Assembly: GCF_002855575.1 (NCBI RefSeq)
Contig: NZ_PKRQ01000001.1
Location: 248,001 to 312,000 of the forward strand
Reading direction: 5' to 3'
DNA: 64,000 nucleotides
Origin: Tabrizicola sp. TH137
GTDB taxonomy: Bacteria > Pseudomonadota > Alphaproteobacteria > Rhodobacterales > Rhodobacteraceae
Below are positions 1 to 64,000 of the stretch, piece after piece. Made by a program: the position numbers and the translations under genes. The notes below the pieces were generated by a model. It was not told the DNA's origin and searched no databases. It saw only the letters and a program-made list of their open reading frames with translations. Positions within the stretch are counted from its first letter, which is position 1. Every line of letters starts with the position of its first letter.

Positions 1-19
1 CTTCCAGATTGGCCTTCAT
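1..19 (-). CDS. 5' end of a minus-strand gene leaving the window (product unknown)
   Basis: An ATG on the minus strand at 19-17 opens a frame reading MKANLE before the window ends. A GGGAG ribosome-binding site sits about six bases upstream of it. The gene would be divergent from the sugar ABC operon and share the intergenic region holding the LacI-type operator at 64-75. That makes a catabolic gene of the same regulon plausible, but only six codons are visible and no family can be named. Confidence 0.4.
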
Positions 20-63
20 CGGCGCTCCCGGCTGGTCAGAACAAGGGAAGGCAGGCGCGTCAT

Positions 64-75
64 GTTATCGATAAC
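64..75. promoter_or_regulatory. LacI-type operator upstream of the ABC transporter operon
   Basis: GTTATCGATAAC is a perfect 12-bp palindrome about 105 bp before the ABC ATPase start. Near-identical sites flank the lacI/dctQ start region (4890-4901 and 4909-4920). LacI-family repressors bind palindromes with a central CG, as here, so the repressor at 3870-4889 is the likely binder. That regulatory link is inferred. Confidence 0.6.
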
Positions 76-179
76 TTTATTCTTGACTCAGTCTGCGGAT
101 CGGATCACCCTGACTACGTTACCGGTAAACCTGGCAGAAGTCCGGGACACCGGCAACCCTTTGGGAGGAGGAAACGCCA

Positions 180-1673
180 GTGCCACCGTCAGCCGACGGC
201 CTGTTCTTTGACCGCGTCGTGAAGTCTTTCGGCGGCACGCGGGCGTTGAAAGGCGTATCCCTCAAGGTCTCGCGCGGCGAAATCGTCGCCCTCTTGGGCG
301 AGAATGGCGCCGGCAAATCCACGCTGATCAAGACGCTGGGCGGCATCCATCGCCCGGATGAAGGCGATGTGCTGATCGACGGCGTCCCCTATGCCCATGA
401 GGCGGGCAAGGCGGGCGGCCAGAAGGTGGCCTTCATCCATCAGGACCTCGGCCTGATCGAATGGATGAGCGTGGCCGAAAACATCGCCCTCGCCCTCGGC
501 TATGCCCGCAAGGGCCGCCGCATCGACTGGGCCGCGACCGAGGCCCGCGCCGATGCGGCGCTGGCGCTGGTCGAGGCGGATTTCTCCGCCACCGCCCGCG
601 TGGACCGTCTGACCCGCACGCAGAAATCGCTGGTCGCCATCGCCCGCGCCCTCGCCGCCGATTGCGATTTCCTTGTCCTCGACGAACCCACGGCCAGCCT
701 TCCGGCGGATGAGGTGGAACGCCTCTTCACCGCCCTGCGCCCGCTCAAATCGCGCGGCGTCGGCATGATCTATGTCAGCCACCGCCTGGACGAGATTTTC
801 CGCATCGCGGACCGCGTCGCCGTGCTGCGCGATGGCCAGATGGTGGGCATGCGCGCCATCGAACACACCACGCCCGAGGAACTGGTCACCCTGATCGTGG
901 GCCGCAAGGCGCGCGAAATCGACCGCCCCGCCGTGCAGGACGGCCCCGCCATCCTCACGGTCGAAGGGCTGCGCGCCGCCGCCGTCGGCCCGGTCAGCTT
1001 CCAGATCAAGCGCGGCGAGCTTCTTGGCCTCGCCGGTCTGCGCGGGGCGGGCCATGAAGACATCGGCCGCGCCCTCTTCGGCCTGATCCCGCATAGCGGG
1101 CAGATCCGGCTGGACGGCCAGTCGCCCGACCTCCACAGCGCCCAGACAGCCATGCGCTCCGGCATCGGCCTCGTCGCCCGCGACCGCATCGGCGAAAGCG
1201 TCGCCCCCGGCCTCTCGATCCGCGAGAATGCCTATCTCAACCCCTCCGCCACCGGGCGGGGCCTGCTCTCCTTCCTCACCCCCCGGCGCGAACAGGAGAT
1301 GGCCCGCGTCATCGGCACCCGCGTCGGCCTGTCGCCCAACGATCCGGCGCTGACCATCGAATCCCTCTCGGGCGGCAATCAGCAGAAGGTCGTCGTGGGC
1401 CGCTGGCTCGACAGCGGGCGACGCCTCCTCGTGACCGAAGACCCGACCGCGGGCGTCGATGTCGGCGCCAAGGCCGAAATCTACCACCTGCTCTATCAGG
1501 CCCTGGCCAGCGGGATGGGCGTCCTCGTCGTCTCCACCGATTTCGAGGAAATCGCCAATATCTGCCACCGCGCCATCGTCTTCAGCCGCGGCTTGCCGGT
1601 CGCGGAACTGACCGGAGTCGAACTTTCCACCGAAACCCTGATCCAGGCCGCATCGGCCGGGGAAGCCGCCTGA
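180..1673 (+). CDS. Sugar ABC transporter ATP-binding protein (two tandem ATPase domains)
   Basis: This 497-residue cytoplasmic ATPase is of the RbsA/XylG/MglA carbohydrate-import type and would energise the permease at 1681. The N-terminal domain has Walker A GENGAGKST (about residues 40-48) and a Walker B ending LDEPT. Its signature motif is degenerate (LTRTQ). The C-terminal domain keeps an intact LSGGNQQK signature but has a degenerate P-loop. This asymmetry is normal for the subfamily. The start is GTG at 180, supported by GGGAGGAGG just upstream. Seven bases separate it from the permease gene. The transported sugar cannot be told from sequence. Regulation by the operator at 64-75 is likely. 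Confidence 0.93.
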   Translation: MPPSADGLFFDRVVKSFGGTRALKGVSLKVSRGEIVALLGENGAGKSTLIKTLGGIHRPDEGDVLIDGVPYAHEAGKAGGQKVAFIHQDLGLIEWMSVAENIALALGYARKGRRIDWAATEARADAALALVEADFSATARVDRLTRTQKSLVAIARALAADCDFLVLDEPTASLPADEVERLFTALRPLKSRGVGMIYVSHRLDEIFRIADRVAVLRDGQMVGMRAIEHTTPEELVTLIVGRKAREIDRPAVQDGPAILTVEGLRAAAVGPVSFQIKRGELLGLAGLRGAGHEDIGRALFGLIPHSGQIRLDGQSPDLHSAQTAMRSGIGLVARDRIGESVAPGLSIRENAYLNPSATGRGLLSFLTPRREQEMARVIGTRVGLSPNDPALTIESLSGGNQQKVVVGRWLDSGRRLLVTEDPTAGVDVGAKAEIYHLLYQALASGMGVLVVSTDFEEIANICHRAIVFSRGLPVAELTGVELSTETLIQAASAGEAA

Positions 1674-1680
1674 GGAACCC

Positions 1681-2703
1681 ATGCCCGGTATCGAATCCAA
1701 CGCCGTCGAACCCACCAAGGACGAACTCCGCGGCCTGGGAGCAATGCAAAAGATGGCCCGGCTCGCCCCGACCTATGGTCTGGTCATCCTGATGTTCGGC
1801 CTCATCCTCGTCTTCTCCGTGCTGCTGCCGAACACCTTCCCCACCCTGCTCAACCTGCGCTCCATCCTGTCGGACAAGGCGATCATCGCGCTTCTCTCCC
1901 TTGCCGCGATGATCCCCATGGTCTCGGGCCGGATCGACCTGACCGTCGGCTATGGCATCGTGCTCTGGCACATCCTCGCCATCAGCCTGCAAACCGTCTT
2001 CGGCCTGCCCTGGCCCATGGCCGTGGCCATCGTCCTGATGCTGGGCGTCATCACCGGCGCGCTGAACGGCCTTCTGGTCGAAGTGGCGCGCATCGACAGC
2101 TTCATCGCCACGCTCGGCACCGGCACCATCCTCTATGCGCTGGCGCTCTGGCATACCGGCGGGCGGCAGATGGTCGGGCAATTGCCCGATGCCTTCTACG
2201 CCATCAACGGCACCTTCGTCCTCGGCCTGCCGATCACCGCCTTCTACGTGCTGGCGATCACCCTGATCCTCTGGATCGTGCTCGATTACACGCCCATCGG
2301 CCGCTACCTCTATGCCATCGGCGCCAACCAGCGCGCGGCGGAACTGAACGGCATCCCCACCCGCAAATTCGTCATCGGCGCCTTTGTCACCTCCGGCGCG
2401 CTCACCGCGCTGGCGGGCGTGCTGCTGGCGTCAAAGCTGCGCATCGGGCAGGCGAGCGTGGGGCTGGAATTCCTGCTCCCCGCGCTGGTGGGGGCCTTCC
2501 TCGGCTCCACCACGATCAAGCCGGGGCGCGTCAATGTCTGGGGCACCATCGTCGGCGTGATGATCCTCGCCGTCGGCATCTCGGGCATCCAGCAATTCGG
2601 CGGCTCCTTCTGGGTGGAACCGCTGTTCAACGGCACGACGCTGCTTATCGCCATCGGCATCGCGGGTTACGCGCAGCGCAAGAAAGGCGCGAAGACGAAG
2701 TAA
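1681..2703 (+). CDS. Sugar ABC transporter permease (RbsC-like)
   Basis: A 340-residue inner-membrane permease of the branched/ribose-type family (BPD_transp_2), with roughly eight to ten hydrophobic segments. The motif SGRIDLTVG at residues 82-90 corresponds to the GGxDLSVG signature of this family. A hydrophilic N-terminus of about 30 residues precedes the first segment. It is sandwiched between its ATPase and binding protein and is clearly part of one transport operon. Substrate is unknown; an aldose, polyol or related compound is typical for the family. Confidence 0.92.
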   Translation: MPGIESNAVEPTKDELRGLGAMQKMARLAPTYGLVILMFGLILVFSVLLPNTFPTLLNLRSILSDKAIIALLSLAAMIPMVSGRIDLTVGYGIVLWHILAISLQTVFGLPWPMAVAIVLMLGVITGALNGLLVEVARIDSFIATLGTGTILYALALWHTGGRQMVGQLPDAFYAINGTFVLGLPITAFYVLAITLILWIVLDYTPIGRYLYAIGANQRAAELNGIPTRKFVIGAFVTSGALTALAGVLLASKLRIGQASVGLEFLLPALVGAFLGSTTIKPGRVNVWGTIVGVMILAVGISGIQQFGGSFWVEPLFNGTTLLIAIGIAGYAQRKKGAKTK

Positions 2704-2729
2704 GACAGCAATAAGTGGAGGAGAACACC

Positions 2730-3776
2730 ATGCTGAGACGCACCCTTTTCAACGGCCTTCTCGCCGGAACGATCATGGCCACCATGGGCCTGCCCGCCCT
2801 GTCGCAAGAGGCCTTCGACGGCCCGACCTCCGGCCCCAAGGCGGCTGAGGGCAAGACCATCGTCGTCCTCGCGGGCGATCTGAAGAATGGCGGCATCCTC
2901 GGCGTCACCACCGGGATCGAGGAAGCGGCGGCCAAGATCGGCTGGACGGTCAAGGTGCTGGATGGCGCCGGTTCGGTCCAGAACCGCTCTGCCGCCGTGG
3001 GCCAGGCGCTGGCGCTGAACCCCGATGGCATCGTCATCAACGGCTTTGACGCCGCCGAACAGCAGACCGCGCTCGAAGGCGTGACGGCGGCAGGCATTCC
3101 GATGGTGTCCTGGCATTCCGGCCCCAAGATCGGCTGCGACGCGCCGGGCGGCATCTTCGCCAACGTGTCCACCGATGCGATGACGGTGTCCGACGTGGCG
3201 GCAAAATGGGCGCTCGACGATGCGGGTGGTAAGCCGGGCGTGGTGATCTTCACCGATTCGACCTATCAGATCGCCATCGACAAGGCCGACCGGATGAAGG
3301 CCGCCATCGAAGCCGGCGGCGGCACCGTGCTGGAATATGTCGATACGCCCATCGCCGAGACCTCCACCCGCATGGGGCCGCTGACGACCACGCTCCTGCA
3401 AAAGCACGGCGCGGCATGGACCCACTCGCTCGCCATCAACGACCTCTATTTCGACTTCATGGGTCCCTCGCTCGCCGCCGCCGGGATCGACGGCAAGGGC
3501 GCGCCCAAGGCCGGCTCGGCAGGTGACGGCTCCGAGGCCGCCTTCCAGCGCATCCGCACCGGCCAGTATCAGGCCGTCACCGTTGCCGAACCGCTGAACC
3601 TTCAGGGCTGGCAGCTTGTCGATGAACTCAACCGCGCGATCCAGGGCGAGGCCTGCTCGGGCTACATCACCGCCCCGGCCCTCGTGACGGAAGAGGGGCT
3701 CGCCGGAACCGAAGGCAATGCCTTCGATCCGAACAATGGCTACCGCGAGGCCTATGCCGCCATCTGGGGCAAGTGA
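2730..3776 (+). CDS. Periplasmic sugar-binding protein of the ABC transporter
   Basis: A 348-residue type I periplasmic binding protein (RbsB-like) that captures the ligand for the adjacent ABC importer. A signal peptide spans about residues 1-26 (basic start MLRR, hydrophobic core, ALSQ cleavage region). The hinge-type motif DGIVINGFD is visible near residue 105. I chose ATG 2730 rather than the in-frame GTG at 2715, because GGAGGAG at 2716-2722 is correctly spaced for 2730 and the signal peptide then begins at the start. It is the last gene before the terminator at 3829-3856. Confidence 0.9.
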   Translation: MLRRTLFNGLLAGTIMATMGLPALSQEAFDGPTSGPKAAEGKTIVVLAGDLKNGGILGVTTGIEEAAAKIGWTVKVLDGAGSVQNRSAAVGQALALNPDGIVINGFDAAEQQTALEGVTAAGIPMVSWHSGPKIGCDAPGGIFANVSTDAMTVSDVAAKWALDDAGGKPGVVIFTDSTYQIAIDKADRMKAAIEAGGGTVLEYVDTPIAETSTRMGPLTTTLLQKHGAAWTHSLAINDLYFDFMGPSLAAAGIDGKGAPKAGSAGDGSEAAFQRIRTGQYQAVTVAEPLNLQGWQLVDELNRAIQGEACSGYITAPALVTEEGLAGTEGNAFDPNNGYREAYAAIWGK

Positions 3777-3828
3777 TCCGGACCTGACCACCCGCTCCGG
3801 CTCTCGGGCCGGGGCGACCACAGGAAAG

Positions 3829-3856
3829 GCGACCCCGGCCCCAAGGCCGGGGTCGC
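3829..3856. terminator. Bidirectional hairpin between convergent genes
   Basis: GCGACCCCGGCC (3829-3840) and its exact complement (3845-3856) form a 12-bp GC-rich stem around a CCAA loop. It sits between the stops of the binding protein and the convergent lacI gene and could terminate both. The T-run is short on the plus strand, so efficiency is uncertain. Confidence 0.7.
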
Positions 3857-3869
3857 TTCCGTTCCGGCC

Positions 3870-4889
3870 TCAGGGCCGCACCGTCGTCCCCGCCACGATC
3901 TGGAAATCGACCAGATCCGTCCGCGCCTCCCCCGGTTGCAGCAAGGCCTGCGCCGCACGGGCGCCGATCTCGTGCAATGGCACTTCCAGCGTGGTCAGCC
4001 GCGTCTGGATCGCATGGCGCAGCGACGTGCCGTTGAACCCGATGACGGATGTCCGCCCCGGCACCTCCACCCCGGCCGCCAGCAGCGCGCGCAGGCCGCC
4101 AATCGCCATCGCATCGTTCAGGTAATGGATCGCCTCGGGCGGCGGCCCCTCGGCCAGCAGCGCGGCCGTCAGCGCCTCGCCCGTCACCACATCGCGCGGC
4201 AGCGCATCATCGGCCAGCACCCGGCAGCGTCCCCCGGCCTCTTCCAGCCGCTGGCGGAACCCTTCCAGCCGCCGCGCGGCGCACAGATCGCGGTCCAGTT
4301 GCGCCCCGACATAGCAGGCATCCCGCAACCCGCGCGACAGGAAGATATCCGCCGCCGCCCGCCCCGCCGCCCGATGCGACAGGCCCACCGTGGCATCCAG
4401 ATCAGGCCGGTCGCCATCCCAAAGCTGCACGCAGCGCACCCCGCTTTGCCGCAGCACATGCATGGTGGCCCCGGTCCGCTCCAGCCCCCCGGTCAGGATC
4501 AGCCCCGACGGTTTCAGCGACAGCACCGTCCGCACCAGCCGCGCCTCGTTCTCCGGATCGAAAAAGGTCTCGCCGATGAAACTGGAAAACCCCTTCGGGA
4601 CAAGCACCGCATTGATCCCGGCCAGAACGCCCGAATAGACCATGTCGCCGATCGACGGGATCAGGATGCCCACGATCTGGCTGCTCTGCGACGACAGCGC
4701 CCCTGCCAGACCATTCGGCACATAGCCCAGGTCATCGGCCACCTGCATCACCCGCTGCCGCGTCGCCAGGCTGATCCGCCCGGTGCCGCGCAGCACCTTG
4801 GACACGGTCATCGGGCTGACGCCAGCCGCCGCAGCCACCGTCACGATTGTTGGCGCCTTGGGTCCGGCGGGGGGTTGACTCGATTTCAT
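3870..4889 (-). CDS. LacI-family transcriptional repressor
   Basis: A 339-residue regulator. The N-terminal helix-turn-helix (about residues 14-35, with SPMTVSKVLRG as the recognition helix) is followed by a LacI hinge and a periplasmic-binding-protein-like effector domain. The start ATG at 4889-4887 lies directly against the palindrome at 4890-4901 and has no Shine-Dalgarno sequence, so autoregulation is likely and the mRNA may be leaderless. A longer open frame exists upstream but would read through the operators and into dctQ, so I rejected it. It is divergent from dctQMP and convergent with the ABC operon, and probably controls both. The effector is unknown. Confidence 0.92.
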   Translation of the reverse strand: MKSSQPPAGPKAPTIVTVAAAAGVSPMTVSKVLRGTGRISLATRQRVMQVADDLGYVPNGLAGALSSQSSQIVGILIPSIGDMVYSGVLAGINAVLVPKGFSSFIGETFFDPENEARLVRTVLSLKPSGLILTGGLERTGATMHVLRQSGVRCVQLWDGDRPDLDATVGLSHRAAGRAAADIFLSRGLRDACYVGAQLDRDLCAARRLEGFRQRLEEAGGRCRVLADDALPRDVVTGEALTAALLAEGPPPEAIHYLNDAMAIGGLRALLAAGVEVPGRTSVIGFNGTSLRHAIQTRLTTLEVPLHEIGARAAQALLQPGEARTDLVDFQIVAGTTVRP

Positions 4890-4920
4890 GTTATCGTTAC
4901 CACTTTGGGTTAACGATAAC
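4890..4920. promoter_or_regulatory. Two LacI-type operator sites between lacI and dctQ
   Basis: GTTATCGTTACC (4890-4901) and GTTAACGATAAC (4909-4920) lie 19 bp centre to centre. The second differs by one base from the perfect site at 64-75; the first has one good half. They cover the lacI start and probably the divergent promoter, fitting combined auto- and transporter repression. Direct binding is inferred from position and similarity. Confidence 0.6.
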
Positions 4921-4976
4921 CCACCGGAGGTTTTCCCCGCAAGGGAAAAGAGGGTTTCGCCGCAGAGGAGGAAGGA

Positions 4977-5462
4977 ATGCCAACTGTCGTCAGACGGTTC
5001 TGGTCGGTTATCGACCTTGTTCTGGTGGCCCTGCTGGGCGCCATGATCGCCATCGTCTTCGCCAATGTCGTGCTGCGCTACGGCTTTTCCTCCGGCATCC
5101 GCCAATCGGTCGAACTGGCCCGCCTGGCCTTTGTCTGGATCGCCCTTCTCGGCGCGGCGGTCACCCTGCGCCGCGACGAACACCTCGCGCTGACCGAGTT
5201 TTCCGAACGCCATTTCCCCCGCGCCGTCCCCCTGCTGCGGCGCATCTGCTGGCTGGTCGTGATCCTGACCATGGTCATGTTCTTCATCGGCGCCTGGCAT
5301 CAGATGATGGCGAACTGGTCCAATATCTCGTCCCTGACCGGCCTGCCCTCGGCGCTCTTCTATCTGGCGGGCGTGGTCTCGGCCCTGCTGATGGGCGCGG
5401 TCGCCGTGGTGCGGCTGATCGACCCTACCCCCTTCGCCAAGGCGGAGGGTCACAGCGAATGA
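4977..5462 (+). CDS. dctQ: TRAP transporter small permease (DctQ-type)
   Basis: A 161-residue inner-membrane protein with four predicted transmembrane segments, the usual size for DctQ. This subunit pairs with DctM to form the secondary transporter driven by an ion gradient. A basic/acidic loop with LRRDEH lies between the second and third segments, as in the family. GAGGAGGAAG precedes the ATG. Its stop overlaps the dctM start as ATGA. The symbol names the family role only; the substrate need not be a C4-dicarboxylate. Confidence 0.88.
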   Translation: MPTVVRRFWSVIDLVLVALLGAMIAIVFANVVLRYGFSSGIRQSVELARLAFVWIALLGAAVTLRRDEHLALTEFSERHFPRAVPLLRRICWLVVILTMVMFFIGAWHQMMANWSNISSLTGLPSALFYLAGVVSALLMGAVAVVRLIDPTPFAKAEGHSE

Positions 5463-6748
5463 CCCTCGTCCTCTTCCTCGGCGTCCTCTTCCTCGGCATC
5501 CTGATCGGCCTGCCCATCGCCTTCGCGCTGCTGCTCGCCTCGGTCGCGCTGATGCTGCATCTCGACAGCTTCAACTCCGACATCCTCGCCCAGGGGCTGG
5601 TCAACGGCGTGGACAGCTTCCCCCTGCTCGCCATCCCCTTCTTCCTCGTCGCGGGCGAGGTGATGTCGCGCGGCGGCCTCTCCACCCGCATCGTCAAGCT
5701 GGCCATGACGCTGGTCGGCCACCGGCGCGGCGGCCTCGGCTATGTGGCGATCATCACCTCCATCGTGCTGGCGGGCCTCTCCGGCTCGGCCGTGGCCGAT
5801 GCGGCGGCGCTGGTGTCGATCCTGTACCCGATGATGCGCAACGCCGGCTATCCCGAAGGCCGCAGCCTTGGCCTTCTCGGTTCAGGCGGGATCATCGCCC
5901 CGATCATCCCGCCCTCGCTCCCGCTCATCCTGATGGGCGTGGCAGGCAATATCTCCATCGGCAAGCTCTTCATGGCGGGCATCGCCCCCGGCCTGATGAT
6001 GGGCCTGACCCTGATGCTGGTCTGGCGCTACCTGATGCGCAACGAAGACATCGCCACCCTGCCCCGCGCCAGCCGCGCCGAACGCCTTGCCGCGCTGAAG
6101 GATGGCTTCTGGGCGCTGCTCCTGCCCGTCATCATCATCGGCGGCATCCGCTCGGGTGCCTTCACCCCGACCGAGGCCGCCGTCGTCGCCGCCGTCTATG
6201 CCATCCTCGTCTCGCTCCTCGTCTATCGCTCTGTCACCTGGACGATGCTTTACGAGGTGCTGCTCTCCGCCGCCCGCTCCACCGCTATGGTGATGTTCCT
6301 TGTCGGCGCCGCGATGGTGGCCTCCTGGCTCATCACCGTCGCGCAACTGCCGCAGCAACTGGGCGTCTTTCTCGCCCCGCTGATCGACAATCCGCGCCTC
6401 CTGATGCTGGTCATCATGCTGATCGTCTTCGCCGTCGGCATGGTGATGGACCTCGCGCCCACGATCCTGATCCTCGTGCCGCTCTTCATGCCGCTGGTGA
6501 ACATGGCCGGGATCGACCCCGTCTATTTCGGGCTGATGTTCGTGCTGAACTGCTCCATCGGCCTGCTCACCCCGCCCGTCGGCACGGTGCTGAACGTCAT
6601 CTGCGGCGTCGCCAAGGTGAACATGAGTACCGCCGTCCGTGGCGTGACGCCCTTCGTCGCCGCCTACACGGTGCTGCTCGGCCTTTTCATCCTGTTTCCT
6701 GAACTCATCACCATTCCCGCCGAAATCCTCGGCGGATCGACCAGATAA
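5459..6748 (+). CDS. dctM: TRAP transporter large permease (DctM-type)
   Basis: A 429-residue polytopic membrane protein, the translocation subunit of the TRAP system. The conserved SGSAVADAAALV segment (about residues 108-119) and a proline-rich IIPPSLPLI re-entrant motif are visible; both are DctM hallmarks. The start ATG at 5459 overlaps the dctQ stop by four bases (ATGA), implying translational coupling. Longer upstream frames run through dctQ in another register and are shadows. Confidence 0.93.
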   Translation: MTLVLFLGVLFLGILIGLPIAFALLLASVALMLHLDSFNSDILAQGLVNGVDSFPLLAIPFFLVAGEVMSRGGLSTRIVKLAMTLVGHRRGGLGYVAIITSIVLAGLSGSAVADAAALVSILYPMMRNAGYPEGRSLGLLGSGGIIAPIIPPSLPLILMGVAGNISIGKLFMAGIAPGLMMGLTLMLVWRYLMRNEDIATLPRASRAERLAALKDGFWALLLPVIIIGGIRSGAFTPTEAAVVAAVYAILVSLLVYRSVTWTMLYEVLLSAARSTAMVMFLVGAAMVASWLITVAQLPQQLGVFLAPLIDNPRLLMLVIMLIVFAVGMVMDLAPTILILVPLFMPLVNMAGIDPVYFGLMFVLNCSIGLLTPPVGTVLNVICGVAKVNMSTAVRGVTPFVAAYTVLLGLFILFPELITIPAEILGGSTR

Positions 6749-6762
6749 AGGGAGGACTGACC

Positions 6763-7734
6763 ATGAACATTCTCAAGACGCTCGGCCTTGCTTCGGCCTT
6801 CGCCCTGTCCGCCTTCGCGGCGCAGGCGCAGACCGAACTGAAGCTCGCCCATGCCGCGCCGGAAACCGACCTGCAACAGACCCTGTCGCTCTTCTTCAAG
6901 GAACAGGTCGAGGCGCGCACCAACGGCTCCGTCACCGTGGCGATCTTCCCGCAGGGCCAGCTCGGCAATGACGCGGCCATGATCGACGGCGCCCGTTCGG
7001 GCATCATCGACATCGCCATGTCGGGCCTGAACAACTTCACCGGGCTGGTTCCCGCCGCCGGGGCCTTCGAACTGCCCTTCCTCTTCCCCGACCGCGCCAC
7101 CGCCTATGCGGTGCTGGATGGTGAGATCGGCCAGGGCATCGCTGGCGAATTCACCCAGCACGGGCTCAAGGTCCTGGGCTTCCCGGAAAACGGCTACCGC
7201 AACATGACCAACAACCGCGGCCCGATCCGCACCCCGGCCGATGTGTCGGGCCTCAACATGCGGGTCAACAATTCCAAGGCGCTGAACGAGATGTTCGCCC
7301 TTCTGGGCGCCAACCCGACACAGCTTCCCGTGGCGGAACTCTACACCGCGCTGGAAACCGGCGTCGTGGACGCGCAGGATCACCCCGTGGGCATCGTGCT
7401 GTCCTTCAAGTTCAACGAAGTGCAGCAATATCTCAGCCAGACCCAGCACGCCTATTCCGCGCTGGCGCTGGTGATGAACGACGCCAAGTTCAACAGCCTG
7501 ACGCCCGAGGAACAGAAGGTCATCGCCGAGGTCGCCGCCGAAGCCGTCGCCATGCAGCGCAAGGCCGCGCAGGACAAGGAAGCCGGCATGATCGAGGAGC
7601 TGAAGGCCGCCGGGATGGAAGTGAACACCGATGTTGACGTTGCCGCCTTCCAGGCCGCGGTCAAGCCGGTCTGGGACAGCTTCATCGCCGAACAGGGCGA
7701 TGCCGTGGTCAGCGCCATCCTCGCCGCGCAATAA
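6763..7734 (+). CDS. dctP: TRAP transporter periplasmic binding protein (DctP-type)
   Basis: A 323-residue extracytoplasmic solute receptor. The signal peptide is about residues 1-22 (cleavage after AQA). The conserved arginine that pairs with the ligand carboxylate in TRAP receptors is probably R167 in GLNMRVNN. GGGAGGA precedes the ATG. It is last in dctQMP and followed by a clear terminator. A carboxylate ligand such as a sugar acid is likely from the family and would fit the shared LacI site with the sugar ABC operon, but this is inference. Confidence 0.92.
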   Translation: MNILKTLGLASAFALSAFAAQAQTELKLAHAAPETDLQQTLSLFFKEQVEARTNGSVTVAIFPQGQLGNDAAMIDGARSGIIDIAMSGLNNFTGLVPAAGAFELPFLFPDRATAYAVLDGEIGQGIAGEFTQHGLKVLGFPENGYRNMTNNRGPIRTPADVSGLNMRVNNSKALNEMFALLGANPTQLPVAELYTALETGVVDAQDHPVGIVLSFKFNEVQQYLSQTQHAYSALALVMNDAKFNSLTPEEQKVIAEVAAEAVAMQRKAAQDKEAGMIEELKAAGMEVNTDVDVAAFQAAVKPVWDSFIAEQGDAVVSAILAAQ

Positions 7735-7759
7735 GCCCGGCATCACCGGAACGCAGGTC

Positions 7760-7786
7760 AGGGGCGGGCAACCGCCCCTTTCCTTT
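7760..7786 (+). terminator. Intrinsic terminator of dctQMP
   Basis: AGGGGCGG (7760-7767), a GCAA loop and CCGCCCCT (7772-7779) form a perfect 8-bp hairpin followed by TTCCTTTT. It ends the TRAP operon. Confidence 0.85.
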
Positions 7787-7800
7787 TGCGCAGCACAGGC

Positions 7801-8151
7801 TCAGTCGATCTCCCAATCCTCGTCATCCTGCACCGGGCCGATCGCCGTCCAGTCGGCGCGGATGCGGGCGATGCGCGTATCGCCCCAGGTGCGGAACACC
7901 AGATGAAACCCCGTCTCGGTCACATTCTCGGCGGTCAGGTCCGCGCGCATGTTGGTGCGGTGATCCATGTCCCACAGCGAGATGCCCACCATCACCGCAG
8001 GCGGCGCGCGGAACGGGTCTGAAAATACCACGGCAAAGCGGCTTTCGCGGTCGCCATGCCCCGTCCACATAACCCCATCCGTGGCAAAATCCGAAAACAG
8101 CACGCGGCTGCCCTGAAGGACCCCGATGGTGTTGGAAGACAGACGCTTCAT
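7801..8151 (-). CDS. H-type lectin domain protein
   Basis: A 116-residue protein of the H-type lectin fold (discoidin-agglutinin-like, PF09458). Characteristic features are the aromatic WDMD and FRTWGDTRIAR segments and the closing DWTAIG strand, plus an acidic C-terminus. There is no signal peptide or membrane segment. ATG 8151 was chosen because MKRLSS directly precedes the domain; an upstream ATG at 8166 would add five residues. It follows the ATP synthase operon on the same strand, beyond that operon's terminator. H-type lectins bind GalNAc in animals and slime moulds; the bacterial role is not known to me. Confidence 0.72.
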   Translation of the reverse strand: MKRLSSNTIGVLQGSRVLFSDFATDGVMWTGHGDRESRFAVVFSDPFRAPPAVMVGISLWDMDHRTNMRADLTAENVTETGFHLVFRTWGDTRIARIRADWTAIGPVQDDEDWEID

Positions 8152-8216
8152 CCTCGGCTTTCTCATCGCGAACCCGCAAACCCCTTACCCGGCACACCGT
8201 CCCGCCACCATAGCAG

Positions 8217-8243
8217 AAGGCCCCGCCTTGGCGACGGGGCCTT
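8217..8243 (-). terminator. Terminator after the atp operon
   Basis: AAGGCCCCG (8217-8225) pairs with CGGGGCCTT (8235-8243) around a nine-base loop that can itself pair (CGCC/GGCG). It lies 27 bp beyond the atpC stop on the minus strand. Confidence 0.65.
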
Positions 8244-8269
8244 GCAATTTTCCTGCCAGCGATGCGCCG

Positions 8270-8662
8270 TTACTGACCGACCGCCGCGCGCAGCGCCAGC
8301 ATGTCATTGACCAGCTTGTCAGCGCTGTCCTTGTCCTCGGCGCGGGTCGCGGCCTCGCGGGCCTCCGCCAGCAGCGCATCGAACAGCGTGGCATTCGCCT
8401 CTTCCACCGGCACCGCACGCTCGGCCAGAACCGACACGGCACCGGCCGTGATCTCGGCAAAGCCGCCCGTCACGACATAGGCCTTGGCCCCGCCTGCGGC
8501 GACCGCCTTCAGGATGCCGGGGCGCAGCGTGGTGATGGTGGGGGCATGCCCCTCCATCGCCGTCAGGTCGCCATCGGCCCCCGGAATCTGCACCTCGGTC
8601 GCCGCGACGGAGGCAAGCCTCCGCTCCGGCGAAACAAGGTCGAATTGCACCGTGCCTGCCAT
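8270..8662 (-). CDS. atpC: F1F0 ATP synthase epsilon subunit
   Basis: The 130-residue central-stalk subunit that couples gamma rotation to the catalytic head and inhibits ATP hydrolysis. The N-terminal beta-sandwich motifs ([23 protein letters not shown]) are recognisable and the C-terminal helical hairpin is alanine/arginine rich. Length is normal. It is last of the atpHAGDC operon, 12 bp after atpD. Confidence 0.95.
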
Positions 8663-8674
8663 CGGCCAGCCCCC

Positions 8675-10980
<2,306 letters not shown>

Positions 10981-11002
10981 CTGCCTACTCCCTCAGGGCC
11001 AA

Positions 11003-12541
11003 TCAGGCGAAGTCTTTGGCGAATGCATCAAGCTCCGCACGGATCGCCTTTTCCAGATCGCCCGCCACCTTGCGGTCGTTCTTGGTGATGTCCTCCAGCA
11101 GCGCCGCGCCCTTGCCGCGCAGATGCTTCAGAAGACCGGCTTCGAAACGGCCCACATCCTTCACCGGGATCTTGTCCAGATAGCCGTTGGTGCCCGCATA
11201 GATCACGCAGACGATCTCGGCATTGGTCAGCGGCGAATACTGCGGCTGCTTCATCAGCTCCGTCAGGCGCGCACCCCGGTTCAGCAACTGCTGGGTCGCG
11301 GCATCAAGGTCCGACCCGAACTGCGCAAAGGCCGCCATTTCGCGATACTGCGCCAGTTCCAGCTTCACCTTGCCGGCCACCGACTTCATCGCGCTCGTTT
11401 GCGCCGAAGACCCCACGCGCGACACCGACAGACCGGTGTTCACCGCCGGACGGATGCCCTGATAGAACAGTTCCGTCTCAAGGAAGATCTGCCCGTCGGT
11501 GATCGAGATCACGTTGGTCGGGATGAAGGCCGACACGTCGCCGCCCTGCGTCTCGATGATCGGCAGCGCGGTCAGCGACCCGGCCCCGAAATCCTCGTTC
11601 AGCTTGGCCGAACGCTCCAGAAGGCGCGAGTGCAGATAGAACACGTCGCCCGGATAGGCTTCACGCCCCGGCGGGCGGCGCAGCAGCAGTGACATCTGGC
11701 GGTAAGCCACGGCCTGCTTGGACAGGTCATCATAGATGATCAGCGCATGGCGGCCGTTGTCGCGGAAATACTCCGCCATTGCGGTCGCGGCATAGGGCGC
11801 CAGGAACTGCATCGGCGCGGGGTCCGACGCGGTGGCGGCCACGACGATCGTGTAGGCAATCGCGCCGGTCTCTTCCAGCTTCTTCACAAGCTGCGCCACG
11901 GTCGAACGCTTCTGCCCGACGGCGACATAGATGCAGTAGAGTTTCTTCGACTCGTCCGAACCGGCGGCTTCGTTATAGACCTTCTGGTTCAGGATCGTGT
12001 CCAGCGCGACGGCGGTCTTGCCGGTCTGGCGGTCGCCGATGATCAGTTCGCGCTGGCCACGGCCAACGGGGATCATCGCGTCCACGGCCTTCAGGCCGGT
12101 CGCCATCGGCTCATGCACCGATTTCCGCGGGATGATGCCGGGGGCCTTCACATCGGCCACGCGACGCTCGGTCGCCGCGATCGGGCCCTTGCCGTCGATC
12201 GGGTTGCCAAGGCCATCCACGACCCGGCCCAGCAGCGCGTCACCCGCAGGCACGTCCACGATGGATTTGGTCCGCTTGACGACATCGCCTTCCTTGATGT
12301 CCTGGTCAGACCCGAAGATCACGACGCCGACATTGTCGACTTCCAGGTTCAGCGCCATGCCGCGGATGCCGCCGGGGAATTCCACCATCTCGCCGGCCTG
12401 GACATTGTCCAGACCATGCACGCGGGCAATCCCGTCGCCAACACTCAGCACGCGCCCCACTTCGGCCACTTCGGCATCCTTGCCGAAGTTCTTGATCTGC
12501 TCCTTGAGGATCGCAGAGATCTCAGCAGCCTGGATTCCCAT
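11003..12541 (-). CDS. atpA: F1F0 ATP synthase alpha subunit
   Basis: The 512-residue non-catalytic nucleotide-binding subunit. The P-loop GDRQTGKT is at residues 169-176, and the C-terminal helical domain follows. I chose ATG 12541, giving MGIQAAEIS, rather than the TTG/GTG one codon upstream. This ATG overlaps the atpH stop by one base (TGATG), implying coupling. F0 genes are absent from the window, matching the split F1/F0 operons usual in this group. Confidence 0.97.
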
Positions 12542-13101
12542 CACCCAACCTCTTTCATTGCATTCTGGAGAGCCGCGAGCTTCGACTTGACCGAGGTGTC
12601 GATCATGGTCGAGCCCAGCTTGACGACAAGACCGCCGATGAGGCTTTCATCGACGGCAACTTTCAGTTTCACGTCCTTGCCGACACGCGCCTTCAGCGTC
12701 GCGGCCAGTTTCTTCGCCTGATCGGCCGACAGGGCAGCAGCCGAGGTCACCTCGGCCGTCACTTCGCCCTTCTCCGCCGCGATCCGCGCCAGCAGGTCGG
12801 TCACCAGATGCGGCAGCACGAAGAGGCGGCGGTTCGCCGCCATCAGGGCCAGGGTATTCGCCGTCAGGGCCGACAGCTTCATCTTCTTGGCGATGGCCGC
12901 CATGGCCGCCGCCTGATCCTCGCGCGTGATCACCGGCGAGGCGATCATGGCGCGCAGATCGGCGCTGGCCTCCAGCGCCGCGCCCAGCGCCTCGGCATCC
13001 GCCTCAAGCGATTTCAGGGCCTTGTCGTCCTTCGCCAGCTCGAACAGAGCCGTGGCATATCTGGCGGCGATGCCGGAGGAGATCGAAGCAGGTTCGGACA
13101 C
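12541..13101 (-). CDS. atpH: F1F0 ATP synthase delta subunit
   Basis: The 186-residue stator subunit joining the alpha subunits to the peripheral stalk. [13 protein letters not shown] is the family N-terminal helix, and [16 protein letters not shown] near the C-terminus is the conserved OSCP/delta motif. The start is GTG 13101 (read MSEPAS), preceded by GGAAGGG six bases away. A longer open frame to 13161 adds an arginine/glycine-rich stretch with no family match. First gene of the operon. Confidence 0.93.
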
Positions 13102-13376
13102 GTCAACCCTTCCGCTGTCTGGACCCGCACCCCCGCGAAAAGCAGAGGCACAAGAGGTCAATGGGCGCGGGCATGACCCGCGTCTCGTGATGTCGCGGCG
13201 TCATTAGCAGAGGTCCAACAACCCCGCAACCGGGAAGGTCGCGCCTTCGTGACCCTTCCGCATCGCTTTTCCAATCCGTTAGCGCCGCCAGTCCGGCCCT
13301 GTGACGTTTTGCACCCCGTCAAGGCACCTGTGGCCCTGCGCCGCAGCGCAGAATCACCTTTTCCCGGATCGCCCGG
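13102..13376. other. Intergenic region upstream of atpH
   Basis: No credible gene. It should hold the atp operon promoter (minus strand). A TTGACG hexamer is visible on the minus strand around 13320, but no convincing -10 at standard spacing follows it, so I do not assign a promoter. Confidence 0.4.
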
Positions 13377-14144
13377 TTACCCGTCCGCTTCGCGGTTCAT
13401 CGCCGGTTCCGGCACGCCCTTGCCCACGCCTTCCAGCACCTTCAGGGGCCGCCGCGCCAGCGCGCCCAATCCCCCCCGCGTCGGCGCATAGACCTGCTTC
13501 GAAGCCTCCACCATCAACACACCCCCGGCCAGCCAGGGGCCAAAGCGTCGCCCGAACCCTTCCCAGAAATCCGCCGTCCTCAGCCAGAACCGCGCCGAAG
13601 ACGGCGGCGCGAACAGCGCGGCGCAGGTCCGCTCCGGCGTGAAACCATGCCGCTTCAACTGCGTCTCAAGCTGCGTCATCGAATAAGGCCGCCCGAAACC
13701 GAAAGGCGTCCCGTCCCGCCGCGACCACAGGCCCGACCGGTTCGGCACCACGATCAGCGCCTTCCCCCCCGGCCCCAGCACGCGATGCGCCTCGTCCAGC
13801 ACCGCCGTCGGATGTTCCGATGTCTCCAGCCCGTGCAGCATCACCAGCCGATCCACCAGCCCGGTGGGCAGCGGCCAATGCGTCTCTTCGCAAAGGACGC
13901 TCACATTCTCCATGCCCGCAGGCCAGGGCATCACGCCCTGCGGCCCCGGCATCAGCCCGATTACCCGCCGGCTGTCGGCCAGATAGGGGCGCAGCAGGGG
14001 GACAGCGAAGCCGAACCCCGCCACCGTCTGCCCACTCTGCACCGGCCAAAGGTCCACCACCCGATCCCGGATCGCCCGCTGCGCCACGCGGCCAAGCTGC
14101 GTGCGATAGTAGAAGTTCCGCAGATCCAGCACATCAAGATGCAT
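13377..14144 (-). CDS. Class I SAM-dependent methyltransferase
   Basis: A 255-residue soluble protein of the methyltransferase type-11 kind. It has a degenerate glycine motif ([11 protein letters not shown]), a post-I acidic region, and [10 protein letters not shown] followed by [20 protein letters not shown], which is the typical strand-4/strand-5 pattern. ATG 14144 (MHLDVLDL) was chosen; the upstream extension is basic and lacks similarity to the fold. It is divergent from gloB, with about 100 bp between the starts. This gene next to gloB is a common pairing in the group as I recall it. The substrate is unknown. Confidence 0.75.
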
Positions 14145-14248
14145 TGCGCCCGACTTCTCCCCCGGTCCAGACTGCCCCTGCCCGACATGGCCCGGAACAT
14201 GCAAGACCCATCTCGCGGGCCAGTCTATACAGGATCGGATCAAAGACC

Positions 14249-15016
14249 ATGCCGCTTGAACTCGTCACCGTCCCCTGCCTTGCGGACAATTACGCCTATC
14301 TCGTCCATGACGCGGCCAGCGGCGCGACCGCCGTGGTGGATGTGCCCGAGGCCGCGCCGATCCTTGCAGCCCTCGCCGCGCGCGGCTGGCGGTTGACCGA
14401 CATCTGGCTCACCCATCACCACAGCGACCATATCGACGGCGTCCCCGCCTTGCGCGCGGAAACCGGCGCGCGGGTGACGGGGGCCGCGCAGGATGCCCAC
14501 CGCCTGCCCCCCCTCGACCACGCCCTGCCCGAGGAAGGCAGCTTCCCCTTCGCAGGCGAGAGGGTGGAAACCCTCCCCGTCCCCGGCCACACCATCGGCC
14601 ATATCGCCTTCCATATCCCCGCCGCAAAGCTCGCCTTCACCGGTGACAGCCTGATGGCCGCCGGCTGCGGCCGCCTCTTCGAAGGCACGCCCGCCCAGAT
14701 GTGGGCCTCCCTCTCCCGCCTCGCCGCGCTGCCCCCCGACACGCTGATCTGTTCCGGCCACGAATACACCACCGGCAACCTGCGTTTCGCCCAGACCCTT
14801 GAACCCGCCAACCCCGCGCTTATCTCTCGTATCGACCGGGTCGCCGCGCTACGCCGTGATGGCCGCCCCTCCGTCCCGGTCCCGCTCTCCGAGGAACGCG
14901 ACACCAACCCCTTCCTTCGCGCCCACCTGCCCGGCCTGAAATCCGCCATAGGCCGCCCCGATGCCTCCGACGCCGAAACCTTCGCCGAAATCCGCGCGCG
15001 AAAGGACAGGTTCTGA
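14249..15016 (+). CDS. gloB: Hydroxyacylglutathione hydrolase (glyoxalase II)
   Basis: A 255-residue metallo-beta-lactamase-fold enzyme that hydrolyses S-lactoylglutathione to lactate and glutathione. The metal motif THHHSDHID sits at residues 55-63, GHTIGH around 116-121, and FTGDSLM and SGHEYT provide the remaining ligands. The C-terminal HAGH domain ends with the family pattern RDTNPFLR. Length and start match the family. It detoxifies methylglyoxal together with glyoxalase I, which is not in this window. Confidence 0.95.
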
Positions 15017-15182
15017 ACACTCCCTGCCGCATCATGATCACATTTTGCGTCCACGATGCAGGAAACCACGAAACCGGCCAGAAAACCCTTGAAGTGGGCC
15101 GAAATTAGCCGAACTCTAACCCAATGAGGCCACGGTTCGGAGGACCCTCCTCCGCGCCCTGAGAGACAGGAGCACCACCAAC

Positions 15183-17504
15183 GTGCCATCGTTTTCCACC
15201 ACCCTTGAACAGGCCATCCACGGCGCCCTGGCCCTCGCCAATGCCCGCCGCCACGAACTGGCGACGCTGGAACATCTGCTGCTCGCGCTGATCGACGAAC
15301 CCGATGCCGCGCGGGTGATGAAGGCCTGCTCGGTCAATCTCGATGAACTCCGCAAGACGCTGGTGGATTTCATCGACGACGACCTCTCCACCCTCGTCAC
15401 CGATGTCGAAGGGTCCGAGGCCGTGCCGACCGCCGCCTTCCAGCGCGTCATCCAGCGCGCCGCGATCCATGTGCAATCGTCGGGCCGGAACGAGGTGACG
15501 GGGGCCAATGTCCTCGTCGCCATCTTCGCCGAACGGGAATCGAACGCCGCCTATTTCCTGCAAGAACAGGACATGACGCGCTACGATGCCGTCAACTTCA
15601 TCGCCCATGGCGTCGCCAAGGACCCGTCCTATGGCGAAAGCCGCCCGGTCTCCGGCGCCGATGAGGAACGCCAGGAAACCCCCAAGGCCGAGGCGGGGGA
15701 GGCGAAGGAATCCGCCCTCTCCAAATACTGCGTCGATCTGAACGTGAAGGCGATCAAGGGCGACGTCGATCCCCTCATCGGCCGCGAGGCCGAGGTGGAA
15801 CGCGCGATCCAGGTCCTCTGCCGCCGCCGCAAGAACAACCCGCTTCTCGTGGGCGATCCCGGCGTGGGCAAGACGGCCATCGCCGAAGGCCTCGCCTGGA
15901 AGATCGTCAAGAAAGAGGTGCCGGAGGTTCTCTCGCGCGCCACGATCTATTCGCTCGACATGGGCGCGCTCCTCGCCGGCACCCGCTACCGGGGTGACTT
16001 CGAGGAACGCCTCAAGGCCGTGGTCAAGGAGATGGAGGATCACCCCGACGGCATCCTCTTCATCGACGAGATTCACACCGTCATCGGCGCCGGTGCCACC
16101 TCCGGCGGTGCGATGGATGCCTCCAACCTGCTGAAGCCCGCGCTTCAGGGCGGCAAGCTGCGCACCATGGGCTCCACCACCTACAAGGAATTCCGTCAGC
16201 ACTTCGAAAAGGACCGCGCCCTGTCGCGGCGCTTCCAGAAGATCGACGTGAACGAACCCACGGTGCCGGACGCGATCAAGATCCTCATGGGCCTGAAACC
16301 CCATTTCGAGGAACATCACGACCTGCGCTACACCGCCGATGCCATCAAGGCGGCGGTGGAACTGGCGCATCGCTACATCAATGACCGCAAACTCCCCGAC
16401 AGCGCCATCGACGTGATCGACGAGGCCGGGGCAGCCCAGCACCTCCTTCCCGAAGGCAAGCGCCGCAAGACGCTCGGCACCAAGGAGATCGAGGCGGTGG
16501 TGGCGAAAATCGCCCGCATCCCCCCGAAGAACGTCTCCAAGGACGATGCGGAAACCCTGCGCGATCTGGAAAAGACGCTCAAGCGCGTGGTCTTCGGTCA
16601 GGACAAGGCCGTGGAGGCGCTCTGCTCCTCCATCAAGCTGGCCCGTGCCGGCCTGCGCGAACCGGAAAAGCCCATCGGCAACTACCTCTTCGCCGGCCCC
16701 ACGGGCGTCGGCAAGACCGAGGTCGCCAAGCAATTGGCAAGCTCGCTCGGCGTGGAACTGCTGCGCTTCGACATGTCGGAGTACATGGAGAAACACGCCG
16801 TCTCCCGCCTGATCGGCGCGCCTCCGGGCTATGTCGGCTTCGATCAGGGCGGCATGCTCACCGATGGCGTGGACCAGCATCCGCATTGCGTGCTGCTGCT
16901 CGATGAAATGGAAAAGGCCCATCCGGATGTCTACAACATCCTGCTTCAGGTGATGGACCACGGCAAGCTGACCGATCACAACGGGCGGCAGGTCGATTTC
17001 CGCAACGTCATCCTCATCATGACCTCGAACGCGGGCGCCGCCGAACAGGCCAAATCGGCCATCGGCTTCGGCCGCGACCGGCGCACGGGCGAGGATACGG
17101 CAGCCATCGAACGCACCTTCACGCCGGAATTCCGCAACCGTCTGGATGCGGTCATCTCCTTCGCCCCGCTCGGCAAGGAGATCATCCTCCAGGTGGTCGA
17201 GAAGTTCGTCCTCCAGCTCGAGGCGCAGCTCATGGATCGGGGCGTTCATATCGAACTCACCCCCGAAGCCGCGCAATGGCTGGGCGACAAGGGCTATGAT
17301 GACAAGATGGGGGCGCGCCCGCTTGGCCGCGTGATCCAGGAACACATCAAGAAGCCGCTGGCCGAGGAACTGCTCTTCGGCAAGCTCACCAAGGGCGGCG
17401 TGGTCCGCGTGGCGGTCAAGGACGATGCGATCGACCTGCAAGTGCAGGAACCGCAAAAGCCCCGCCTCACCGGCCAGAAACCGCCGCTGCTCACGGCGGA
17501 ATGA
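15183..17504 (+). CDS. clpA: ATP-dependent Clp protease ATP-binding subunit ClpA
   Basis: A 773-residue AAA+ unfoldase that feeds substrates to ClpP. In order: Clp N-domain (1-140), an acidic linker, AAA-1 with Walker A GDPGVGKT (224-231) and FIDEIH, then AAA-2 with GPTGVGKT (near residue 505) and [11 protein letters not shown]. It lacks the ClpB middle coiled coil. The start is GTG at 15183 ([10 protein letters not shown]), preceded by a GGAG. clpS and clpP are not in this window. Its stop overlaps the M23 peptidase start by four bases. Confidence 0.96.
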
Positions 17505-18463
17505 TCCGCCAGACGGCAGCCCTGACATTGGCCCTCGCCACATCGGCGGGGGCCTTTGAATTGGCGCAACCCATCGCCTGCACCCTTGGCAGCGATTGCC
17601 ACATCCAGAACCATTTCGACCGCGATCCCGGCCCCGGCATGGCCGATATCGCCTGCGGCCATCTCACCTATGACGGCCATGACGGCACCGATTTCGCCCT
17701 GCCCGACCTTGCCGCCATGGCACGCGGCGTCGCCGTTCTGGCCGCCGCCCCCGGCCGGGTGACCGGCATCCGCGACGGGATGCCCGATATCGCCATCTCC
17801 GATCCCACGGCCCCAGCGCTGGACGGGCGCGATTGCGGCAATGGCGTGGTCATCGACCATGGCGCAGGCTGGCAGACCCAGTATTGCCACCTGAAACGCG
17901 GCTCTGTCTCCGTCCGCAGCGGCGATACGGTGGAGACCGGCACGCCGCTCGGCCTTGTCGGCCTGTCCGGCAACACCGAATTCCCCCATGTCCATATCGC
18001 CGTGCGCAAGGATGGCATCGCGCTTGATCCTTTCGCCCCCGCAGCCCCCGCCCCCGCCTGCGGCGCCCCCCTCGATGGCCAGCTTTGGGCCACCCCCATC
18101 GCCTATGATCCCTTCGGCTTCACCGGCGCGGGCTTCTTCACCGATGTCCCGGCATGGCAGGTGATCAAGGCCGGTCTCGCCAGCCCCGAAACCCTGCCCA
18201 CCGACGCCCCCGCGCTGGTCTTCTGGGCCGCCTATTTCGGCCCGAAACAGGGCGACAGCCTCACCCTCGCCATCACCGGCCCCATGGGAGAGGTGTTCCG
18301 CCAGACCATCACCCTCGACCGCACACAGGCCGTGGCCTTCCGCGCGGGCGGCAAACGCGCCCCTCCGGGCGGCTGGCCTGCGGGCGACTATACCGGCGAA
18401 GCCGTGCTCCTGCGCGACGGCGTGGAACTCGGCAGGCAATCGGCGGCCATCAGCCTGCAATAG
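17501..18463 (+). CDS. Secreted M23-family (LytM) metallopeptidase-like protein
   Basis: A 320-residue protein with an N-terminal signal peptide (about 18 residues, cleavage near AGA/FEL). A LytM/M23 domain follows, with zinc-ligand motifs HDGTDF and HVHIAV; paired cysteines suggest a periplasmic fold. The C-terminal ~120 residues form a separate beta-rich domain. Members of this family cut peptidoglycan crosslinks, and both metal motifs look intact. It starts at ATG 17501 inside the clpA stop codon (ATGA), so it is translationally coupled to clpA, an odd partner. Confidence 0.82.
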   Translation: MIRQTAALTLALATSAGAFELAQPIACTLGSDCHIQNHFDRDPGPGMADIACGHLTYDGHDGTDFALPDLAAMARGVAVLAAAPGRVTGIRDGMPDIAISDPTAPALDGRDCGNGVVIDHGAGWQTQYCHLKRGSVSVRSGDTVETGTPLGLVGLSGNTEFPHVHIAVRKDGIALDPFAPAAPAPACGAPLDGQLWATPIAYDPFGFTGAGFFTDVPAWQVIKAGLASPETLPTDAPALVFWAAYFGPKQGDSLTLAITGPMGEVFRQTITLDRTQAVAFRAGGKRAPPGGWPAGDYTGEAVLLRDGVELGRQSAAISLQ

Positions 18464-18593
18464 CCAAGCCCGCCCGCCGCCTGATCCGGGGCCTCGCGGG
18501 TTTCAAGAGCCCCAGGGCCAAGGCGGGGCCACCTGCGCAAATGCGCACGGTTAACCATAATCCGCAGCCGATCTCTGCCCGAATTTGTATGTA

Positions 18594-18635
18594 CACTTTG
18601 CTGCACAGTTTGCGGCACGGAACACGGCACAGCCG
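18594..18635. repeat. 12-nt tandem repeat, copy 1
   Basis: Three 12-nt units, CACTTTGCTGCA, CAGTTTGCGGCA and CGGAACACGGCA, end in a partial CAGCCG. The same order, CAGTTTGCGGCA units then a diverged unit then CAGCCG, recurs at 36371-36412. It lies between the convergent M23 and OmpA-like genes. The rest of this 215-bp gap shows a TGCGCA pair at 18534-18547 and no gene. Confidence 0.7.
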
Positions 18636-18678
18636 TTTTCCGCCATCCCCCTGAATTCCCGTCAGAAAACAGGCGACC

Positions 18679-20229
18679 TTAACGCTCGGTCAGCTTCAAC
18701 TCGATCCGCCGGTTCTGCGCCCGGCTCACCTCGTCATCGCCCTCCGCGACCGGCCGGTATTCCCCGAACCCCGTCGCCGCCAGCCGGTCAGGCGGAAAGC
18801 CAAGCTCATCCTGCATGAAGCGCACGACCGACAGCGCCCGCGCCTGCGACAATTCCCAGTTATCGGCAAACTCGCCAAGGCCCGACAAGGGCAGGTTGTC
18901 CGTATGCCCGTCCACCCGGATGATCCAGTCGATCTCGGGCGGGATTTCCCCCCTGATTTCATTCAGGATTTCCACCACGCTGGCGATCTGCGCCCGCCCC
19001 TCCGGCGCAAGTTCCGCCGCCGCAGGCTGGAACAGCACTTCCGAGGAAAAGACGAACCGATCCCCCACCACCCGCACGCCCTCGCGCCCTGCCAGAAGCT
19101 GCGACAGCTTGCCAAAGAACTCCGACCGATACCGCGCCAGATCGGCATTCTCCACCGCCAGCCGCGCCGCCTCTGCCGCCTCCAGTTCCGCCCGCCGCCG
19201 CTGTTCGGCGGCCACCTGCGCCAGCGCGGCGTTCAACTGCGTGCCCAGCGATTCAAGCTGCACCTGCGCCGCCTCATCCCGCGCGGCGCTTTCATCCAGC
19301 ACCGCCTGCAACTGCGCCAGTTGCGACCGCAGCGCCCCGATCTGTTCATTCAGCAGCGCCACTTTCCGCTGCGCTTCCAAAGACTTGGCCTGTTCCTCGC
19401 TCAACGCCCGTTCCGCCGCCACCAGGGCCGCATCGCGCGTCGATTGCCCCACCAGACGCTGCGCCGCCTCGGTCTGCGCTGCCGCCAGCAGGGTCAGCGT
19501 CTCTTCCGCCTTCTTGCGCTGTTCCTCCAGCGCAAGGGTCATCGCCGCCAATTCGTCATCCGCCCCTTTCAGCCGCTCCCGCAATTCCTCCAGCGCCGCC
19601 GCATCCACCAGCCGCGATGCCTCCGCCTCCGACAGTTCCGCCTCGGCGCTCTCGGCCCGCGCCCGCAGGCTGGCCATCATCGCCTCCATCGCCTCGCGCC
19701 GCGCCGCCAGCATCCGCGCCGCCTCGGCATTGGCATCCACCTCTTCCCGCGCCTTGGCCAAGGCAAGCTGCATCGCCTCCTGCTCCGACAGAAGCTCCGC
19801 CACCTGCCCCTGCGCCGCATCCCGCTCCGCCAGCAGCGACGCCACCTGCGCCTCGAAAGACGCGATCCGCCCCTGCGCCGCCTCCAGCGCCCCCTGCGCC
19901 GTGGCAAGCTGCCCGGTCAGCGAGGTGATCATCGCCGCCTGCCGCTCCCCCTCCGCCTGCGCCGCGCTCAACGAGGCGCTCAGTTCTCCCACCTGCGCCT
20001 CAAGCCCCGCCGCCCGCTCGCGTTCAAGGCCCAGCGCATCAGCCAGTTGCGCGATCTGGTCCGTCAGGCTGTCCAACTCATTGGTCTGGGTCGTGATCGT
20101 GTCGCGCAGCACGGCCTGCATCACGGTGAAGATGGTCAGTACGAACATCATCACCATCAGCAGGGTCGTCACCGCATCGACAAACCCGGGCCAGATCAGA
20201 TTGGAATCCCGCCTCGACCGCAGCGCCAT
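18679..20229 (-). CDS. MotB/OmpA-like peptidoglycan-anchored protein with long coiled coil
   Basis: A 516-residue inner-membrane protein. Basic N-terminus, then one transmembrane helix (about residues 17-38) containing PGFVDAV, where D18 is placed like the proton-carrying aspartate of MotB/ExbD. A ~320-residue alanine/glutamate-rich coiled coil follows, then a C-terminal OmpA-type peptidoglycan-binding domain (VDGHTDN, NWELSQARA, NRRIEL). It lies 2 bp after the ExbB-like gene and together they would form a proton-driven envelope machine. It is not flagellar MotB in context. The function is unknown. Confidence 0.85.
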   Translation of the reverse strand: MALRSRRDSNLIWPGFVDAVTTLLMVMMFVLTIFTVMQAVLRDTITTQTNELDSLTDQIAQLADALGLERERAAGLEAQVGELSASLSAAQAEGERQAAMITSLTGQLATAQGALEAAQGRIASFEAQVASLLAERDAAQGQVAELLSEQEAMQLALAKAREEVDANAEAARMLAARREAMEAMMASLRARAESAEAELSEAEASRLVDAAALEELRERLKGADDELAAMTLALEEQRKKAEETLTLLAAAQTEAAQRLVGQSTRDAALVAAERALSEEQAKSLEAQRKVALLNEQIGALRSQLAQLQAVLDESAARDEAAQVQLESLGTQLNAALAQVAAEQRRRAELEAAEAARLAVENADLARYRSEFFGKLSQLLAGREGVRVVGDRFVFSSEVLFQPAAAELAPEGRAQIASVVEILNEIRGEIPPEIDWIIRVDGHTDNLPLSGLGEFADNWELSQARALSVVRFMQDELGFPPDRLAATGFGEYRPVAEGDDEVSRAQNRRIELKLTER

Positions 20230-20231
20230 GA

Positions 20232-21422
20232 TCAGCCCCGCCCCGCCGGTGCGCTGCGCGACAATTGCCGTATCGCCGCCGTCAACGCCGCGATGTCGCC
20301 CCGCAGATCGGCCAGCGATTCCTGCCGCCCGGCCGACATTTCCTCAAGAATCTTCAAAAGCTGCACGTCGATCGACCGCAGCCGCATCCGGCTTTCGGCA
20401 TCGCTGCCCATCGCGCCAGCCTCGCCGCCGCCCAGCACCGCCGCCGTCAGCCGCTCCTGCCCTTCCGCGATCCGCGTCAGGGCCGCCAGCAGCGCCGCAT
20501 CGCCGGGCCCGTCATCCCGCCGCTCGGACAACCGCGCGATGGCGCGGGCCAGATCGTCGATCTTGTCCTCCACCATCACCCGCGTGATGTCGGACTGGGT
20601 ATAAAGCGACTGCAACGCATCCATCTGCGCCTGCACCTGATCCAGCACCGCCGCCATCGCCCCGGTATCGCTGCCCTCGCCTTCGCCCGAAGACAGGCCG
20701 ACCCGCGTGATCGAGGACAGCCATTCCTCCAGTTCCCGGTAGAACCGGTTCTGCCCATGGCCCGCGAACAGTTCCAGAAGCCCGATCACCAGCGATCCGG
20801 CCAGCCCCAGAAGCGACGAGGAGAACGCCGTCCCCATCCCACCGAGCTGGCTTTCCAGCCCGCCCAGCAGCTTTTCAAAGATCTGCAACCCCGTCTCGCC
20901 TTCCTGCGGGGCAAGGGATCGGATCGTTTCCACCACCGCGGGGACCGTGGTCGCCAGCCCGTAGAAGGTCCCAAGCAACCCCAGAAAGACAAGCAGATTG
21001 GCCAGATAGCGCGTTATGTCCCGCGCCTCGTCGATCCGCGTCGCCACCGATTCAAGGATGGACCGCGAGGAAGACGCCGAGATCTGCATCTTCGCCCCCC
21101 GCGACCGCAGAAGCGAGGCCAGCGGCGCCAGCAGACGCGGCGGCTTGGTCGCGTCATGGCCCGGAACGTGACGGACGAAATCCTCGATCCAGCTTACCGA
21201 TTGCACCAGGATGAAGACCTGCCAGAAGCAGGTGATCACCCCAAGCAGGAACACCCCGGCGATGAACCCGTTGACCAGCGGGTTGGACTGGAAGATGCCC
21301 GCCACCTGCGTATGGATCAGCCATGCCCCGCTGCCCACCATGCCCGCCACCAGCAGCATCATCACGATCTGCCGGATCGGCTGGCTGAAGGTCGGAGAGG
21401 CCTCGCCGCGCTGTTTGTCCAT
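20232..21422 (-). CDS. MotA/TolQ/ExbB-like proton channel protein
   Basis: A 396-residue inner-membrane protein with hydrophobic segments near residues 17-40, 50-75, 138-160 and 198-222. The FLGLLGTFYGLATTV and GMGTAFSSSLLGLAGS stretches are the TolQ/ExbB/MotA core helices. The C-terminal ~150 residues are a soluble helical region. It is upstream of, and nearly touching, the OmpA-domain partner, so the two make one channel complex. No tol, ton or flagellar genes surround it. Confidence 0.85.
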   Translation of the reverse strand: MDKQRGEASPTFSQPIRQIVMMLLVAGMVGSGAWLIHTQVAGIFQSNPLVNGFIAGVFLLGVITCFWQVFILVQSVSWIEDFVRHVPGHDATKPPRLLAPLASLLRSRGAKMQISASSSRSILESVATRIDEARDITRYLANLLVFLGLLGTFYGLATTVPAVVETIRSLAPQEGETGLQIFEKLLGGLESQLGGMGTAFSSSLLGLAGSLVIGLLELFAGHGQNRFYRELEEWLSSITRVGLSSGEGEGSDTGAMAAVLDQVQAQMDALQSLYTQSDITRVMVEDKIDDLARAIARLSERRDDGPGDAALLAALTRIAEGQERLTAAVLGGGEAGAMGSDAESRMRLRSIDVQLLKILEEMSAGRQESLADLRGDIAALTAAIRQLSRSAPAGRG

Positions 21423-21495
21423 CCACTCTGCCCGTTCTTTGTTGCGCCGTGCCGCCAGAATAGCAGGCCCGATTCCAGTGCCAAGCCGTCGGTAA

Positions 21496-22044
21496 TCAGT
21501 GTTGCGTCGGTGTCACGATCTGACGCACCCGCCGCGACAGCCAATCCAGATCTTCATCGCCGATGCCCAGTTCCGCCAGATGCGCGGCGGTGGACCACAG
21601 ATAATCCCGGTTCGGCCCGCGCCCGCCCGTCGCATCCGCGATGATCCGCGCCTGTTCTTCCAGCGACAGCCCACCGCAATATTGCACATGATCGGGGTCG
21701 ATGACATAGGCCAGCGCCTCCAGCGCCCGCCCGTCGCTCAGCCGGACGGGCAGGGTCATCTCCAGATAGGCCGATGACACCAGTTCCCGCTCGCGCAGCG
21801 CGGCCAGCGTCGCCCCTTCTGCCCCCGGCTCCACCCGGAAGGCCACACCGTCGCAGAAGGCCCCCGCCGCCCGGTCCAGCGCCAGCACCAGCCCCGGCGC
21901 TTCCAGGCTGCCGCGATGGTGGATCGACCGCATGCAGAAGGACCGATGCCACCCTTCCAGCCGCGCCACCACCCGTTCCGCCACCGGAAAACCGGGGTCC
22001 CAGATCAGCGATCCATAGCCGAAGACCCAAAGCGCATCCGCCAT
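21496..22044 (-). CDS. ChaC-like gamma-glutamylcyclotransferase
   Basis: A 182-residue cytoplasmic enzyme that cleaves glutathione to 5-oxoproline and cysteinylglycine. The substrate-binding motif VFGYGSLIWDPGF is at residues 7-19. HHRGSLEAPGLVLAL and LRERELVSSAYLE follow, with a catalytic-glutamate candidate in the latter. ATG 22044 is preceded by AGGAGGG. The longer frame upstream runs into the divergent DUF2125 promoter and was rejected. Confidence 0.9.
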   Translation of the reverse strand: MADALWVFGYGSLIWDPGFPVAERVVARLEGWHRSFCMRSIHHRGSLEAPGLVLALDRAAGAFCDGVAFRVEPGAEGATLAALRERELVSSAYLEMTLPVRLSDGRALEALAYVIDPDHVQYCGGLSLEEQARIIADATGGRGPNRDYLWSTAAHLAELGIGDEDLDWLSRRVRQIVTPTQH

Positions 22045-22107
22045 CCGACTGGCCCTCCTGTCCGCCCCCCTGTAAACACAGCCCGCAAGTGAAGGAAAGG
22101 GTTGAAG

Positions 22108-23100
22108 ATGCGGGCACTTCTCGTCGTTGTCCTTGTCGCCTCGGGGCTCTGGTCCGGATACTGGGTCCTCGGGTCGCAGGCGATGGAACGCGGCGTGACC
22201 GGCTGGTTCACCGCCCAGCAGGGCGCCCCGCTTCAGGCCGAACATCAGGGCATCGCCGTCGCAGGCTTTCCCAACCGCTTCGACCTGACCGTGACCGAAC
22301 CGCGGCTTGCCGATGCGGCAGCAGGCCTGTCATGGCAGGCCCCCTTCGCCCAGGTCTTCATGATGACATGGAAACCCTGGCACATCATCGCCACGCTGCC
22401 CAATGACCAGACCCTCACCCTGCCGGGGCAGGAGGTGGCGCTGACCTCCGCCAGCTTTCAGGCCAGCGCCGTCCTCGTCCCCGGCACCGACCTGACGCTG
22501 GACCGCAGCGCGCTGGCCGTGGACACGCTGGCGCTCAGCTCCTCCGCCGGATGGGACATTGCCGCCGCCACCCTTCGCCTCGGCCTGCGCCGCGCGCCCG
22601 ACCGTGCCGAGGCGCAGGAACTGGCGCTGGAACTCACCACCCTTTCGCCCCCCGCCGCGCTGGCGGCCAGCCTCGCCGATGCCGCCGACCTGCCCGAACA
22701 GATCGACCTGCTGCGCATCGACAGCGTCCTCGGCCTCTCCGCCCCGCTTGACCGCCATGTCGGCACGACCCGGCCCGCGCTTCAGGACATCACCCTGCGC
22801 GAAGGCCTGCTCCGCTGGGGCGACCTCGTCCTCTCGGCTTCAGGCAGCCTCACCCCTGCCGCCGATGGCACGCCCGAAGGCCGCATCGACCTGCGGGTGG
22901 AAAACTGGCGCAAGTTGGTGCCGCTGCTCGTCGCCTCGGGCACGATCAGCCCGCAGCAATCCGAAACCGTCACCCGCGCGCTTGGCCTTCTTGCCACGCA
23001 GGGCGGCAATCCCGATGTGCTGCCCCTGCCGCTCACATTCGCCCAGGGCTGGATGAGCCTCGGCCCCCTGCCCCTCGGTCCCGCGCCGCAGGTCTTCTAG
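22108..23100 (+). CDS. DUF2125 family envelope protein
   Basis: A 330-residue protein with an N-terminal hydrophobic signal/anchor (residues 2-22) and a long, beta-rich body with few charged clusters. The GYWVLGSQAMERGVTGWF and GFPNRFDLTVTEPRL patterns match the DUF2125 family, widespread in Rhodobacterales. ATG 22108 was chosen (GGAAAGG at 22094-22100); a TTG two codons earlier is possible. It ends in a 4-bp overlap with the convergent extensin-like gene. The role is unknown. Confidence 0.8.
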   Translation: MRALLVVVLVASGLWSGYWVLGSQAMERGVTGWFTAQQGAPLQAEHQGIAVAGFPNRFDLTVTEPRLADAAAGLSWQAPFAQVFMMTWKPWHIIATLPNDQTLTLPGQEVALTSASFQASAVLVPGTDLTLDRSALAVDTLALSSSAGWDIAAATLRLGLRRAPDRAEAQELALELTTLSPPAALAASLADAADLPEQIDLLRIDSVLGLSAPLDRHVGTTRPALQDITLREGLLRWGDLVLSASGSLTPAADGTPEGRIDLRVENWRKLVPLLVASGTISPQQSETVTRALGLLATQGGNPDVLPLPLTFAQGWMSLGPLPLGPAPQVF

Positions 23101-24023
23101 CGGCAATAGGGCCCATTGCCGTGGCTGGCCGTGTCGAAATGCAGATGGTCTTCGTGATAGCCGTCCGATCCCGGCCCCAGCGTCGTGCCGAAGATGCCGC
23201 AAGCCGCGCGATGCGCCCGCCGCATCTGGCGGTTGTAATCGTCTGAGACCGACAGTTCCCGCCCGTTCGACAGGATGAAGCCGGAAATGTCGATCGCCTT
23301 GCCGCGCCCATGTTCGCTGATCTTCGCGCCCCGGATGTTGTTGCGCGGACGGCAGATGTAGCTGGCTGCGACACGTAGCTCCACCACCTCCTGCCGGCCG
23401 AAGGCGGGGCGCATCCCGTCCTCGATCCAGGTCTTCAGGGCGCGCGCCGTGGGGCAGTCGATGGTGGCCGGCGTGGTCAGGCGCACGCCATCGACCATGG
23501 TCACCCGCACCGGCTCCTCCACCCCGCAGCCGCGCACATTCGAGGTGATCCGCGCCAGTTCCTCGCCCCGGATCGCCCGGTCGCCGCAGACAAAGCCATC
23601 TCCCGGCTCGGCGCGTTCCGACCGGTCCTCCCGGTCGCGCCGCCCGAAAAGCCCGCCGAACAGGCCCCCGCGCCGCTCCCGCTCCACCACCGGGGGCGGG
23701 CTGGCGGCGGCCACCTCCACCGCCCCACGGCCAAGTCCCTCGGGCCGTGGCATCGGGCGGATCACCGGCACCTGCGCCATCAGGCCCCCGGGCTGCGGCG
23801 GCAGGGCCGCCGTCATCGCGGCAGGGACCATCCCGCCGGGCCGGGGACGCGGGCGCAGCGACGTGACCCCCGCAACCACGGCAGGGCTTGCAGCGGCAGG
23901 GGCCACTTCCGCCACGGCACCGGGGCGCGGCATGGGCCGGGGCGAGGTCGCCATCTCCTGCGCCAGCGCCCCCCCTGCCGTCAGGCAGGCCAGCAGCCCC
24001 AGCGCGGCGACGGCCCTGCGCAT
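23097..24023 (-). CDS. Extensin-like C-terminal domain protein (putative cell-wall peptidase)
   Basis: A 308-residue secreted protein. It has a signal peptide (about residues 1-21), a proline/arginine-rich linker repeating PRPMPRPG-type units, then a C-terminal domain with SEHGRGKAIDISGF and YHEDHLHFDT. These His/Asp motifs are the metal ligands of the D-Ala-D-Ala peptidase-like extensin-C family (PF06904). Four cysteines suggest disulfides in the periplasm. It lies one base downstream of tyrC but is not obviously related in function. Confidence 0.85.
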   Translation of the reverse strand: MRRAVAALGLLACLTAGGALAQEMATSPRPMPRPGAVAEVAPAAASPAVVAGVTSLRPRPRPGGMVPAAMTAALPPQPGGLMAQVPVIRPMPRPEGLGRGAVEVAAASPPPVVERERRGGLFGGLFGRRDREDRSERAEPGDGFVCGDRAIRGEELARITSNVRGCGVEEPVRVTMVDGVRLTTPATIDCPTARALKTWIEDGMRPAFGRQEVVELRVAASYICRPRNNIRGAKISEHGRGKAIDISGFILSNGRELSVSDDYNRQMRRAHRAACGIFGTTLGPGSDGYHEDHLHFDTASHGNGPYCR

Positions 24024-24953
24024 TCAGCCGCCCTTCGGCGCGGCCAGCGCCACGCGCCCGAAATCGGGCGCCGCCGTATCCTGCCCGGCCTCGATGATCC
24101 CGCGCCGGATGGCCCGCGTGCGGGTGAAATAGGCGTGCAGATGATCCCCGTCGCCCAGCCGGATCGCCCGTTGCAGCGCAAACAGCTCTTCGGTGAAGCG
24201 GCCAAGGATATCCAGCGTCGCCTCCTTGTTGGTCAGGAACACGTCCCGCCACATCGTCGGGTCCGAGGCCGCGATCCGCGTGAAATCCCGGAACCCGGCG
24301 GCGGAATAGTTGATCACCTCGCTGTCCGTCACCCGGCTCAGGTCATCGGCGACGCCCACCATCGTATAGGCAATCAGATGCGGGGTGTGAGAGGTGACCG
24401 CCAGCACAAGGTCGTGATGGGCGGCATCCATCTCATCCACCTTGGCCCCAAATCCCTCGAACAGCGCGCGCAGCCGCGCCACGGCCCCCGTATCCGCGCC
24501 TTCCGGCGTCAACAGCCACCAGCGGTTCTCGAACAGCGTGGCGAAACCCGAATGCGGCCCCGAATGCTCCGTCCCGGCAATGGGATGGCCCGCGATGAAA
24601 TGCACGCCATCGGGCATATGCGGTGCCACGGCGGCAATCACCGCCTGCTTCACCGATCCCACATCCGTCACCGTCGCTCCGGGCGCCAGATGCGGCCCGA
24701 TCTCGGCGGCAATCTCGCCCATCGCCCCCACCGGCACGGCCAGAACCACCAGATCGGCCCCTGCCACGGCCTTGGCCGCCGTAGCCTCCACCCGGTCGCA
24801 GAACCCGATCTCCAGAGCCGCCGCCCGCGTCTCGGCCGACCGGGCGTAACCCACGATCTCGCCCGCCAGTCCCTTGGCCTTCATCGCATGGGCCATGGAC
24901 GACGCGATCAGCCCCAGCCCGATCAGCGCGACCCGTTCGTAAAGGACAGCCAT
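24024..24953 (-). CDS. tyrC: Prephenate/arogenate dehydrogenase
   Basis: A 309-residue NAD(P)-dependent enzyme of tyrosine biosynthesis that oxidatively decarboxylates prephenate or arogenate. The Rossmann motif GLGLIASS is at residues 12-19, TDVGSVK around 100, and the substrate motif GHPIAGTEHSGP follows. It begins 16 bp after the hisC-type aminotransferase. The pair can deliver tyrosine from prephenate in either order. I use tyrC as the cyclohexadienyl dehydrogenase name; tyrA would be equally defensible. Confidence 0.88.
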   Translation of the reverse strand: MAVLYERVALIGLGLIASSMAHAMKAKGLAGEIVGYARSAETRAAALEIGFCDRVEATAAKAVAGADLVVLAVPVGAMGEIAAEIGPHLAPGATVTDVGSVKQAVIAAVAPHMPDGVHFIAGHPIAGTEHSGPHSGFATLFENRWWLLTPEGADTGAVARLRALFEGFGAKVDEMDAAHHDLVLAVTSHTPHLIAYTMVGVADDLSRVTDSEVINYSAAGFRDFTRIAASDPTMWRDVFLTNKEATLDILGRFTEELFALQRAIRLGDGDHLHAYFTRTRAIRRGIIEAGQDTAAPDFGRVALAAPKGG

Positions 24954-24969
24954 CACTTCACGCCCCGCA

Positions 24970-26055
24970 TCACTTGACGCCCTTGAACTGCGCCACGGCA
25001 TGGGCGACCCGGCGGCACGACGCCTCATCCCCCACGGTGATCCGCAGGCAATGCGGCAGCTTGTATCCCGCCACCCGCCGCACGATCAGCCCCTGCTGCT
25101 GCAAGAAGGCATCGCAGGCAACCGCCTCTTCCTCGCTGGCAAAACGCGCCAGCACGAAATTCGCCATCGACGTGTCCGACGGCACGCCCAATTCCGCCAG
25201 CGCGACCGAAAGCCAATGCCGCATCCGTGCATTCTCGGCCCGGCAGCGATTGACGAAATCCTGATCCCGAACCGCCGCCTCCGCCGCCTCCAACTGGGTG
25301 GACGACAGGTTGAACGGCCCCCGGATGCGGTTCAGAACATCAATGATCGCACGCGGCCCATAGCCCCAGCCGATCCGCAACCCGCCCAGACCGTAAATCT
25401 TGGAAAAGGTCCGCGTCATGAAGACGTTGGACCGCGCCTCAAGGATCGACAGACCCCCGTCATAGCCTTCCACATATTCCGCATAGGCCCCGTCCAGCAC
25501 GAGGATCGCCTGCCGCGGCAACCCATCCGCCAGCCGCGCGATCTCGGCATTCGAAATCATGGTGCCGGTCGGGTTGTTCGGATTGGCGATGAAGACGATC
25601 TTCGTGCGCCGGTTGCAGGCGGCAAGGATGGCATCCACATCCGTCGTCCGTTCCCGCTCGCGCACCTCGACCGGGGTCGCCCCCACGGCCAGCGCAGAAA
25701 TGCGATACATCAGGAACCCGTGTTCGGTGAACACGACCTCATCCTTCGGCCCGGCATAGGCCTGGCACAAGAAGGTGATGATCTCATCCGACCCCACGCC
25801 ACAGATCACGCGGCCTGCATCCAGCCCATGCACCTCGGCAATCGCCTCGCGCAAGCTGGCATGGTCGGTCGATGGATAGCGGTGCAGGGTGTGGACGCTC
25901 CTCTGAAACGCCTCTTTCGCGCGGTCCGACGGGCCGAAGGGATTCTCGTTCGACGACAGCTTGACCACATTGGTCATGCCCGCGACATGCGCCTTCCCAC
26001 CCTCGTAAAGGGCGATGTCAAGGATACCGGGCTGCGGTCGGATGGCGTCGGTCAT
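24970..26055 (-). CDS. hisC: Histidinol-phosphate / aromatic aminotransferase
   Basis: A 361-residue PLP enzyme of aminotransferase class [14 protein letters not shown] is the N-terminal substrate motif, NPNNPTGT binds PLP, and the Schiff-base lysine lies in [18 protein letters not shown]. Family members use histidinol phosphate, phenylpyruvate or prephenate. The coupling to tyrC argues for an aromatic role in addition to, or instead of, histidine synthesis. Confidence 0.92.
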
Positions 26056-26146
26056 GTCGGCAAGATTCCCCCGTTCCTGCGGGGTTCTAGCTTTCGCCGG
26101 GGGCCAAGGCCAGACGGTTTATCGCCGCCCCCTGCACTTCGCGCCC

Positions 26147-26677
26147 TCACTTCGCAGACCGCGCCTGCAACCAGTCCATCAGCGCCATCAGAACCCCCGA
26201 AACCACGAAACTCATATGGATCACCGTCAGCCAGAACAGATGCCCCTCATCCGGCGGGGGGGTGGTGGGATCCCCGATCTCCATGAACCGCTTCAACAGA
26301 TGGATGGCCGATATCGCCACGATCGAGGCGATCAACTTCATCTTCAGCCCGCCGAAATCCACCTTGCCCATCCAGCCGGGCCGATCGGTCCCCGGATCGA
26401 AGTCGAACTTAGACACGAAACTCTCATATCCCGAAAACATCACGATCAGCAGCAGGTTCGCCGCCAGCGTCAGGTCGATCAGCGTCAGCACCACCAGAAT
26501 GGTCTTCTCCGGGCTGAGGCTCAGCATCTGCGGCACGTAATAGGCCAGCTCGCGGAAGAAGATCACCAGCAGCATCAAAAGCGCCACGATCAACCCCAGA
26601 TACATCGGCGCCATCAGCCAGCGGCTGGCGAACAGCCCCCGCTCCAGCACCGATTCCGCCGTCTGCCGATCCGCCAT
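26147..26677 (-). CDS. YqhA/UPF0114 family membrane protein
   Basis: A 176-residue inner-membrane protein with four hydrophobic segments. ERGLFASRWLMAPMYLGL near the N-terminus and SYESFVSK-like and HLLKRFMEIG segments match the UPF0114 family. ATG 26677 has GGAGG five bases upstream; a longer frame is rejected. The function of the family is unknown. It sits between hisC and rpsD as a separate unit. Confidence 0.85.
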   Translation of the reverse strand: MADRQTAESVLERGLFASRWLMAPMYLGLIVALLMLLVIFFRELAYYVPQMLSLSPEKTILVVLTLIDLTLAANLLLIVMFSGYESFVSKFDFDPGTDRPGWMGKVDFGGLKMKLIASIVAISAIHLLKRFMEIGDPTTPPPDEGHLFWLTVIHMSFVVSGVLMALMDWLQARSAK

Positions 26678-26724
26678 CACCGCCTCCGTTTCCCGGCAAA
26701 CTGTCACGCCCGCCCTGAAAAGCA

Positions 26725-26752
26725 AGAGGCCCGCCACGAAGGGCGGGCCTCT
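26725..26752 (-). terminator. Intrinsic terminator of rpsD
   Basis: AGAGGCCCGCC (26725-26735) pairs with GGCGGGCCTCT (26742-26752), an 11-bp stem with a six-base loop. On the minus strand it is followed by TGCTTTT, 21 bp beyond the rpsD stop. Confidence 0.88.
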
Positions 26753-26773
26753 CTCCACGCAAAGGCGCGGAAA

Positions 26774-27394
26774 TCAGTTCTTCGCGTAGTATTCGACCAC
26801 GAGGTTCGGTTCCATCTGCACCGGATAGGGCACATCGCCCAGGCTCGGGGTGCGGACGAATTTCACGATCATCTTGGAATGATCAACCTCAAGGTAATCC
26901 GGCACGTCCCGCTCGGTCAGGGCGACGGCTTCCAGAACCAGCGCCATCTGCTTGGACTTCTGCCGCACTTCGACGATATCGCCTTCCTTCACGCGGTAGG
27001 AGGCGATGTTCACGCGCTTGCCGTTCACGGTCACATGGCCGTGGTTCACGAACTGGCGGGCCGCGAAAATCGTCGGCACCAGCTTGGCGCGATAGACCAC
27101 CGCATCCAGACGGCGCTCCAGCAGGCCGATCAGCATCTCGCCGGTATCGCCCTTCACCCGCTCCGCTTCCGCATAGATCTTGCGGAACTGCTTTTCGGTC
27201 AGGTCACCGTAGTAACCCTTCAGCTTCTGCTTGGCGCGCAGCTGCGTGCCGAAGTCCGACAGCTTGTTCTTGCGGCGCTGGCCGTGCTGGCCGGGGCCGT
27301 ATTCGCGCTTGTTCACCGGGGATTTCGGACGGCCCCAGATGTTCTCGCCCATGCGGCGGTCGATCTTGTACTTGGCAGAGGTGCGTTTCGTCAC
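26774..27394 (-). CDS. rpsD: 30S ribosomal protein S4
   Basis: A 206-residue primary 16S rRNA-binding protein. The N-terminal [20 protein letters not shown] and the S4 RNA-binding domain ([20 protein letters not shown], then VNGKRVNI) are unmistakable. The start is GTG at 27394, with AAGGAG seven bases upstream. It is monocistronic, with its own terminator and a structured leader. Confidence 0.97.
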
Positions 27395-27428
27395 CGCTGA
27401 TCTCCTTCGATTGTTCGGCTTTCGGCTT

Positions 27429-27457
27429 GCCCGAAAACCGGTATCCACTTTTCGGGC
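27429..27457 (-). promoter_or_regulatory. Hairpin in the rpsD leader
   Basis: GCCCGAAAA (27429-27437) and TTTTCGGGC (27449-27457) form a perfect 9-bp stem with an 11-base loop, 35 bp before the rpsD start. A second hairpin, GGTCC-TTC-GGACC, lies at 27486-27498. S4 is an autogenous regulator in other bacteria, so a control role is possible but unproven here. Confidence 0.4.
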
Positions 27458-27540
27458 CTCAGCCCGCCGAAGGGCGTTGTCCTTTGGTCCTTCGGACCCG
27501 ACAGGCTTCCCCTTGCGGGGGCCACCAACACCAATGAAAA

Positions 27541-27572
27541 GCCCCGGCCTTTCAGCCGGGACCGGGGGCTTA
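27541..27572 (-). terminator. Probable terminator of the Hint-domain gene
   Basis: On the minus strand a GC-rich imperfect hairpin (CCCGGC-TGAAAG-GCCGGG core) is followed by GCTTTTC. It lies about 35 bp after the stop at 27605. Confidence 0.6.
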
Positions 27573-27604
27573 TACAGCCGCATCGGGCAGAGTCAACAGC
27601 CGCC

Positions 27605-28681
27605 TCACGCGGCGATGTCATGGCGCAGAAGCGCCGCCTCGCTGGCCGAAAGGTTGCGCCGCGCGTAATCGCCATAGGCTTCCGGCGTCCGCATCACGCC
27701 GGGCACCACGCGCAGCAGATCCTCGCGCTGGTCCGGTTCGATCATTTCCAGCGCCGTGTTCGACGGATGAAAACTCTCCGTCTCGATCCCATTGGCAAAG
27801 ACGATGTTGTGCCGCTCCAGCAGGATATGGACATAGGTCACCTCCCGCAGCGCATGATCCACCATGATCGACGCGTCGTTGATCAGATCCTCCGCCCGCA
27901 CCAGAACCTCGGACGTCCCGAACAGCGCCTGCGCCGCCGCCCCCTTCACCAGCATCCGATGCGCCGGCGACACGATCAGGTCCGGCTCCGGCAGATCAAG
28001 GCCCAGCGCCCCGGCACGAAACCGGATCGGCCGCAGATGCGGCATCGCATAAAGCCGTGCGCCCGTCATCCGGCGATGCCCCATCCACAGCACCTGCTGC
28101 GGCCCGTCATCCTTTGTCAGCACATGGTCGCCCGGCCGCAGCGCCTGGATCAGCTTCGGCCCCTCCGGCGTCGCGATCCGCGTGCCGGGGGTGAAGCAGA
28201 TCACCCCGCCCCCCTCTCGCCCGCCCGCCGCCACGCGCGCCCGGTCGATCGAGGTCCGCACGACCCACAGGTCGCGATTGGCGGGCGGCACCTCGCCCAG
28301 CATCATCACCAGCCGCGTGCCGCTGTCCGGCACCGGAATGATGGTCAAAGGATAGCTCGCCACCCCATCGGTGACGATGAACCCCTGATCCGGCAGATCG
28401 TCCTCGATCTCGGCGGCAGAGGCTTCCTCTTCCTCCTCCGCCCGGCCGACTGCCGTGCCGATCAGGCGGCGCACCATGCGCGCCGCGCGTTTCCTGATTT
28501 CCGCCGCCCCCTCGGCCGCCTCAAGAAGCAGAAGGTCCGATGCGCCATCCACCCGCACCGCCTGCCCGGTCCAGCGCCACGCGGCACCGACCGACAGGAG
28601 GTCGATAGACGCCCCCGCCACACCATCCACTTCCGTCTGCGCCCAGGAAATGACGAACGTGCCCCGAGAGCCCGCGATCAT
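27605..28681 (-). CDS. Hint (hedgehog/intein) domain protein
   Basis: A 358-residue protein. The C-terminal half is a Hint domain starting at CFTPGTRIATPEG, where C162 is the expected self-cleavage nucleophile. RPGDHVLTKDDG and SPAHRML follow, as in the Hint_2 families common in Rhodobacterales. The N-terminal ~160 residues are unrelated to known domains and contain an EEEEE-type acidic patch (residues 82-86). There is no signal peptide. Function is unknown. The gene is monocistronic with an AT-richer promoter region (28682-28785). Confidence 0.82.
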   Translation of the reverse strand: MIAGSRGTFVISWAQTEVDGVAGASIDLLSVGAAWRWTGQAVRVDGASDLLLLEAAEGAAEIRKRAARMVRRLIGTAVGRAEEEEEASAAEIEDDLPDQGFIVTDGVASYPLTIIPVPDSGTRLVMMLGEVPPANRDLWVVRTSIDRARVAAGGREGGGVICFTPGTRIATPEGPKLIQALRPGDHVLTKDDGPQQVLWMGHRRMTGARLYAMPHLRPIRFRAGALGLDLPEPDLIVSPAHRMLVKGAAAQALFGTSEVLVRAEDLINDASIMVDHALREVTYVHILLERHNIVFANGIETESFHPSNTALEMIEPDQREDLLRVVPGVMRTPEAYGDYARRNLSASEAALLRHDIAA

Positions 28682-28785
28682 GCCTGTTTTGCCTGCTCGT
28701 TTTAGTCTTTTTCTGGCGTCAAAGCTAACAGTGATACCAACCTTTGGCTATGGCCCCTGCGCAACACTCTGCGTTTTCGCACAGA

Positions 28786-29703
28786 TCAGAAGCGCAACCG
28801 AAGGTTGACCGCACCCAGAACCTGCCCTTCCGGCTGTTCCTCGAACTCTTCGCTCAGCCAGGTCAGGCCATAGAACACCTCGTTCTGCCCGCCCTGCCAA
28901 TGCACGCCCATCCGCGCCCGTGCCCGCGTGTCCGATGGCGTGATGGGGTCACCGGCCAGGAAGAATTCGCTGTCATAGACCTCGGCGAAATCCGCGCCCA
29001 TCGTCAGGCTGAACCCGTCAGCGCCGCTGATCCCGGTGCCGCGATAGCGTTGTCCCGTCGTCGTGTCGCGGATCATCAGCGCATCCCCGCCGAAACTGCC
29101 GAAGGTCACATCCCCGCCGATCCGCAGCAGGGTCTCCGCCCCCGCCTGCATTTCGACAAAGGGGCGAAGCCGCGCATCCGCGCCCAGCGCGAAGGTCCGC
29201 CCGAATTCCGCCGTCACGGTCGGCAGAACGTCATTGCCGATCTGCGTGCCGAACACCGTCGGGGTCGCCAGACCCAGTAGGTCATGCAGATCGCCATGCA
29301 GGTCGCTGATCCCGTTCTGCGGCCCCACGATCACCGCATCAAGGCCAAGGCTCGACTCGATCCCGCGCGTCTCGAAATGCGTATGCACACCCAGCGTCAG
29401 CGCGCCCACATAGCGGCGGTCCCGCGCCGCCGGGGTAATCAGGTCTGCCGGGGCGATCGTTTCGGCCCGCAGGCGGAATTCCAGGATCGCGCCGGGCTGG
29501 CCGGGCAGCGCCCCGTCCCAGGCCGGGCCACGCACCCAGCTTACGACAAGGGACCCGGTCCGCCAGCGATCCTCGCCATCGCCAATAGCGTCATTCGTCA
29601 GCAGGCGCCCCCAGCCCAGCATCTCGCGCTCCTGCGCGGCAACGGGGGCGACAAGCGCGGCGGAAAGGAAAATCGCGGCCAGGGCCGATCTGGGCAAGGT
29701 CAT
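28786..29703 (-). CDS. LpxR-type lipid A deacylase family outer-membrane protein
   Basis: A 305-residue exported protein. Signal peptide about residues 1-23 (PVAAQ). The mature part has alternating hydrophobic beta-strand patterning of a 12-stranded barrel and ends in a C-terminal aromatic (NLRLRF), typical of outer-membrane proteins. The N-terminal LLTNDAIGDGEDRWRTGS and FGTQIGNDVLP segments match LpxR (DUF2219), which removes the 3'-acyloxyacyl chain of lipid A. Whether catalytic residues are retained cannot be judged without alignment. Confidence 0.78.
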   Translation of the reverse strand: MTLPRSALAAIFLSAALVAPVAAQEREMLGWGRLLTNDAIGDGEDRWRTGSLVVSWVRGPAWDGALPGQPGAILEFRLRAETIAPADLITPAARDRRYVGALTLGVHTHFETRGIESSLGLDAVIVGPQNGISDLHGDLHDLLGLATPTVFGTQIGNDVLPTVTAEFGRTFALGADARLRPFVEMQAGAETLLRIGGDVTFGSFGGDALMIRDTTTGQRYRGTGISGADGFSLTMGADFAEVYDSEFFLAGDPITPSDTRARARMGVHWQGGQNEVFYGLTWLSEEFEEQPEGQVLGAVNLRLRF

Positions 29704-30099
29704 CGGTCAATCCAGTCGTTAGCCCCCCCAGGCCGAACAAGATATTAACCTGTGTTCGCCCGCCGCGCCACCCCATCCGGCCCCGATGCCCGGCAGGCCG
29801 AAGGCCACTGTGTCAAAATGGCAATCTGTCGGGAATGACCATTCGCGACATGCGACCTGCATCCCCGCCAGAACGACCGATCCCGCCACACATACAAGGA
29901 GAAAAAGGGGGGCATTGGCAGGTGACCATTTTCATCCCGATAAAGCGGCGCGTTCGTCAAGCTCGTCAAATTCGCTGCGTGTTCATCCGGGAAAACCTTT
30001 CTATCCGGATGGTTTAGGGCGAAATCGTCCTTGGTCGCCGTCGGTTCGTGTAGATGGTGTTCGGTTAAGCGGCTTCGGCCGCCTGTAGGCCGGCGGCGA
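29704..30099. other. Intergenic region without a supportable gene
   Basis: About 400 bp between the lpxR-type start and the stop of the next minus-strand gene. Base composition from about 29820 to 30060 is visibly lower in GC than the surroundings. Short open frames exist on both strands but none has a good start with a ribosome-binding site. A short GCGGC-TTCG-GCCGC hairpin at 30069-30082 may end the operon to its right. Confidence 0.4.
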
Positions 30100-30753
30100 T
30101 CAGACCCCGCCTTCCGCGCCGCGGGCCGGCCGTCCGCGCCACAGCCCGACCGCCGCTCCCAGAGGCAGGGCAAGCCCCGCCACAGGCCAGACCGGCGCGC
30201 CCGGGGCCACCGCAAGGCAGGTCGCCGCCACCCCCAGCGCCAGCCCCCAGGCCAGCCCCTTCCCCTGCGGCAGGATCAGCGCCACCTGCGCCAGAACCGC
30301 CGCCGCCACCAGCAGCCGCAACCGCAGCGCGTCCTCCCCCGCCCAGAGCACCAGCCCCGCCAGCACCGCAACAAGCAGCCCCGCCGCAGCCATCCGCGCA
30401 GCCGTCACGCCCCAGACCGTTCCCCGCCGCATCATCGGCAGCGCCAGCAGCAGCAGCGCCACCGCCCACAGAACCCAATTCCCGAAAACCCCGGCCACCG
30501 CCCCCGCCACAGCGCCCTGCGCCCGGTTCACCGCCGAAAAGGCAAAGACCAGCAGGATCAGCGCCAGCGCCCGCAACACCCCCTCCGCCCGGCTCGTCAA
30601 GGGCAACTCCACCGCGCCCCGCAACAGCATCAGCGCCCCCAGCAGCAGGATGAACGCCGCCCATTGCGCCCCCGCCAGCGACAGCCCCACCGCCACCGCC
30701 GCACAGCCGATCCCGAAGACCCGCGCCCAATCCCGCTGCCGCATCCCCCTCAT
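30100..30753 (-). CDS. Hypothetical polytopic membrane protein
   Basis: A 217-residue protein with about eight hydrophobic segments, very rich in alanine, leucine and glycine. No family is recognised. ATG 30753 overlaps the AbrB-type gene's stop (ATGA), so it is the last gene of a coupled operon. A tail rich in Arg/Gly follows the last segment. It may be an accessory membrane subunit of the AbrB-type protein, but that is only inferred from the coupling. Confidence 0.65.
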   Translation of the reverse strand: MRGMRQRDWARVFGIGCAAVAVGLSLAGAQWAAFILLLGALMLLRGAVELPLTSRAEGVLRALALILLVFAFSAVNRAQGAVAGAVAGVFGNWVLWAVALLLLALPMMRRGTVWGVTAARMAAAGLLVAVLAGLVLWAGEDALRLRLLVAAAVLAQVALILPQGKGLAWGLALGVAATCLAVAPGAPVWPVAGLALPLGAAVGLWRGRPARGAEGGV

Positions 30754-31802
30754 CCGATCCACCGCCGTCCCCCCTTGGCCATCATCACGCTCAGCACGAT
30801 CCGCGCCACGTGATGCACCGTCACATAGACCACGCTCATCTGAAGCGAGAGCGCGATCAGGCTCATCTCCGCCAATCCGCCCGGCGCGAAGGCCAGGAAG
30901 ACCGCCGCCACCGGCTCCTCCACCCAACCCGCCAGCACCACGGCGAACCCATAGGCCAGGCCCAGCGCCAATATCGCATTCACCACCGCCAGCCGCGCCG
31001 CCCGCCACAGCAGCGCCCCCTCCGCCCCGGCGAATCGCGCGCCCAGCCCGCAGCCGATCACCACCTGCGTCACCCCCACCAGCCAGGCCGGCGGCACGCC
31101 CTGCACCAGCCCCGCCGCATGGGCCACGGCGGAAAACAGGATCGGCCCGGTCATTATCGCCGCGGGCAGCCGCAGCAACCGCCCCACCCAGACGCCCAAT
31201 CCCCCCGCCGCCAGCAGCACCGCCACCTCATAGACCGTCAAAGGCACCGCCGCCGCCGGCAGTTCCGCCCCGCTGGCCGATCCCACCATGCCCCCGGTCA
31301 GCCCCATGAAGATCAGCGGCACGAAGATGATGGTCAGGATCAGCCGCAGGAATTGCAGCACCGTCATCAACTTGACGTCGCCGCCCGCCTCCTCGCCCAT
31401 CTGCACCGTCTCGATCAACCCGCCCGGCACCGCGCCGAAGAAACTCTCCAGCTTCGGCAACCCGCCCAGGCGAAAGATGGCAAACCCCATCCCATGCGCC
31501 AGCGGCAGAAACAGCAGCAGCGCCAGCATCGAAGGCCACCACGCCCCCGCCTGCCCCAGAACCTCGGGCGTGAAGGCCCCGCCGATCGCCACGCCGATCA
31601 CCGGCACAAAGGCCGTCCGCAGCGTCAGGGGCAGCGTGATCGCTCGCCCGAGGGGCCGCCAGCCCGCCGCCGCGATCACCCCCGTCACCACCAGCGACCC
31701 CAGCAGCAACGCCAGCGGCAGATGCAGCAGCAGCGCCACCCCGCCCCCCGCCGCGCCAAGGCCCAGCGTCATCAGGATCGCCAGCAGATCAGCGCGCGTC
31801 AC
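30750..31802 (-). CDS. AbrB family transporter (ammonia monooxygenase-like membrane protein)
   Basis: A 350-residue membrane protein built of two similar halves of about five hydrophobic segments each, as in the TIGR03082 AbrB duplication family. [20 protein letters not shown] in the first half is the conserved glycine/acidic motif, and [16 protein letters not shown] is its equivalent in the second. It is unrelated to the transcription factor AbrB. The start is GTG 31802, 14 bp inside the preceding gene. Transport substrate unknown. Confidence 0.82.
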
Positions 31803-32208
31803 GTGCCCTCCACAGCGCGAAGACCATCCCGCCCGACAGCGCCGCAGTCGTCCAGCGGCTGGCCGTCAGACGCCACTCCGCAAGGCTGCGCGGCTCGATC
31901 AGATCGCCATAGCGGATCACCAGCCCCTCCTCGACCACGATCACGGCCAGGGCCGCGCCCCCCGCCAGCAGCGCAGCCAGACACCAACCCCGGCGCGGCC
32001 CGGCGGCCAGCAGGACCAAGGCCCCCAGCAGGGCCGCCAGATGGCACCAGACCACGCCCAGGTCTCCATACCACCGCGCCCGCAGCATCGCCGTGTCGTA
32101 GATCGGATCGCCCCGCGTGCTCAAGGGCAGCACGACCGTCGCCGCGAAATAGCCCGCCGTCACCCCGGCCGACAGCACGGCCACCCTCCAGACCCAGCCC
32201 CGCCACAT
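31789..32208 (-). CDS. Hypothetical small membrane protein
   Basis: A 139-residue protein with four hydrophobic segments (around residues 7-28, 50-68, 74-93 and 115-133). It is not recognised as a named family. ATG 32208 overlaps the slyX stop (TGATG) and its own end overlaps the AbrB-type gene by 14 bp. Translational coupling on both sides makes it a real gene despite the lack of homology evidence. Confidence 0.6.
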
Positions 32209-32399
32209 CACCAATGCGGCGGCTTCACATTGGCGGCAGGCCCCTCGCCCGCCATCGCCTCGCGCTCCGCCTCCCGCTCCACCAGCAGATGCACCAACCG
32301 CGTCAGCCGCTCCAACTCCTTCGCCTGCCCGGCCACCACATCCGACAGGTCATCCACCGCCCGCATCAGATGCGCGACCCGTTCCTCAAGCTCCACCAT
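32208..32399 (-). CDS. slyX: SlyX family protein
   Basis: A 63-residue soluble coiled-coil protein. [22 protein letters not shown] followed by a leucine-rich helix and a basic/acidic tail ending in KPPHW is typical of SlyX. ATG 32399 has GGAGG seven bases upstream. It is divergent from hisS and first of a four-gene overlapping operon. No biochemical role is established for SlyX. Confidence 0.8.
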
Positions 32400-32472
32400 C
32401 GCGCCCTCCGCCGCTTGCCGCCTCTTGCCCCTTCCGTTACACGGGCGGCGACAGAAAGCGAAGGTCCGACCC

Positions 32473-34098
32473 ATGGCACAGGACAAATCCACCCGCCGCC
32501 CCCGCGCCGAACCCCCCAAGGGGTTCCGCGACTATTTCGGGGCCGAGGTGACCGAGCGCAAGGCGATGCTCGACAAGGTGGCAGAGGTCTATCATCGCTA
32601 CGGCTTCGACCCGCTGGAAACCAGCGCGGTGGAAACGGTGGAGGCGCTGGGTAAATTCCTCCCCGATGTGGACCGCCCCAATGAAGGCGTCTTCGCCTGG
32701 CAGGACGAGGATCAGGATTGGCTCGCCCTGCGCTATGACCTGACCGCCCCCCTCGCCCGCGTCGCCGCGCAGTTCAGGAACGACCTGCCAGCCCCCTATC
32801 GCCGCTATGCGATGGGCCCCGTCTGGCGCAACGAAAAGCCCGGGCCGGGCCGCTTCCGCCAGTTCTACCAATGCGATGCCGATACCGTCGGCGCGCCCTC
32901 CGTCGCCGCGGATGCGGAGATTTGCGCGATGCTCTCCGACGCGCTCGAAACCGTCGGCATCCCACGCGGCGATTACATCGTGCGCGTCAACAACCGCAAA
33001 GTCCTGAACGGCGTGATGGAGGTGGCGGGTGTCCTCGACCCCACCGATCCCGACCGCTTCGCCAATGAACGCGGCATCGTCCTGCGCGCGATCGACAAGA
33101 TCGACCGTCTGGGAGAGGCGGGCGTCCGCGCCCTCCTCGGCGAAGGCCGCAAGGATGACAGCGGCGATTTCACCAAGGGCGCGGGGCTTTCCCGCCTCCA
33201 GATCGATACGATTATGCGTTTTGTGGACGCACCTTACGCGATCAAGAGTGACTTGAACCAAGCCGCAGCACTTGTTGCAAAAACTGGCGGTGACACTGAC
33301 GTAGTGAACAAGCTCGCCGTTGCAGGAAGCACGCTTGCTGATCTTTTTGGCCCGCCATCACCTGAAACAAACCAACTGCGGAACTTCACCGCGCTCAAAG
33401 TGCTTCGCGACATAGTTCAATCTTCTCCGCAAGGTCTCGAAGGCGTGCAGGAACTCGAAACCATCGCAGACCTGCTCGACCGCCAAGGTTACGGCCCCGA
33501 CCGCATCCTCATCGACCCCGGCGTTGTCCGTGGCCTCGGCTATTACACCGGCCCGGTCTTCGAGGCCGAACTGACCTTCGAAATCCTCGATGAAAAGGGC
33601 CGCAAGCGGCAATTCGGCTCCGTCGCGGGCGGCGGCCGGTATGATGACCTCGTGAAACGCTTCACCGGCCAATCCGTCCCCGCAACCGGCGTCTCCATCG
33701 GCGTGGACCGCCTTCTCGCCGCGCTCCGCGCCAAGGGACGCAGCAGCGCCGATACCCAAGGCCCCATCGTCGTCACCGTCATGGACCGCGACCGCATGGC
33801 CGATTACATGGGCATGGTGGCCGACCTGCGCAACGCGGGCCTGCGGGCCGAGGTCTACTTGGGCAACCCCAAGAACTTCGGCAACCAGCTCAAATATGCC
33901 GACAAGCGCCAATCCCCCATCGCCGTGATCCAGGGCGGGAACGAGGCCGAAAAGGGCAGCGTCATCCTCAAGGACCTCATCCTCGGCGCGCAGATCGCGC
34001 AGAACGCGACGCTGGAGGAATGGAAGGACCGCCCCGCACAGGTCGAGGTTCCGCGCAGCGACCTCGTTGCCGCCGCCCGCAAGATGCTGGGGAAATGA
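32473..34098 (+). CDS. hisS: Histidyl-tRNA synthetase
   Basis: A 541-residue class II aminoacyl-tRNA synthetase that charges tRNA-His. Motif 2 ([20 protein letters not shown]), the histidine-binding [14 protein letters not shown] and motif 3 ([13 protein letters not shown]) are present, with a C-terminal anticodon domain. It looks about 40 residues longer than related enzymes I recall. The excess maps to about residues 245-325, encoded by 33205-33445, where GC falls to roughly 52% by hand count against nearly 70% just upstream and codon choice changes. The frame stays open. The stop overlaps hisZ (ATGA). Confidence 0.93.
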
Positions 34099-35195
34099 CA
34101 GCCAAGGCCGCCATCCGACAAGAGGCCGAAAGCCTCTTCGCCGCCTTCCGCGCCGAAGGGGCCGTCCCGGTCGAGACGGATATCCTGCAAACCGCCGAAA
34201 CCCTGCTCGACCTTTACGGCGAAGACATCCGCGCCCGCGCCTATGTCACGACCGATCCCCTGCGCGGCGAAATGATGCTGCGCCCCGATTTTACCGTCCC
34301 CGTGGTGCAGGCCCATATGGCCCATGGCGCGGAACCCGCGCGCTACTGCTATATGGGCGAAGTCTTCCGCAAACAGGACAGCCCCGGCACCCGCGCCAAC
34401 GAATACCTGCAAGTCGGGTTCGAACTCTTCGACCGCACCGCGCCGGAACAGGCCGATGCGCAGGTCTTCGCCCTCTTCGCCCGGCTCCTCGCGCCGCTGT
34501 CCTTGCGCGCCGCCACGGGCGACATCGGCATCCTCATGGCCGCCGTGCGCGGCCTCTCCACCACCGACCGCCGCAAGGCGGCGCTCCTGCGCCACATCTG
34601 GCGCCCCAACCGCTTCCGCGCGCTGCTGGATCGCTTCTCCGGCCGCGCGCCCATGCCCGCCGCCCGCGCCGCGCTGCTCGACCACCTCCAGAAAGACAGC
34701 CCCGAAGCACTGACCCGCGCCGCCGGAACCCTCGTCGGCCTGCGCTCGCCCGAAGACATCGCCGCCCGCGCCCGCGCCCTGATCGACGATGCCGCCACGC
34801 CGCCCATCGCCGCGCCCGAGGCGGCGCTTCTCTACGATCTCCTTTCCCTGCAAGCCCCCGCCCGCGCCGCGCTCAACCATCTGCGCGGCATCACCCCCAT
34901 GCTGCCCGCCATCGCCCCCGCCGTGGACCGCTTCGCCGCCCGCCTCGACGCGCTCGACAGGCTCGGCACAGACACCGAAACACTCCCCTTCGAGGCCAGC
35001 CATGGCCGCACCTCCCTCGAATATTACGACGGCTTCGTCTTCTCCTTCCACGCCGCCGACCCCAGCCTTCCCCCCGTCGCCTCCGGCGGCCGCTATGACG
35101 CGCTGACCGCCGTCCTCGGTCAGGGCCGCTCCATCCCCGCCGTGGGGGGCGTCATCCGCCCCGGCCTCGTCGCCCGGCTGAAAGGGTCCGTCTGA
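34095..35195 (+). CDS. hisZ: ATP phosphoribosyltransferase regulatory subunit
   Basis: A 366-residue paralogue of HisRS lacking the anticodon domain and motif integrity. It forms the hetero-octamer with short-form HisG at the first step of histidine biosynthesis. [14 protein letters not shown] and YMGEVFRKQ correspond to HisRS motifs that have lost tRNA charging. Its ATG overlaps the hisS stop, and its stop overlaps the hisG start (TGATG). Confidence 0.92.
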
Positions 35196-35902
35196 TGCTC
35201 AAGATCGGCGTCCCCTCCAAAGGCCGGCTGATGGAGAAAACCTTTCAATGGTTCGGCGCGCGCGGCATCGCCATGCGCCAGACCGGGAATGACCGCGAGT
35301 ATTCCGGCGCGGTCGAAGGCATCGACGGTGTCGAACTCGTCCTCCTCTCCGCTGGTGAAATCCCGCGCGAGCTTTCCGCCGGTCGCATCCACCTTGGCGT
35401 CACCGGATCGGACCTCGTCCGCGACAAGCTCGCCGACTGGCCCGCCCAGGTGGCCGAACTCGCCCCCCTCGGCTTCGGCCATGCCGACCTCGTCCTCGCC
35501 GTCCCCGTGGCCTGGATCGACGTCGATACGCTCGATGACCTCGACGCCGCCGCCGCCGCCTTCCGCGCGGCCCATGGCCACCGCCTGCGCATCGCCACGA
35601 AATACCACCGCCTCGTGCGCGAGTTCCTGACGAAAAACGGCGTGGCGGATTATCAACTGGTGGACAGTCAGGGCGCGACCGAAGGCACGGTGAAAAACCT
35701 CACCGCCGAGGCTATCGCCGATATCACCTCCACCGGCGAAACCCTGCGCGCCAACCACCTCAAGGTGCTCTCCGACGGGCTGATCCACCAGTCGCAGGCG
35801 GTGCTCTTCCTTGCCCGCGCCGCCGAATGGGGCGCAGGCGATCGCGCCACCCTCGCCACCCTCTGCGCCCGCCTCGGCGTCACGCCGCCGGCCGACCTCT
35901 GA
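35195..35902 (+). CDS. hisG: ATP phosphoribosyltransferase, short form
   Basis: A 235-residue catalytic subunit that joins ATP and PRPP in the first committed step of histidine synthesis. It begins [28 protein letters not shown] and the PRPP loop VDSQGATEGTVKNL are intact. It lacks the C-terminal regulatory domain of long HisG, which is why hisZ is present. Last of hisS-hisZ-hisG. Confidence 0.95.
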   Translation: MLKIGVPSKGRLMEKTFQWFGARGIAMRQTGNDREYSGAVEGIDGVELVLLSAGEIPRELSAGRIHLGVTGSDLVRDKLADWPAQVAELAPLGFGHADLVLAVPVAWIDVDTLDDLDAAAAAFRAAHGHRLRIATKYHRLVREFLTKNGVADYQLVDSQGATEGTVKNLTAEAIADITSTGETLRANHLKVLSDGLIHQSQAVLFLARAAEWGAGDRATLATLCARLGVTPPADL

Positions 35903-35965
35903 CCGACGCTTGACCCCGTTCCTGCCGGACTACCTCCCTTCTGGTTAACAAAAGGGAAACCCCAC

Positions 35966-36310
35966 ATGCATCTCCGCCTCACCGCCGCCGCCCTCCTCTT
36001 CGCCCTGCCCGCCTTTGCGCAGGACCTCGCCACGGGCGAGGCGATCACCGCCGCCATCTCTGGCAACACGGTCCAAGGCTCCATGGTAGCCTCGGGTGCC
36101 TATACCGAGTTCTACGCCGAAGACGGCACCATCAAGGGCGACGGCTATACCGGCACCTGGAAGGTCGAGGGCGATACGATGTGCTTCGACTATGGCGAAG
36201 GCGCGAATTGCTGGGGCGTGCGGATCAATGGCGATCAGGTCGCCTGGATCAAGGACGGGGCGGAAGACGGCACCGGCACGTTGGTCAAAGGCAATCCGAA
36301 CAATTTCTGA
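35966..36310 (+). CDS. Small secreted protein, unknown function
   Basis: A 114-residue protein with a clear signal peptide (residues 1-18, cleavage at FAQ). The mature ~95-residue domain is beta-rich: GDGYTGTWKVEGDTMCFDYG followed by NCWGVRI and DGTGTLVKG. Two cysteines may bond. It resembles small periplasmic proteins common in Rhodobacterales that I cannot name. AAAGGGAAA precedes the ATG. Monocistronic, convergent with DUF1489. Confidence 0.75.
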   Translation: MHLRLTAAALLFALPAFAQDLATGEAITAAISGNTVQGSMVASGAYTEFYAEDGTIKGDGYTGTWKVEGDTMCFDYGEGANCWGVRINGDQVAWIKDGAEDGTGTLVKGNPNNF

Positions 36311-36370
36311 TCCGTCGCGGATCGGCCACAAGGTGAACGCCCCCCGAACGGGGCGTTCGCGGCGTGGCCA

Positions 36371-36412
36371 CAGTTTGCGGCACAGTTTGCGGCACAGGAT
36401 CCGGCACAGCCG
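36371..36412. repeat. 12-nt tandem repeat, copy 2
   Basis: Two identical units CAGTTTGCGGCA (36371-36382, 36383-36394), a diverged unit CAGGATCCGGCA (36395-36406) and CAGCCG. The arrangement matches the array at 18594-18635 unit for unit from the second unit onward. It lies in the gap between two convergent genes. Confidence 0.75.
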
Positions 36413-36458
36413 GGGCCCGACCCAGAAGCCGCAGCCGCAACCCGTGCCACCACCGCCC

Positions 36459-36522
36459 GCCGCGTTAACGCGGCCCCGGAATTTGCGTCAAATTCCACCG
36501 CGATTTCTGCGTCAGAAATCGC
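36459..36522. terminator. Cluster of three perfect inverted repeats
   Basis: GCCGCGTTAACGCGGC (36459-36474), GGAATTT-GCGTC-AAATTCC (36478-36496) and GCGATTTCTG-CGT-CAGAAATCGC (36500-36522) follow each other with 3-bp gaps. The last reaches the DUF1489 stop. They probably act as a compound terminator for the convergent pair; no T-run follows, so another role is possible. Confidence 0.55.
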
Positions 36523-36950
36523 TACCGCAGCCCGATCTCCGCCAGGGCCTGCGCCAGTTCAGGCGGCAGCGCCTCCTCGCGCGCCCGCCCCTTGGGCAGG
36601 TCGCGCGGGCTCTCCTCCGGGTCCAGATAGCGCCAGCCCTGAAACGGCCGGCGCGGCGCGGCCTCGGTGCGGATCACCTCGGCATCCAGCACCAGCGCAC
36701 AGCGCAGGATACCATCCGCGCCCTCCACTTTCTCAAGCCCGACAAGGCGTTGCCGCGCCAGGATCACCCCCTTGATGACCCAGTAGAGCGACCCGCCCGC
36801 CAGAACCTCCGCCTCGCGCTTGGGCCACATCCGCGTCACATGCACGGCACAGCCCTTGGGCCAGCGATGCCGCTGGCTCTCCTGCCAATCGGTCAGGTCC
36901 TCGACACTGTCCGCCCCGACGCAAAGCTTCAGAATATTGACGTGACCCAC
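36522..36950 (-). CDS. DUF1489 family protein
   Basis: A 142-residue soluble protein. The pattern NILKLCVGADSVEDL near the N-terminus, HVTRMWPKR and GGSLYWVIKGVILARQ match DUF1489, a family largely restricted to alphaproteobacteria. The start is GTG 36950 with GGGGGA upstream. Function unknown. It is divergent from nrdJ. Confidence 0.8.
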   Translation of the reverse strand: MGHVNILKLCVGADSVEDLTDWQESQRHRWPKGCAVHVTRMWPKREAEVLAGGSLYWVIKGVILARQRLVGLEKVEGADGILRCALVLDAEVIRTEAAPRRPFQGWRYLDPEESPRDLPKGRAREEALPPELAQALAEIGLR

Positions 36951-37006
36951 GATTCCCCCGGCGCTTCCGCCCTGAAGGATAGCTGTGGTTAACGTGCCTG
37001 CAAGGT

Positions 37007-37035
37007 TTGACGCATGCCGCCAATGCGCCTATCTT
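37007..37035 (+). promoter_or_regulatory. Sigma-70-type promoter of nrdJ
   Basis: TTGACG (37007-37012) and TATCTT (37030-37035) are separated by exactly 17 bp. Transcription would start near 37042, leaving a leader of about 35 nt before the nrdJ ATG, too short for a cobalamin riboswitch. Confidence 0.65.
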
Positions 37036-37076
37036 GTGCGTTCCGCCGAAAGAACCGCAAAACCAAGGAAAATCGC

Positions 37077-39362
37077 ATGTCCCGATTCGCCGCCCCCATC
37101 GCCGAGCAGATCTGGGATATGAAATACCGCTTCAAGGAAGCCGACGGCACGCCCCTCGACGGCACGGTAGAGGATACATGGCGCCGCATCGCCCGCGCCT
37201 TGGCCGAGGTGGAGGCCGATCCCGCCCATTGGGAGGCGGAATTCTACGCCGCGCTTGAGGATTTCAAATACCTCCCCGCGGGCCGCATCACGGCGGGCGC
37301 AGGCACCGGCCGCTCCGTCACGCTCTTCAACTGCTTCGTCATGGGCACGATCCCCGACAATATGGGCGGCATCTTCGACGGGCTGAAAGAGGCTGCGCTG
37401 ACGATGCAGCAGGGCGGCGGAATCGGCTATGATTTCAGCACCATCCGGCCAAGGGGGGCCGAGGTGAAGGGCGTCGCCGCTGATGCCTCCGGTCCCCTCT
37501 CCTTCATGGATGTCTGGGATGCGATGTGCCGCACCATCATGTCCGCAGGCAGCCGCCGGGGCGCGATGATGGCCACCATGCGCTGCGATCACCCCGATAT
37601 CGAAAGCTTCATCGAAGCGAAGAAAGACCCCGCCCGTTTACGGATGTTCAACCTCTCCGTGCTAGTGACGGATCCCTTCATGGCGGCGGTCAAGGCGGAT
37701 GGTCCTTGGGAACTCGTCTTCGACGGCAAGGTGTACAAGACGGTGCAGGCGCGCGATCTGTGGAACCGGATCATGCGCAACACCTTCGATTTCGCCGAAC
37801 CCGGCGTGATCTTCATCGACCGCATCAATGCGATGAACAACCTCGCCTATTGCGAAACCATCGCCGCCACCAATCCCTGCGGCGAACAGCCCCTGCCGCC
37901 CTATGGCGCCTGCCTTCTGGGCTCCATCAACCTGGCCACACTGGTTAAGGATGCGTTTACCAAGGACGCCGCGATGGACATGGCGGCGCTCGACCGCCTG
38001 ACCCGCACCGCCGTCCGCATGATGGACAACGTGGTCGATGCCAGCCGCTTCCCCCTCCCCCAGCAGGCGGCCGAGGCGCAGGCGAAACGCCGCATCGGCC
38101 TTGGCGTCACCGGTCTGGCCGATGCGCTCCTGATGATCGGCCAACGCTATGGCTCTGAAAAAGCGGCAGAAATCACCGAAGGCTGGATGCATGCCATCGC
38201 CCGCGCCGCCTATCTCGCCTCCGCCGATCTGGCCCGCGAGAAGGGGGCCTTCCCGCTGTTTGACGCCGACAAGTTCCTCTCCTCCGGCGCGCTGGCCCAT
38301 ATGGATGACGACGTGAAGGCCGCCATCCGCCAGCACGGCATCCGCAACGCGCTCCTCACCTCCATCGCTCCCACCGGCACGATCAGCCTCTATGCCGGCA
38401 ACGTCTCCTCCGGCATCGAACCCGTCTTCGCCTATGCCTATACCCGCAAGGTCCTGCAAAAGGACGGCTCCCGCACGGAAGAAGAGGTCGTCGATTACGC
38501 CGTCCGCCTCTGGCGCGAAAAGCACGGCGACGCGCCCCTGCCGGAGTACTTCGTCAACGCCCAGACCCTGCCCCCGCTGGACCATGTCCGCATGCAGGCC
38601 GCCGCGCAGAAATGGGTGGACAGCTCCATCTCCAAGACGATCAACTGCCCTGAAGACATCAGCTTTGACGATTTCAAGGAGGTCTACATGGCCGCCTGGG
38701 ATCAGGGCTGCAAGGGCTGCACCACCTACCGCCCGAACGATGTGACAGGCTCTGTCCTGACCGTCTCGGAAAGCTCCGAGAAAACCCCCGCCGAAGCCCC
38801 CGCCGCCGTCCGCCAGTCGCAGGACGGGGCCGAGGTCGTCTATCTCTCCGAACCGCTCGACCGGCCCGCCGCCCTCGAAGGCCAGACCTACAAGCTGAAA
38901 TGGCCGGGCAGCGAACATGCGCTCTACATCACCATCAACGACATCGTCATCGCCGGCCACCGCCGCCCCTTCGAGGTTTTCATCAACTCCAAGAACATGG
39001 AGCATTTCGCCTGGACCGTCGCCCTGACCCGCATGGTCAGCGCCGTCTTCCGGCGCGGTGGCGACATTTCCTTCGTGGTGGAAGAGCTTAAGGCCGTCTT
39101 CGATCCGCGCGGCGGGGCCTGGATGGACGGGCGCTACATTCCCTCCATCCTCGCGGCCATCGGCGGCGTCATCGAACGCCACCTGATCGACATCGGCTTC
39201 ATCGCGGGCGAAGGGCTGGGCCTGAAATCCGACCCGCAGGCCCAGGTCGTGGCGCTCACCGCCCCCAAGGGCAAGGCCTGCTCCTCCTGCGGCAGCTATG
39301 ACATGCGCATGGTCGAAGGCTGCATGACCTGCGCCTCCTGCGGCTATTCCAAATGCGGCTGA
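37077..39362 (+). CDS. nrdJ: Adenosylcobalamin-dependent (class II) ribonucleotide reductase
   Basis: A 761-residue enzyme reducing ribonucleotides to deoxyribonucleotides with a B12 radical. LFNCFVMG carries a redox cysteine (C86), and NPCGEQ (266-271) is the active-site cysteine motif. A C-terminal cysteine-rich tail (CSSCGSYD, CMTCASCGYSKCG) serves as thiol relay or metal site. ATG 37077 (MSRFAAPI) was chosen over 37014, which lies at the -35 element. It is oxygen-independent and makes the cell need B12, fitting the adjoining cobalamin genes. Confidence 0.95.
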   Translation: MSRFAAPIAEQIWDMKYRFKEADGTPLDGTVEDTWRRIARALAEVEADPAHWEAEFYAALEDFKYLPAGRITAGAGTGRSVTLFNCFVMGTIPDNMGGIFDGLKEAALTMQQGGGIGYDFSTIRPRGAEVKGVAADASGPLSFMDVWDAMCRTIMSAGSRRGAMMATMRCDHPDIESFIEAKKDPARLRMFNLSVLVTDPFMAAVKADGPWELVFDGKVYKTVQARDLWNRIMRNTFDFAEPGVIFIDRINAMNNLAYCETIAATNPCGEQPLPPYGACLLGSINLATLVKDAFTKDAAMDMAALDRLTRTAVRMMDNVVDASRFPLPQQAAEAQAKRRIGLGVTGLADALLMIGQRYGSEKAAEITEGWMHAIARAAYLASADLAREKGAFPLFDADKFLSSGALAHMDDDVKAAIRQHGIRNALLTSIAPTGTISLYAGNVSSGIEPVFAYAYTRKVLQKDGSRTEEEVVDYAVRLWREKHGDAPLPEYFVNAQTLPPLDHVRMQAAAQKWVDSSISKTINCPEDISFDDFKEVYMAAWDQGCKGCTTYRPNDVTGSVLTVSESSEKTPAEAPAAVRQSQDGAEVVYLSEPLDRPAALEGQTYKLKWPGSEHALYITINDIVIAGHRRPFEVFINSKNMEHFAWTVALTRMVSAVFRRGGDISFVVEELKAVFDPRGGAWMDGRYIPSILAAIGGVIERHLIDIGFIAGEGLGLKSDPQAQVVALTAPKGKACSSCGSYDMRMVEGCMTCASCGYSKCG

Positions 39363-39374
39363 GGGGGCACCCCC

Positions 39375-40424
39375 TCAGGCCCGCCGCGCCATCAGCCACA
39401 GGAAGAACAGCCCCCCGCACAGGCCGGTGACCACCCCGATGGGCAGGTCCTCCGGCGCCAGCGCCACCCGCGCCGCCGCATCCGCCCAGATCAGGAACAC
39501 CGCCCCGGCCAGCGCCGAGGCCGGCAGGACGCGCAGATTGTCGCCCCCCACCACCAGCCGCACCAGATGCGGCATCATCAGCCCGACAAAGCCGATCAGC
39601 CCGGAAAAGGCGACCATCACCCCCGTCACCAGCGCGGCCATCACAAAGACCGCCAGCCGGAACCGCCCCACCTCGATGCCGAGGCTCGCCGCCGTCTCAT
39701 CCCCCAGCGCCAGCGCATTCAACCGCCCCGCCTGCGCCCAAAGCCACAGCCCGCAGGGCAGCAGCACCGCCAGCGGCCAGATCAGGTGATCCCATTGCGC
39801 CAGCCCCAGCCCGCCCAGCATCCAGAACACCACCGTATGCGTGGCCCGCGGATCGCCCAGGAAAATCAGGATATTGGCCCCCGCCATGATGACGAAGCTG
39901 ACCGCCACCCCCGCCAGCACCAGCCGGTCCGCGCTCGTGGCCTGCGCCACCCGCGCCACGCCCAGCACCAGCAGCGTCGCTACCAGCGCGCCCCCGAAGG
40001 CCATCAGCGGCACGGTCAGAAGGCCCAGGAACATCCCCGTATGCAGCAGCGCCGCGATGGCCCCGAAGGCCCCGCCCGAGGAAATCCCCAAGAGATGCGG
40101 GTCGGCCAGCGGGTTGCGCGTCACCGCCTGCAACGCCGCACCCACCAGCCCCAGCCCCGCCCCCACCAGCCCCGCCAGCACCACGCGGGGAAAGCGGATG
40201 TCCCAGACGATCGCCGCCTGACCCGCGCTCCACTCCCCCGCCCCGGCCCCCGGCAGCACCCGCTCCAGCGCCACGCCCCAGACAGTGGCCAAGGGCACCG
40301 ACACCGCCCCCACCGACACGGCCATTGCCACCGAAAGCAGCAGCACAGCCGCCACGACCCCGGCCAGACCGGTCCCCAGACCGATCCGCCGCAGCCGCCC
40401 CGCCGACTGTGCCGCCTCCATCAT
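39375..40424 (-). CDS. btuC: ABC permease for cobalamin/corrinoid uptake (BtuC-type)
   Basis: A 349-residue FecCD/BtuC-family inner-membrane permease with about ten hydrophobic segments. ALQAVTRNPLADPHLLGISSG is the family signature, and GFVGLMMPHLVRL is the ATPase-coupling segment. It is last of btuD-btuF-btuC, 3 bp after the binding protein gene. Siderophore importers share this fold, but the cobalamin riboswitch upstream of the operon supports corrinoid transport. Confidence 0.88.
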   Translation of the reverse strand: MMEAAQSAGRLRRIGLGTGLAGVVAAVLLLSVAMAVSVGAVSVPLATVWGVALERVLPGAGAGEWSAGQAAIVWDIRFPRVVLAGLVGAGLGLVGAALQAVTRNPLADPHLLGISSGGAFGAIAALLHTGMFLGLLTVPLMAFGGALVATLLVLGVARVAQATSADRLVLAGVAVSFVIMAGANILIFLGDPRATHTVVFWMLGGLGLAQWDHLIWPLAVLLPCGLWLWAQAGRLNALALGDETAASLGIEVGRFRLAVFVMAALVTGVMVAFSGLIGFVGLMMPHLVRLVVGGDNLRVLPASALAGAVFLIWADAAARVALAPEDLPIGVVTGLCGGLFFLWLMARRA

Positions 40425-40427
40425 CGG

Positions 40428-41393
40428 TCAGTTCCCGGCAAATCCGGCGACCAGCTTTTCCACCGCCTTGATGTTGCGCGGCCCCGGCGTCGCCTCGACA
40501 TAATCCAGCACGACGAAACGGTCATTCTTCACCGCGTCGATGCTGGCAAAGGCCGGGTTCCCTTTCAGGAAGGCGATCTTCTGCTCTGCCGTCACGTCGC
40601 CATAGTTCACGATGACGATGACTTCCGGGTTCCGCTCGATCACCGGCTCCCAGGCCACCTCGGCCCAGCTCTTTTCCAGATCGTCGAGGATGTTCTTCCC
40701 CCCCGCCGCCTCGATCAGCGCAGTGGGCATCGCATAGGCCCCGGCGGTGAAGGGGGCCTCTTCCCCGCTGTCATAGACGAAGACGCGCAGCGGATTGCTC
40801 CGGTCCACCCCCGCCGTCGCCGCCTCCAGCCGCGCCGTCCATTCCGCGATCAGGGCCTCGGCCCGGTCCGAAACACCGAAGATCGCGCCCAGATTGCGGA
40901 TATCGGCATACATGTCCTCCATCGAAGACCGCGCCTTCGGCCCGATATGGATGCAGCTTTCGGTCAGTTCATAGACCTTGATCCCCAAGGGCTCCAAAGT
41001 CTCGGGCGTCACCTCGCCGCCGACCTTCATCCCGTAATTCCAGCCCGCGAAGAAGAAATCCGCCTCCGCCCCGGCCAGCACCTCCTTGGTGGGATATTTG
41101 GCCGAAAGCTCCGGCAGTTCGGCCACGCCCGCGCGCATCTCCTCATCCAGAGTCTTCCAGCCGGAAATGCCGGTATAACCCGCCATCCGGTCGCGCAGGC
41201 CAAGGACCAGCATCATCTCGGTCAGGTTCACATCATTGGAAATCGCCCGCTCCGGCGCGGCGTCGAAGGTCACGCTGCGGGCGCAGCTTTCCACCGTCAC
41301 CGGATAGGCCAACGCGGGCGCGGCGATCATCAGGGCAGGCATCATCAGGGCAGGCAGGGCAAGGGCGGCCAGACGGCCAGCAAAACGGCTCAT
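40428..41393 (-). CDS. btuF: Periplasmic corrinoid-binding protein (BtuF-type)
   Basis: A 321-residue type III periplasmic binding protein. Signal peptide residues 1-29 (ALAYP). CARSVTFDAAPERAIS begins the mature domain, with the usual rigid helix between two lobes; NPEVIVIVNYGD and DAVKNDRFVVLDY close it. Paired cysteines may bond. Located between the ATPase and permease of the same operon. Confidence 0.85.
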   Translation of the reverse strand: MSRFAGRLAALALPALMMPALMIAAPALAYPVTVESCARSVTFDAAPERAISNDVNLTEMMLVLGLRDRMAGYTGISGWKTLDEEMRAGVAELPELSAKYPTKEVLAGAEADFFFAGWNYGMKVGGEVTPETLEPLGIKVYELTESCIHIGPKARSSMEDMYADIRNLGAIFGVSDRAEALIAEWTARLEAATAGVDRSNPLRVFVYDSGEEAPFTAGAYAMPTALIEAAGGKNILDDLEKSWAEVAWEPVIERNPEVIVIVNYGDVTAEQKIAFLKGNPAFASIDAVKNDRFVVLDYVEATPGPRNIKAVEKLVAGFAGN

Positions 41394-41417
41394 GGGTCGT
41401 GTCTCACGTCTTGAGGA

Positions 41418-42284
41418 TTACAGATGAAAGGAAAAGCGCGGGCGCGGACCGCTGCGGTCCACCACCGCCCGCACGCGGAAGGCCTCTGCCAGCACCGCCT
41501 CGTCCAGGGCGGCGGCCGGCGGGCCATCGGCAAACAGCCGCCCGCCATGCAGCACCAGCACCCGGTCGGCAAAGCCCGCCGCCAGCGTCAGGTCATGCAG
41601 CGAGGCGATCACCGTCAGGCCAAGACCCCGCAGCAGATGCAGAAGGTCAAGCTGATGCCGGATATCCAGATGGTTGGTCGGCTCGTCCAGCACGATCACG
41701 CGCGGCTCCTGCGCCAGCGCACGCGCCACCATGGCCCGCTGCCGCTCGCCCCCCGACAGGGTGGCGAAACGCCGCTCGGCCAGCCGTGCAAGGTCCATCC
41801 GCTCCAGCGCCGCCTCCACCGCCGCACCCGCCTCGGGCCGGGCAAAGCCCGCGCCCCAGCCGCGCCGATGCGGCAGGCGGCCCAGCGCCACGATCTGCCG
41901 CACGGTCAGGTCCAGCTCGCCCGGCGTATCCTGCAACACCGCCGCCACCTGCCGCGCGGCGGCATCCGCGCCCATCCGCCACAGGTCCTGCCCCATCAGC
42001 CGCACCTCGCCCCGGCGCGGCGCGTGGTGGCGATAGATCAGCCGCAGAAGCGAGGATTTCCCCGCCCCATTCGCCCCGCAGACGGCCACGACCTGCCCCT
42101 CGGGCACGGCAAAGCTCACATCCGTCAGGATATCTTCCTGCCCCTTCGGCCCCCAACTCACGCCCTGCAAAGCCACCGCCGGCACGGCATCCGGCCCAAG
42201 CGCACGCAGCACGAGTCCAGCGCCGGGATCGGCGCCGATAGGGGAAACTGGCGCGGCAAGGGGCTGCCGCAATGACGCATCCAT
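41418..42284 (-). CDS. btuD: ATP-binding protein of the corrinoid ABC importer (BtuD-type)
   Basis: A 288-residue ATPase. Walker A GANGAGKSS is at residues 70-78, LSGGERQR is the signature and VIVLDEPTNHLD is Walker B. It carries an unusual ~38-residue Pro/Ala-rich N-terminal extension before the domain starts. ATG 42284 has AAGGAG seven bases away. First gene of btuDFC, directly under the riboswitch at 42333-42507. Confidence 0.9.
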   Translation of the reverse strand: MDASLRQPLAAPVSPIGADPGAGLVLRALGPDAVPAVALQGVSWGPKGQEDILTDVSFAVPEGQVVAVCGANGAGKSSLLRLIYRHHAPRRGEVRLMGQDLWRMGADAAARQVAAVLQDTPGELDLTVRQIVALGRLPHRRGWGAGFARPEAGAAVEAALERMDLARLAERRFATLSGGERQRAMVARALAQEPRVIVLDEPTNHLDIRHQLDLLHLLRGLGLTVIASLHDLTLAAGFADRVLVLHGGRLFADGPPAAALDEAVLAEAFRVRAVVDRSGPRPRFSFHL

Positions 42285-42297
42285 CAGACACTCCTTC

Positions 42298-42309
42298 CGG
42301 GGCACCCCG
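42298..42309 (-). promoter_or_regulatory. Hairpin abutting the btuD ribosome-binding site
   Basis: CGGGG-TG-CCCCG pairs immediately before AAGGAG (complement of 42291-42296). Its position between the cobalamin aptamer and btuD makes it a candidate expression platform acting on translation. Confidence 0.4.
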
Positions 42310-42332
42310 CCCGGTGGTTATCGGGTCTTGAT

Positions 42333-42507
42333 GGCAGGTCTCCTGACTCGCGGGTCTCGGCTCGCCCCGCCTTCCCGTGCCGGACCTGGCACAGTGGCTT
42401 CGGGGGTCGCTCGCCGCCTACAGTTGCGGGGGCAGTCACGGCTTGGGCGGCTGATGCCTACACCCGACCCGTGTTCCCTTTTCACCCGGCCACGCCTTTG
42501 GCCTGCC
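42333..42507 (-). promoter_or_regulatory. Cobalamin riboswitch controlling btuDFC
   Basis: Read on the minus strand it has the aptamer hallmarks: GGTGAAAAGGGAA near the 5' end, TGACTGCCCCCGCAACTGTA, GCCACTG, CGGGAAGG and the 3' B12 box GAGTCAGGAGACCTGCC. CCTGCC (complement at 42333-42338) and GGCAGG (complement at 42502-42507) close the P1 helix. High cobalamin is expected to switch off corrinoid import. Confidence 0.93.
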
Positions 42508-42635
42508 GGGAACCATCCCACACAGCATCGCCCGCGCCCTGCCCGCTGTCAAATCCGAAAGCGGCATCCAGCCGCCGCTTTGCGCCGCAGCCGCCCCATC
42601 TTGCCCGCCCCCTGCCCGACAGGCTATCCCTGCCC

Positions 42636-44991
<2,356 letters not shown>

Positions 44992-44998
44992 GGCGGCC

Positions 44999-45640
44999 TC
45001 AGAACTCCACCCCCGGCTGTCCCTTGATGCCTGACCGGAACGGATGCTTCACCAGCGTCATCTCCGTCACCAGATCGGCCATCTCGATCAACTCTTCCTT
45101 CGCATTCCGCCCCGTCAGGCAGACATGCGTCATCGGCGGCTTTTCGTCGCGCAGGAAGGCCAGCACCTCGGCGATATCCAGATAGTCATAGCGCAGCGCG
45201 ATGTTGATCTCGTCCAGCAGCACGAATCGGATATCCGGATCGCGGATCAATTCCTTCGCCTTCTCCCATCCCGCCCGCGCTGCGGCGATGTCCCGCGCCT
45301 TGTCCTGCGTCTCCCAGGTGAACCCCTCGCCCATCGCGTGGAACTCGCAGAGATCGCCGAAATTCCCCTCGATCAGGCGGCGTTCGCCCGTATCCCAGGC
45401 CCCCTTGATGAACTGCACCACGGCGCAGGGCATCCCATGCGCGATGCAACGCAGGATCATCCCGAACCCGGACGAGGATTTCCCCTTCCCCGCCCCCGTA
45501 TGCACGATGACCAGCCCCTTGCCGTCGGTCTTCTGCGCCATCATCCGGTCGCGCGCGGCCTTCTTCTTCGCCATCTTCGCCGCGTGCCGCGCCAGTTCCG
45601 CCGCATCGTCAAGCAGGGGCATGTCGTTCCCGTCATTCAT
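44999..45640 (-). CDS. cobO: Cob(I)yrinic acid a,c-diamide adenosyltransferase
   Basis: A 213-residue CobO/BtuR-type enzyme transferring the adenosyl group from ATP to Co(I) corrinoids. P-loop [12 protein letters not shown] at residues 47-58; [12 protein letters not shown] and [14 protein letters not shown] follow, and [13 protein letters not shown] near the end. ATG 45640 ([10 protein letters not shown]) was chosen; a much longer open frame upstream crosses the riboswitch antisense and is spurious. Upstream of cobQ in one unit. Confidence 0.94.
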
Positions 45641-45697
45641 GGTGCCGTTCCTTTTCCTTGACAGTCCCGCCCCGTGTGGCAGAGGAGGACAGATAAA

Positions 45698-45903
45698 GGC
45701 GCTGGTGCCTGTCCATAAGGCAGGCCAAGAGGGAATGCGACCGGTTTTGCGACCCATCAGGTCACGGCACCGAAAGCAGCCGCCCCCGCGACCGTGACCG
45801 GAAAGGTCTGCCCCAAGCCACTGGCCGCAAGGTTCGGGAAGGCGGGCAGAGCGCCGGGGCGACCCCGCCCCGATATCCGCAAGCCGGGAGACCTGCCAGC
45901 GCC
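45698..45903 (+). promoter_or_regulatory. Cobalamin riboswitch controlling the cobW-cobN operon
   Basis: GGCGCTGG (45698-45705) and CCAGCGCC (45896-45903) form an 8-bp P1. Inside are AGCCGCCCCCGCGACCGTGA, AAGCCACTGG, TTCGGGAAGGCGGG and CAAGCCGGGAGACCTGCC, all core segments in order. It ends 109 bp before the DUF1636 gene and should repress the long cob operon when B12 is ample. Confidence 0.94.
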
Positions 45904-45915
45904 AGACTGAAACGC

Positions 45916-45973
45916 GCGGGCGGGGTGTTCCGCGACCTTCGGATGCGGGCAGCGGCAACGCGCGCCCGCCCGC
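45916..45973 (+). promoter_or_regulatory. Possible expression-platform stem after riboswitch 3
   Basis: GCGGGCGGG (45916-45924) is exactly complementary to CCCGCCCGC (45965-45973). The helix lies between the aptamer and the DUF1636 start and could be the switched structure. No T-run follows, so a translational or Rho-dependent mode is more likely than intrinsic termination. Confidence 0.35.
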
Positions 45974-46012
45974 AGGCCATCCCCGTCGGCACCAAGAACT
46001 CTGGGGGGTGGG

Positions 46013-46369
46013 ATGACCACCATTCTGCACGTCTGCACCACCTGCCGCGCGGGCCTTCCCGTGCCCGAGGGCGAGGTCTGCCCCGGCCGGCGCCTGCATG
46101 ACGCCCTCACCGCCGCCAATGAGGGCGGAACCGTCACCATCCGCGCCGTCGAATGCCTCTCCGGCTGCGACAATGGCTGTGCCGTCGCGCTGTCGAAACC
46201 CGGCGCCTGGTCTTACGTCTATGGCCGGATGACCACGGATGACGTGGCCGAAATCCTGCGCGGCGCCGCGCTCTATGACCAGTCCGACAACGGTGTCGTG
46301 CCGTGGCGCGACCGCCCCGCCATCTTCCGCAAGCAAAGCCTTGCCCGCATTCCCCCGCTGGAGTCCTGA
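46013..46369 (+). CDS. DUF1636 Cys-rich protein, possible thioredoxin-like ferredoxin
   Basis: A 118-residue soluble protein. Cysteines at 8, 11, 23, 48, 52 and 56 fall in the patterns CTTC...C and ECLSGCDNGC, reminiscent of thioredoxin-like [2Fe-2S] ferredoxins. The family (DUF1636) is annotated as metal-binding and often travels with cobalamin genes. It is the first gene after riboswitch 3 and directly precedes cobW. Function is not established; electron or metal delivery to the corrin pathway is inference. Confidence 0.8.
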   Translation: MTTILHVCTTCRAGLPVPEGEVCPGRRLHDALTAANEGGTVTIRAVECLSGCDNGCAVALSKPGAWSYVYGRMTTDDVAEILRGAALYDQSDNGVVPWRDRPAIFRKQSLARIPPLES

Positions 46370-46370
46370 C

Positions 46371-47405
46371 ATGACCGACCTGACCAAGATCCCCGTCACC
46401 GTGATCACCGGCTTTCTGGGGGCGGGAAAGACCACCCTCATCCGCCACCTGATGCAGAACCCGCAGGGCCGCCGCCTTGCCATCCTCGTCAACGAATTCG
46501 GCACTGTGGGCGTGGATGGCGACATCCTCAAATCCTGCGCCGATGAAAGCTGCCCGGTCGAAAACATTGTCGAACTCGCCAATGGCTGCATCTGCTGCAC
46601 CGTGGCCGACGATTTCATCCCCACGATCGAGGCGCTGATGGCCCTCCCCCAGCGCCCCGACCACATCCTCATCGAAACCTCCGGTCTGGCCCTGCCCAAG
46701 CCGCTGCTCAAGGCCTTCGACTGGCCCGCGATCCGCTCGCGCATCACCGTGGATGGCGTCGTGGCGCTGGCCGATGCCGAAGCCGTCGCCGCTGGCCGCT
46801 TTGCCCCCGATCCGGTCGCCGTGGATGCCCAGCGCGCCGCCGATGACAGCCTCGATCATGAAACGCCGCTCTCCGAGGTGTTCGAGGATCAGATCGCCTG
46901 CGCCGATATCATCCTCCTGACCAAGGCCGATCTCGCGGGCGAAGACGGCCTCGCCGCCGCCCGCGCGGTGATCGAGGCGGAAACGCCCCGCCGCCTGCCC
47001 ATCCTCCACGTCACCGATGGCAGCATCGACCCGCGCGTCATCCTCGGCCTCAACGCCGCCGCCGAAGATGACCTCGCCGCCCGCCCCTCGCACCATGACG
47101 GCCATGACGACCACGAACATGATGATTTCGATAGCGTCGTGATCGACCTGCCGGAAATCACCGATATCGAAGACCTCGTCGCCCGTGTCCAAACCCTCGC
47201 CCGCGACCAGAACATCCTGCGGGTGAAGGGCTATCTCGCCGTCGAAGGCCGCCCGATGCGCCTTCTCTTGCAGGCCGTCGGCGAACGCGTCCGGCACCAG
47301 TTCGACCGTCCCTGGGGCACCGCCCCGCGCCAGTCGCGCCTCGTCGTCATCGCCGAACATGATGACATCGACGAAGCGGCGATCCGCCGCCAATTGGGGG
47401 TCTGA
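46371..47405 (+). CDS. cobW: CobW, cobalt-supplying GTPase of cobalamin biosynthesis
   Basis: A 344-residue G3E-family P-loop GTPase thought to deliver cobalt to the CobNST chelatase. Walker A GFLGAGKTT is at 14-22, the metal motif CICC at 73-76, and TKAD is the base-specificity motif. A His/Asp-rich loop (HHDGHDDHEHDD) lies near residues 240-252, followed by the CobW C-terminal domain. It begins one base after the DUF1636 stop. Confidence 0.94.
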   Translation: MTDLTKIPVTVITGFLGAGKTTLIRHLMQNPQGRRLAILVNEFGTVGVDGDILKSCADESCPVENIVELANGCICCTVADDFIPTIEALMALPQRPDHILIETSGLALPKPLLKAFDWPAIRSRITVDGVVALADAEAVAAGRFAPDPVAVDAQRAADDSLDHETPLSEVFEDQIACADIILLTKADLAGEDGLAAARAVIEAETPRRLPILHVTDGSIDPRVILGLNAAAEDDLAARPSHHDGHDDHEHDDFDSVVIDLPEITDIEDLVARVQTLARDQNILRVKGYLAVEGRPMRLLLQAVGERVRHQFDRPWGTAPRQSRLVVIAEHDDIDEAAIRRQLGV

Positions 47406-47414
47406 TCCCGCGCC

Positions 47415-50400
47415 ATGCACGTCGTCTTCCGCGAAAGCCACGGTCTGGAAACAGCCGACACACCCTATGATCCGGGCCAGGACCCCGCCGATCTGGTGGT
47501 GCTGTCCTTTTCCGACAGCGACCTCGGCGCCTTCGCGGCAGGCTGGCACCGGGCGGGGGGAACCCTCCCCCCGACGCGGCTGCAAAACATCGTGGCGCTC
47601 CGCCATCCCGTCTCGGTCGATACCTATCTCGACCGCACGCTCTCCGGCGCCCGCGCCATCCTCATCCGCCTGATCGGGGGCGAGGCGTACTGGCCCTACG
47701 GCATCGCCTCCATCCGTGACCTTGCCCAGCGCAAGGGTCTGGCGCTGGCCATCCTGCCCGCCGATGGCCGCCCCGACCCGGCGCTGGATGCCGCCTCCAC
47801 CCTGCCCGTCTCCACCCTCCGCCGCCTTCAGGCCCTCTGCGATGCCGGGGGCGCGGTGGCCGCACAGGCGGCACTGGCGCAACTGGCGCTGGCCGCAGGC
47901 CTCTATGCCCCCCCCGTTCCGGGCGACAAGCGGATGCCCGATTTCGGCTTCTACGATCCCGACCGGGGCGTTGTCCCGCCGCCCGAACCCAACGACCAAC
48001 CCGCCGTCCTCGTCAGCTTCTACCGCAGCTACCTGACCGCCGCCGATACCGACACCATAGACGCGCTGATCCGGTCGCTCCGCGCCGCAGGCTTCGCCGC
48101 CACGGGCGTCTTCGCCCCCTCGCTCAAGGTGCCGGGCTTTGCCGACTGGCTCGCCCCGCACCTCGCCCGCCTGCGCCCTGCCGCCGTGGTGAACGCCACC
48201 GCCTTCTCCGCCCGCGGCGATGACGGCTCCACACCCTTCGACACGGGCGATTTCCCGGTCTTCCAGATCGCCCTGTCCACCGCCCGCCGCCGCGACTGGG
48301 CGTCGTCCGACCGGGGCCTGTCGCCCGCCGACCTCGCCATGCATGTCGTCCTGCCCGAAGTTGACGGCCGCCTCTTCGCGGGCCTCGCCTCGTTCAAGTC
48401 CCCCGGCAAACGCGACCCCGATCTGCAATTCTCCCGCTTCGCCCATCGCGCCGATCCCGCAGGAATCGCTGCCGTGACCGCCCGCGTCACCGCCTGGCAC
48501 CGCCTCGCCGCCACGCCCGCCCCCGACCGCCGTCTTGCCGTGGTCCTCTCCACCTATCCCGGCCGCGCGCATCAACTGGCCCATGCCGTGGGTCTCGACG
48601 CGCTCGCCTCGACAGAGGCGCTTCTGCAAGACCTCGCCGCCGCCGACCACAGCGTCACCCCCGGCACCGCCCTCGGCGCGGCGCTGATGACCGAAACCCT
48701 GTCCTGGCCGCTGGCCGAGTACCGCGCCGCCCTCGCCACCCTGCCCCCGGACCTGCAACAGGCCCTCGCCTCCGCTTGGGGCGCCCCAGACCAAGACCCC
48801 GCCTGCGACGGCACCACCTTCCGCTTCGCAGCCCTGCGCCGTGGCAACGCCCTCATCGCCCTGCAACCCGAACGGGGCGAGGTCGCGCTGCGCGACGGCG
48901 AATATCACGACCTCTCGCGCACCCCGCGCCATGCCTATGTCGCCTTCTACCTCTGGCTCCGGTCGCAAGGCCTGCACGCCCTCATCCACATGGGCGCGCA
49001 TGGCACGCTGGAATGGCTTCCCGGCAAATCCGTCGCCCTCTCCGCCACCTGCTGGCCGCGGGCGCTGATCGGCCCCCTGCCCGTCATCTATCCCTTCATC
49101 GTCAACGACCCGGGTGAGGCCGCACAGGCCAAGCGCCGCATCGGCGCGCTCACCCTCGGCCACCTGCCGCCACCGCTCCGCGCCGCCGCCCTGCCGGAAG
49201 GGATGCATCACCTCGAACGGCTGCTGGATGAATATTCCACAGCCGATGGTCTCGATCCCGCCCGCCGTGACAGGCTGATCGCCTCCATTCGAACCGAAGC
49301 ACAGGCCCTTGGGGTAGAGTCCGATCTCGGCCTTCCGGCCACCGCATCCCCCGCCGAGGCCATCACCCGGATCGACCGTTTCGTCTGCGACATCAAGGAA
49401 AGCCAATATGGCGAGGGGCTCCACATCCTCGGCCGCGGCCAATGCGGCGCGGCAGAGCGTGACGGCCTCCTCCGCGCCCTTTCCGGCCGCCGCGTCGCCC
49501 CCGGCCCCTCCGGCTCACCCGCCCGTGGTCGCGCCGATGTCCTGCCCACGGGCCGCAACCTTTACGCCGTCGATCCCCGCGCCGTGCCCAGCCGCGCCGC
49601 GCAGGCGCAGGGCGTGAAACTCGCCGAAGAACTCCTCCGCCGCCACTTGCAGGATCATGGCGACTGGCCAAAGGGCCTTGTCGTCGATCTCTGGGGCAGC
49701 GCCACCATGCGCACGGCGGGCGAGGAATTCGCCATGGCCCTTCACCTCGCCGGCCTTGCCCCCGTCTGGGATGCCGGATCGGGCCGCGTCTCGGGGGTGG
49801 AGATCATCCCCCTCGCCCTCCTGAACCGCCCCCGGATCGACGTCACCCTCCGCGTCTCCGGCCTTTTCCGCGACGTCTTCCCCGGCCTTGCCACGCTCTT
49901 CGAAACCGGCGCGCAGGCCCTCGCCGAACGGGACGAGGCCCCCGAGGACAACCCTTACCGCGCCCGCGCCGCCCGCGTCTTCGGCCCCAAGCCCGGCCAA
50001 TACGGCCTTGGCATGATGGCACAACTCGACGACTTCACCCCCGAGGCCCGCGCCGCGGCGGGTGAGGCATGGATTGCCGCCTCCTCATGGTCCATCGGCA
50101 TCGACGGGCAATCCACGAACGACCGCGCCGCCCTCGAAACCCGCCTCCGCGCCGCCGACAGCTTCGTCCACGCGCAGGACCTGCCCGAAAGCGACCTTCT
50201 TCTTGCCGCCGATTACGCCGCGCATGAGGCAGGCTTCGCCGCCGCCCTCTCGCGCCTCGGCGCCGCCCAACCCGCGCTCTATCACCTCGACGCGACCCAA
50301 CCCGACCGTCCCCGCGCCCGCAGCCTGACCGAAGAAATCGCCCGCGTCGTCCGCGCCCGCGCCGCCGATCCGGCATGGGCCGATGGCATGGCCGCCCATG

Positions 50401-50660
50401 GCTTCCGTGGTGCCGCCGAGATTGCCGCCACGCTCGACCACATGGCCGCCTTCGCCCATCTCGCGGGTGTTGTGCCGCCCCATCTCTTCGACCTCTACCA
50501 CGAGGCGACCCTGGGCCGCGACGAGATCACCGAATTCATGGAGCGGGAAAACCCCGCCGCCCTCGCCGCCCTGCGCGACATGTTCCACCGTCTGGCCGAG
50601 GCCGGGCTCTGGGTCACCCGCCGCAATTCCATCGCCGCCACGCTGGAGGCCGCGCCATGA
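47415..50660 (+). CDS. cobN: Cobaltochelatase subunit CobN
   Basis: A 1081-residue large subunit that binds hydrogenobyrinic acid a,c-diamide and cobalt, working with the CobST AAA+ complex. The MGAHGTLEWLPGKSVALS and GPLPVIYPFIVNDPGEA segments are the conserved chelatase core, and DLWGSATMRTAGEE and GYEAR-like C-terminal motifs follow. It is shorter than the roughly 1275-residue Pseudomonas denitrificans protein. cobS and cobT are not in this window. It overlaps cobG by ATGA. Confidence 0.95.
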   Translation: MHVVFRESHGLETADTPYDPGQDPADLVVLSFSDSDLGAFAAGWHRAGGTLPPTRLQNIVALRHPVSVDTYLDRTLSGARAILIRLIGGEAYWPYGIASIRDLAQRKGLALAILPADGRPDPALDAASTLPVSTLRRLQALCDAGGAVAAQAALAQLALAAGLYAPPVPGDKRMPDFGFYDPDRGVVPPPEPNDQPAVLVSFYRSYLTAADTDTIDALIRSLRAAGFAATGVFAPSLKVPGFADWLAPHLARLRPAAVVNATAFSARGDDGSTPFDTGDFPVFQIALSTARRRDWASSDRGLSPADLAMHVVLPEVDGRLFAGLASFKSPGKRDPDLQFSRFAHRADPAGIAAVTARVTAWHRLAATPAPDRRLAVVLSTYPGRAHQLAHAVGLDALASTEALLQDLAAADHSVTPGTALGAALMTETLSWPLAEYRAALATLPPDLQQALASAWGAPDQDPACDGTTFRFAALRRGNALIALQPERGEVALRDGEYHDLSRTPRHAYVAFYLWLRSQGLHALIHMGAHGTLEWLPGKSVALSATCWPRALIGPLPVIYPFIVNDPGEAAQAKRRIGALTLGHLPPPLRAAALPEGMHHLERLLDEYSTADGLDPARRDRLIASIRTEAQALGVESDLGLPATASPAEAITRIDRFVCDIKESQYGEGLHILGRGQCGAAERDGLLRALSGRRVAPGPSGSPARGRADVLPTGRNLYAVDPRAVPSRAAQAQGVKLAEELLRRHLQDHGDWPKGLVVDLWGSATMRTAGEEFAMALHLAGLAPVWDAGSGRVSGVEIIPLALLNRPRIDVTLRVSGLFRDVFPGLATLFETGAQALAERDEAPEDNPYRARAARVFGPKPGQYGLGMMAQLDDFTPEARAAAGEAWIAASSWSIGIDGQSTNDRAALETRLRAADSFVHAQDLPESDLLLAADYAAHEAGFAAALSRLGAAQPALYHLDATQPDRPRARSLTEEIARVVRARAADPAWADGMAAHGFRGAAEIAATLDHMAAFAHLAGVVPPHLFDLYHEATLGRDEITEFMERENPAALAALRDMFHRLAEAGLWVTRRNSIAATLEAAP

Positions 50661-51790
50661 CCCCCGCCTTCACCGTGCAAGGCTGGTGCCCCGGCGCGCT
50701 GCGCCCGATGGAGTCGGGCGACGGCCTCGTGGTCCGCGTCCGCCCCACGAATGGCCGCCTGACTACCGCGCAGGCCGCAGGGCTGGCACAGGCCGCCGCC
50801 CTCCACGGCAACGGGCTGATCGACCTGTCGGCGCGCGGCAATGTGCAACTGCGCGGCGTCACCCCATCAACCCACCCCGCCCTGATCGACGACCTCCGCG
50901 CCCTTGGCCTGATCGACCCTGACATCCTGTCGGAAACCCGCCGCAACATCCTTGTCACCCCCTTCGCCGATCCTGCCACAGATGCGCTGGCCGCCGCGCT
51001 GGCACAGGCATTGGCCGATGCGCCCCTGCTGCCCGGCAAATTCGGCTTCGTCATCGACACCGGCCCCGCCCCGATCCTGACCGCGACCGCAGGCGACATC
51101 CGCCTTGAACGCGGCACCGACGGCACCCTGATCCTGCGCCCCGACGGCCTGCCCCACGGCACCCCCGTCACCGCCGAAACCGCTGCCACCCAGGCCATCG
51201 CCCTCGCCCGCTGGTTCACCGAAACCGGCGGCGTCACCGATGGCCGGGGCCGCATGGCCGCCCATGTCGCACGCGGCCACCGCCCCGCCCTTCCCCTCAC
51301 CGCGACCCCGGCCCCCGCAGCATCCCCCCCCGGCCCCGGCCTTGTGCAGCAAGGCGCCCTCGTCGCCCTCGACTTCGGCCAGATGACCGCCGCCACCCTA
51401 ACCCAGCTTGCCGCCCTCGGCCCTCTCCGCATCACCCCCTGGCGCATGGTCCTGATCGAAGGCGCAACCGCCCTCCCCACCCTTCCCGGCCTGATCCTTT
51501 CCCCCGATGATCCCCTCCGCAGGGTAGAGGCCTGCACCGGCGCCCCCGGCTGCCTTCAGGCCCATGCCGAAACCCGCCCCCTCGCCCGCCGCCTTGCCGC
51601 GCAGGTGCCGCCGGGCCGGACCCTCCACATCTCCGGCTGCGCCAAGGGCTGCGCCCATCCCGGCCCCGCCGACCTCACCCTCGTCGCCACCCCGTCAGGC
51701 TTTGACCTGATCCAGGGCGGCACTGCGCAGGGCGCCCCCCGCGCCCGCGCCCTCGATGCCTCAGGCATCGACCTGAAAGGACTGTTCTGA
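50657..51790 (+). CDS. cobG: Precorrin-3B synthase (oxygen-dependent)
   Basis: A 377-residue nitrite/sulfite-reductase-like monooxygenase using O2 to make the ring-contracting precursor precorrin-3B. Iron-sulfur cysteines are seen in ACTGAPGC and SGCAKGC. NGLIDLSARGNVQLRGV is the N-terminal siroheme-type motif. Its presence marks the aerobic cobalamin route. Start overlaps cobN; stop overlaps cobH (TGATG). Confidence 0.93.
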   Translation: MTPAFTVQGWCPGALRPMESGDGLVVRVRPTNGRLTTAQAAGLAQAAALHGNGLIDLSARGNVQLRGVTPSTHPALIDDLRALGLIDPDILSETRRNILVTPFADPATDALAAALAQALADAPLLPGKFGFVIDTGPAPILTATAGDIRLERGTDGTLILRPDGLPHGTPVTAETAATQAIALARWFTETGGVTDGRGRMAAHVARGHRPALPLTATPAPAASPPGPGLVQQGALVALDFGQMTAATLTQLAALGPLRITPWRMVLIEGATALPTLPGLILSPDDPLRRVEACTGAPGCLQAHAETRPLARRLAAQVPPGRTLHISGCAKGCAHPGPADLTLVATPSGFDLIQGGTAQGAPRARALDASGIDLKGLF

Positions 51791-52419
51791 TGCCCCATAT
51801 CTACGAAACCGACGGCGCGAAGATTTACGAACAGTCCTTCGCCACCATCCGGGCCGAGGCCGATCTCGCCCGCTTCTCCCCGGAAGAAGAGATCGTCGTC
51901 GTCCGCATGATCCACGCCGCCGGGATGGTGGGGCTGGAACAGCATGTCCACTTCACCCAAGGTATGGCCATCGCCGCCCGCGCCGCACTGGAATCCGGCG
52001 CGCCCATCCTCTGCGACGCGCGCATGGTCTCCGAAGGCATCACCCGCCCCCGTCTGCCCGCAAAGAACGAGGTGATCTGCACCCTGCATGATCCCGCCGT
52101 CCCCCCGCTGGCGGCACAAATGAAAACCACCCGCTCCGCCGCCGCCCTCGAACTCTGGCGCCCGCACCTTCAGGGCGCGGTCGTCGCCATCGGCAATGCG
52201 CCCACCGCCCTCTTCCACCTCCTGAACATGCTGGAAGACCCCACCTGCCCCCGCCCCGCCGCCATCATCGGCTGCCCCGTCGGCTTCATCGGCGCGGCGG
52301 AATCGAAGGACGCGCTGATGGCCGCCCCGCCCGCCCCCAGCGTGATCGTCAAGGGCCGTCTCGGCGGATCGGCGATCACCGTCGCCGCCGTCAACGCTCT
52401 GGCCAGCCGCAAGGAATGA
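51790..52419 (+). CDS. cobH: Precorrin-8X methylmutase
   Basis: A 209-residue enzyme that moves the methyl group from C11 to C12, giving hydrogenobyrinic acid. VRMIHAAGMVGLEQHV contains the catalytic histidine, and CDARMVSEGI and GCPVGFIGAAESK are conserved. Its start shares a base with the cobG stop and its stop overlaps cobI. Confidence 0.96.
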   Translation: MPHIYETDGAKIYEQSFATIRAEADLARFSPEEEIVVVRMIHAAGMVGLEQHVHFTQGMAIAARAALESGAPILCDARMVSEGITRPRLPAKNEVICTLHDPAVPPLAAQMKTTRSAAALELWRPHLQGAVVAIGNAPTALFHLLNMLEDPTCPRPAAIIGCPVGFIGAAESKDALMAAPPAPSVIVKGRLGGSAITVAAVNALASRKE

Positions 52420-53162
52420 CGATGGGCCGCATCATCTGCGCCGGGCTTGGCCCCGGCGACCCGGACCTGATCTCCGTCCGCTCCGACCGCGCGATCCGCG
52501 CCGCGCGCCACGTGGCCTATTTCCGCAAGCCGGGCCGTCAGGGACAGGCGCGCCGCATCGTGGAGGGGATGCTGCATCCGCAGGCCGTCGAACTGGCGAT
52601 GGAATATCCCGTCACCACCGAAATCCCCTTCGACAGCCCCGATTACAACCGCCTTCTGGCCGATTTCTACGATGACTGGGCCGACCGCCTCGCCACCCTC
52701 GCGCAAGACGGCCACGACATCGTCGTCCTCTGCGAAGGCGACCCTTTCCTCTACGGCTCCTTCATGCACCTGCATATCCGCCTGCGCGACCGCGTCCCGG
52801 TCGAGGTGATCCCCGGCATCCCCGGCATGGTCGGCTGCTGGAACGCCACGGGCGAACCGATCACCTGGGGCGATGACGTGCTCTCGGTCCTCATGGGCAC
52901 CCTGCCAGAGGAAGACCTGATCCGCCACATCCGCGCCGCCGATGCACTCGCCATCATGAAGACAGGCCGCAACCTGCCCCGCGTCCGCCGCGCGCTGGAA
53001 CAGGCAGGCCGGCTGGACGACGCCTGGCTCGTCGAACGCGGCACCATGCCCAACCAGCGCATCGCCCGACTGGCCGAGGTGGACGCCACCGACTGCCCCT
53101 ATTTCGCGATCGTCCTCGTCCACGGCCACGGCCGCCGCCCACTGACGGAGGCCGACGAATGA
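52416..53162 (+). CDS. cobI: Precorrin-2 C20-methyltransferase
   Basis: A 248-residue SAM-dependent tetrapyrrole methylase. GLGPGDPDLIS is the N-terminal SAM motif, CEGDPFLYGSFMHLH the second, and VEVIPGIPGM the third. The long middle region around the HPQAVELAMEYP stretch is typical of the C20 enzyme. Coupled by overlap to cobH and cobJ. Confidence 0.95.
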   Translation: MTMGRIICAGLGPGDPDLISVRSDRAIRAARHVAYFRKPGRQGQARRIVEGMLHPQAVELAMEYPVTTEIPFDSPDYNRLLADFYDDWADRLATLAQDGHDIVVLCEGDPFLYGSFMHLHIRLRDRVPVEVIPGIPGMVGCWNATGEPITWGDDVLSVLMGTLPEEDLIRHIRAADALAIMKTGRNLPRVRRALEQAGRLDDAWLVERGTMPNQRIARLAEVDATDCPYFAIVLVHGHGRRPLTEADE

Positions 53163-53926
53163 CCGCCCCAAATTCTTCGGGCCGCGTCACCGTCGCGGGT
53201 CTCGGTCCGGGGAACGACTCTCTCGTCACCCCCGAAGTCACCGCCGCACTGGCCGAGGCGACCGATGTCGTGGGCTACATTCCCTACGTCGCGCGCATCG
53301 CCCCGCGCCCCGGCCTGACCCTCCACCCCTCCGACAACCGGGTGGAGCTTGACCGCGCCACAGCCGCCCTCGACATGGCCGCCGAAGGCCGCCGCGTCGT
53401 CATCGTCTCTTCCGGCGATCCCGGCGTCTTTGCCATGGCCTCGGCCTTGTTCGAGGCGCTGGAAACCCGCCCCGACCGGGCCGAGACGGACATCCGCATC
53501 CTCCCCGGCATCACCGCCATGCTCGCCGCCGCCGCCCGCGCCGGTGCGCCTTTGGGTCATGACTTCTGCGCCATCAACCTCTCCGACAACCTCAAACCCT
53601 TCGCCGAGGTCGAACGCCGCCTGCGCCACGCCGCGCAGGGCGGCTTTGCCATGGCCTTCTACAACCCCCGTTCGAAATCCCGCCCCCACCAGTTCGCCCG
53701 CGTGCTGGAGATCCTGCGCGAGGAATGCGAACCCGCCCGCCTCATCACCTTCGCCCGCGCCGTCTCCACCCCCGAGGAATGCCTCTCCACCGTCACCCTC
53801 GCCGAGGCGACGCCCGACATGGCCGACATGCGCACCGTCGTCATCGTCGGCAACGCCGCCACCCGCCGCGTGGGGCGCTGGGTCTATACCCCCCGCTCGG
53901 TGCCTGCCGAAACGGTGCCGGAATGA
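53159..53926 (+). CDS. cobJ: Precorrin-3B C17-methyltransferase
   Basis: A 255-residue methylase that methylates C17 and drives ring contraction. VAGLGPGNDSLVTPEV, VSSGDPGVFAMA and the distinctive FYNPRSKSRPHQ are diagnostic of CobJ/CbiH. The last 43 bp overlap the convergent cobK 3' end. The plus-strand series then skips 723 bp to cobL. Confidence 0.95.
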   Translation: MTAPNSSGRVTVAGLGPGNDSLVTPEVTAALAEATDVVGYIPYVARIAPRPGLTLHPSDNRVELDRATAALDMAAEGRRVVIVSSGDPGVFAMASALFEALETRPDRAETDIRILPGITAMLAAAARAGAPLGHDFCAINLSDNLKPFAEVERRLRHAAQGGFAMAFYNPRSKSRPHQFARVLEILREECEPARLITFARAVSTPEECLSTVTLAEATPDMADMRTVVIVGNAATRRVGRWVYTPRSVPAETVPE

Positions 53927-54651
53927 ACGATCCAGTCCAGCACCGCACCAATCTCCCCCACCACCCGCCGCGCGGGCAGGGCGGGCCGGTCGATCATCAC
54001 CACGCGCAGGCCCAACGCCCGCGCCGCCGCAAGCTTCGCCTCCGCCCCGGCACCCCCAGCATTCTTGGCCACGACATGGGTGATCCCCCGCGCCCGCATC
54101 AGCGCCACATCCCCCTCCTCCGTGAAGGGCCCCCGCGCGATCACGGCCTCCGCATCGGCCAAGGGCAGCGCCCCCTCCGGCGGATCGACCAGCCGCAGCA
54201 GGTAGAAATTCCCCGGCTTCGCGGCAAAGGGCTCCAGCGTCTGCTTGCCGATGGCCAGAAACACCCGCGCCCCCCTATCAGGCAGCGCCGCCACCGCCCC
54301 CGCCACATCGGCCACAGCCACCCAGTCATCCCCCGGCCCCGCCTGCCAGGCAGGCCGCTCCAGCGCGATCAAGGGAACCCCCGCCTCCGCGCAGGCCGCC
54401 ACGGCATTCCGGCTCATCTGCGCAGCGAAAGGATGCGTCGCATCCACCACATGGGTAAAGCGCCCCTCGCGCAGATAGGCCACCAGCCCCGCCACCCCGC
54501 CAAATCCCCCCACCCGCTGCGGCAGGGGCTGGGCCTTGGGCGCCTCCGTCCGGCCCGCATAGGAAAAGACCGCCTCCACCCCCCTTGCCGCCAACACCTC
54601 GGCCAGACGGCTGGCCTCGGTCGTGCCACCCAGCAAAAGAACGCGCGTCAT
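53884..54651 (-). CDS. cobK: Precorrin-6A reductase
   Basis: A 255-residue NADPH enzyme reducing precorrin-6A to 6B. VLLLGGTTEASRLAEVL is the N-terminal Rossmann start and VVDATHPFAAQMSRNA the substrate motif; TEEGDVALMRARGITHVVAK closes it. It is the only minus-strand gene inside the otherwise plus-strand cobN-cobA series. Its ATG (54651-54649) overlaps the cobL ATG in the palindrome CATG, and its 3' end overlaps cobJ. Its promoter must lie within cobL. Confidence 0.94.
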   Translation of the reverse strand: MTRVLLLGGTTEASRLAEVLAARGVEAVFSYAGRTEAPKAQPLPQRVGGFGGVAGLVAYLREGRFTHVVDATHPFAAQMSRNAVAACAEAGVPLIALERPAWQAGPGDDWVAVADVAGAVAALPDRGARVFLAIGKQTLEPFAAKPGNFYLLRLVDPPEGALPLADAEAVIARGPFTEEGDVALMRARGITHVVAKNAGGAGAEAKLAAARALGLRVVMIDRPALPARRVVGEIGAVLDWIVHSGTVSAGTERGV

Positions 54652-55834
54652 GGCTGATCCCTGGCTTTCCATCATCGGTCTGGGCGAAGATGGACCGGCG
54701 GGCCTGTCCGAGGCAAGCCGCCGCGCCCTCGCCACCGCCACCCGCGTCTTCGGCGCACCCCGCCACCTGTCGCTTGCAGGGATAGACCCCGCACGCGCGG
54801 CGGAATGGCCCATCCCCTTCGACCTCGCCCCCCTTCTCGCCCGGCGCGGCGAACCCACTGCCATGCTCGTCTCAGGCGATCCCTTCTGGTTCGGCGCGGG
54901 CGGCTCCGTCGCCGCCCATCTGAACCCTTCCGAATGGCAGGCCCACCCCGTCGCAGGCACCTTCTCCCTCTTCGCCGCCCGCATGGGCTGGCGGCTGGAG
55001 GAGACACTCTGCCTCGGCCTCCACGCCGCGCCCTTCGCCCGGCTGCGGCCCGTCCTGACACGCGGCACCCGCGCGCTCTGCACCCTGCGCGACCCCGCGG
55101 CCCTGCCCGCCCTGCAAGCATGGCTCCGCGACAACGGCTTCGCCGCCGCCCGCCTGACCGTGGGCGAATGCCTTGGCGGGCCGCGCGAACGCCTCCGCAC
55201 CGCCGCTGACGTCACGCCAGACCTCACAGCCCCCCTCGCCGTCGCCATCGACGGCACCGACCTCCCCCCCTCCGCTGGCCTCCCCCGCGCATCTGGCCTT
55301 CCCGACGCGTTGTTCGCAAATGACGGCCAGATCACCCGCCGCCCCGTCCGCGCCCTCACCCTCTCCGCCCTCGCCCCCCGGCCGGGCGAAAGGCTCTGGG
55401 ACATCGGCGCAGGCTCCGGCTCCATCTCCGTCGAATGGTGCCTTGCAGGTGGCACCGCCATCGCCATCGAACCCCGCCCCGACCGCGCCGCCAATATCCG
55501 CGCCAATGCCGCGGCCTTCGGCATCGAACACCGCCTGACCGTCACCGAAGGCAGCGCCCCCACTGCCCTCGCCACCCTCCCCATCCCCGATGCCGTTTTC
55601 ATTGGCGGCGGTGGCGATGCCGCCCTTCACGCCCATCTCTGGGAAACCCTCCCCCCCGGCACCCGCCTTGTCGCCAATGGCGTCACGCTGGAAACCGAAG
55701 CCACCCTCGCTGCCCGGCACGCCGCCCATGGCGGCCACCTCCTCCGCATCGACCTGGCCGAAGCCACGCCCTTGGGCCGCTTCCACGGCTGGACCGCCGC
55801 CCGCCCGGTGGTGCAATGGAGCGTCACGCGATGA
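54650..55834 (+). CDS. cobL: Precorrin-6Y C5,15-methyltransferase (decarboxylating)
   Basis: A 394-residue fusion. The N-terminal CbiE-like methylase ([31 protein letters not shown]) is followed by a C-terminal CbiT-like class I methyltransferase ([25 protein letters not shown]). It methylates C5 and C15 and decarboxylates ring C. ATG 54650 was chosen, since [12 protein letters not shown] matches the family start; an ATG at 54623 would lengthen the overlap with cobK. Stop overlaps cobE (ATGA). Confidence 0.94.
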
Positions 55835-56202
55835 TCGTCGCCGGCATCGGCCTGCGCGCCGCCACCACCCTTGCCACCCTGACGGCCCTTCTCCAGAGCG
55901 CCGAGGAAACCACCGGCCACCCCGTCCAGGCCCTCGCCACCGCGACGGAAAAGGCCACCCACCCGGCGCTGACGGCCCTCGCCCGATCCCGCGCCCTGCC
56001 GCTGCATCCCGTCGCCATCGACGGCATCGCCACCCCGACCCACTCGCCCCGCATCACCGCCCGCTTCCGCACCGGATCCGTCGCCGAAGCCGCCGCGCTC
56101 GCCGCCGCAGGCCCCGGCGCGACCCTCACCCTCGCGCGGATCACCGCGCCCGACGGCATGGCCACACTCGCCATCGCCACCAGCCAAGGACCACACCCAT
56201 GA
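55831..56202 (+). CDS. cobE: Cobalamin biosynthesis protein CobE (CbiG C-terminal-like)
   Basis: A 123-residue protein matching the CobE/CbiG C-terminal domain. [15 protein letters not shown] is the N-terminal glycine motif, [21 protein letters not shown] the middle, and a closing [12 protein letters not shown] helix follows. Needed for cobalamin synthesis in P. denitrificans, but its reaction is unclear. It overlaps both cobL and cobM by ATGA. Confidence 0.85.
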
Positions 56203-56978
56203 CCGTCCATTTCATCGGCGCAGGCCCCGGCGCGGCCGATCTCATCACGCTGCGTGGCCGCGACCTCATCGCCGCCTGCCCCGTCTGCCTCTATGCCGGC
56301 AGCCTCGTGCCCGAGGCACTCCTCTCCCACTGCCCCTCCGGCGCGCGGATCGTGAACACCGCGCCCCTCTCGCTGGACGAGATCATGGCGGAAATCCAAT
56401 CCGCCCATGCCGCAGGCCATGACGTCGCCCGCCTCCATTCCGGCGACCTTTCGGTCTGGTCCGCGATGGGCGAACAGCTCCGCCGCCTGCGCGACCTCGG
56501 CATCCCCTATGACGTCACCCCCGGCGTGCCCTCCTTCGCCGCCGCCGCCGCCGCGCTGGGTGCCGAACTCACCCTGCCCGGCGTCGCGCAATCGGTGATC
56601 CTCACCCGCACCTCGGGCCGCGCCTCCGCCATGCCCGATGGTGAAACGCTGGAGAATTTCGCCAAGACGGGCGCCACCCTCGCCATCCACCTCTCCGTCC
56701 ATGTCCTGGCCGATGTGCAGGAACGGCTCACCCCGCATTACGGCCCCGATTGCCCCGTCGCCGTGGTCTTCCGCGCCTCCTGGCCCGATCAGCGCATCCA
56801 CCGCGCCACGCTTTCGACCATCGACCCCAGGATCGGCGACGGCGAACGCACCGCCCTCATCCTCGTGGGCCACGCCCTCGGGGCCGAAGACTTCGACGAA
56901 AGCCGCCTCTACGCAGGCGATTACGACCGCCGCTATCGCCCCGTCGGCACCTCCCCCCGCTTCCCCGAATCCGCATGA
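56199..56978 (+). CDS. cobM: Precorrin-4 C11-methyltransferase
   Basis: A 259-residue SAM-dependent methylase. [41 protein letters not shown] and [13 protein letters not shown] are diagnostic of CobM/CbiF. The product feeds CobF, encoded 3 kb downstream. Overlaps cobB by ATGA. Confidence 0.96.
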
Positions 56979-58312
56979 TCCCGCCCGGCCTCCTCATCTC
57001 GGCCCCCGCCTCGGGCACCGGCAAGACGACCGTCGCGCTGGGCCTGATCGCCGCCTTCCGCGCGCAGGGCCTGTCCGTGCAACCGTTCAAGAGCGGGCCT
57101 GACTACATCGACCCCGCCTTCCATACCGCCGCCGCCCAATCCCGCGCCTCGGCCAATCTCGACAGTTGGGCGATGGGGCCGGACCGCCTCGCCACCCTCG
57201 CGGCCACCGCCAGCGGCGCGGATATCGTGGTGGCCGAAGGCTCCATGGGCCTTTTCGACGGCACCGCCACGCCGGGCGAAACCGGAAACGGCGCCAGCGC
57301 CGACATCGCCGCCCGCATGGGCTGGCCCGTGCTTCTGGTCCTTGACGTGGGCGGCCAGGCCCAGACCGCCGCAGCCGTGGCCATGGGCCTTGCCCGCTTC
57401 GATCCCGCCGTCCGCCTCTGCGGCGTGATCCTGAACCGCGTCTCCTCCCCCCGCCACGAATCCCTCCTCCGCGCCGGATTCGACCGCGCGGGCCTCCCCG
57501 TCCTCGGCGCGCTGCCGAAGCGGACCGACATCGCCCTCCCCGCCCGCCATCTCGGCCTCGTCCAGGCCGAGGAACTGCCCGAACTGGCCGCCCAACTCGC
57601 CGCCTTGGGAGACCTCGTCGCCACCCATTGCGACCTCGCCGCGATCCGCGCCGCCGCCACCCCCTCGCGCGCACCCTCCAGCCCGGCCAAACCCATCCCC
57701 GCCCCCGGCGAACGCATCGCGCTGGCCCGCGACGCGGCCTTCTCCTTCGTCTATCCCCACCTCATCGCCGACTGGCGCGCCCAAGGGGCCACCATCCTCC
57801 CCTTCTCCCCCCTCGCCGATCAGGCCCCCGAACCCAGCGCCACCGTCGCCTGGCTCCCCGGCGGCTACCCGGAACTTCACGCCCCCCGCCTCGCCGCCGC
57901 CGATACCTTCCGCGATGGCCTGAAAGCCTTCGCCGAAACCCGCCCCGTCCATGGCGAATGCGGGGGCTACATGGCGCTTGGTGCGGGGCTGGTGGCCGCC
58001 GATGGCACGCGCCACCGCATGGCGGGCCTTCTGGGCCTTGAAACCAGCTTCGAGAAACGCCGCATGCATCTCGGCTACCGCCTCGCCCGCCCGCATGTCG
58101 CCCTGCCCGGCCTCGCCGATGCCCCCGCGCTCCGCGGCCACGAATTCCACTACGCCACGATCCTGTCGCAGCCCGACGCCCCCCTCGCCCAAGTCACCGA
58201 TGCGAACGGGGTTGCAGTCGCCGAAACCGGCTCCTACCAACACCAGCCAAAGGGCGGCCTCACCAGCGGCACCTTCTTCCACCTCATCGCCCCCGCCAAG
58301 GCCACCCCATGA
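56975..58312 (+). CDS. cobB: Hydrogenobyrinic acid a,c-diamide synthase
   Basis: A 445-residue glutamine amidotransferase amidating the a and c acetates. [11 protein letters not shown] (9-19) is the nucleotide motif and [13 protein letters not shown] the substrate-side signature. The glutaminase half carries the nucleophile in [12 protein letters not shown]. The short-linker region near residue 240 ([16 protein letters not shown]) is Pro-rich. Overlaps cobA by ATGA. Confidence 0.95.
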
Positions 58313-59031
58313 CCCCCGGTTTCGTCTCCTTCGTCTCCTCCGGCCCCGGCGACCCGGAGCTTCTGACCCTCAAGGCCGCCCGCCGTCTGGCCGAGGCAGA
58401 TGTCATCCTCTTCGACGACCTCGCCTCCGGCCCCCTCCTGACCCATGCCGCCCCTTCGGCGGAACTGGTGGCAGTGGGCAAACGCGCAGGCCGCCCCTCG
58501 CCCAAGCAGGACCATGTCAGCCGCCTTCTCGTCGATCACGCCACAACCGGCGCGCGGGTGGTGCGGCTCAAATCCGGCGATGGCGGCCTTTTCGGGCGGC
58601 TGGAGGAGGAACTCGTCGCCCTCCGCGCCGCCGGCATCGGGTATGAGATCATCCCCGGCGTCCCCTCCGCCTGCGCCGCCGCCGCCGCCGCAGGCATCCC
58701 CCTCACCCGCCGCCTGACCGCCCGCCGCGTGCAATTCGTCACCGGCGCCGATGTCACCGGCGGCCTGCCCGAAGACCTCAACTGGCCCGCGCTGGCGGAT
58801 GCCGAGGCGACGACCGTCGTCTTCATGGGCAAGCGCACCTTCCCCACCCTCGCCGCCCATCTCATCGCCCACGGCCTGCCCCCCGACACCCCCGCCCTGC
58901 TGGCCGAGGCCGTCACCCATCCGGAACAATCGCTCACCCGCCTGACCGTCGCCACCCTCGCCGCCCAACTGGCAGAGGCGCGCAGCGACCAACCCGCCCT
59001 CATCCTCTACGGCCCGCTGGCTGATCCCTGA
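58309..59031 (+). CDS. cobA: Uroporphyrinogen-III C-methyltransferase
   Basis: A 240-residue stand-alone SUMT that makes precorrin-2, the entry point to B12 and siroheme. SSGPGDPELLTLKAARRL, VRLKSGDGGLFGR, VIPGVPSACAAAA and PLTRRLTARRVQFVTG are family motifs. It lacks the CysG oxidase/ferrochelatase domain. Last gene of the plus-strand cob series; a ~310-bp gap with a riboswitch follows. Confidence 0.96.
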   Translation: MTPGFVSFVSSGPGDPELLTLKAARRLAEADVILFDDLASGPLLTHAAPSAELVAVGKRAGRPSPKQDHVSRLLVDHATTGARVVRLKSGDGGLFGRLEEELVALRAAGIGYEIIPGVPSACAAAAAAGIPLTRRLTARRVQFVTGADVTGGLPEDLNWPALADAEATTVVFMGKRTFPTLAAHLIAHGLPPDTPALLAEAVTHPEQSLTRLTVATLAAQLAEARSDQPALILYGPLADP

Positions 59032-59099
59032 CGCCTGCGACGCTTTCGCCCCCGCCCCTGTCGCCTTCACGCTTGCCTGCACCGCGCCATGGGCGCAGA

Positions 59100-59295
59100 A
59101 CGGCAGGGCAAGGTGCCCCGCGCGTCACGGCAAGGGGCTCAAACGGGAATGGGGAAGGGCGGACCCAATCGCGGCGCCCCCACCCCAGCCGCCCCCGCGA
59201 CTGTCAGCGGCGAGCGGCCATCCTTCACGCCACTGGCCTTCGGGCCGGGAAGGCGGATGGCCGCACCGACCCGCCAGCCAGGAGACCGGCCTCGC
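59100..59295 (+). promoter_or_regulatory. Cobalamin riboswitch controlling cbiM-cobF
   Basis: Core segments in order: GGTGCC..., CTCAAACGGGAATGGGG, AGCCGCCCCCGCGACTGTCA, CGCCACTGGCC, CCGGGAAGGCGG and CCAGCCAGGAGACCGGCC. Outer boundaries are approximate because the P1 helix is weaker than in the other three. Downstream, GCCGTC-GGGTGT-GACGGC (59312-59329) abuts the AAGGAG site of the permease gene. Confidence 0.92.
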
Positions 59296-59341
59296 ATCAG
59301 CGCAACCATCCGCCGTCGGGTGTGACGGCAAGGAGAACGAC

Positions 59342-60007
59342 ATGCATATCGAACCCGGCCTCGTCGATGGGGCCAAATTGCTGCTGGGCTATGCCACGGC
59401 CTCGGCCGCCGCCGCCACGGGCGCCATGATCCTCACCCGCGATCTGCGCGCACAGGGGCTGTCTTCCGTCGCGGCCCGCAGTGCCATCGCCACCGTGGCG
59501 ACCTTCGTCTTCTTCGAGATTCTCCCCCATGCCCCCGTCGGCATCAGCGAGGTGCATCTCATCCTCGGCTCCAGCCTCTTCCTGATCCTCGGCGCAGGCC
59601 CCGCCGCGCTGGGCCTCGCGCTGGGCCTGCTGATCCAGGGCCTCTTCTTCGCCCCGATCGACCTGCCGCAATACGGCATGAACGTCACCACGCTGCTCGT
59701 GCCCCTCTTCGCCATCGCGGTGATCGCCCGGCGCATCATCCCCGCAGGCACGGCCTATGTGGACCTGCGCTACATGGATGTGCTGAAACTTTCGGCCACC
59801 TATCAGGGCGGCGTCGTGGCCTGGGTCGCCTTCTGGGCCTTCTGGGGGCAGGGCGCATCCGCCCTGTCCGACGTGGCCCTCTTCGGCGCGGCCTACATGA
59901 CCGTCGTGCTGCTGGAGCCGCTGGTGGATCTCGCCCTTCTGGCTGGTGCGCGGGCGCTGAAGGGCCGCGCCCCGCTTGCGCTGGTCACGCCGCGCCTCTA
60001 CGCCTGA
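59342..60007 (+). CDS. cbiM: CbiM-type cobalt ECF transporter permease
   Basis: A 221-residue membrane protein with about six hydrophobic segments. It starts MHIEPG, the CbiM N-terminal Met-His that coordinates cobalt, and has PHAPVGISEVHLILG and FFAPIDLPQYGMN, consistent with the family. AAGGAG precedes the ATG. cbiN, cbiQ and cbiO do not follow; cobF does. It may act alone or with components elsewhere. Riboswitch control supports a cobalt/B12 role over nickel. Confidence 0.82.
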   Translation: MHIEPGLVDGAKLLLGYATASAAAATGAMILTRDLRAQGLSSVAARSAIATVATFVFFEILPHAPVGISEVHLILGSSLFLILGAGPAALGLALGLLIQGLFFAPIDLPQYGMNVTTLLVPLFAIAVIARRIIPAGTAYVDLRYMDVLKLSATYQGGVVAWVAFWAFWGQGASALSDVALFGAAYMTVVLLEPLVDLALLAGARALKGRAPLALVTPRLYA

Positions 60008-60061
60008 GGCGCAAAGGGCGTGGGGCCGATCCCGGCCCCGCGCCCCGCAACAGGACGACAG

Positions 60062-60835
60062 ATGATCCACCTCACCCTCATCGGCATCGGCACCGGCAAT
60101 CCCGATCATGTCACGGGGCAGGCGATCCGCGCCATGAACACGGCCGACCTGATCCTCATTCCGCTCAAGGGCGACGACAAGGCCGATCTCGCCGGGTTGC
60201 GCCTCGAAATCTGCCGCGCGAACCTGACGAACCCCGCCACCCGCATCGCCCCCTTCGACCTGCCGACGCGCGACCCCGCCACGCCCGATTACCTCAACCG
60301 CGTGAACGACTGGCACGACGCCATCGCCGCGCTCTGGCAGGCCGAGATCGAGAAGCACCTCGCCCAAGGCGGCGGCCCCAACGTCGCCCTCCTCGTCTGG
60401 GGCGACCCCTCGCTCTATGACAGCACGCTGCGCATCGCCGACCGCGTCGCCCGCCACCTGCCCCTCACGCTGCAAGTCATCCCCGGCATCACGGCAATTC
60501 AGGCGCTCTGCGCCGCCCATGCCATCCCGCTCAACGATCTGGCGAAACCCTTCGTCATCACCACTGGCCGCCAGTTGCGCGCCCATGGCTGGCCGCCCGC
60601 CGCCGATACGGTCGTCGTCATGCTGGACAGCGGCGCGGCCTTCGACGCCCTGCCGCAAGACGGCCTCCACATCTGGTGGGGCGCCTATGTCGGGATGACC
60701 GAACAGATCATCATCCAAGGCCCGCTGTCAGAGGTCGCGGAAACCATCCGCACCACCCGCGCCAAGGCCCGCGCCGATCACGGCTGGATCATGGACATCT
60801 ACCTGATGCGCCGCAGCGCTCAGCCCAGCGCGTAG
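60062..60835 (+). CDS. cobF: Precorrin-6A synthase (deacetylating)
   Basis: A 257-residue methylase that methylates C1 and releases acetate, unique to the aerobic route. LIGIGTGNPDHVTGQAI, LLVWGDPSLYDSTLRI and VIPGITAIQALCA are its SAM-binding motifs. It is separated from the rest of the cob methylases but under the same riboswitch as cbiM. Its last 16 bp overlap phoB convergently. Confidence 0.95.
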   Translation: MIHLTLIGIGTGNPDHVTGQAIRAMNTADLILIPLKGDDKADLAGLRLEICRANLTNPATRIAPFDLPTRDPATPDYLNRVNDWHDAIAALWQAEIEKHLAQGGGPNVALLVWGDPSLYDSTLRIADRVARHLPLTLQVIPGITAIQALCAAHAIPLNDLAKPFVITTGRQLRAHGWPPAADTVVVMLDSGAAFDALPQDGLHIWWGAYVGMTEQIIIQGPLSEVAETIRTTRAKARADHGWIMDIYLMRRSAQPSA

Positions 60836-61506
60836 CCCGATCCCCGCACCGTGCGGATCGGGTCCTCATCGCCATGTACGCACAGCGCCTTGCGCAGCCG
60901 GCCCACATGCACATCCACTGTCCGCGTATCGACATAGATGTCGCGCCCCCAGACCCGGTCCAGGAGCTGCTCGCGCGACCACACCCGCCCCGGTTTTTCC
61001 ATGAAGGCCGTCAACAGGCGGAACTCCGTCGGACCCAGCTTCAGCACCTTCTCGCCCCGGAACACCCGATGCGTCTCCGTATCCAGCCGGATGCCGTCGA
61101 ACTCCAGCACCACACCCATGGTCGAAGGCCGCACACGCCGGATCTGCGCCCGCGCCCGCGCCATCAATTCCACCATCGAATAGGGCTTGATGACATAGTC
61201 ATCCGCCCCCGTCTCCAGCCCCCGCACGCGGTCCACCTCATCGGCCCGCGCCGACAGCATGATGACGGGTATCCCCCGCGTCTCGGGTCGCATCTTCAAC
61301 CGGCGGCAGACCTCGATCCCCGAAACCTTGGGCATCATCCAGTCCAGGATGATCATGTCGGGATGATCCTCGTCCACCAGCAGAAGCGCATCCTCGCCAT
61401 TGTCGGCCTGGATCACGTCAAACCCTTCGGCCTCCAGATTATAGGCCAGCACCTCGCGCTGCGCGAACTCGTCCTCCACCAGCAGAACCTTGGGCTGCTG
61501 CACCAT
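60820..61506 (-). CDS. phoB: Phosphate regulon response regulator PhoB
   Basis: A 228-residue OmpR/PhoB-type regulator. The receiver has an acidic pocket at 11-13, the phosphoacceptor D55 (ILDWMMP) and K107 (VIKPYS). The winged-helix domain ends VDVHVGRLRKAL...GSGYALG. ATG 61506 gives the usual length and has GGAG upstream; an in-frame ATG at 61518 adds four residues. Last gene of the pst-phoU-phoB set; phoR is not seen. Confidence 0.94.
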   Translation of the reverse strand: MVQQPKVLLVEDEFAQREVLAYNLEAEGFDVIQADNGEDALLLVDEDHPDMIILDWMMPKVSGIEVCRRLKMRPETRGIPVIMLSARADEVDRVRGLETGADDYVIKPYSMVELMARARAQIRRVRPSTMGVVLEFDGIRLDTETHRVFRGEKVLKLGPTEFRLLTAFMEKPGRVWSREQLLDRVWGRDIYVDTRTVDVHVGRLRKALCVHGDEDPIRTVRGSGYALG

Positions 61507-61524
61507 GATGCGCTCCATCCGTTC

Positions 61525-62238
61525 CTACCCTTCGGCCGCCGAAACATCCGGCACGATATCGGCCTTAGGCCGCTCGTCCCCCGGCACCGTCCCGGTCGCC
61601 AGATAGATCACCTGCTCGGCAATCGCCGTGGCGTGGTCGCCCACCCGTTCGATGTTCTTGGCGATGAAATGCAGATGCATCGCCGCGCTGATATTGCGCG
61701 GGTCTTCCATCATATGGGTCAGCAACTCGCGGAACAGCGAGTTGTACATCTGGTCCACCTCGCGGTCGCGGTCGCGGATATCGGCGGCCACCGCCACATC
61801 CTGCGCGATATAGGCGTCCAGCGCCTCCTTCAGGCGCAACACCACCGTCCGCGCCATCCGCTGCACCGTGGCCGTGGTGCCGTCCAAAGGCGCCATGTTC
61901 GACAGGACCAAGGCCCGCTTGGCAAGGTTCTTGGCATAATCCCCCGCCCGTTCCAGTGCGGCGGCAATCCGCATCACCGACAGCACCACCCGCAGGTCGC
62001 CCGCCGTCGGGGCCCGCAGCGCCAGAAGCCGCGCACATTCCGACTGGATCTGCATCTCCAGCGCGTCGATGGCGGCATCGCCCGAACGCACCTTCTGCGC
62101 CAGCGCCTCGTCGCGCTTCTCCAGCGCTTCGGCGGCATCCAGCAGCGCCTGTTCCACCAGCCCGCCCATCCGCAGCACATGGGCCTGCACGGCCTCCAGA
62201 TCGCGGTCGAATGCGGTGTGGATATGGGGTTCCTTCAT
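61525..62238 (-). CDS. phoU: Phosphate transport system regulatory protein PhoU
   Basis: A 237-residue all-helical protein of two PhoU repeats. HTAFDRDLEAVQAHVLRMGG starts repeat one, and IERVGDHATAIAEQVIYL is the second metal-contact helix. It restrains PhoR/Pst signalling at high phosphate. ATG 62238 has GGAGG nearby. 13 bp after pstB. Confidence 0.94.
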   Translation of the reverse strand: MKEPHIHTAFDRDLEAVQAHVLRMGGLVEQALLDAAEALEKRDEALAQKVRSGDAAIDALEMQIQSECARLLALRAPTAGDLRVVLSVMRIAAALERAGDYAKNLAKRALVLSNMAPLDGTTATVQRMARTVVLRLKEALDAYIAQDVAVAADIRDRDREVDQMYNSLFRELLTHMMEDPRNISAAMHLHFIAKNIERVGDHATAIAEQVIYLATGTVPGDERPKADIVPDVSAAEG

Positions 62239-62251
62239 CGCGCGTCCTCCC

Positions 62252-63049
62252 TCAGCCGATCCGGCCGGTGATATAGGCCTCGGTCCGGGGGTCCTGCGGG
62301 GTGGTGAAGATCTGCCCCGTCTCGCCATATTCGACGAGGCTTCCCAGATGGAAGAAGGCCGTCTTCTGGCTGACCCGCGCCGCCTGCTGCATCGAATGCG
62401 TCACGATCACGACCGAGAACTGGCTCCGGAGTTCGTCAATCAACTCCTCCACCTGCGCCGTGGCGATGGGGTCAAGCGCCGAACAGGGCTCGTCCATCAA
62501 CAGCACTTCCGGCGCCGTCGCCACCGCCCGCGCGATGCACAGCCGCTGCTGCTGCCCGCCGGAAAGGCCGGTGCCCGGGGCCGCCAGACGATCCTTCACC
62601 TCGTTCCACAGCGCCGCCTTCTTCAGCGACGTCTCCACGATCTCGTCCAGTTCCGCCTTGCTGCGCGCCAGCCCGTGGATCTTCGGCCCATAGGCCACAT
62701 TCTCATAGATCGACTTCGGAAAGGGGTTCGGCTTCTGGAACACCATCCCCACCTTCGCGCGCAACTGCACCGGGTCGATGCGCGGATCATAGATGTCCTG
62801 CCCGTCCAGCGTGATGCGCCCCGCCACCTTCGCGCTCGCCACCGTGTCGTTCATCCGGTTCAGACAGCGCAGGAAGGTGGACTTGCCGCATCCCGACGGC
62901 CCGATAAAGGCCGTCACCGTCCGGTCAAGGATCGCCACATCCACATCCTTCAGCGCGTGCTTCTCGCCGTAATGCACCTGCACCCCGCGCGCCTCGATCT
63001 TGGCCTGCCTGTTGCTCACGTCCCGCTCCACCAACCGCATGTCGTTCAT
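62252..63049 (-). CDS. pstB: Phosphate ABC transporter ATP-binding protein
   Basis: A 265-residue ATPase of high-affinity phosphate import. Walker [10 protein letters not shown] is at 50-58, [14 protein letters not shown] is the signature and [13 protein letters not shown] is Walker [21 protein letters not shown] is the PstB-specific Q-loop stretch. 13 bp after pstA. Confidence 0.97.
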
Positions 63050-63062
63050 CGTCAGATACCCC

Positions 63063-64000
63063 TCACCACCGCCGCTCGAACCGCCGCCGCAGCAGGATCG
63101 CCGCCACGTTCATGATCACGAGGAAGACCAGAAGCACGATGATCGCGCCCGAAGACCGCTCGATGAAGGCCGGGTCAGACCGCGACGCCCAGGAATAGAC
63201 CTGCACCGGAAGCGCCGTCGCCGGGTCCATCACGCCGCCCTCGAAGGGCCCCGCCGGATAGTTCGTGACGAAAGCCACCATCCCGATCAGCAAGAGCGGC
63301 GCCGTCTCGCCAAGCGCCGAGGCAAGGCCCAGGATCGTCCCCGTCATGATCCCCGGCATGGCCAGAGGCAGCACATGGTGGAACACAAGCTGCATCTTCG
63401 ACGCCCCGATCCCCAGCGCCGCCTCGCGGATCGACGGCGGCACCGCCCGGATCGCCGCCCGCGTGGCGATGATGATCGTGGGCAGGGTCATCAACGAGAT
63501 GACAAGGGCCCCCACCAGGCTCGATGATTGCGGCAGCCCCATGAAGTTGATGAAGATCGCAAGGCCAAGGATGCCGAAGACGATCGACGGCACGGCGGCC
63601 AGGTTCGAGATATTCACCTCGATCAGGTCGGTCAGCCGGTTCTTCGGCGCGAATTCCTCAAGATAGATCGACGCCGCCACCCCCACCGGCACGGTGAAGA
63701 TCGCCACCAGCACCATCATGTAGAGCGACCCGATGATCGCCACGCCCAGGCCCGAAGCCTCGGGCCGCAGGTCCGATGCATCCGGCCCGGTCAGGAAACC
63801 CCAGTTGAACGGCATGGTCAGGATGCCCGCCGCCACCAGATTGTCGGCAAGGTCCAACTGCTCGGGCGTCACATTGGTATCCCGCTCCGCCGTCGCGCGC
63901 GTCACCCGGCCCTTCAGATAGCCGTCGATCCGCCCCGTGGCATAGACCGACACCTCCACCACCTGCCCCACCAGCGACGGATCGGCCAGCACCCGGTCGC
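63063..64000 (-). CDS. pstA: Phosphate ABC transporter permease PstA (5' end missing)
   Basis: At least 312 codons of the C-terminal part are in the window; the frame stays open to its edge. Transmembrane segments and the EAA-like coupling loop ([20 protein letters not shown]) are clear. The hydrophilic segment with [17 protein letters not shown] before the first core helix fits the extended PstA of this group. The GTG at 63992 is probably not the start. Upstream gene is presumably pstC. Confidence 0.93.

Follow-up and report, generated by a model that had tools for sequence, protein, structure and literature searches.

A hypervariable tip in the histidyl-tRNA synthetase of Rhodobacteraceae and its probable exchange between lineages

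The histidyl-tRNA synthetase gene (hisS) of Rhodobacteraceae contains a hypervariable site that recurs across the family and whose unrelated alleles number in the dozens, which is more than the initial annotation of this DNA could show. The low-GC tract within hisS of Tabrizicola sp. TH137 is very probably one allele of an exchangeable module that forms the tip of the insertion domain of the enzyme (HisRS), and homologous recombination is the probable route of exchange. That the diversity is kept by an antagonist binding HisRS at this tip is put forward tentatively, at slightly under even odds. To the explanation as a whole we give a confidence of about 0.7. The window is the entire stretch of DNA that was analysed, 64,000 nucleotides long, and the features discussed are located in Table 1.

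The hisS gene and its low-GC tract

In the window, hisS is followed by hisZ and then hisG. Its product is a full-length HisRS by the TIGR00442 hisS equivalog model, at 375.2 bits (curated cut-off 286.75), and most positions in the regions that we take to be the catalytic motifs are invariant or conserved to 90% or more across 73 aligned proteins. The enzyme is predicted to charge tRNA-His. One study describes the alphaproteobacterial HisRS type as eukaryotic-derived and the tRNA-His of the group as unusual (PMC3937112).

Table 1. Location in the window of hisS, the genes downstream and the parts of the hypervariable tract
Feature	Position	Strand	Basis
hisS, histidyl-tRNA synthetase, 541 aa	32473..34098	+	translation (ATG at 32473); TIGR00442 match
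Probable exchanged hypervariable tract, codons ~240-322, GC ~0.52	33190..33440	+	codon-by-codon comparison with eight short-form sequences; sliding identity; alignments
Allele core: segment 33190-33465 minus 12 N-terminal and 24 C-terminal residues	33226..33393	+	core blastp clusters; profile search of 390 genomes of the order
Predicted helices 241-251, 253-270, 275-284, 289-292 and 297-315, tip of the insertion domain	33193..33417	+	AlphaFold2 model
hisZ, overlapping the end of hisS; ordinary composition, control	34095..35195	+	ORF list; start by translation; GC3 control
hisG; ordinary composition, control	35195..35902	+	ORF list; GC3 control

The initial annotation had pointed, by hand count, to a low-GC and differently coded segment inside hisS, and the count was accurate: GC is 0.517 at 33241-33420 against 0.700 at 33121-33180. 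Over 33205-33445 it is 0.523, compared with 0.643 for hisS and 0.678 for the 64-kb window, and 33186-33446 is the sole place in the 64 kb where GC falls to 0.523 or below (241-bp windows, 5-bp steps). The codons said to be avoided by the neighbouring sequence behave as described, since ACT occurs twice and GTA once in codons 245-325 and both are absent from the other 460 codons of hisS, while CTT occurs four times there and twice in the rest of the gene. Codon types absent from the rest of hisS account for 14 of these 81 codons. The frame is intact as claimed, and the protein, which had been thought to be about 40 residues longer than its relatives, exceeds its nearest relative (L002, 495 aa) by 46 residues.

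Among the 18 other genomes of the genus, 17 give two matches to the window protein, stopping near residue 252-256 and resuming near 307-311; in the remaining one (G015) hisS is broken over contigs. All 17 readable congeners have 46 residues where the window gene has 92, and the long state is thus confined in this sample to the window's own gene, one of 18 readable. Nearest by its flanks is L002 (96.2% protein identity, flank dS 0.34), to which the hisS DNA outside the tract is 80-100% identical per 15-codon bin. In a comparison with eight short-form sequences, which include L002 and L087, apparently one genome twice, the change sets in abruptly near codon 240 and ends as abruptly near codon 322 (nt ~33190-33440), and some 83 codons stand in place of some 37 short-form codons. 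Because these are homologous codons that have been replaced, the tract is not a plain insertion. The recombination first suggested for it gains support from this abrupt departure from the short form of all 17 readable congeners. A check showed that the segment and its composition are not shared by all close relatives.

An AlphaFold2 model of the window protein places helices in the segment that continue the insertion domain, with block pLDDT values of 93-98, and of 78-83 at residues 281-300. The segment is thus predicted to be a folded helical tip of the insertion domain. In the model of a second allele (L117) the framing helices are kept, with a 24-residue loop between them (pLDDT 57-89). Compared as a whole with solved structures (VIA-align), the window model matches HisRS structures with a best Z of 31, and a Z of 24 for the tRNA complex 4rdx. 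Like known HisRS (TIGR00442/PF13393), the protein aligns in its highly conserved catalytic parts and its model matches solved structures; it differs in that nothing is aligned to residues ~226-299 in the alignments of four of the 22 structure matches.

Two states of the tip and many long alleles

The family survey took almost wholly one genome per genus, and 383 of its 394 genomes have a HisRS match. At least 55 of them, the window's own included, match the long protein in one piece from residue 1 (G172 and G064, counted here, end early); this is a lower bound, since G028 and G395 are long on reading despite split matches. The gene set was made up of these 55, nine others, the best 80 of 592 species-collection loci and the relatives within the genus. 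A partial match in G274 that spans the segment was left out, as were L001 and L082 (own gene) and L110 (a fragment), and of 169 genes 161 remained once duplicate and contained copies had been taken out. In this set 78 genes have exactly 46 residues at the site, one (L165) has 52 and 82 have 67-105; L165 is counted within the 83 genes above 50 residues and outside the 82 long ones. The short form therefore has one length in all 78 cases, and as long genes were fetched on purpose, the 78/82 split is no frequency.

The long form is mostly low in GC. The segment lies below its own flanks in GC in 80 of the 83 genes above 50 residues (L141, L148 and L165 are slightly above) and in GC3 in all 83, with a mean GC3 of 0.522 against 0.804; in the 78 short forms the values are 0.782 and 0.791. 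A GC3 dip of at least 0.20 over 56 codons is found in 74 of 82 long hisS genes against 1 of 78 short ones, and in none of 85 hisZ (29 of them beside a long hisS), 75 hisG or 30 tyrS genes. The different coding is accordingly beyond chance, such dips being nearly exclusive to long hisS among the control genes, and the GC3 minimum overlaps the segment in 79 of the 82 long genes. For tyrS, 58 of 61 genomes give a single match, one of these (G042) being a fragment; in G015 the gene is split over two contigs and two genomes have no match. The diversity of the segment is peculiar to hisS, with nothing similar in hisZ, hisG or tyrS. The tie between core GC3 and host GC3 is loose (r 0.37, slope 0.56, n=82), which would be expected if tips arrive repeatedly and then adjust in part, and equally if the GC drive is weaker where a site is hypervariable. 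Low GC3 alone is no sign of an antagonist.

Clustered by blastp, the 82 long cores fall into 15 families holding 42 genes, plus 40 singletons; some family links are weak, at E 1e-5 to 8e-4 (within {L044,L118,L134,L135,L136}, between L027 and L126, and for L006/L085). Kinship of cores does not follow kinship of flanks, mean flank identity being 80.6% for core-linked pairs and 80.9% for all long pairs. On a flank tree (FastTree, 448 flank columns) the long or short state requires 32 changes, and at least 13 of these are forced by starred branches. The window tract, also described at first as a possible evolving insertion, is indeed a member of a long-form class that is diversifying across the family. 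Among the 82 long alleles its core clusters solely with L063, which belongs to a strain genome in another genus and is 45% identical in the core and 78% in the flanks. A search with the window core in the 394 family genomes returned its own gene and eleven weak matches (E 0.0066-0.0998). Searching 390 genomes of the order with a profile of the window allele plus L063 gave matches in 31 (E <=0.01); apart from the own gene the best is in G908, at coordinates that fit L063. The others are weaker and lie nearly all in hisS-like frames, in part because the profile includes positions common to the short form; two are in other frames (G105:C13 and G343, E 0.0012 and 0.0066). The profile search thus gives the window allele weak kin in other hisS genes.

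Turnover is rapid on the scale of a genus. In five species of genus g318 the flanks are 88-96% identical and the cores 14-26%. Across five genera, whose genomes were chosen through their matches to a profile of the window allele, cores are 12-34% identical in 17 of 18 within-genus long pairs and 77% identical in one (g387); ten records of this check overlap the main set (for example L316/L046, L324/L059, L325/L054, L310/L025 and L314/L036). Shuffled cores average 20% identity (95th percentile 29%, maximum 42%), and the two pairs above 29% (31 and 34%, g334 with L322, flanks 79-80%) may or may not be distant kin. Nine close pairs that differ in state or core have a flank dS of 0.33-1.00, six of them 0.33-0.55. 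The sisters L126/L316 and L131/L320 (0.55 for the latter) have a flank dS of 0.46-0.55 and cores without detectable kinship. The same framing pattern returns in allele after allele, FV.A...I...L and (R/W)N....L..L, and all long tips may be a single scaffold diverged beyond recognition.

Within allele families, pS of the core is 0.73-0.89 in 13 of 15 pairs (0.26 for L008/L012 and 0.56 for L146/L154), and pN is 0.04-0.40 in all 15. In every pair pN is below pS, with no pN/pS above 1 and no excess of amino-acid change. These values come from within-family pairs, between families a codon alignment being meaningless, and they indicate purifying selection, the amino-acid sequence of the cores being of consequence. 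As strong codon bias lowers the pS ceiling of the flanks, it is not claimed from synonymous saturation that cores are older than flanks. One allele family (L117, L144, L152, L153, L157 and L159) has the loop pattern GPP.PD.RIPGGMG...DPH...WNW across genera, loosest in L157; it would be a good starting point for a ligand search.

Exchange of the tip and what may maintain its diversity

The conserved flanks (FTKGAGL... and ...EGV.ELE) would let incoming DNA recombine in short tracts, and we infer homologous recombination within them because the ends of the tract are abrupt. Such DNA would come from other cells; gene transfer agents or phages might carry it in, and transformation is another possible way. 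Any folded tip of a shape to sit between the framing helices would be tolerated, catalysis and anticodon binding lying elsewhere to judge from conservation and models, and swaps of the tip would leave catalysis and tRNA recognition untouched. Rare or foreign tips would then spread. The most economical reason would be an enemy that grips the tip, such as a phage protein, a toxin or a competitor's effector, with a benign partner as the main rival. A tip that is swapped in an otherwise almost unchanged enzyme has the look of a response to a HisRS attacker. As at an antagonist-driven locus, there are many alleles, exchange between lineages, rapid turnover and a conserved background; since pN/pS does not exceed 1, hisS is not filed here as a proven member of the antagonist-driven diversifying loci. 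At somewhat less than even odds, this may be an arms race fought over an essential synthetase: a widespread factor borne by phages or competitors would attack the HisRS tip in Rhodobacteraceae, as well as at least once in Rhizobiaceae, and would be escaped by trading unrelated tips through homologous recombination, which would make this housekeeping gene an immune-type locus.

The benign alternative is that the tip is a moonlighting module for interactions in regulation or localisation, specific to ecotypes and swapped for adaptation rather than for escape. The predicted fold, the amino acids kept within families and the horizontal sharing suit it as well, but a handful of ecotype functions would hardly seem to call for dozens of allele types, with unrelated ones in five species of a single genus, and we consider it unlikely. 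It is rather more improbable that constraint is simply relaxed, the tip being a dispensable, fast-drifting linker in which AT-biased mutation without codon selection gives low GC. The commonness of the short form does mean that the extra residues are needless for charging, and both the variable length of the long form and the loose tie of core GC3 to the host agree with drift. Against it stand amino acids kept at near-saturated synonymous sites in 13 of 15 within-family pairs, the single length of all short forms, and unrelated cores in sisters together with sharing across genera, which point to exchange; the confident helical fold predicted for the window allele also argues against a linker, though the second allele has a loop. 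The HisRS insertion domain adjoins the tRNA acceptor stem in known structures, and tips might then be matched to variants of tRNA-His or of another translation partner. The peculiarity of tRNA-His and HisRS in this group (PMC3937112) would suit such co-evolution, as would the variation of tRNA-His in 33 of the 44 genomes examined, ten congeners at 92-95% among them. In the others, however, tRNA-His is identical at 77 of 77 bases between the window genome, six short-form congeners (G002, G005, G006, G010, G012 and G014) and the carriers of four other unrelated long alleles (G028, G030, G076 and G216), five unrelated long alleles in all. Co-evolution is for this reason rejected as regards the tRNA itself, though not as regards a protein partner, and is overall quite improbable.

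A selfish in-frame insert, whether an intein remnant, a palindromic element or a transposon scar, would account for the foreign composition and the precise, in-frame position. It is very improbable, and was rejected, in view of the replaced homologous codons and of several searches that returned nothing of the kind: 33150-33500 is free of repeats 12 bases long or longer, the DNA segment matches its own genome once, at hisS, the RNA folds no better than shuffles (z -0.31), Rfam gives no match, and ten allele cores have no Pfam or PHROG match below E 0.04 (best E 0.13 in PHROGs and 0.043 in Pfam, taken as nothing). The window core has three matches among phage records, all at E 8-9. One weak Cas11f match from PADLOC (E 0.0043, 17 residues) lies outside the segment and was taken as chance. 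A cassette system of the antigenic-variation or DGR-like type was dropped as well, because no silent donor or template copies were found in 33 genomes, a profile of 38 long segments giving one match per genome, the own hisS, at E <=0.01; in six of them (G002, G005 and G010, short form; G288, G283 and G427, long form) it saw only the last 26-36 positions, so that very diverged donor copies could be missed there. Finally, an assembly or sequencing artefact could be suspected from the uniqueness of the long state in the genus sample. The chance of this is negligible given the allele-mate L063 in another genus, the same pattern with open frames in 81 other long genes from isolates and MAGs, and the quality of the source assembly (38 contigs, rated 100% complete with 0.38% contamination).

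Restriction enzymes exchange target-recognition domains, and surface proteins or drug targets have mosaic alleles. The HisRS tip is like these in its conserved frame, its swapped and unrelated central segment and its sharing across species by what is probably recombination; it is unlike them in that HisRS is essential, works in translation in the cytoplasm, and is not known to switch specificity through its tip. We know of no HisRS attacker. Among the matches listed in a literature search there was no HisRS antagonist, and among those from open-licence papers no title or abstract start dealt with a hypervariable HisRS tip, which is weak evidence of absence. Other synthetases are known targets: according to three papers, HipA and HipT kinases hit glutamyl- and tryptophanyl-tRNA synthetase, and agrocin 84 hits LeuRS, for which a self-immunity LeuRS exists (PMC7029023, PMC10627512, PMC5059758). 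The likeness to the antagonist reading of hisS is that synthetases are attacked and resistant versions exist, and the difference is that other synthetases are concerned and that escape in HisRS would lie in a swapped tip, not in a second gene.

Housekeeping translation enzymes serve as markers of vertical descent, and HisRS would carry, beside a conserved body, a selected and freely exchanged module. If the antagonist is real, conflicts with phages or competitors have in HisRS a target that has gone unrecognised, and the allele set offers a ready panel for finding the attacker; if there is none, a partner of HisRS awaits discovery. The pattern also provides a natural example on which short-tract recombination in Rhodobacterales could be measured cleanly.

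HisRS outside the family, on plasmids and in a phage

In a survey of the class (289 genomes), the hisS genes of the 25 best-scoring genomes from other families that became loci were read, and 21 have 46 residues at the site, the others having 45, 50, 64 (L232) and 31 (L243). Among the genes read outside the family the 46-residue form is thus the common one. Long tips arose more than once or travelled, and the pressure, if any, would be local. One long tip sits on a plasmid: hisS of Shinella zoogloeoides plasmid p1_Teo12 (L216 301-1908) has a 94-residue AT-rich segment with a GC3 of 0.351 against 0.815, while the hisS of another Shinella plasmid (L217) has 44 residues at the same place. Searched with the whole HisRS, plasmid records gave 96 matches, of which ten at 60-80% identity span 1473-1485 bp and are by that length short forms; the two matches that were read, both from Shinella, rank lower. 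Phage records gave 18, whose 22-34% identity means that they are not of this HisRS type.

A virus contig, IMGVR_UViG_3300025759_000462 (L172), carries host-like genes for histidyl- and tyrosyl-tRNA synthetase (3923-5527 and 5748-6998), with GC of 0.60 and 0.56 against 0.27-0.50 in most of the surrounding DNA (300-bp bins). It also has genes for a DnaB-like helicase, a UvsX-like recombinase and a thymidylate synthase, and from these replication genes it is taken for a T4-like phage; Terminase_6N was not found on the contig, which is a fragment. The best hosts share 86-87% identity with its HisRS over the N-terminal part; for the C-terminal part the figure is 82-85%. The insertion domain is nearest to the short-form hosts L219 and L220 (67% and 63%), and the idea of a radically new tip in the phage enzyme was dropped, this domain being a short form. 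In two scans L172 was the sole virus contig to encode such a HisRS. It suggests, but does not prove, that phage infection involves HisRS, and a T4-like phage with a synthetase of its own may be the opposing party in the conflict proposed above.

Two further observations concern the layout of hisS genes. In a family member (L221 from G097) an extra stretch follows the VNNRKVLNG region; it occupies a second place in the insertion domain, upstream of the tip. In G492, a genome of the class, two hisS-like genes lie on different contigs (C24 and C51).
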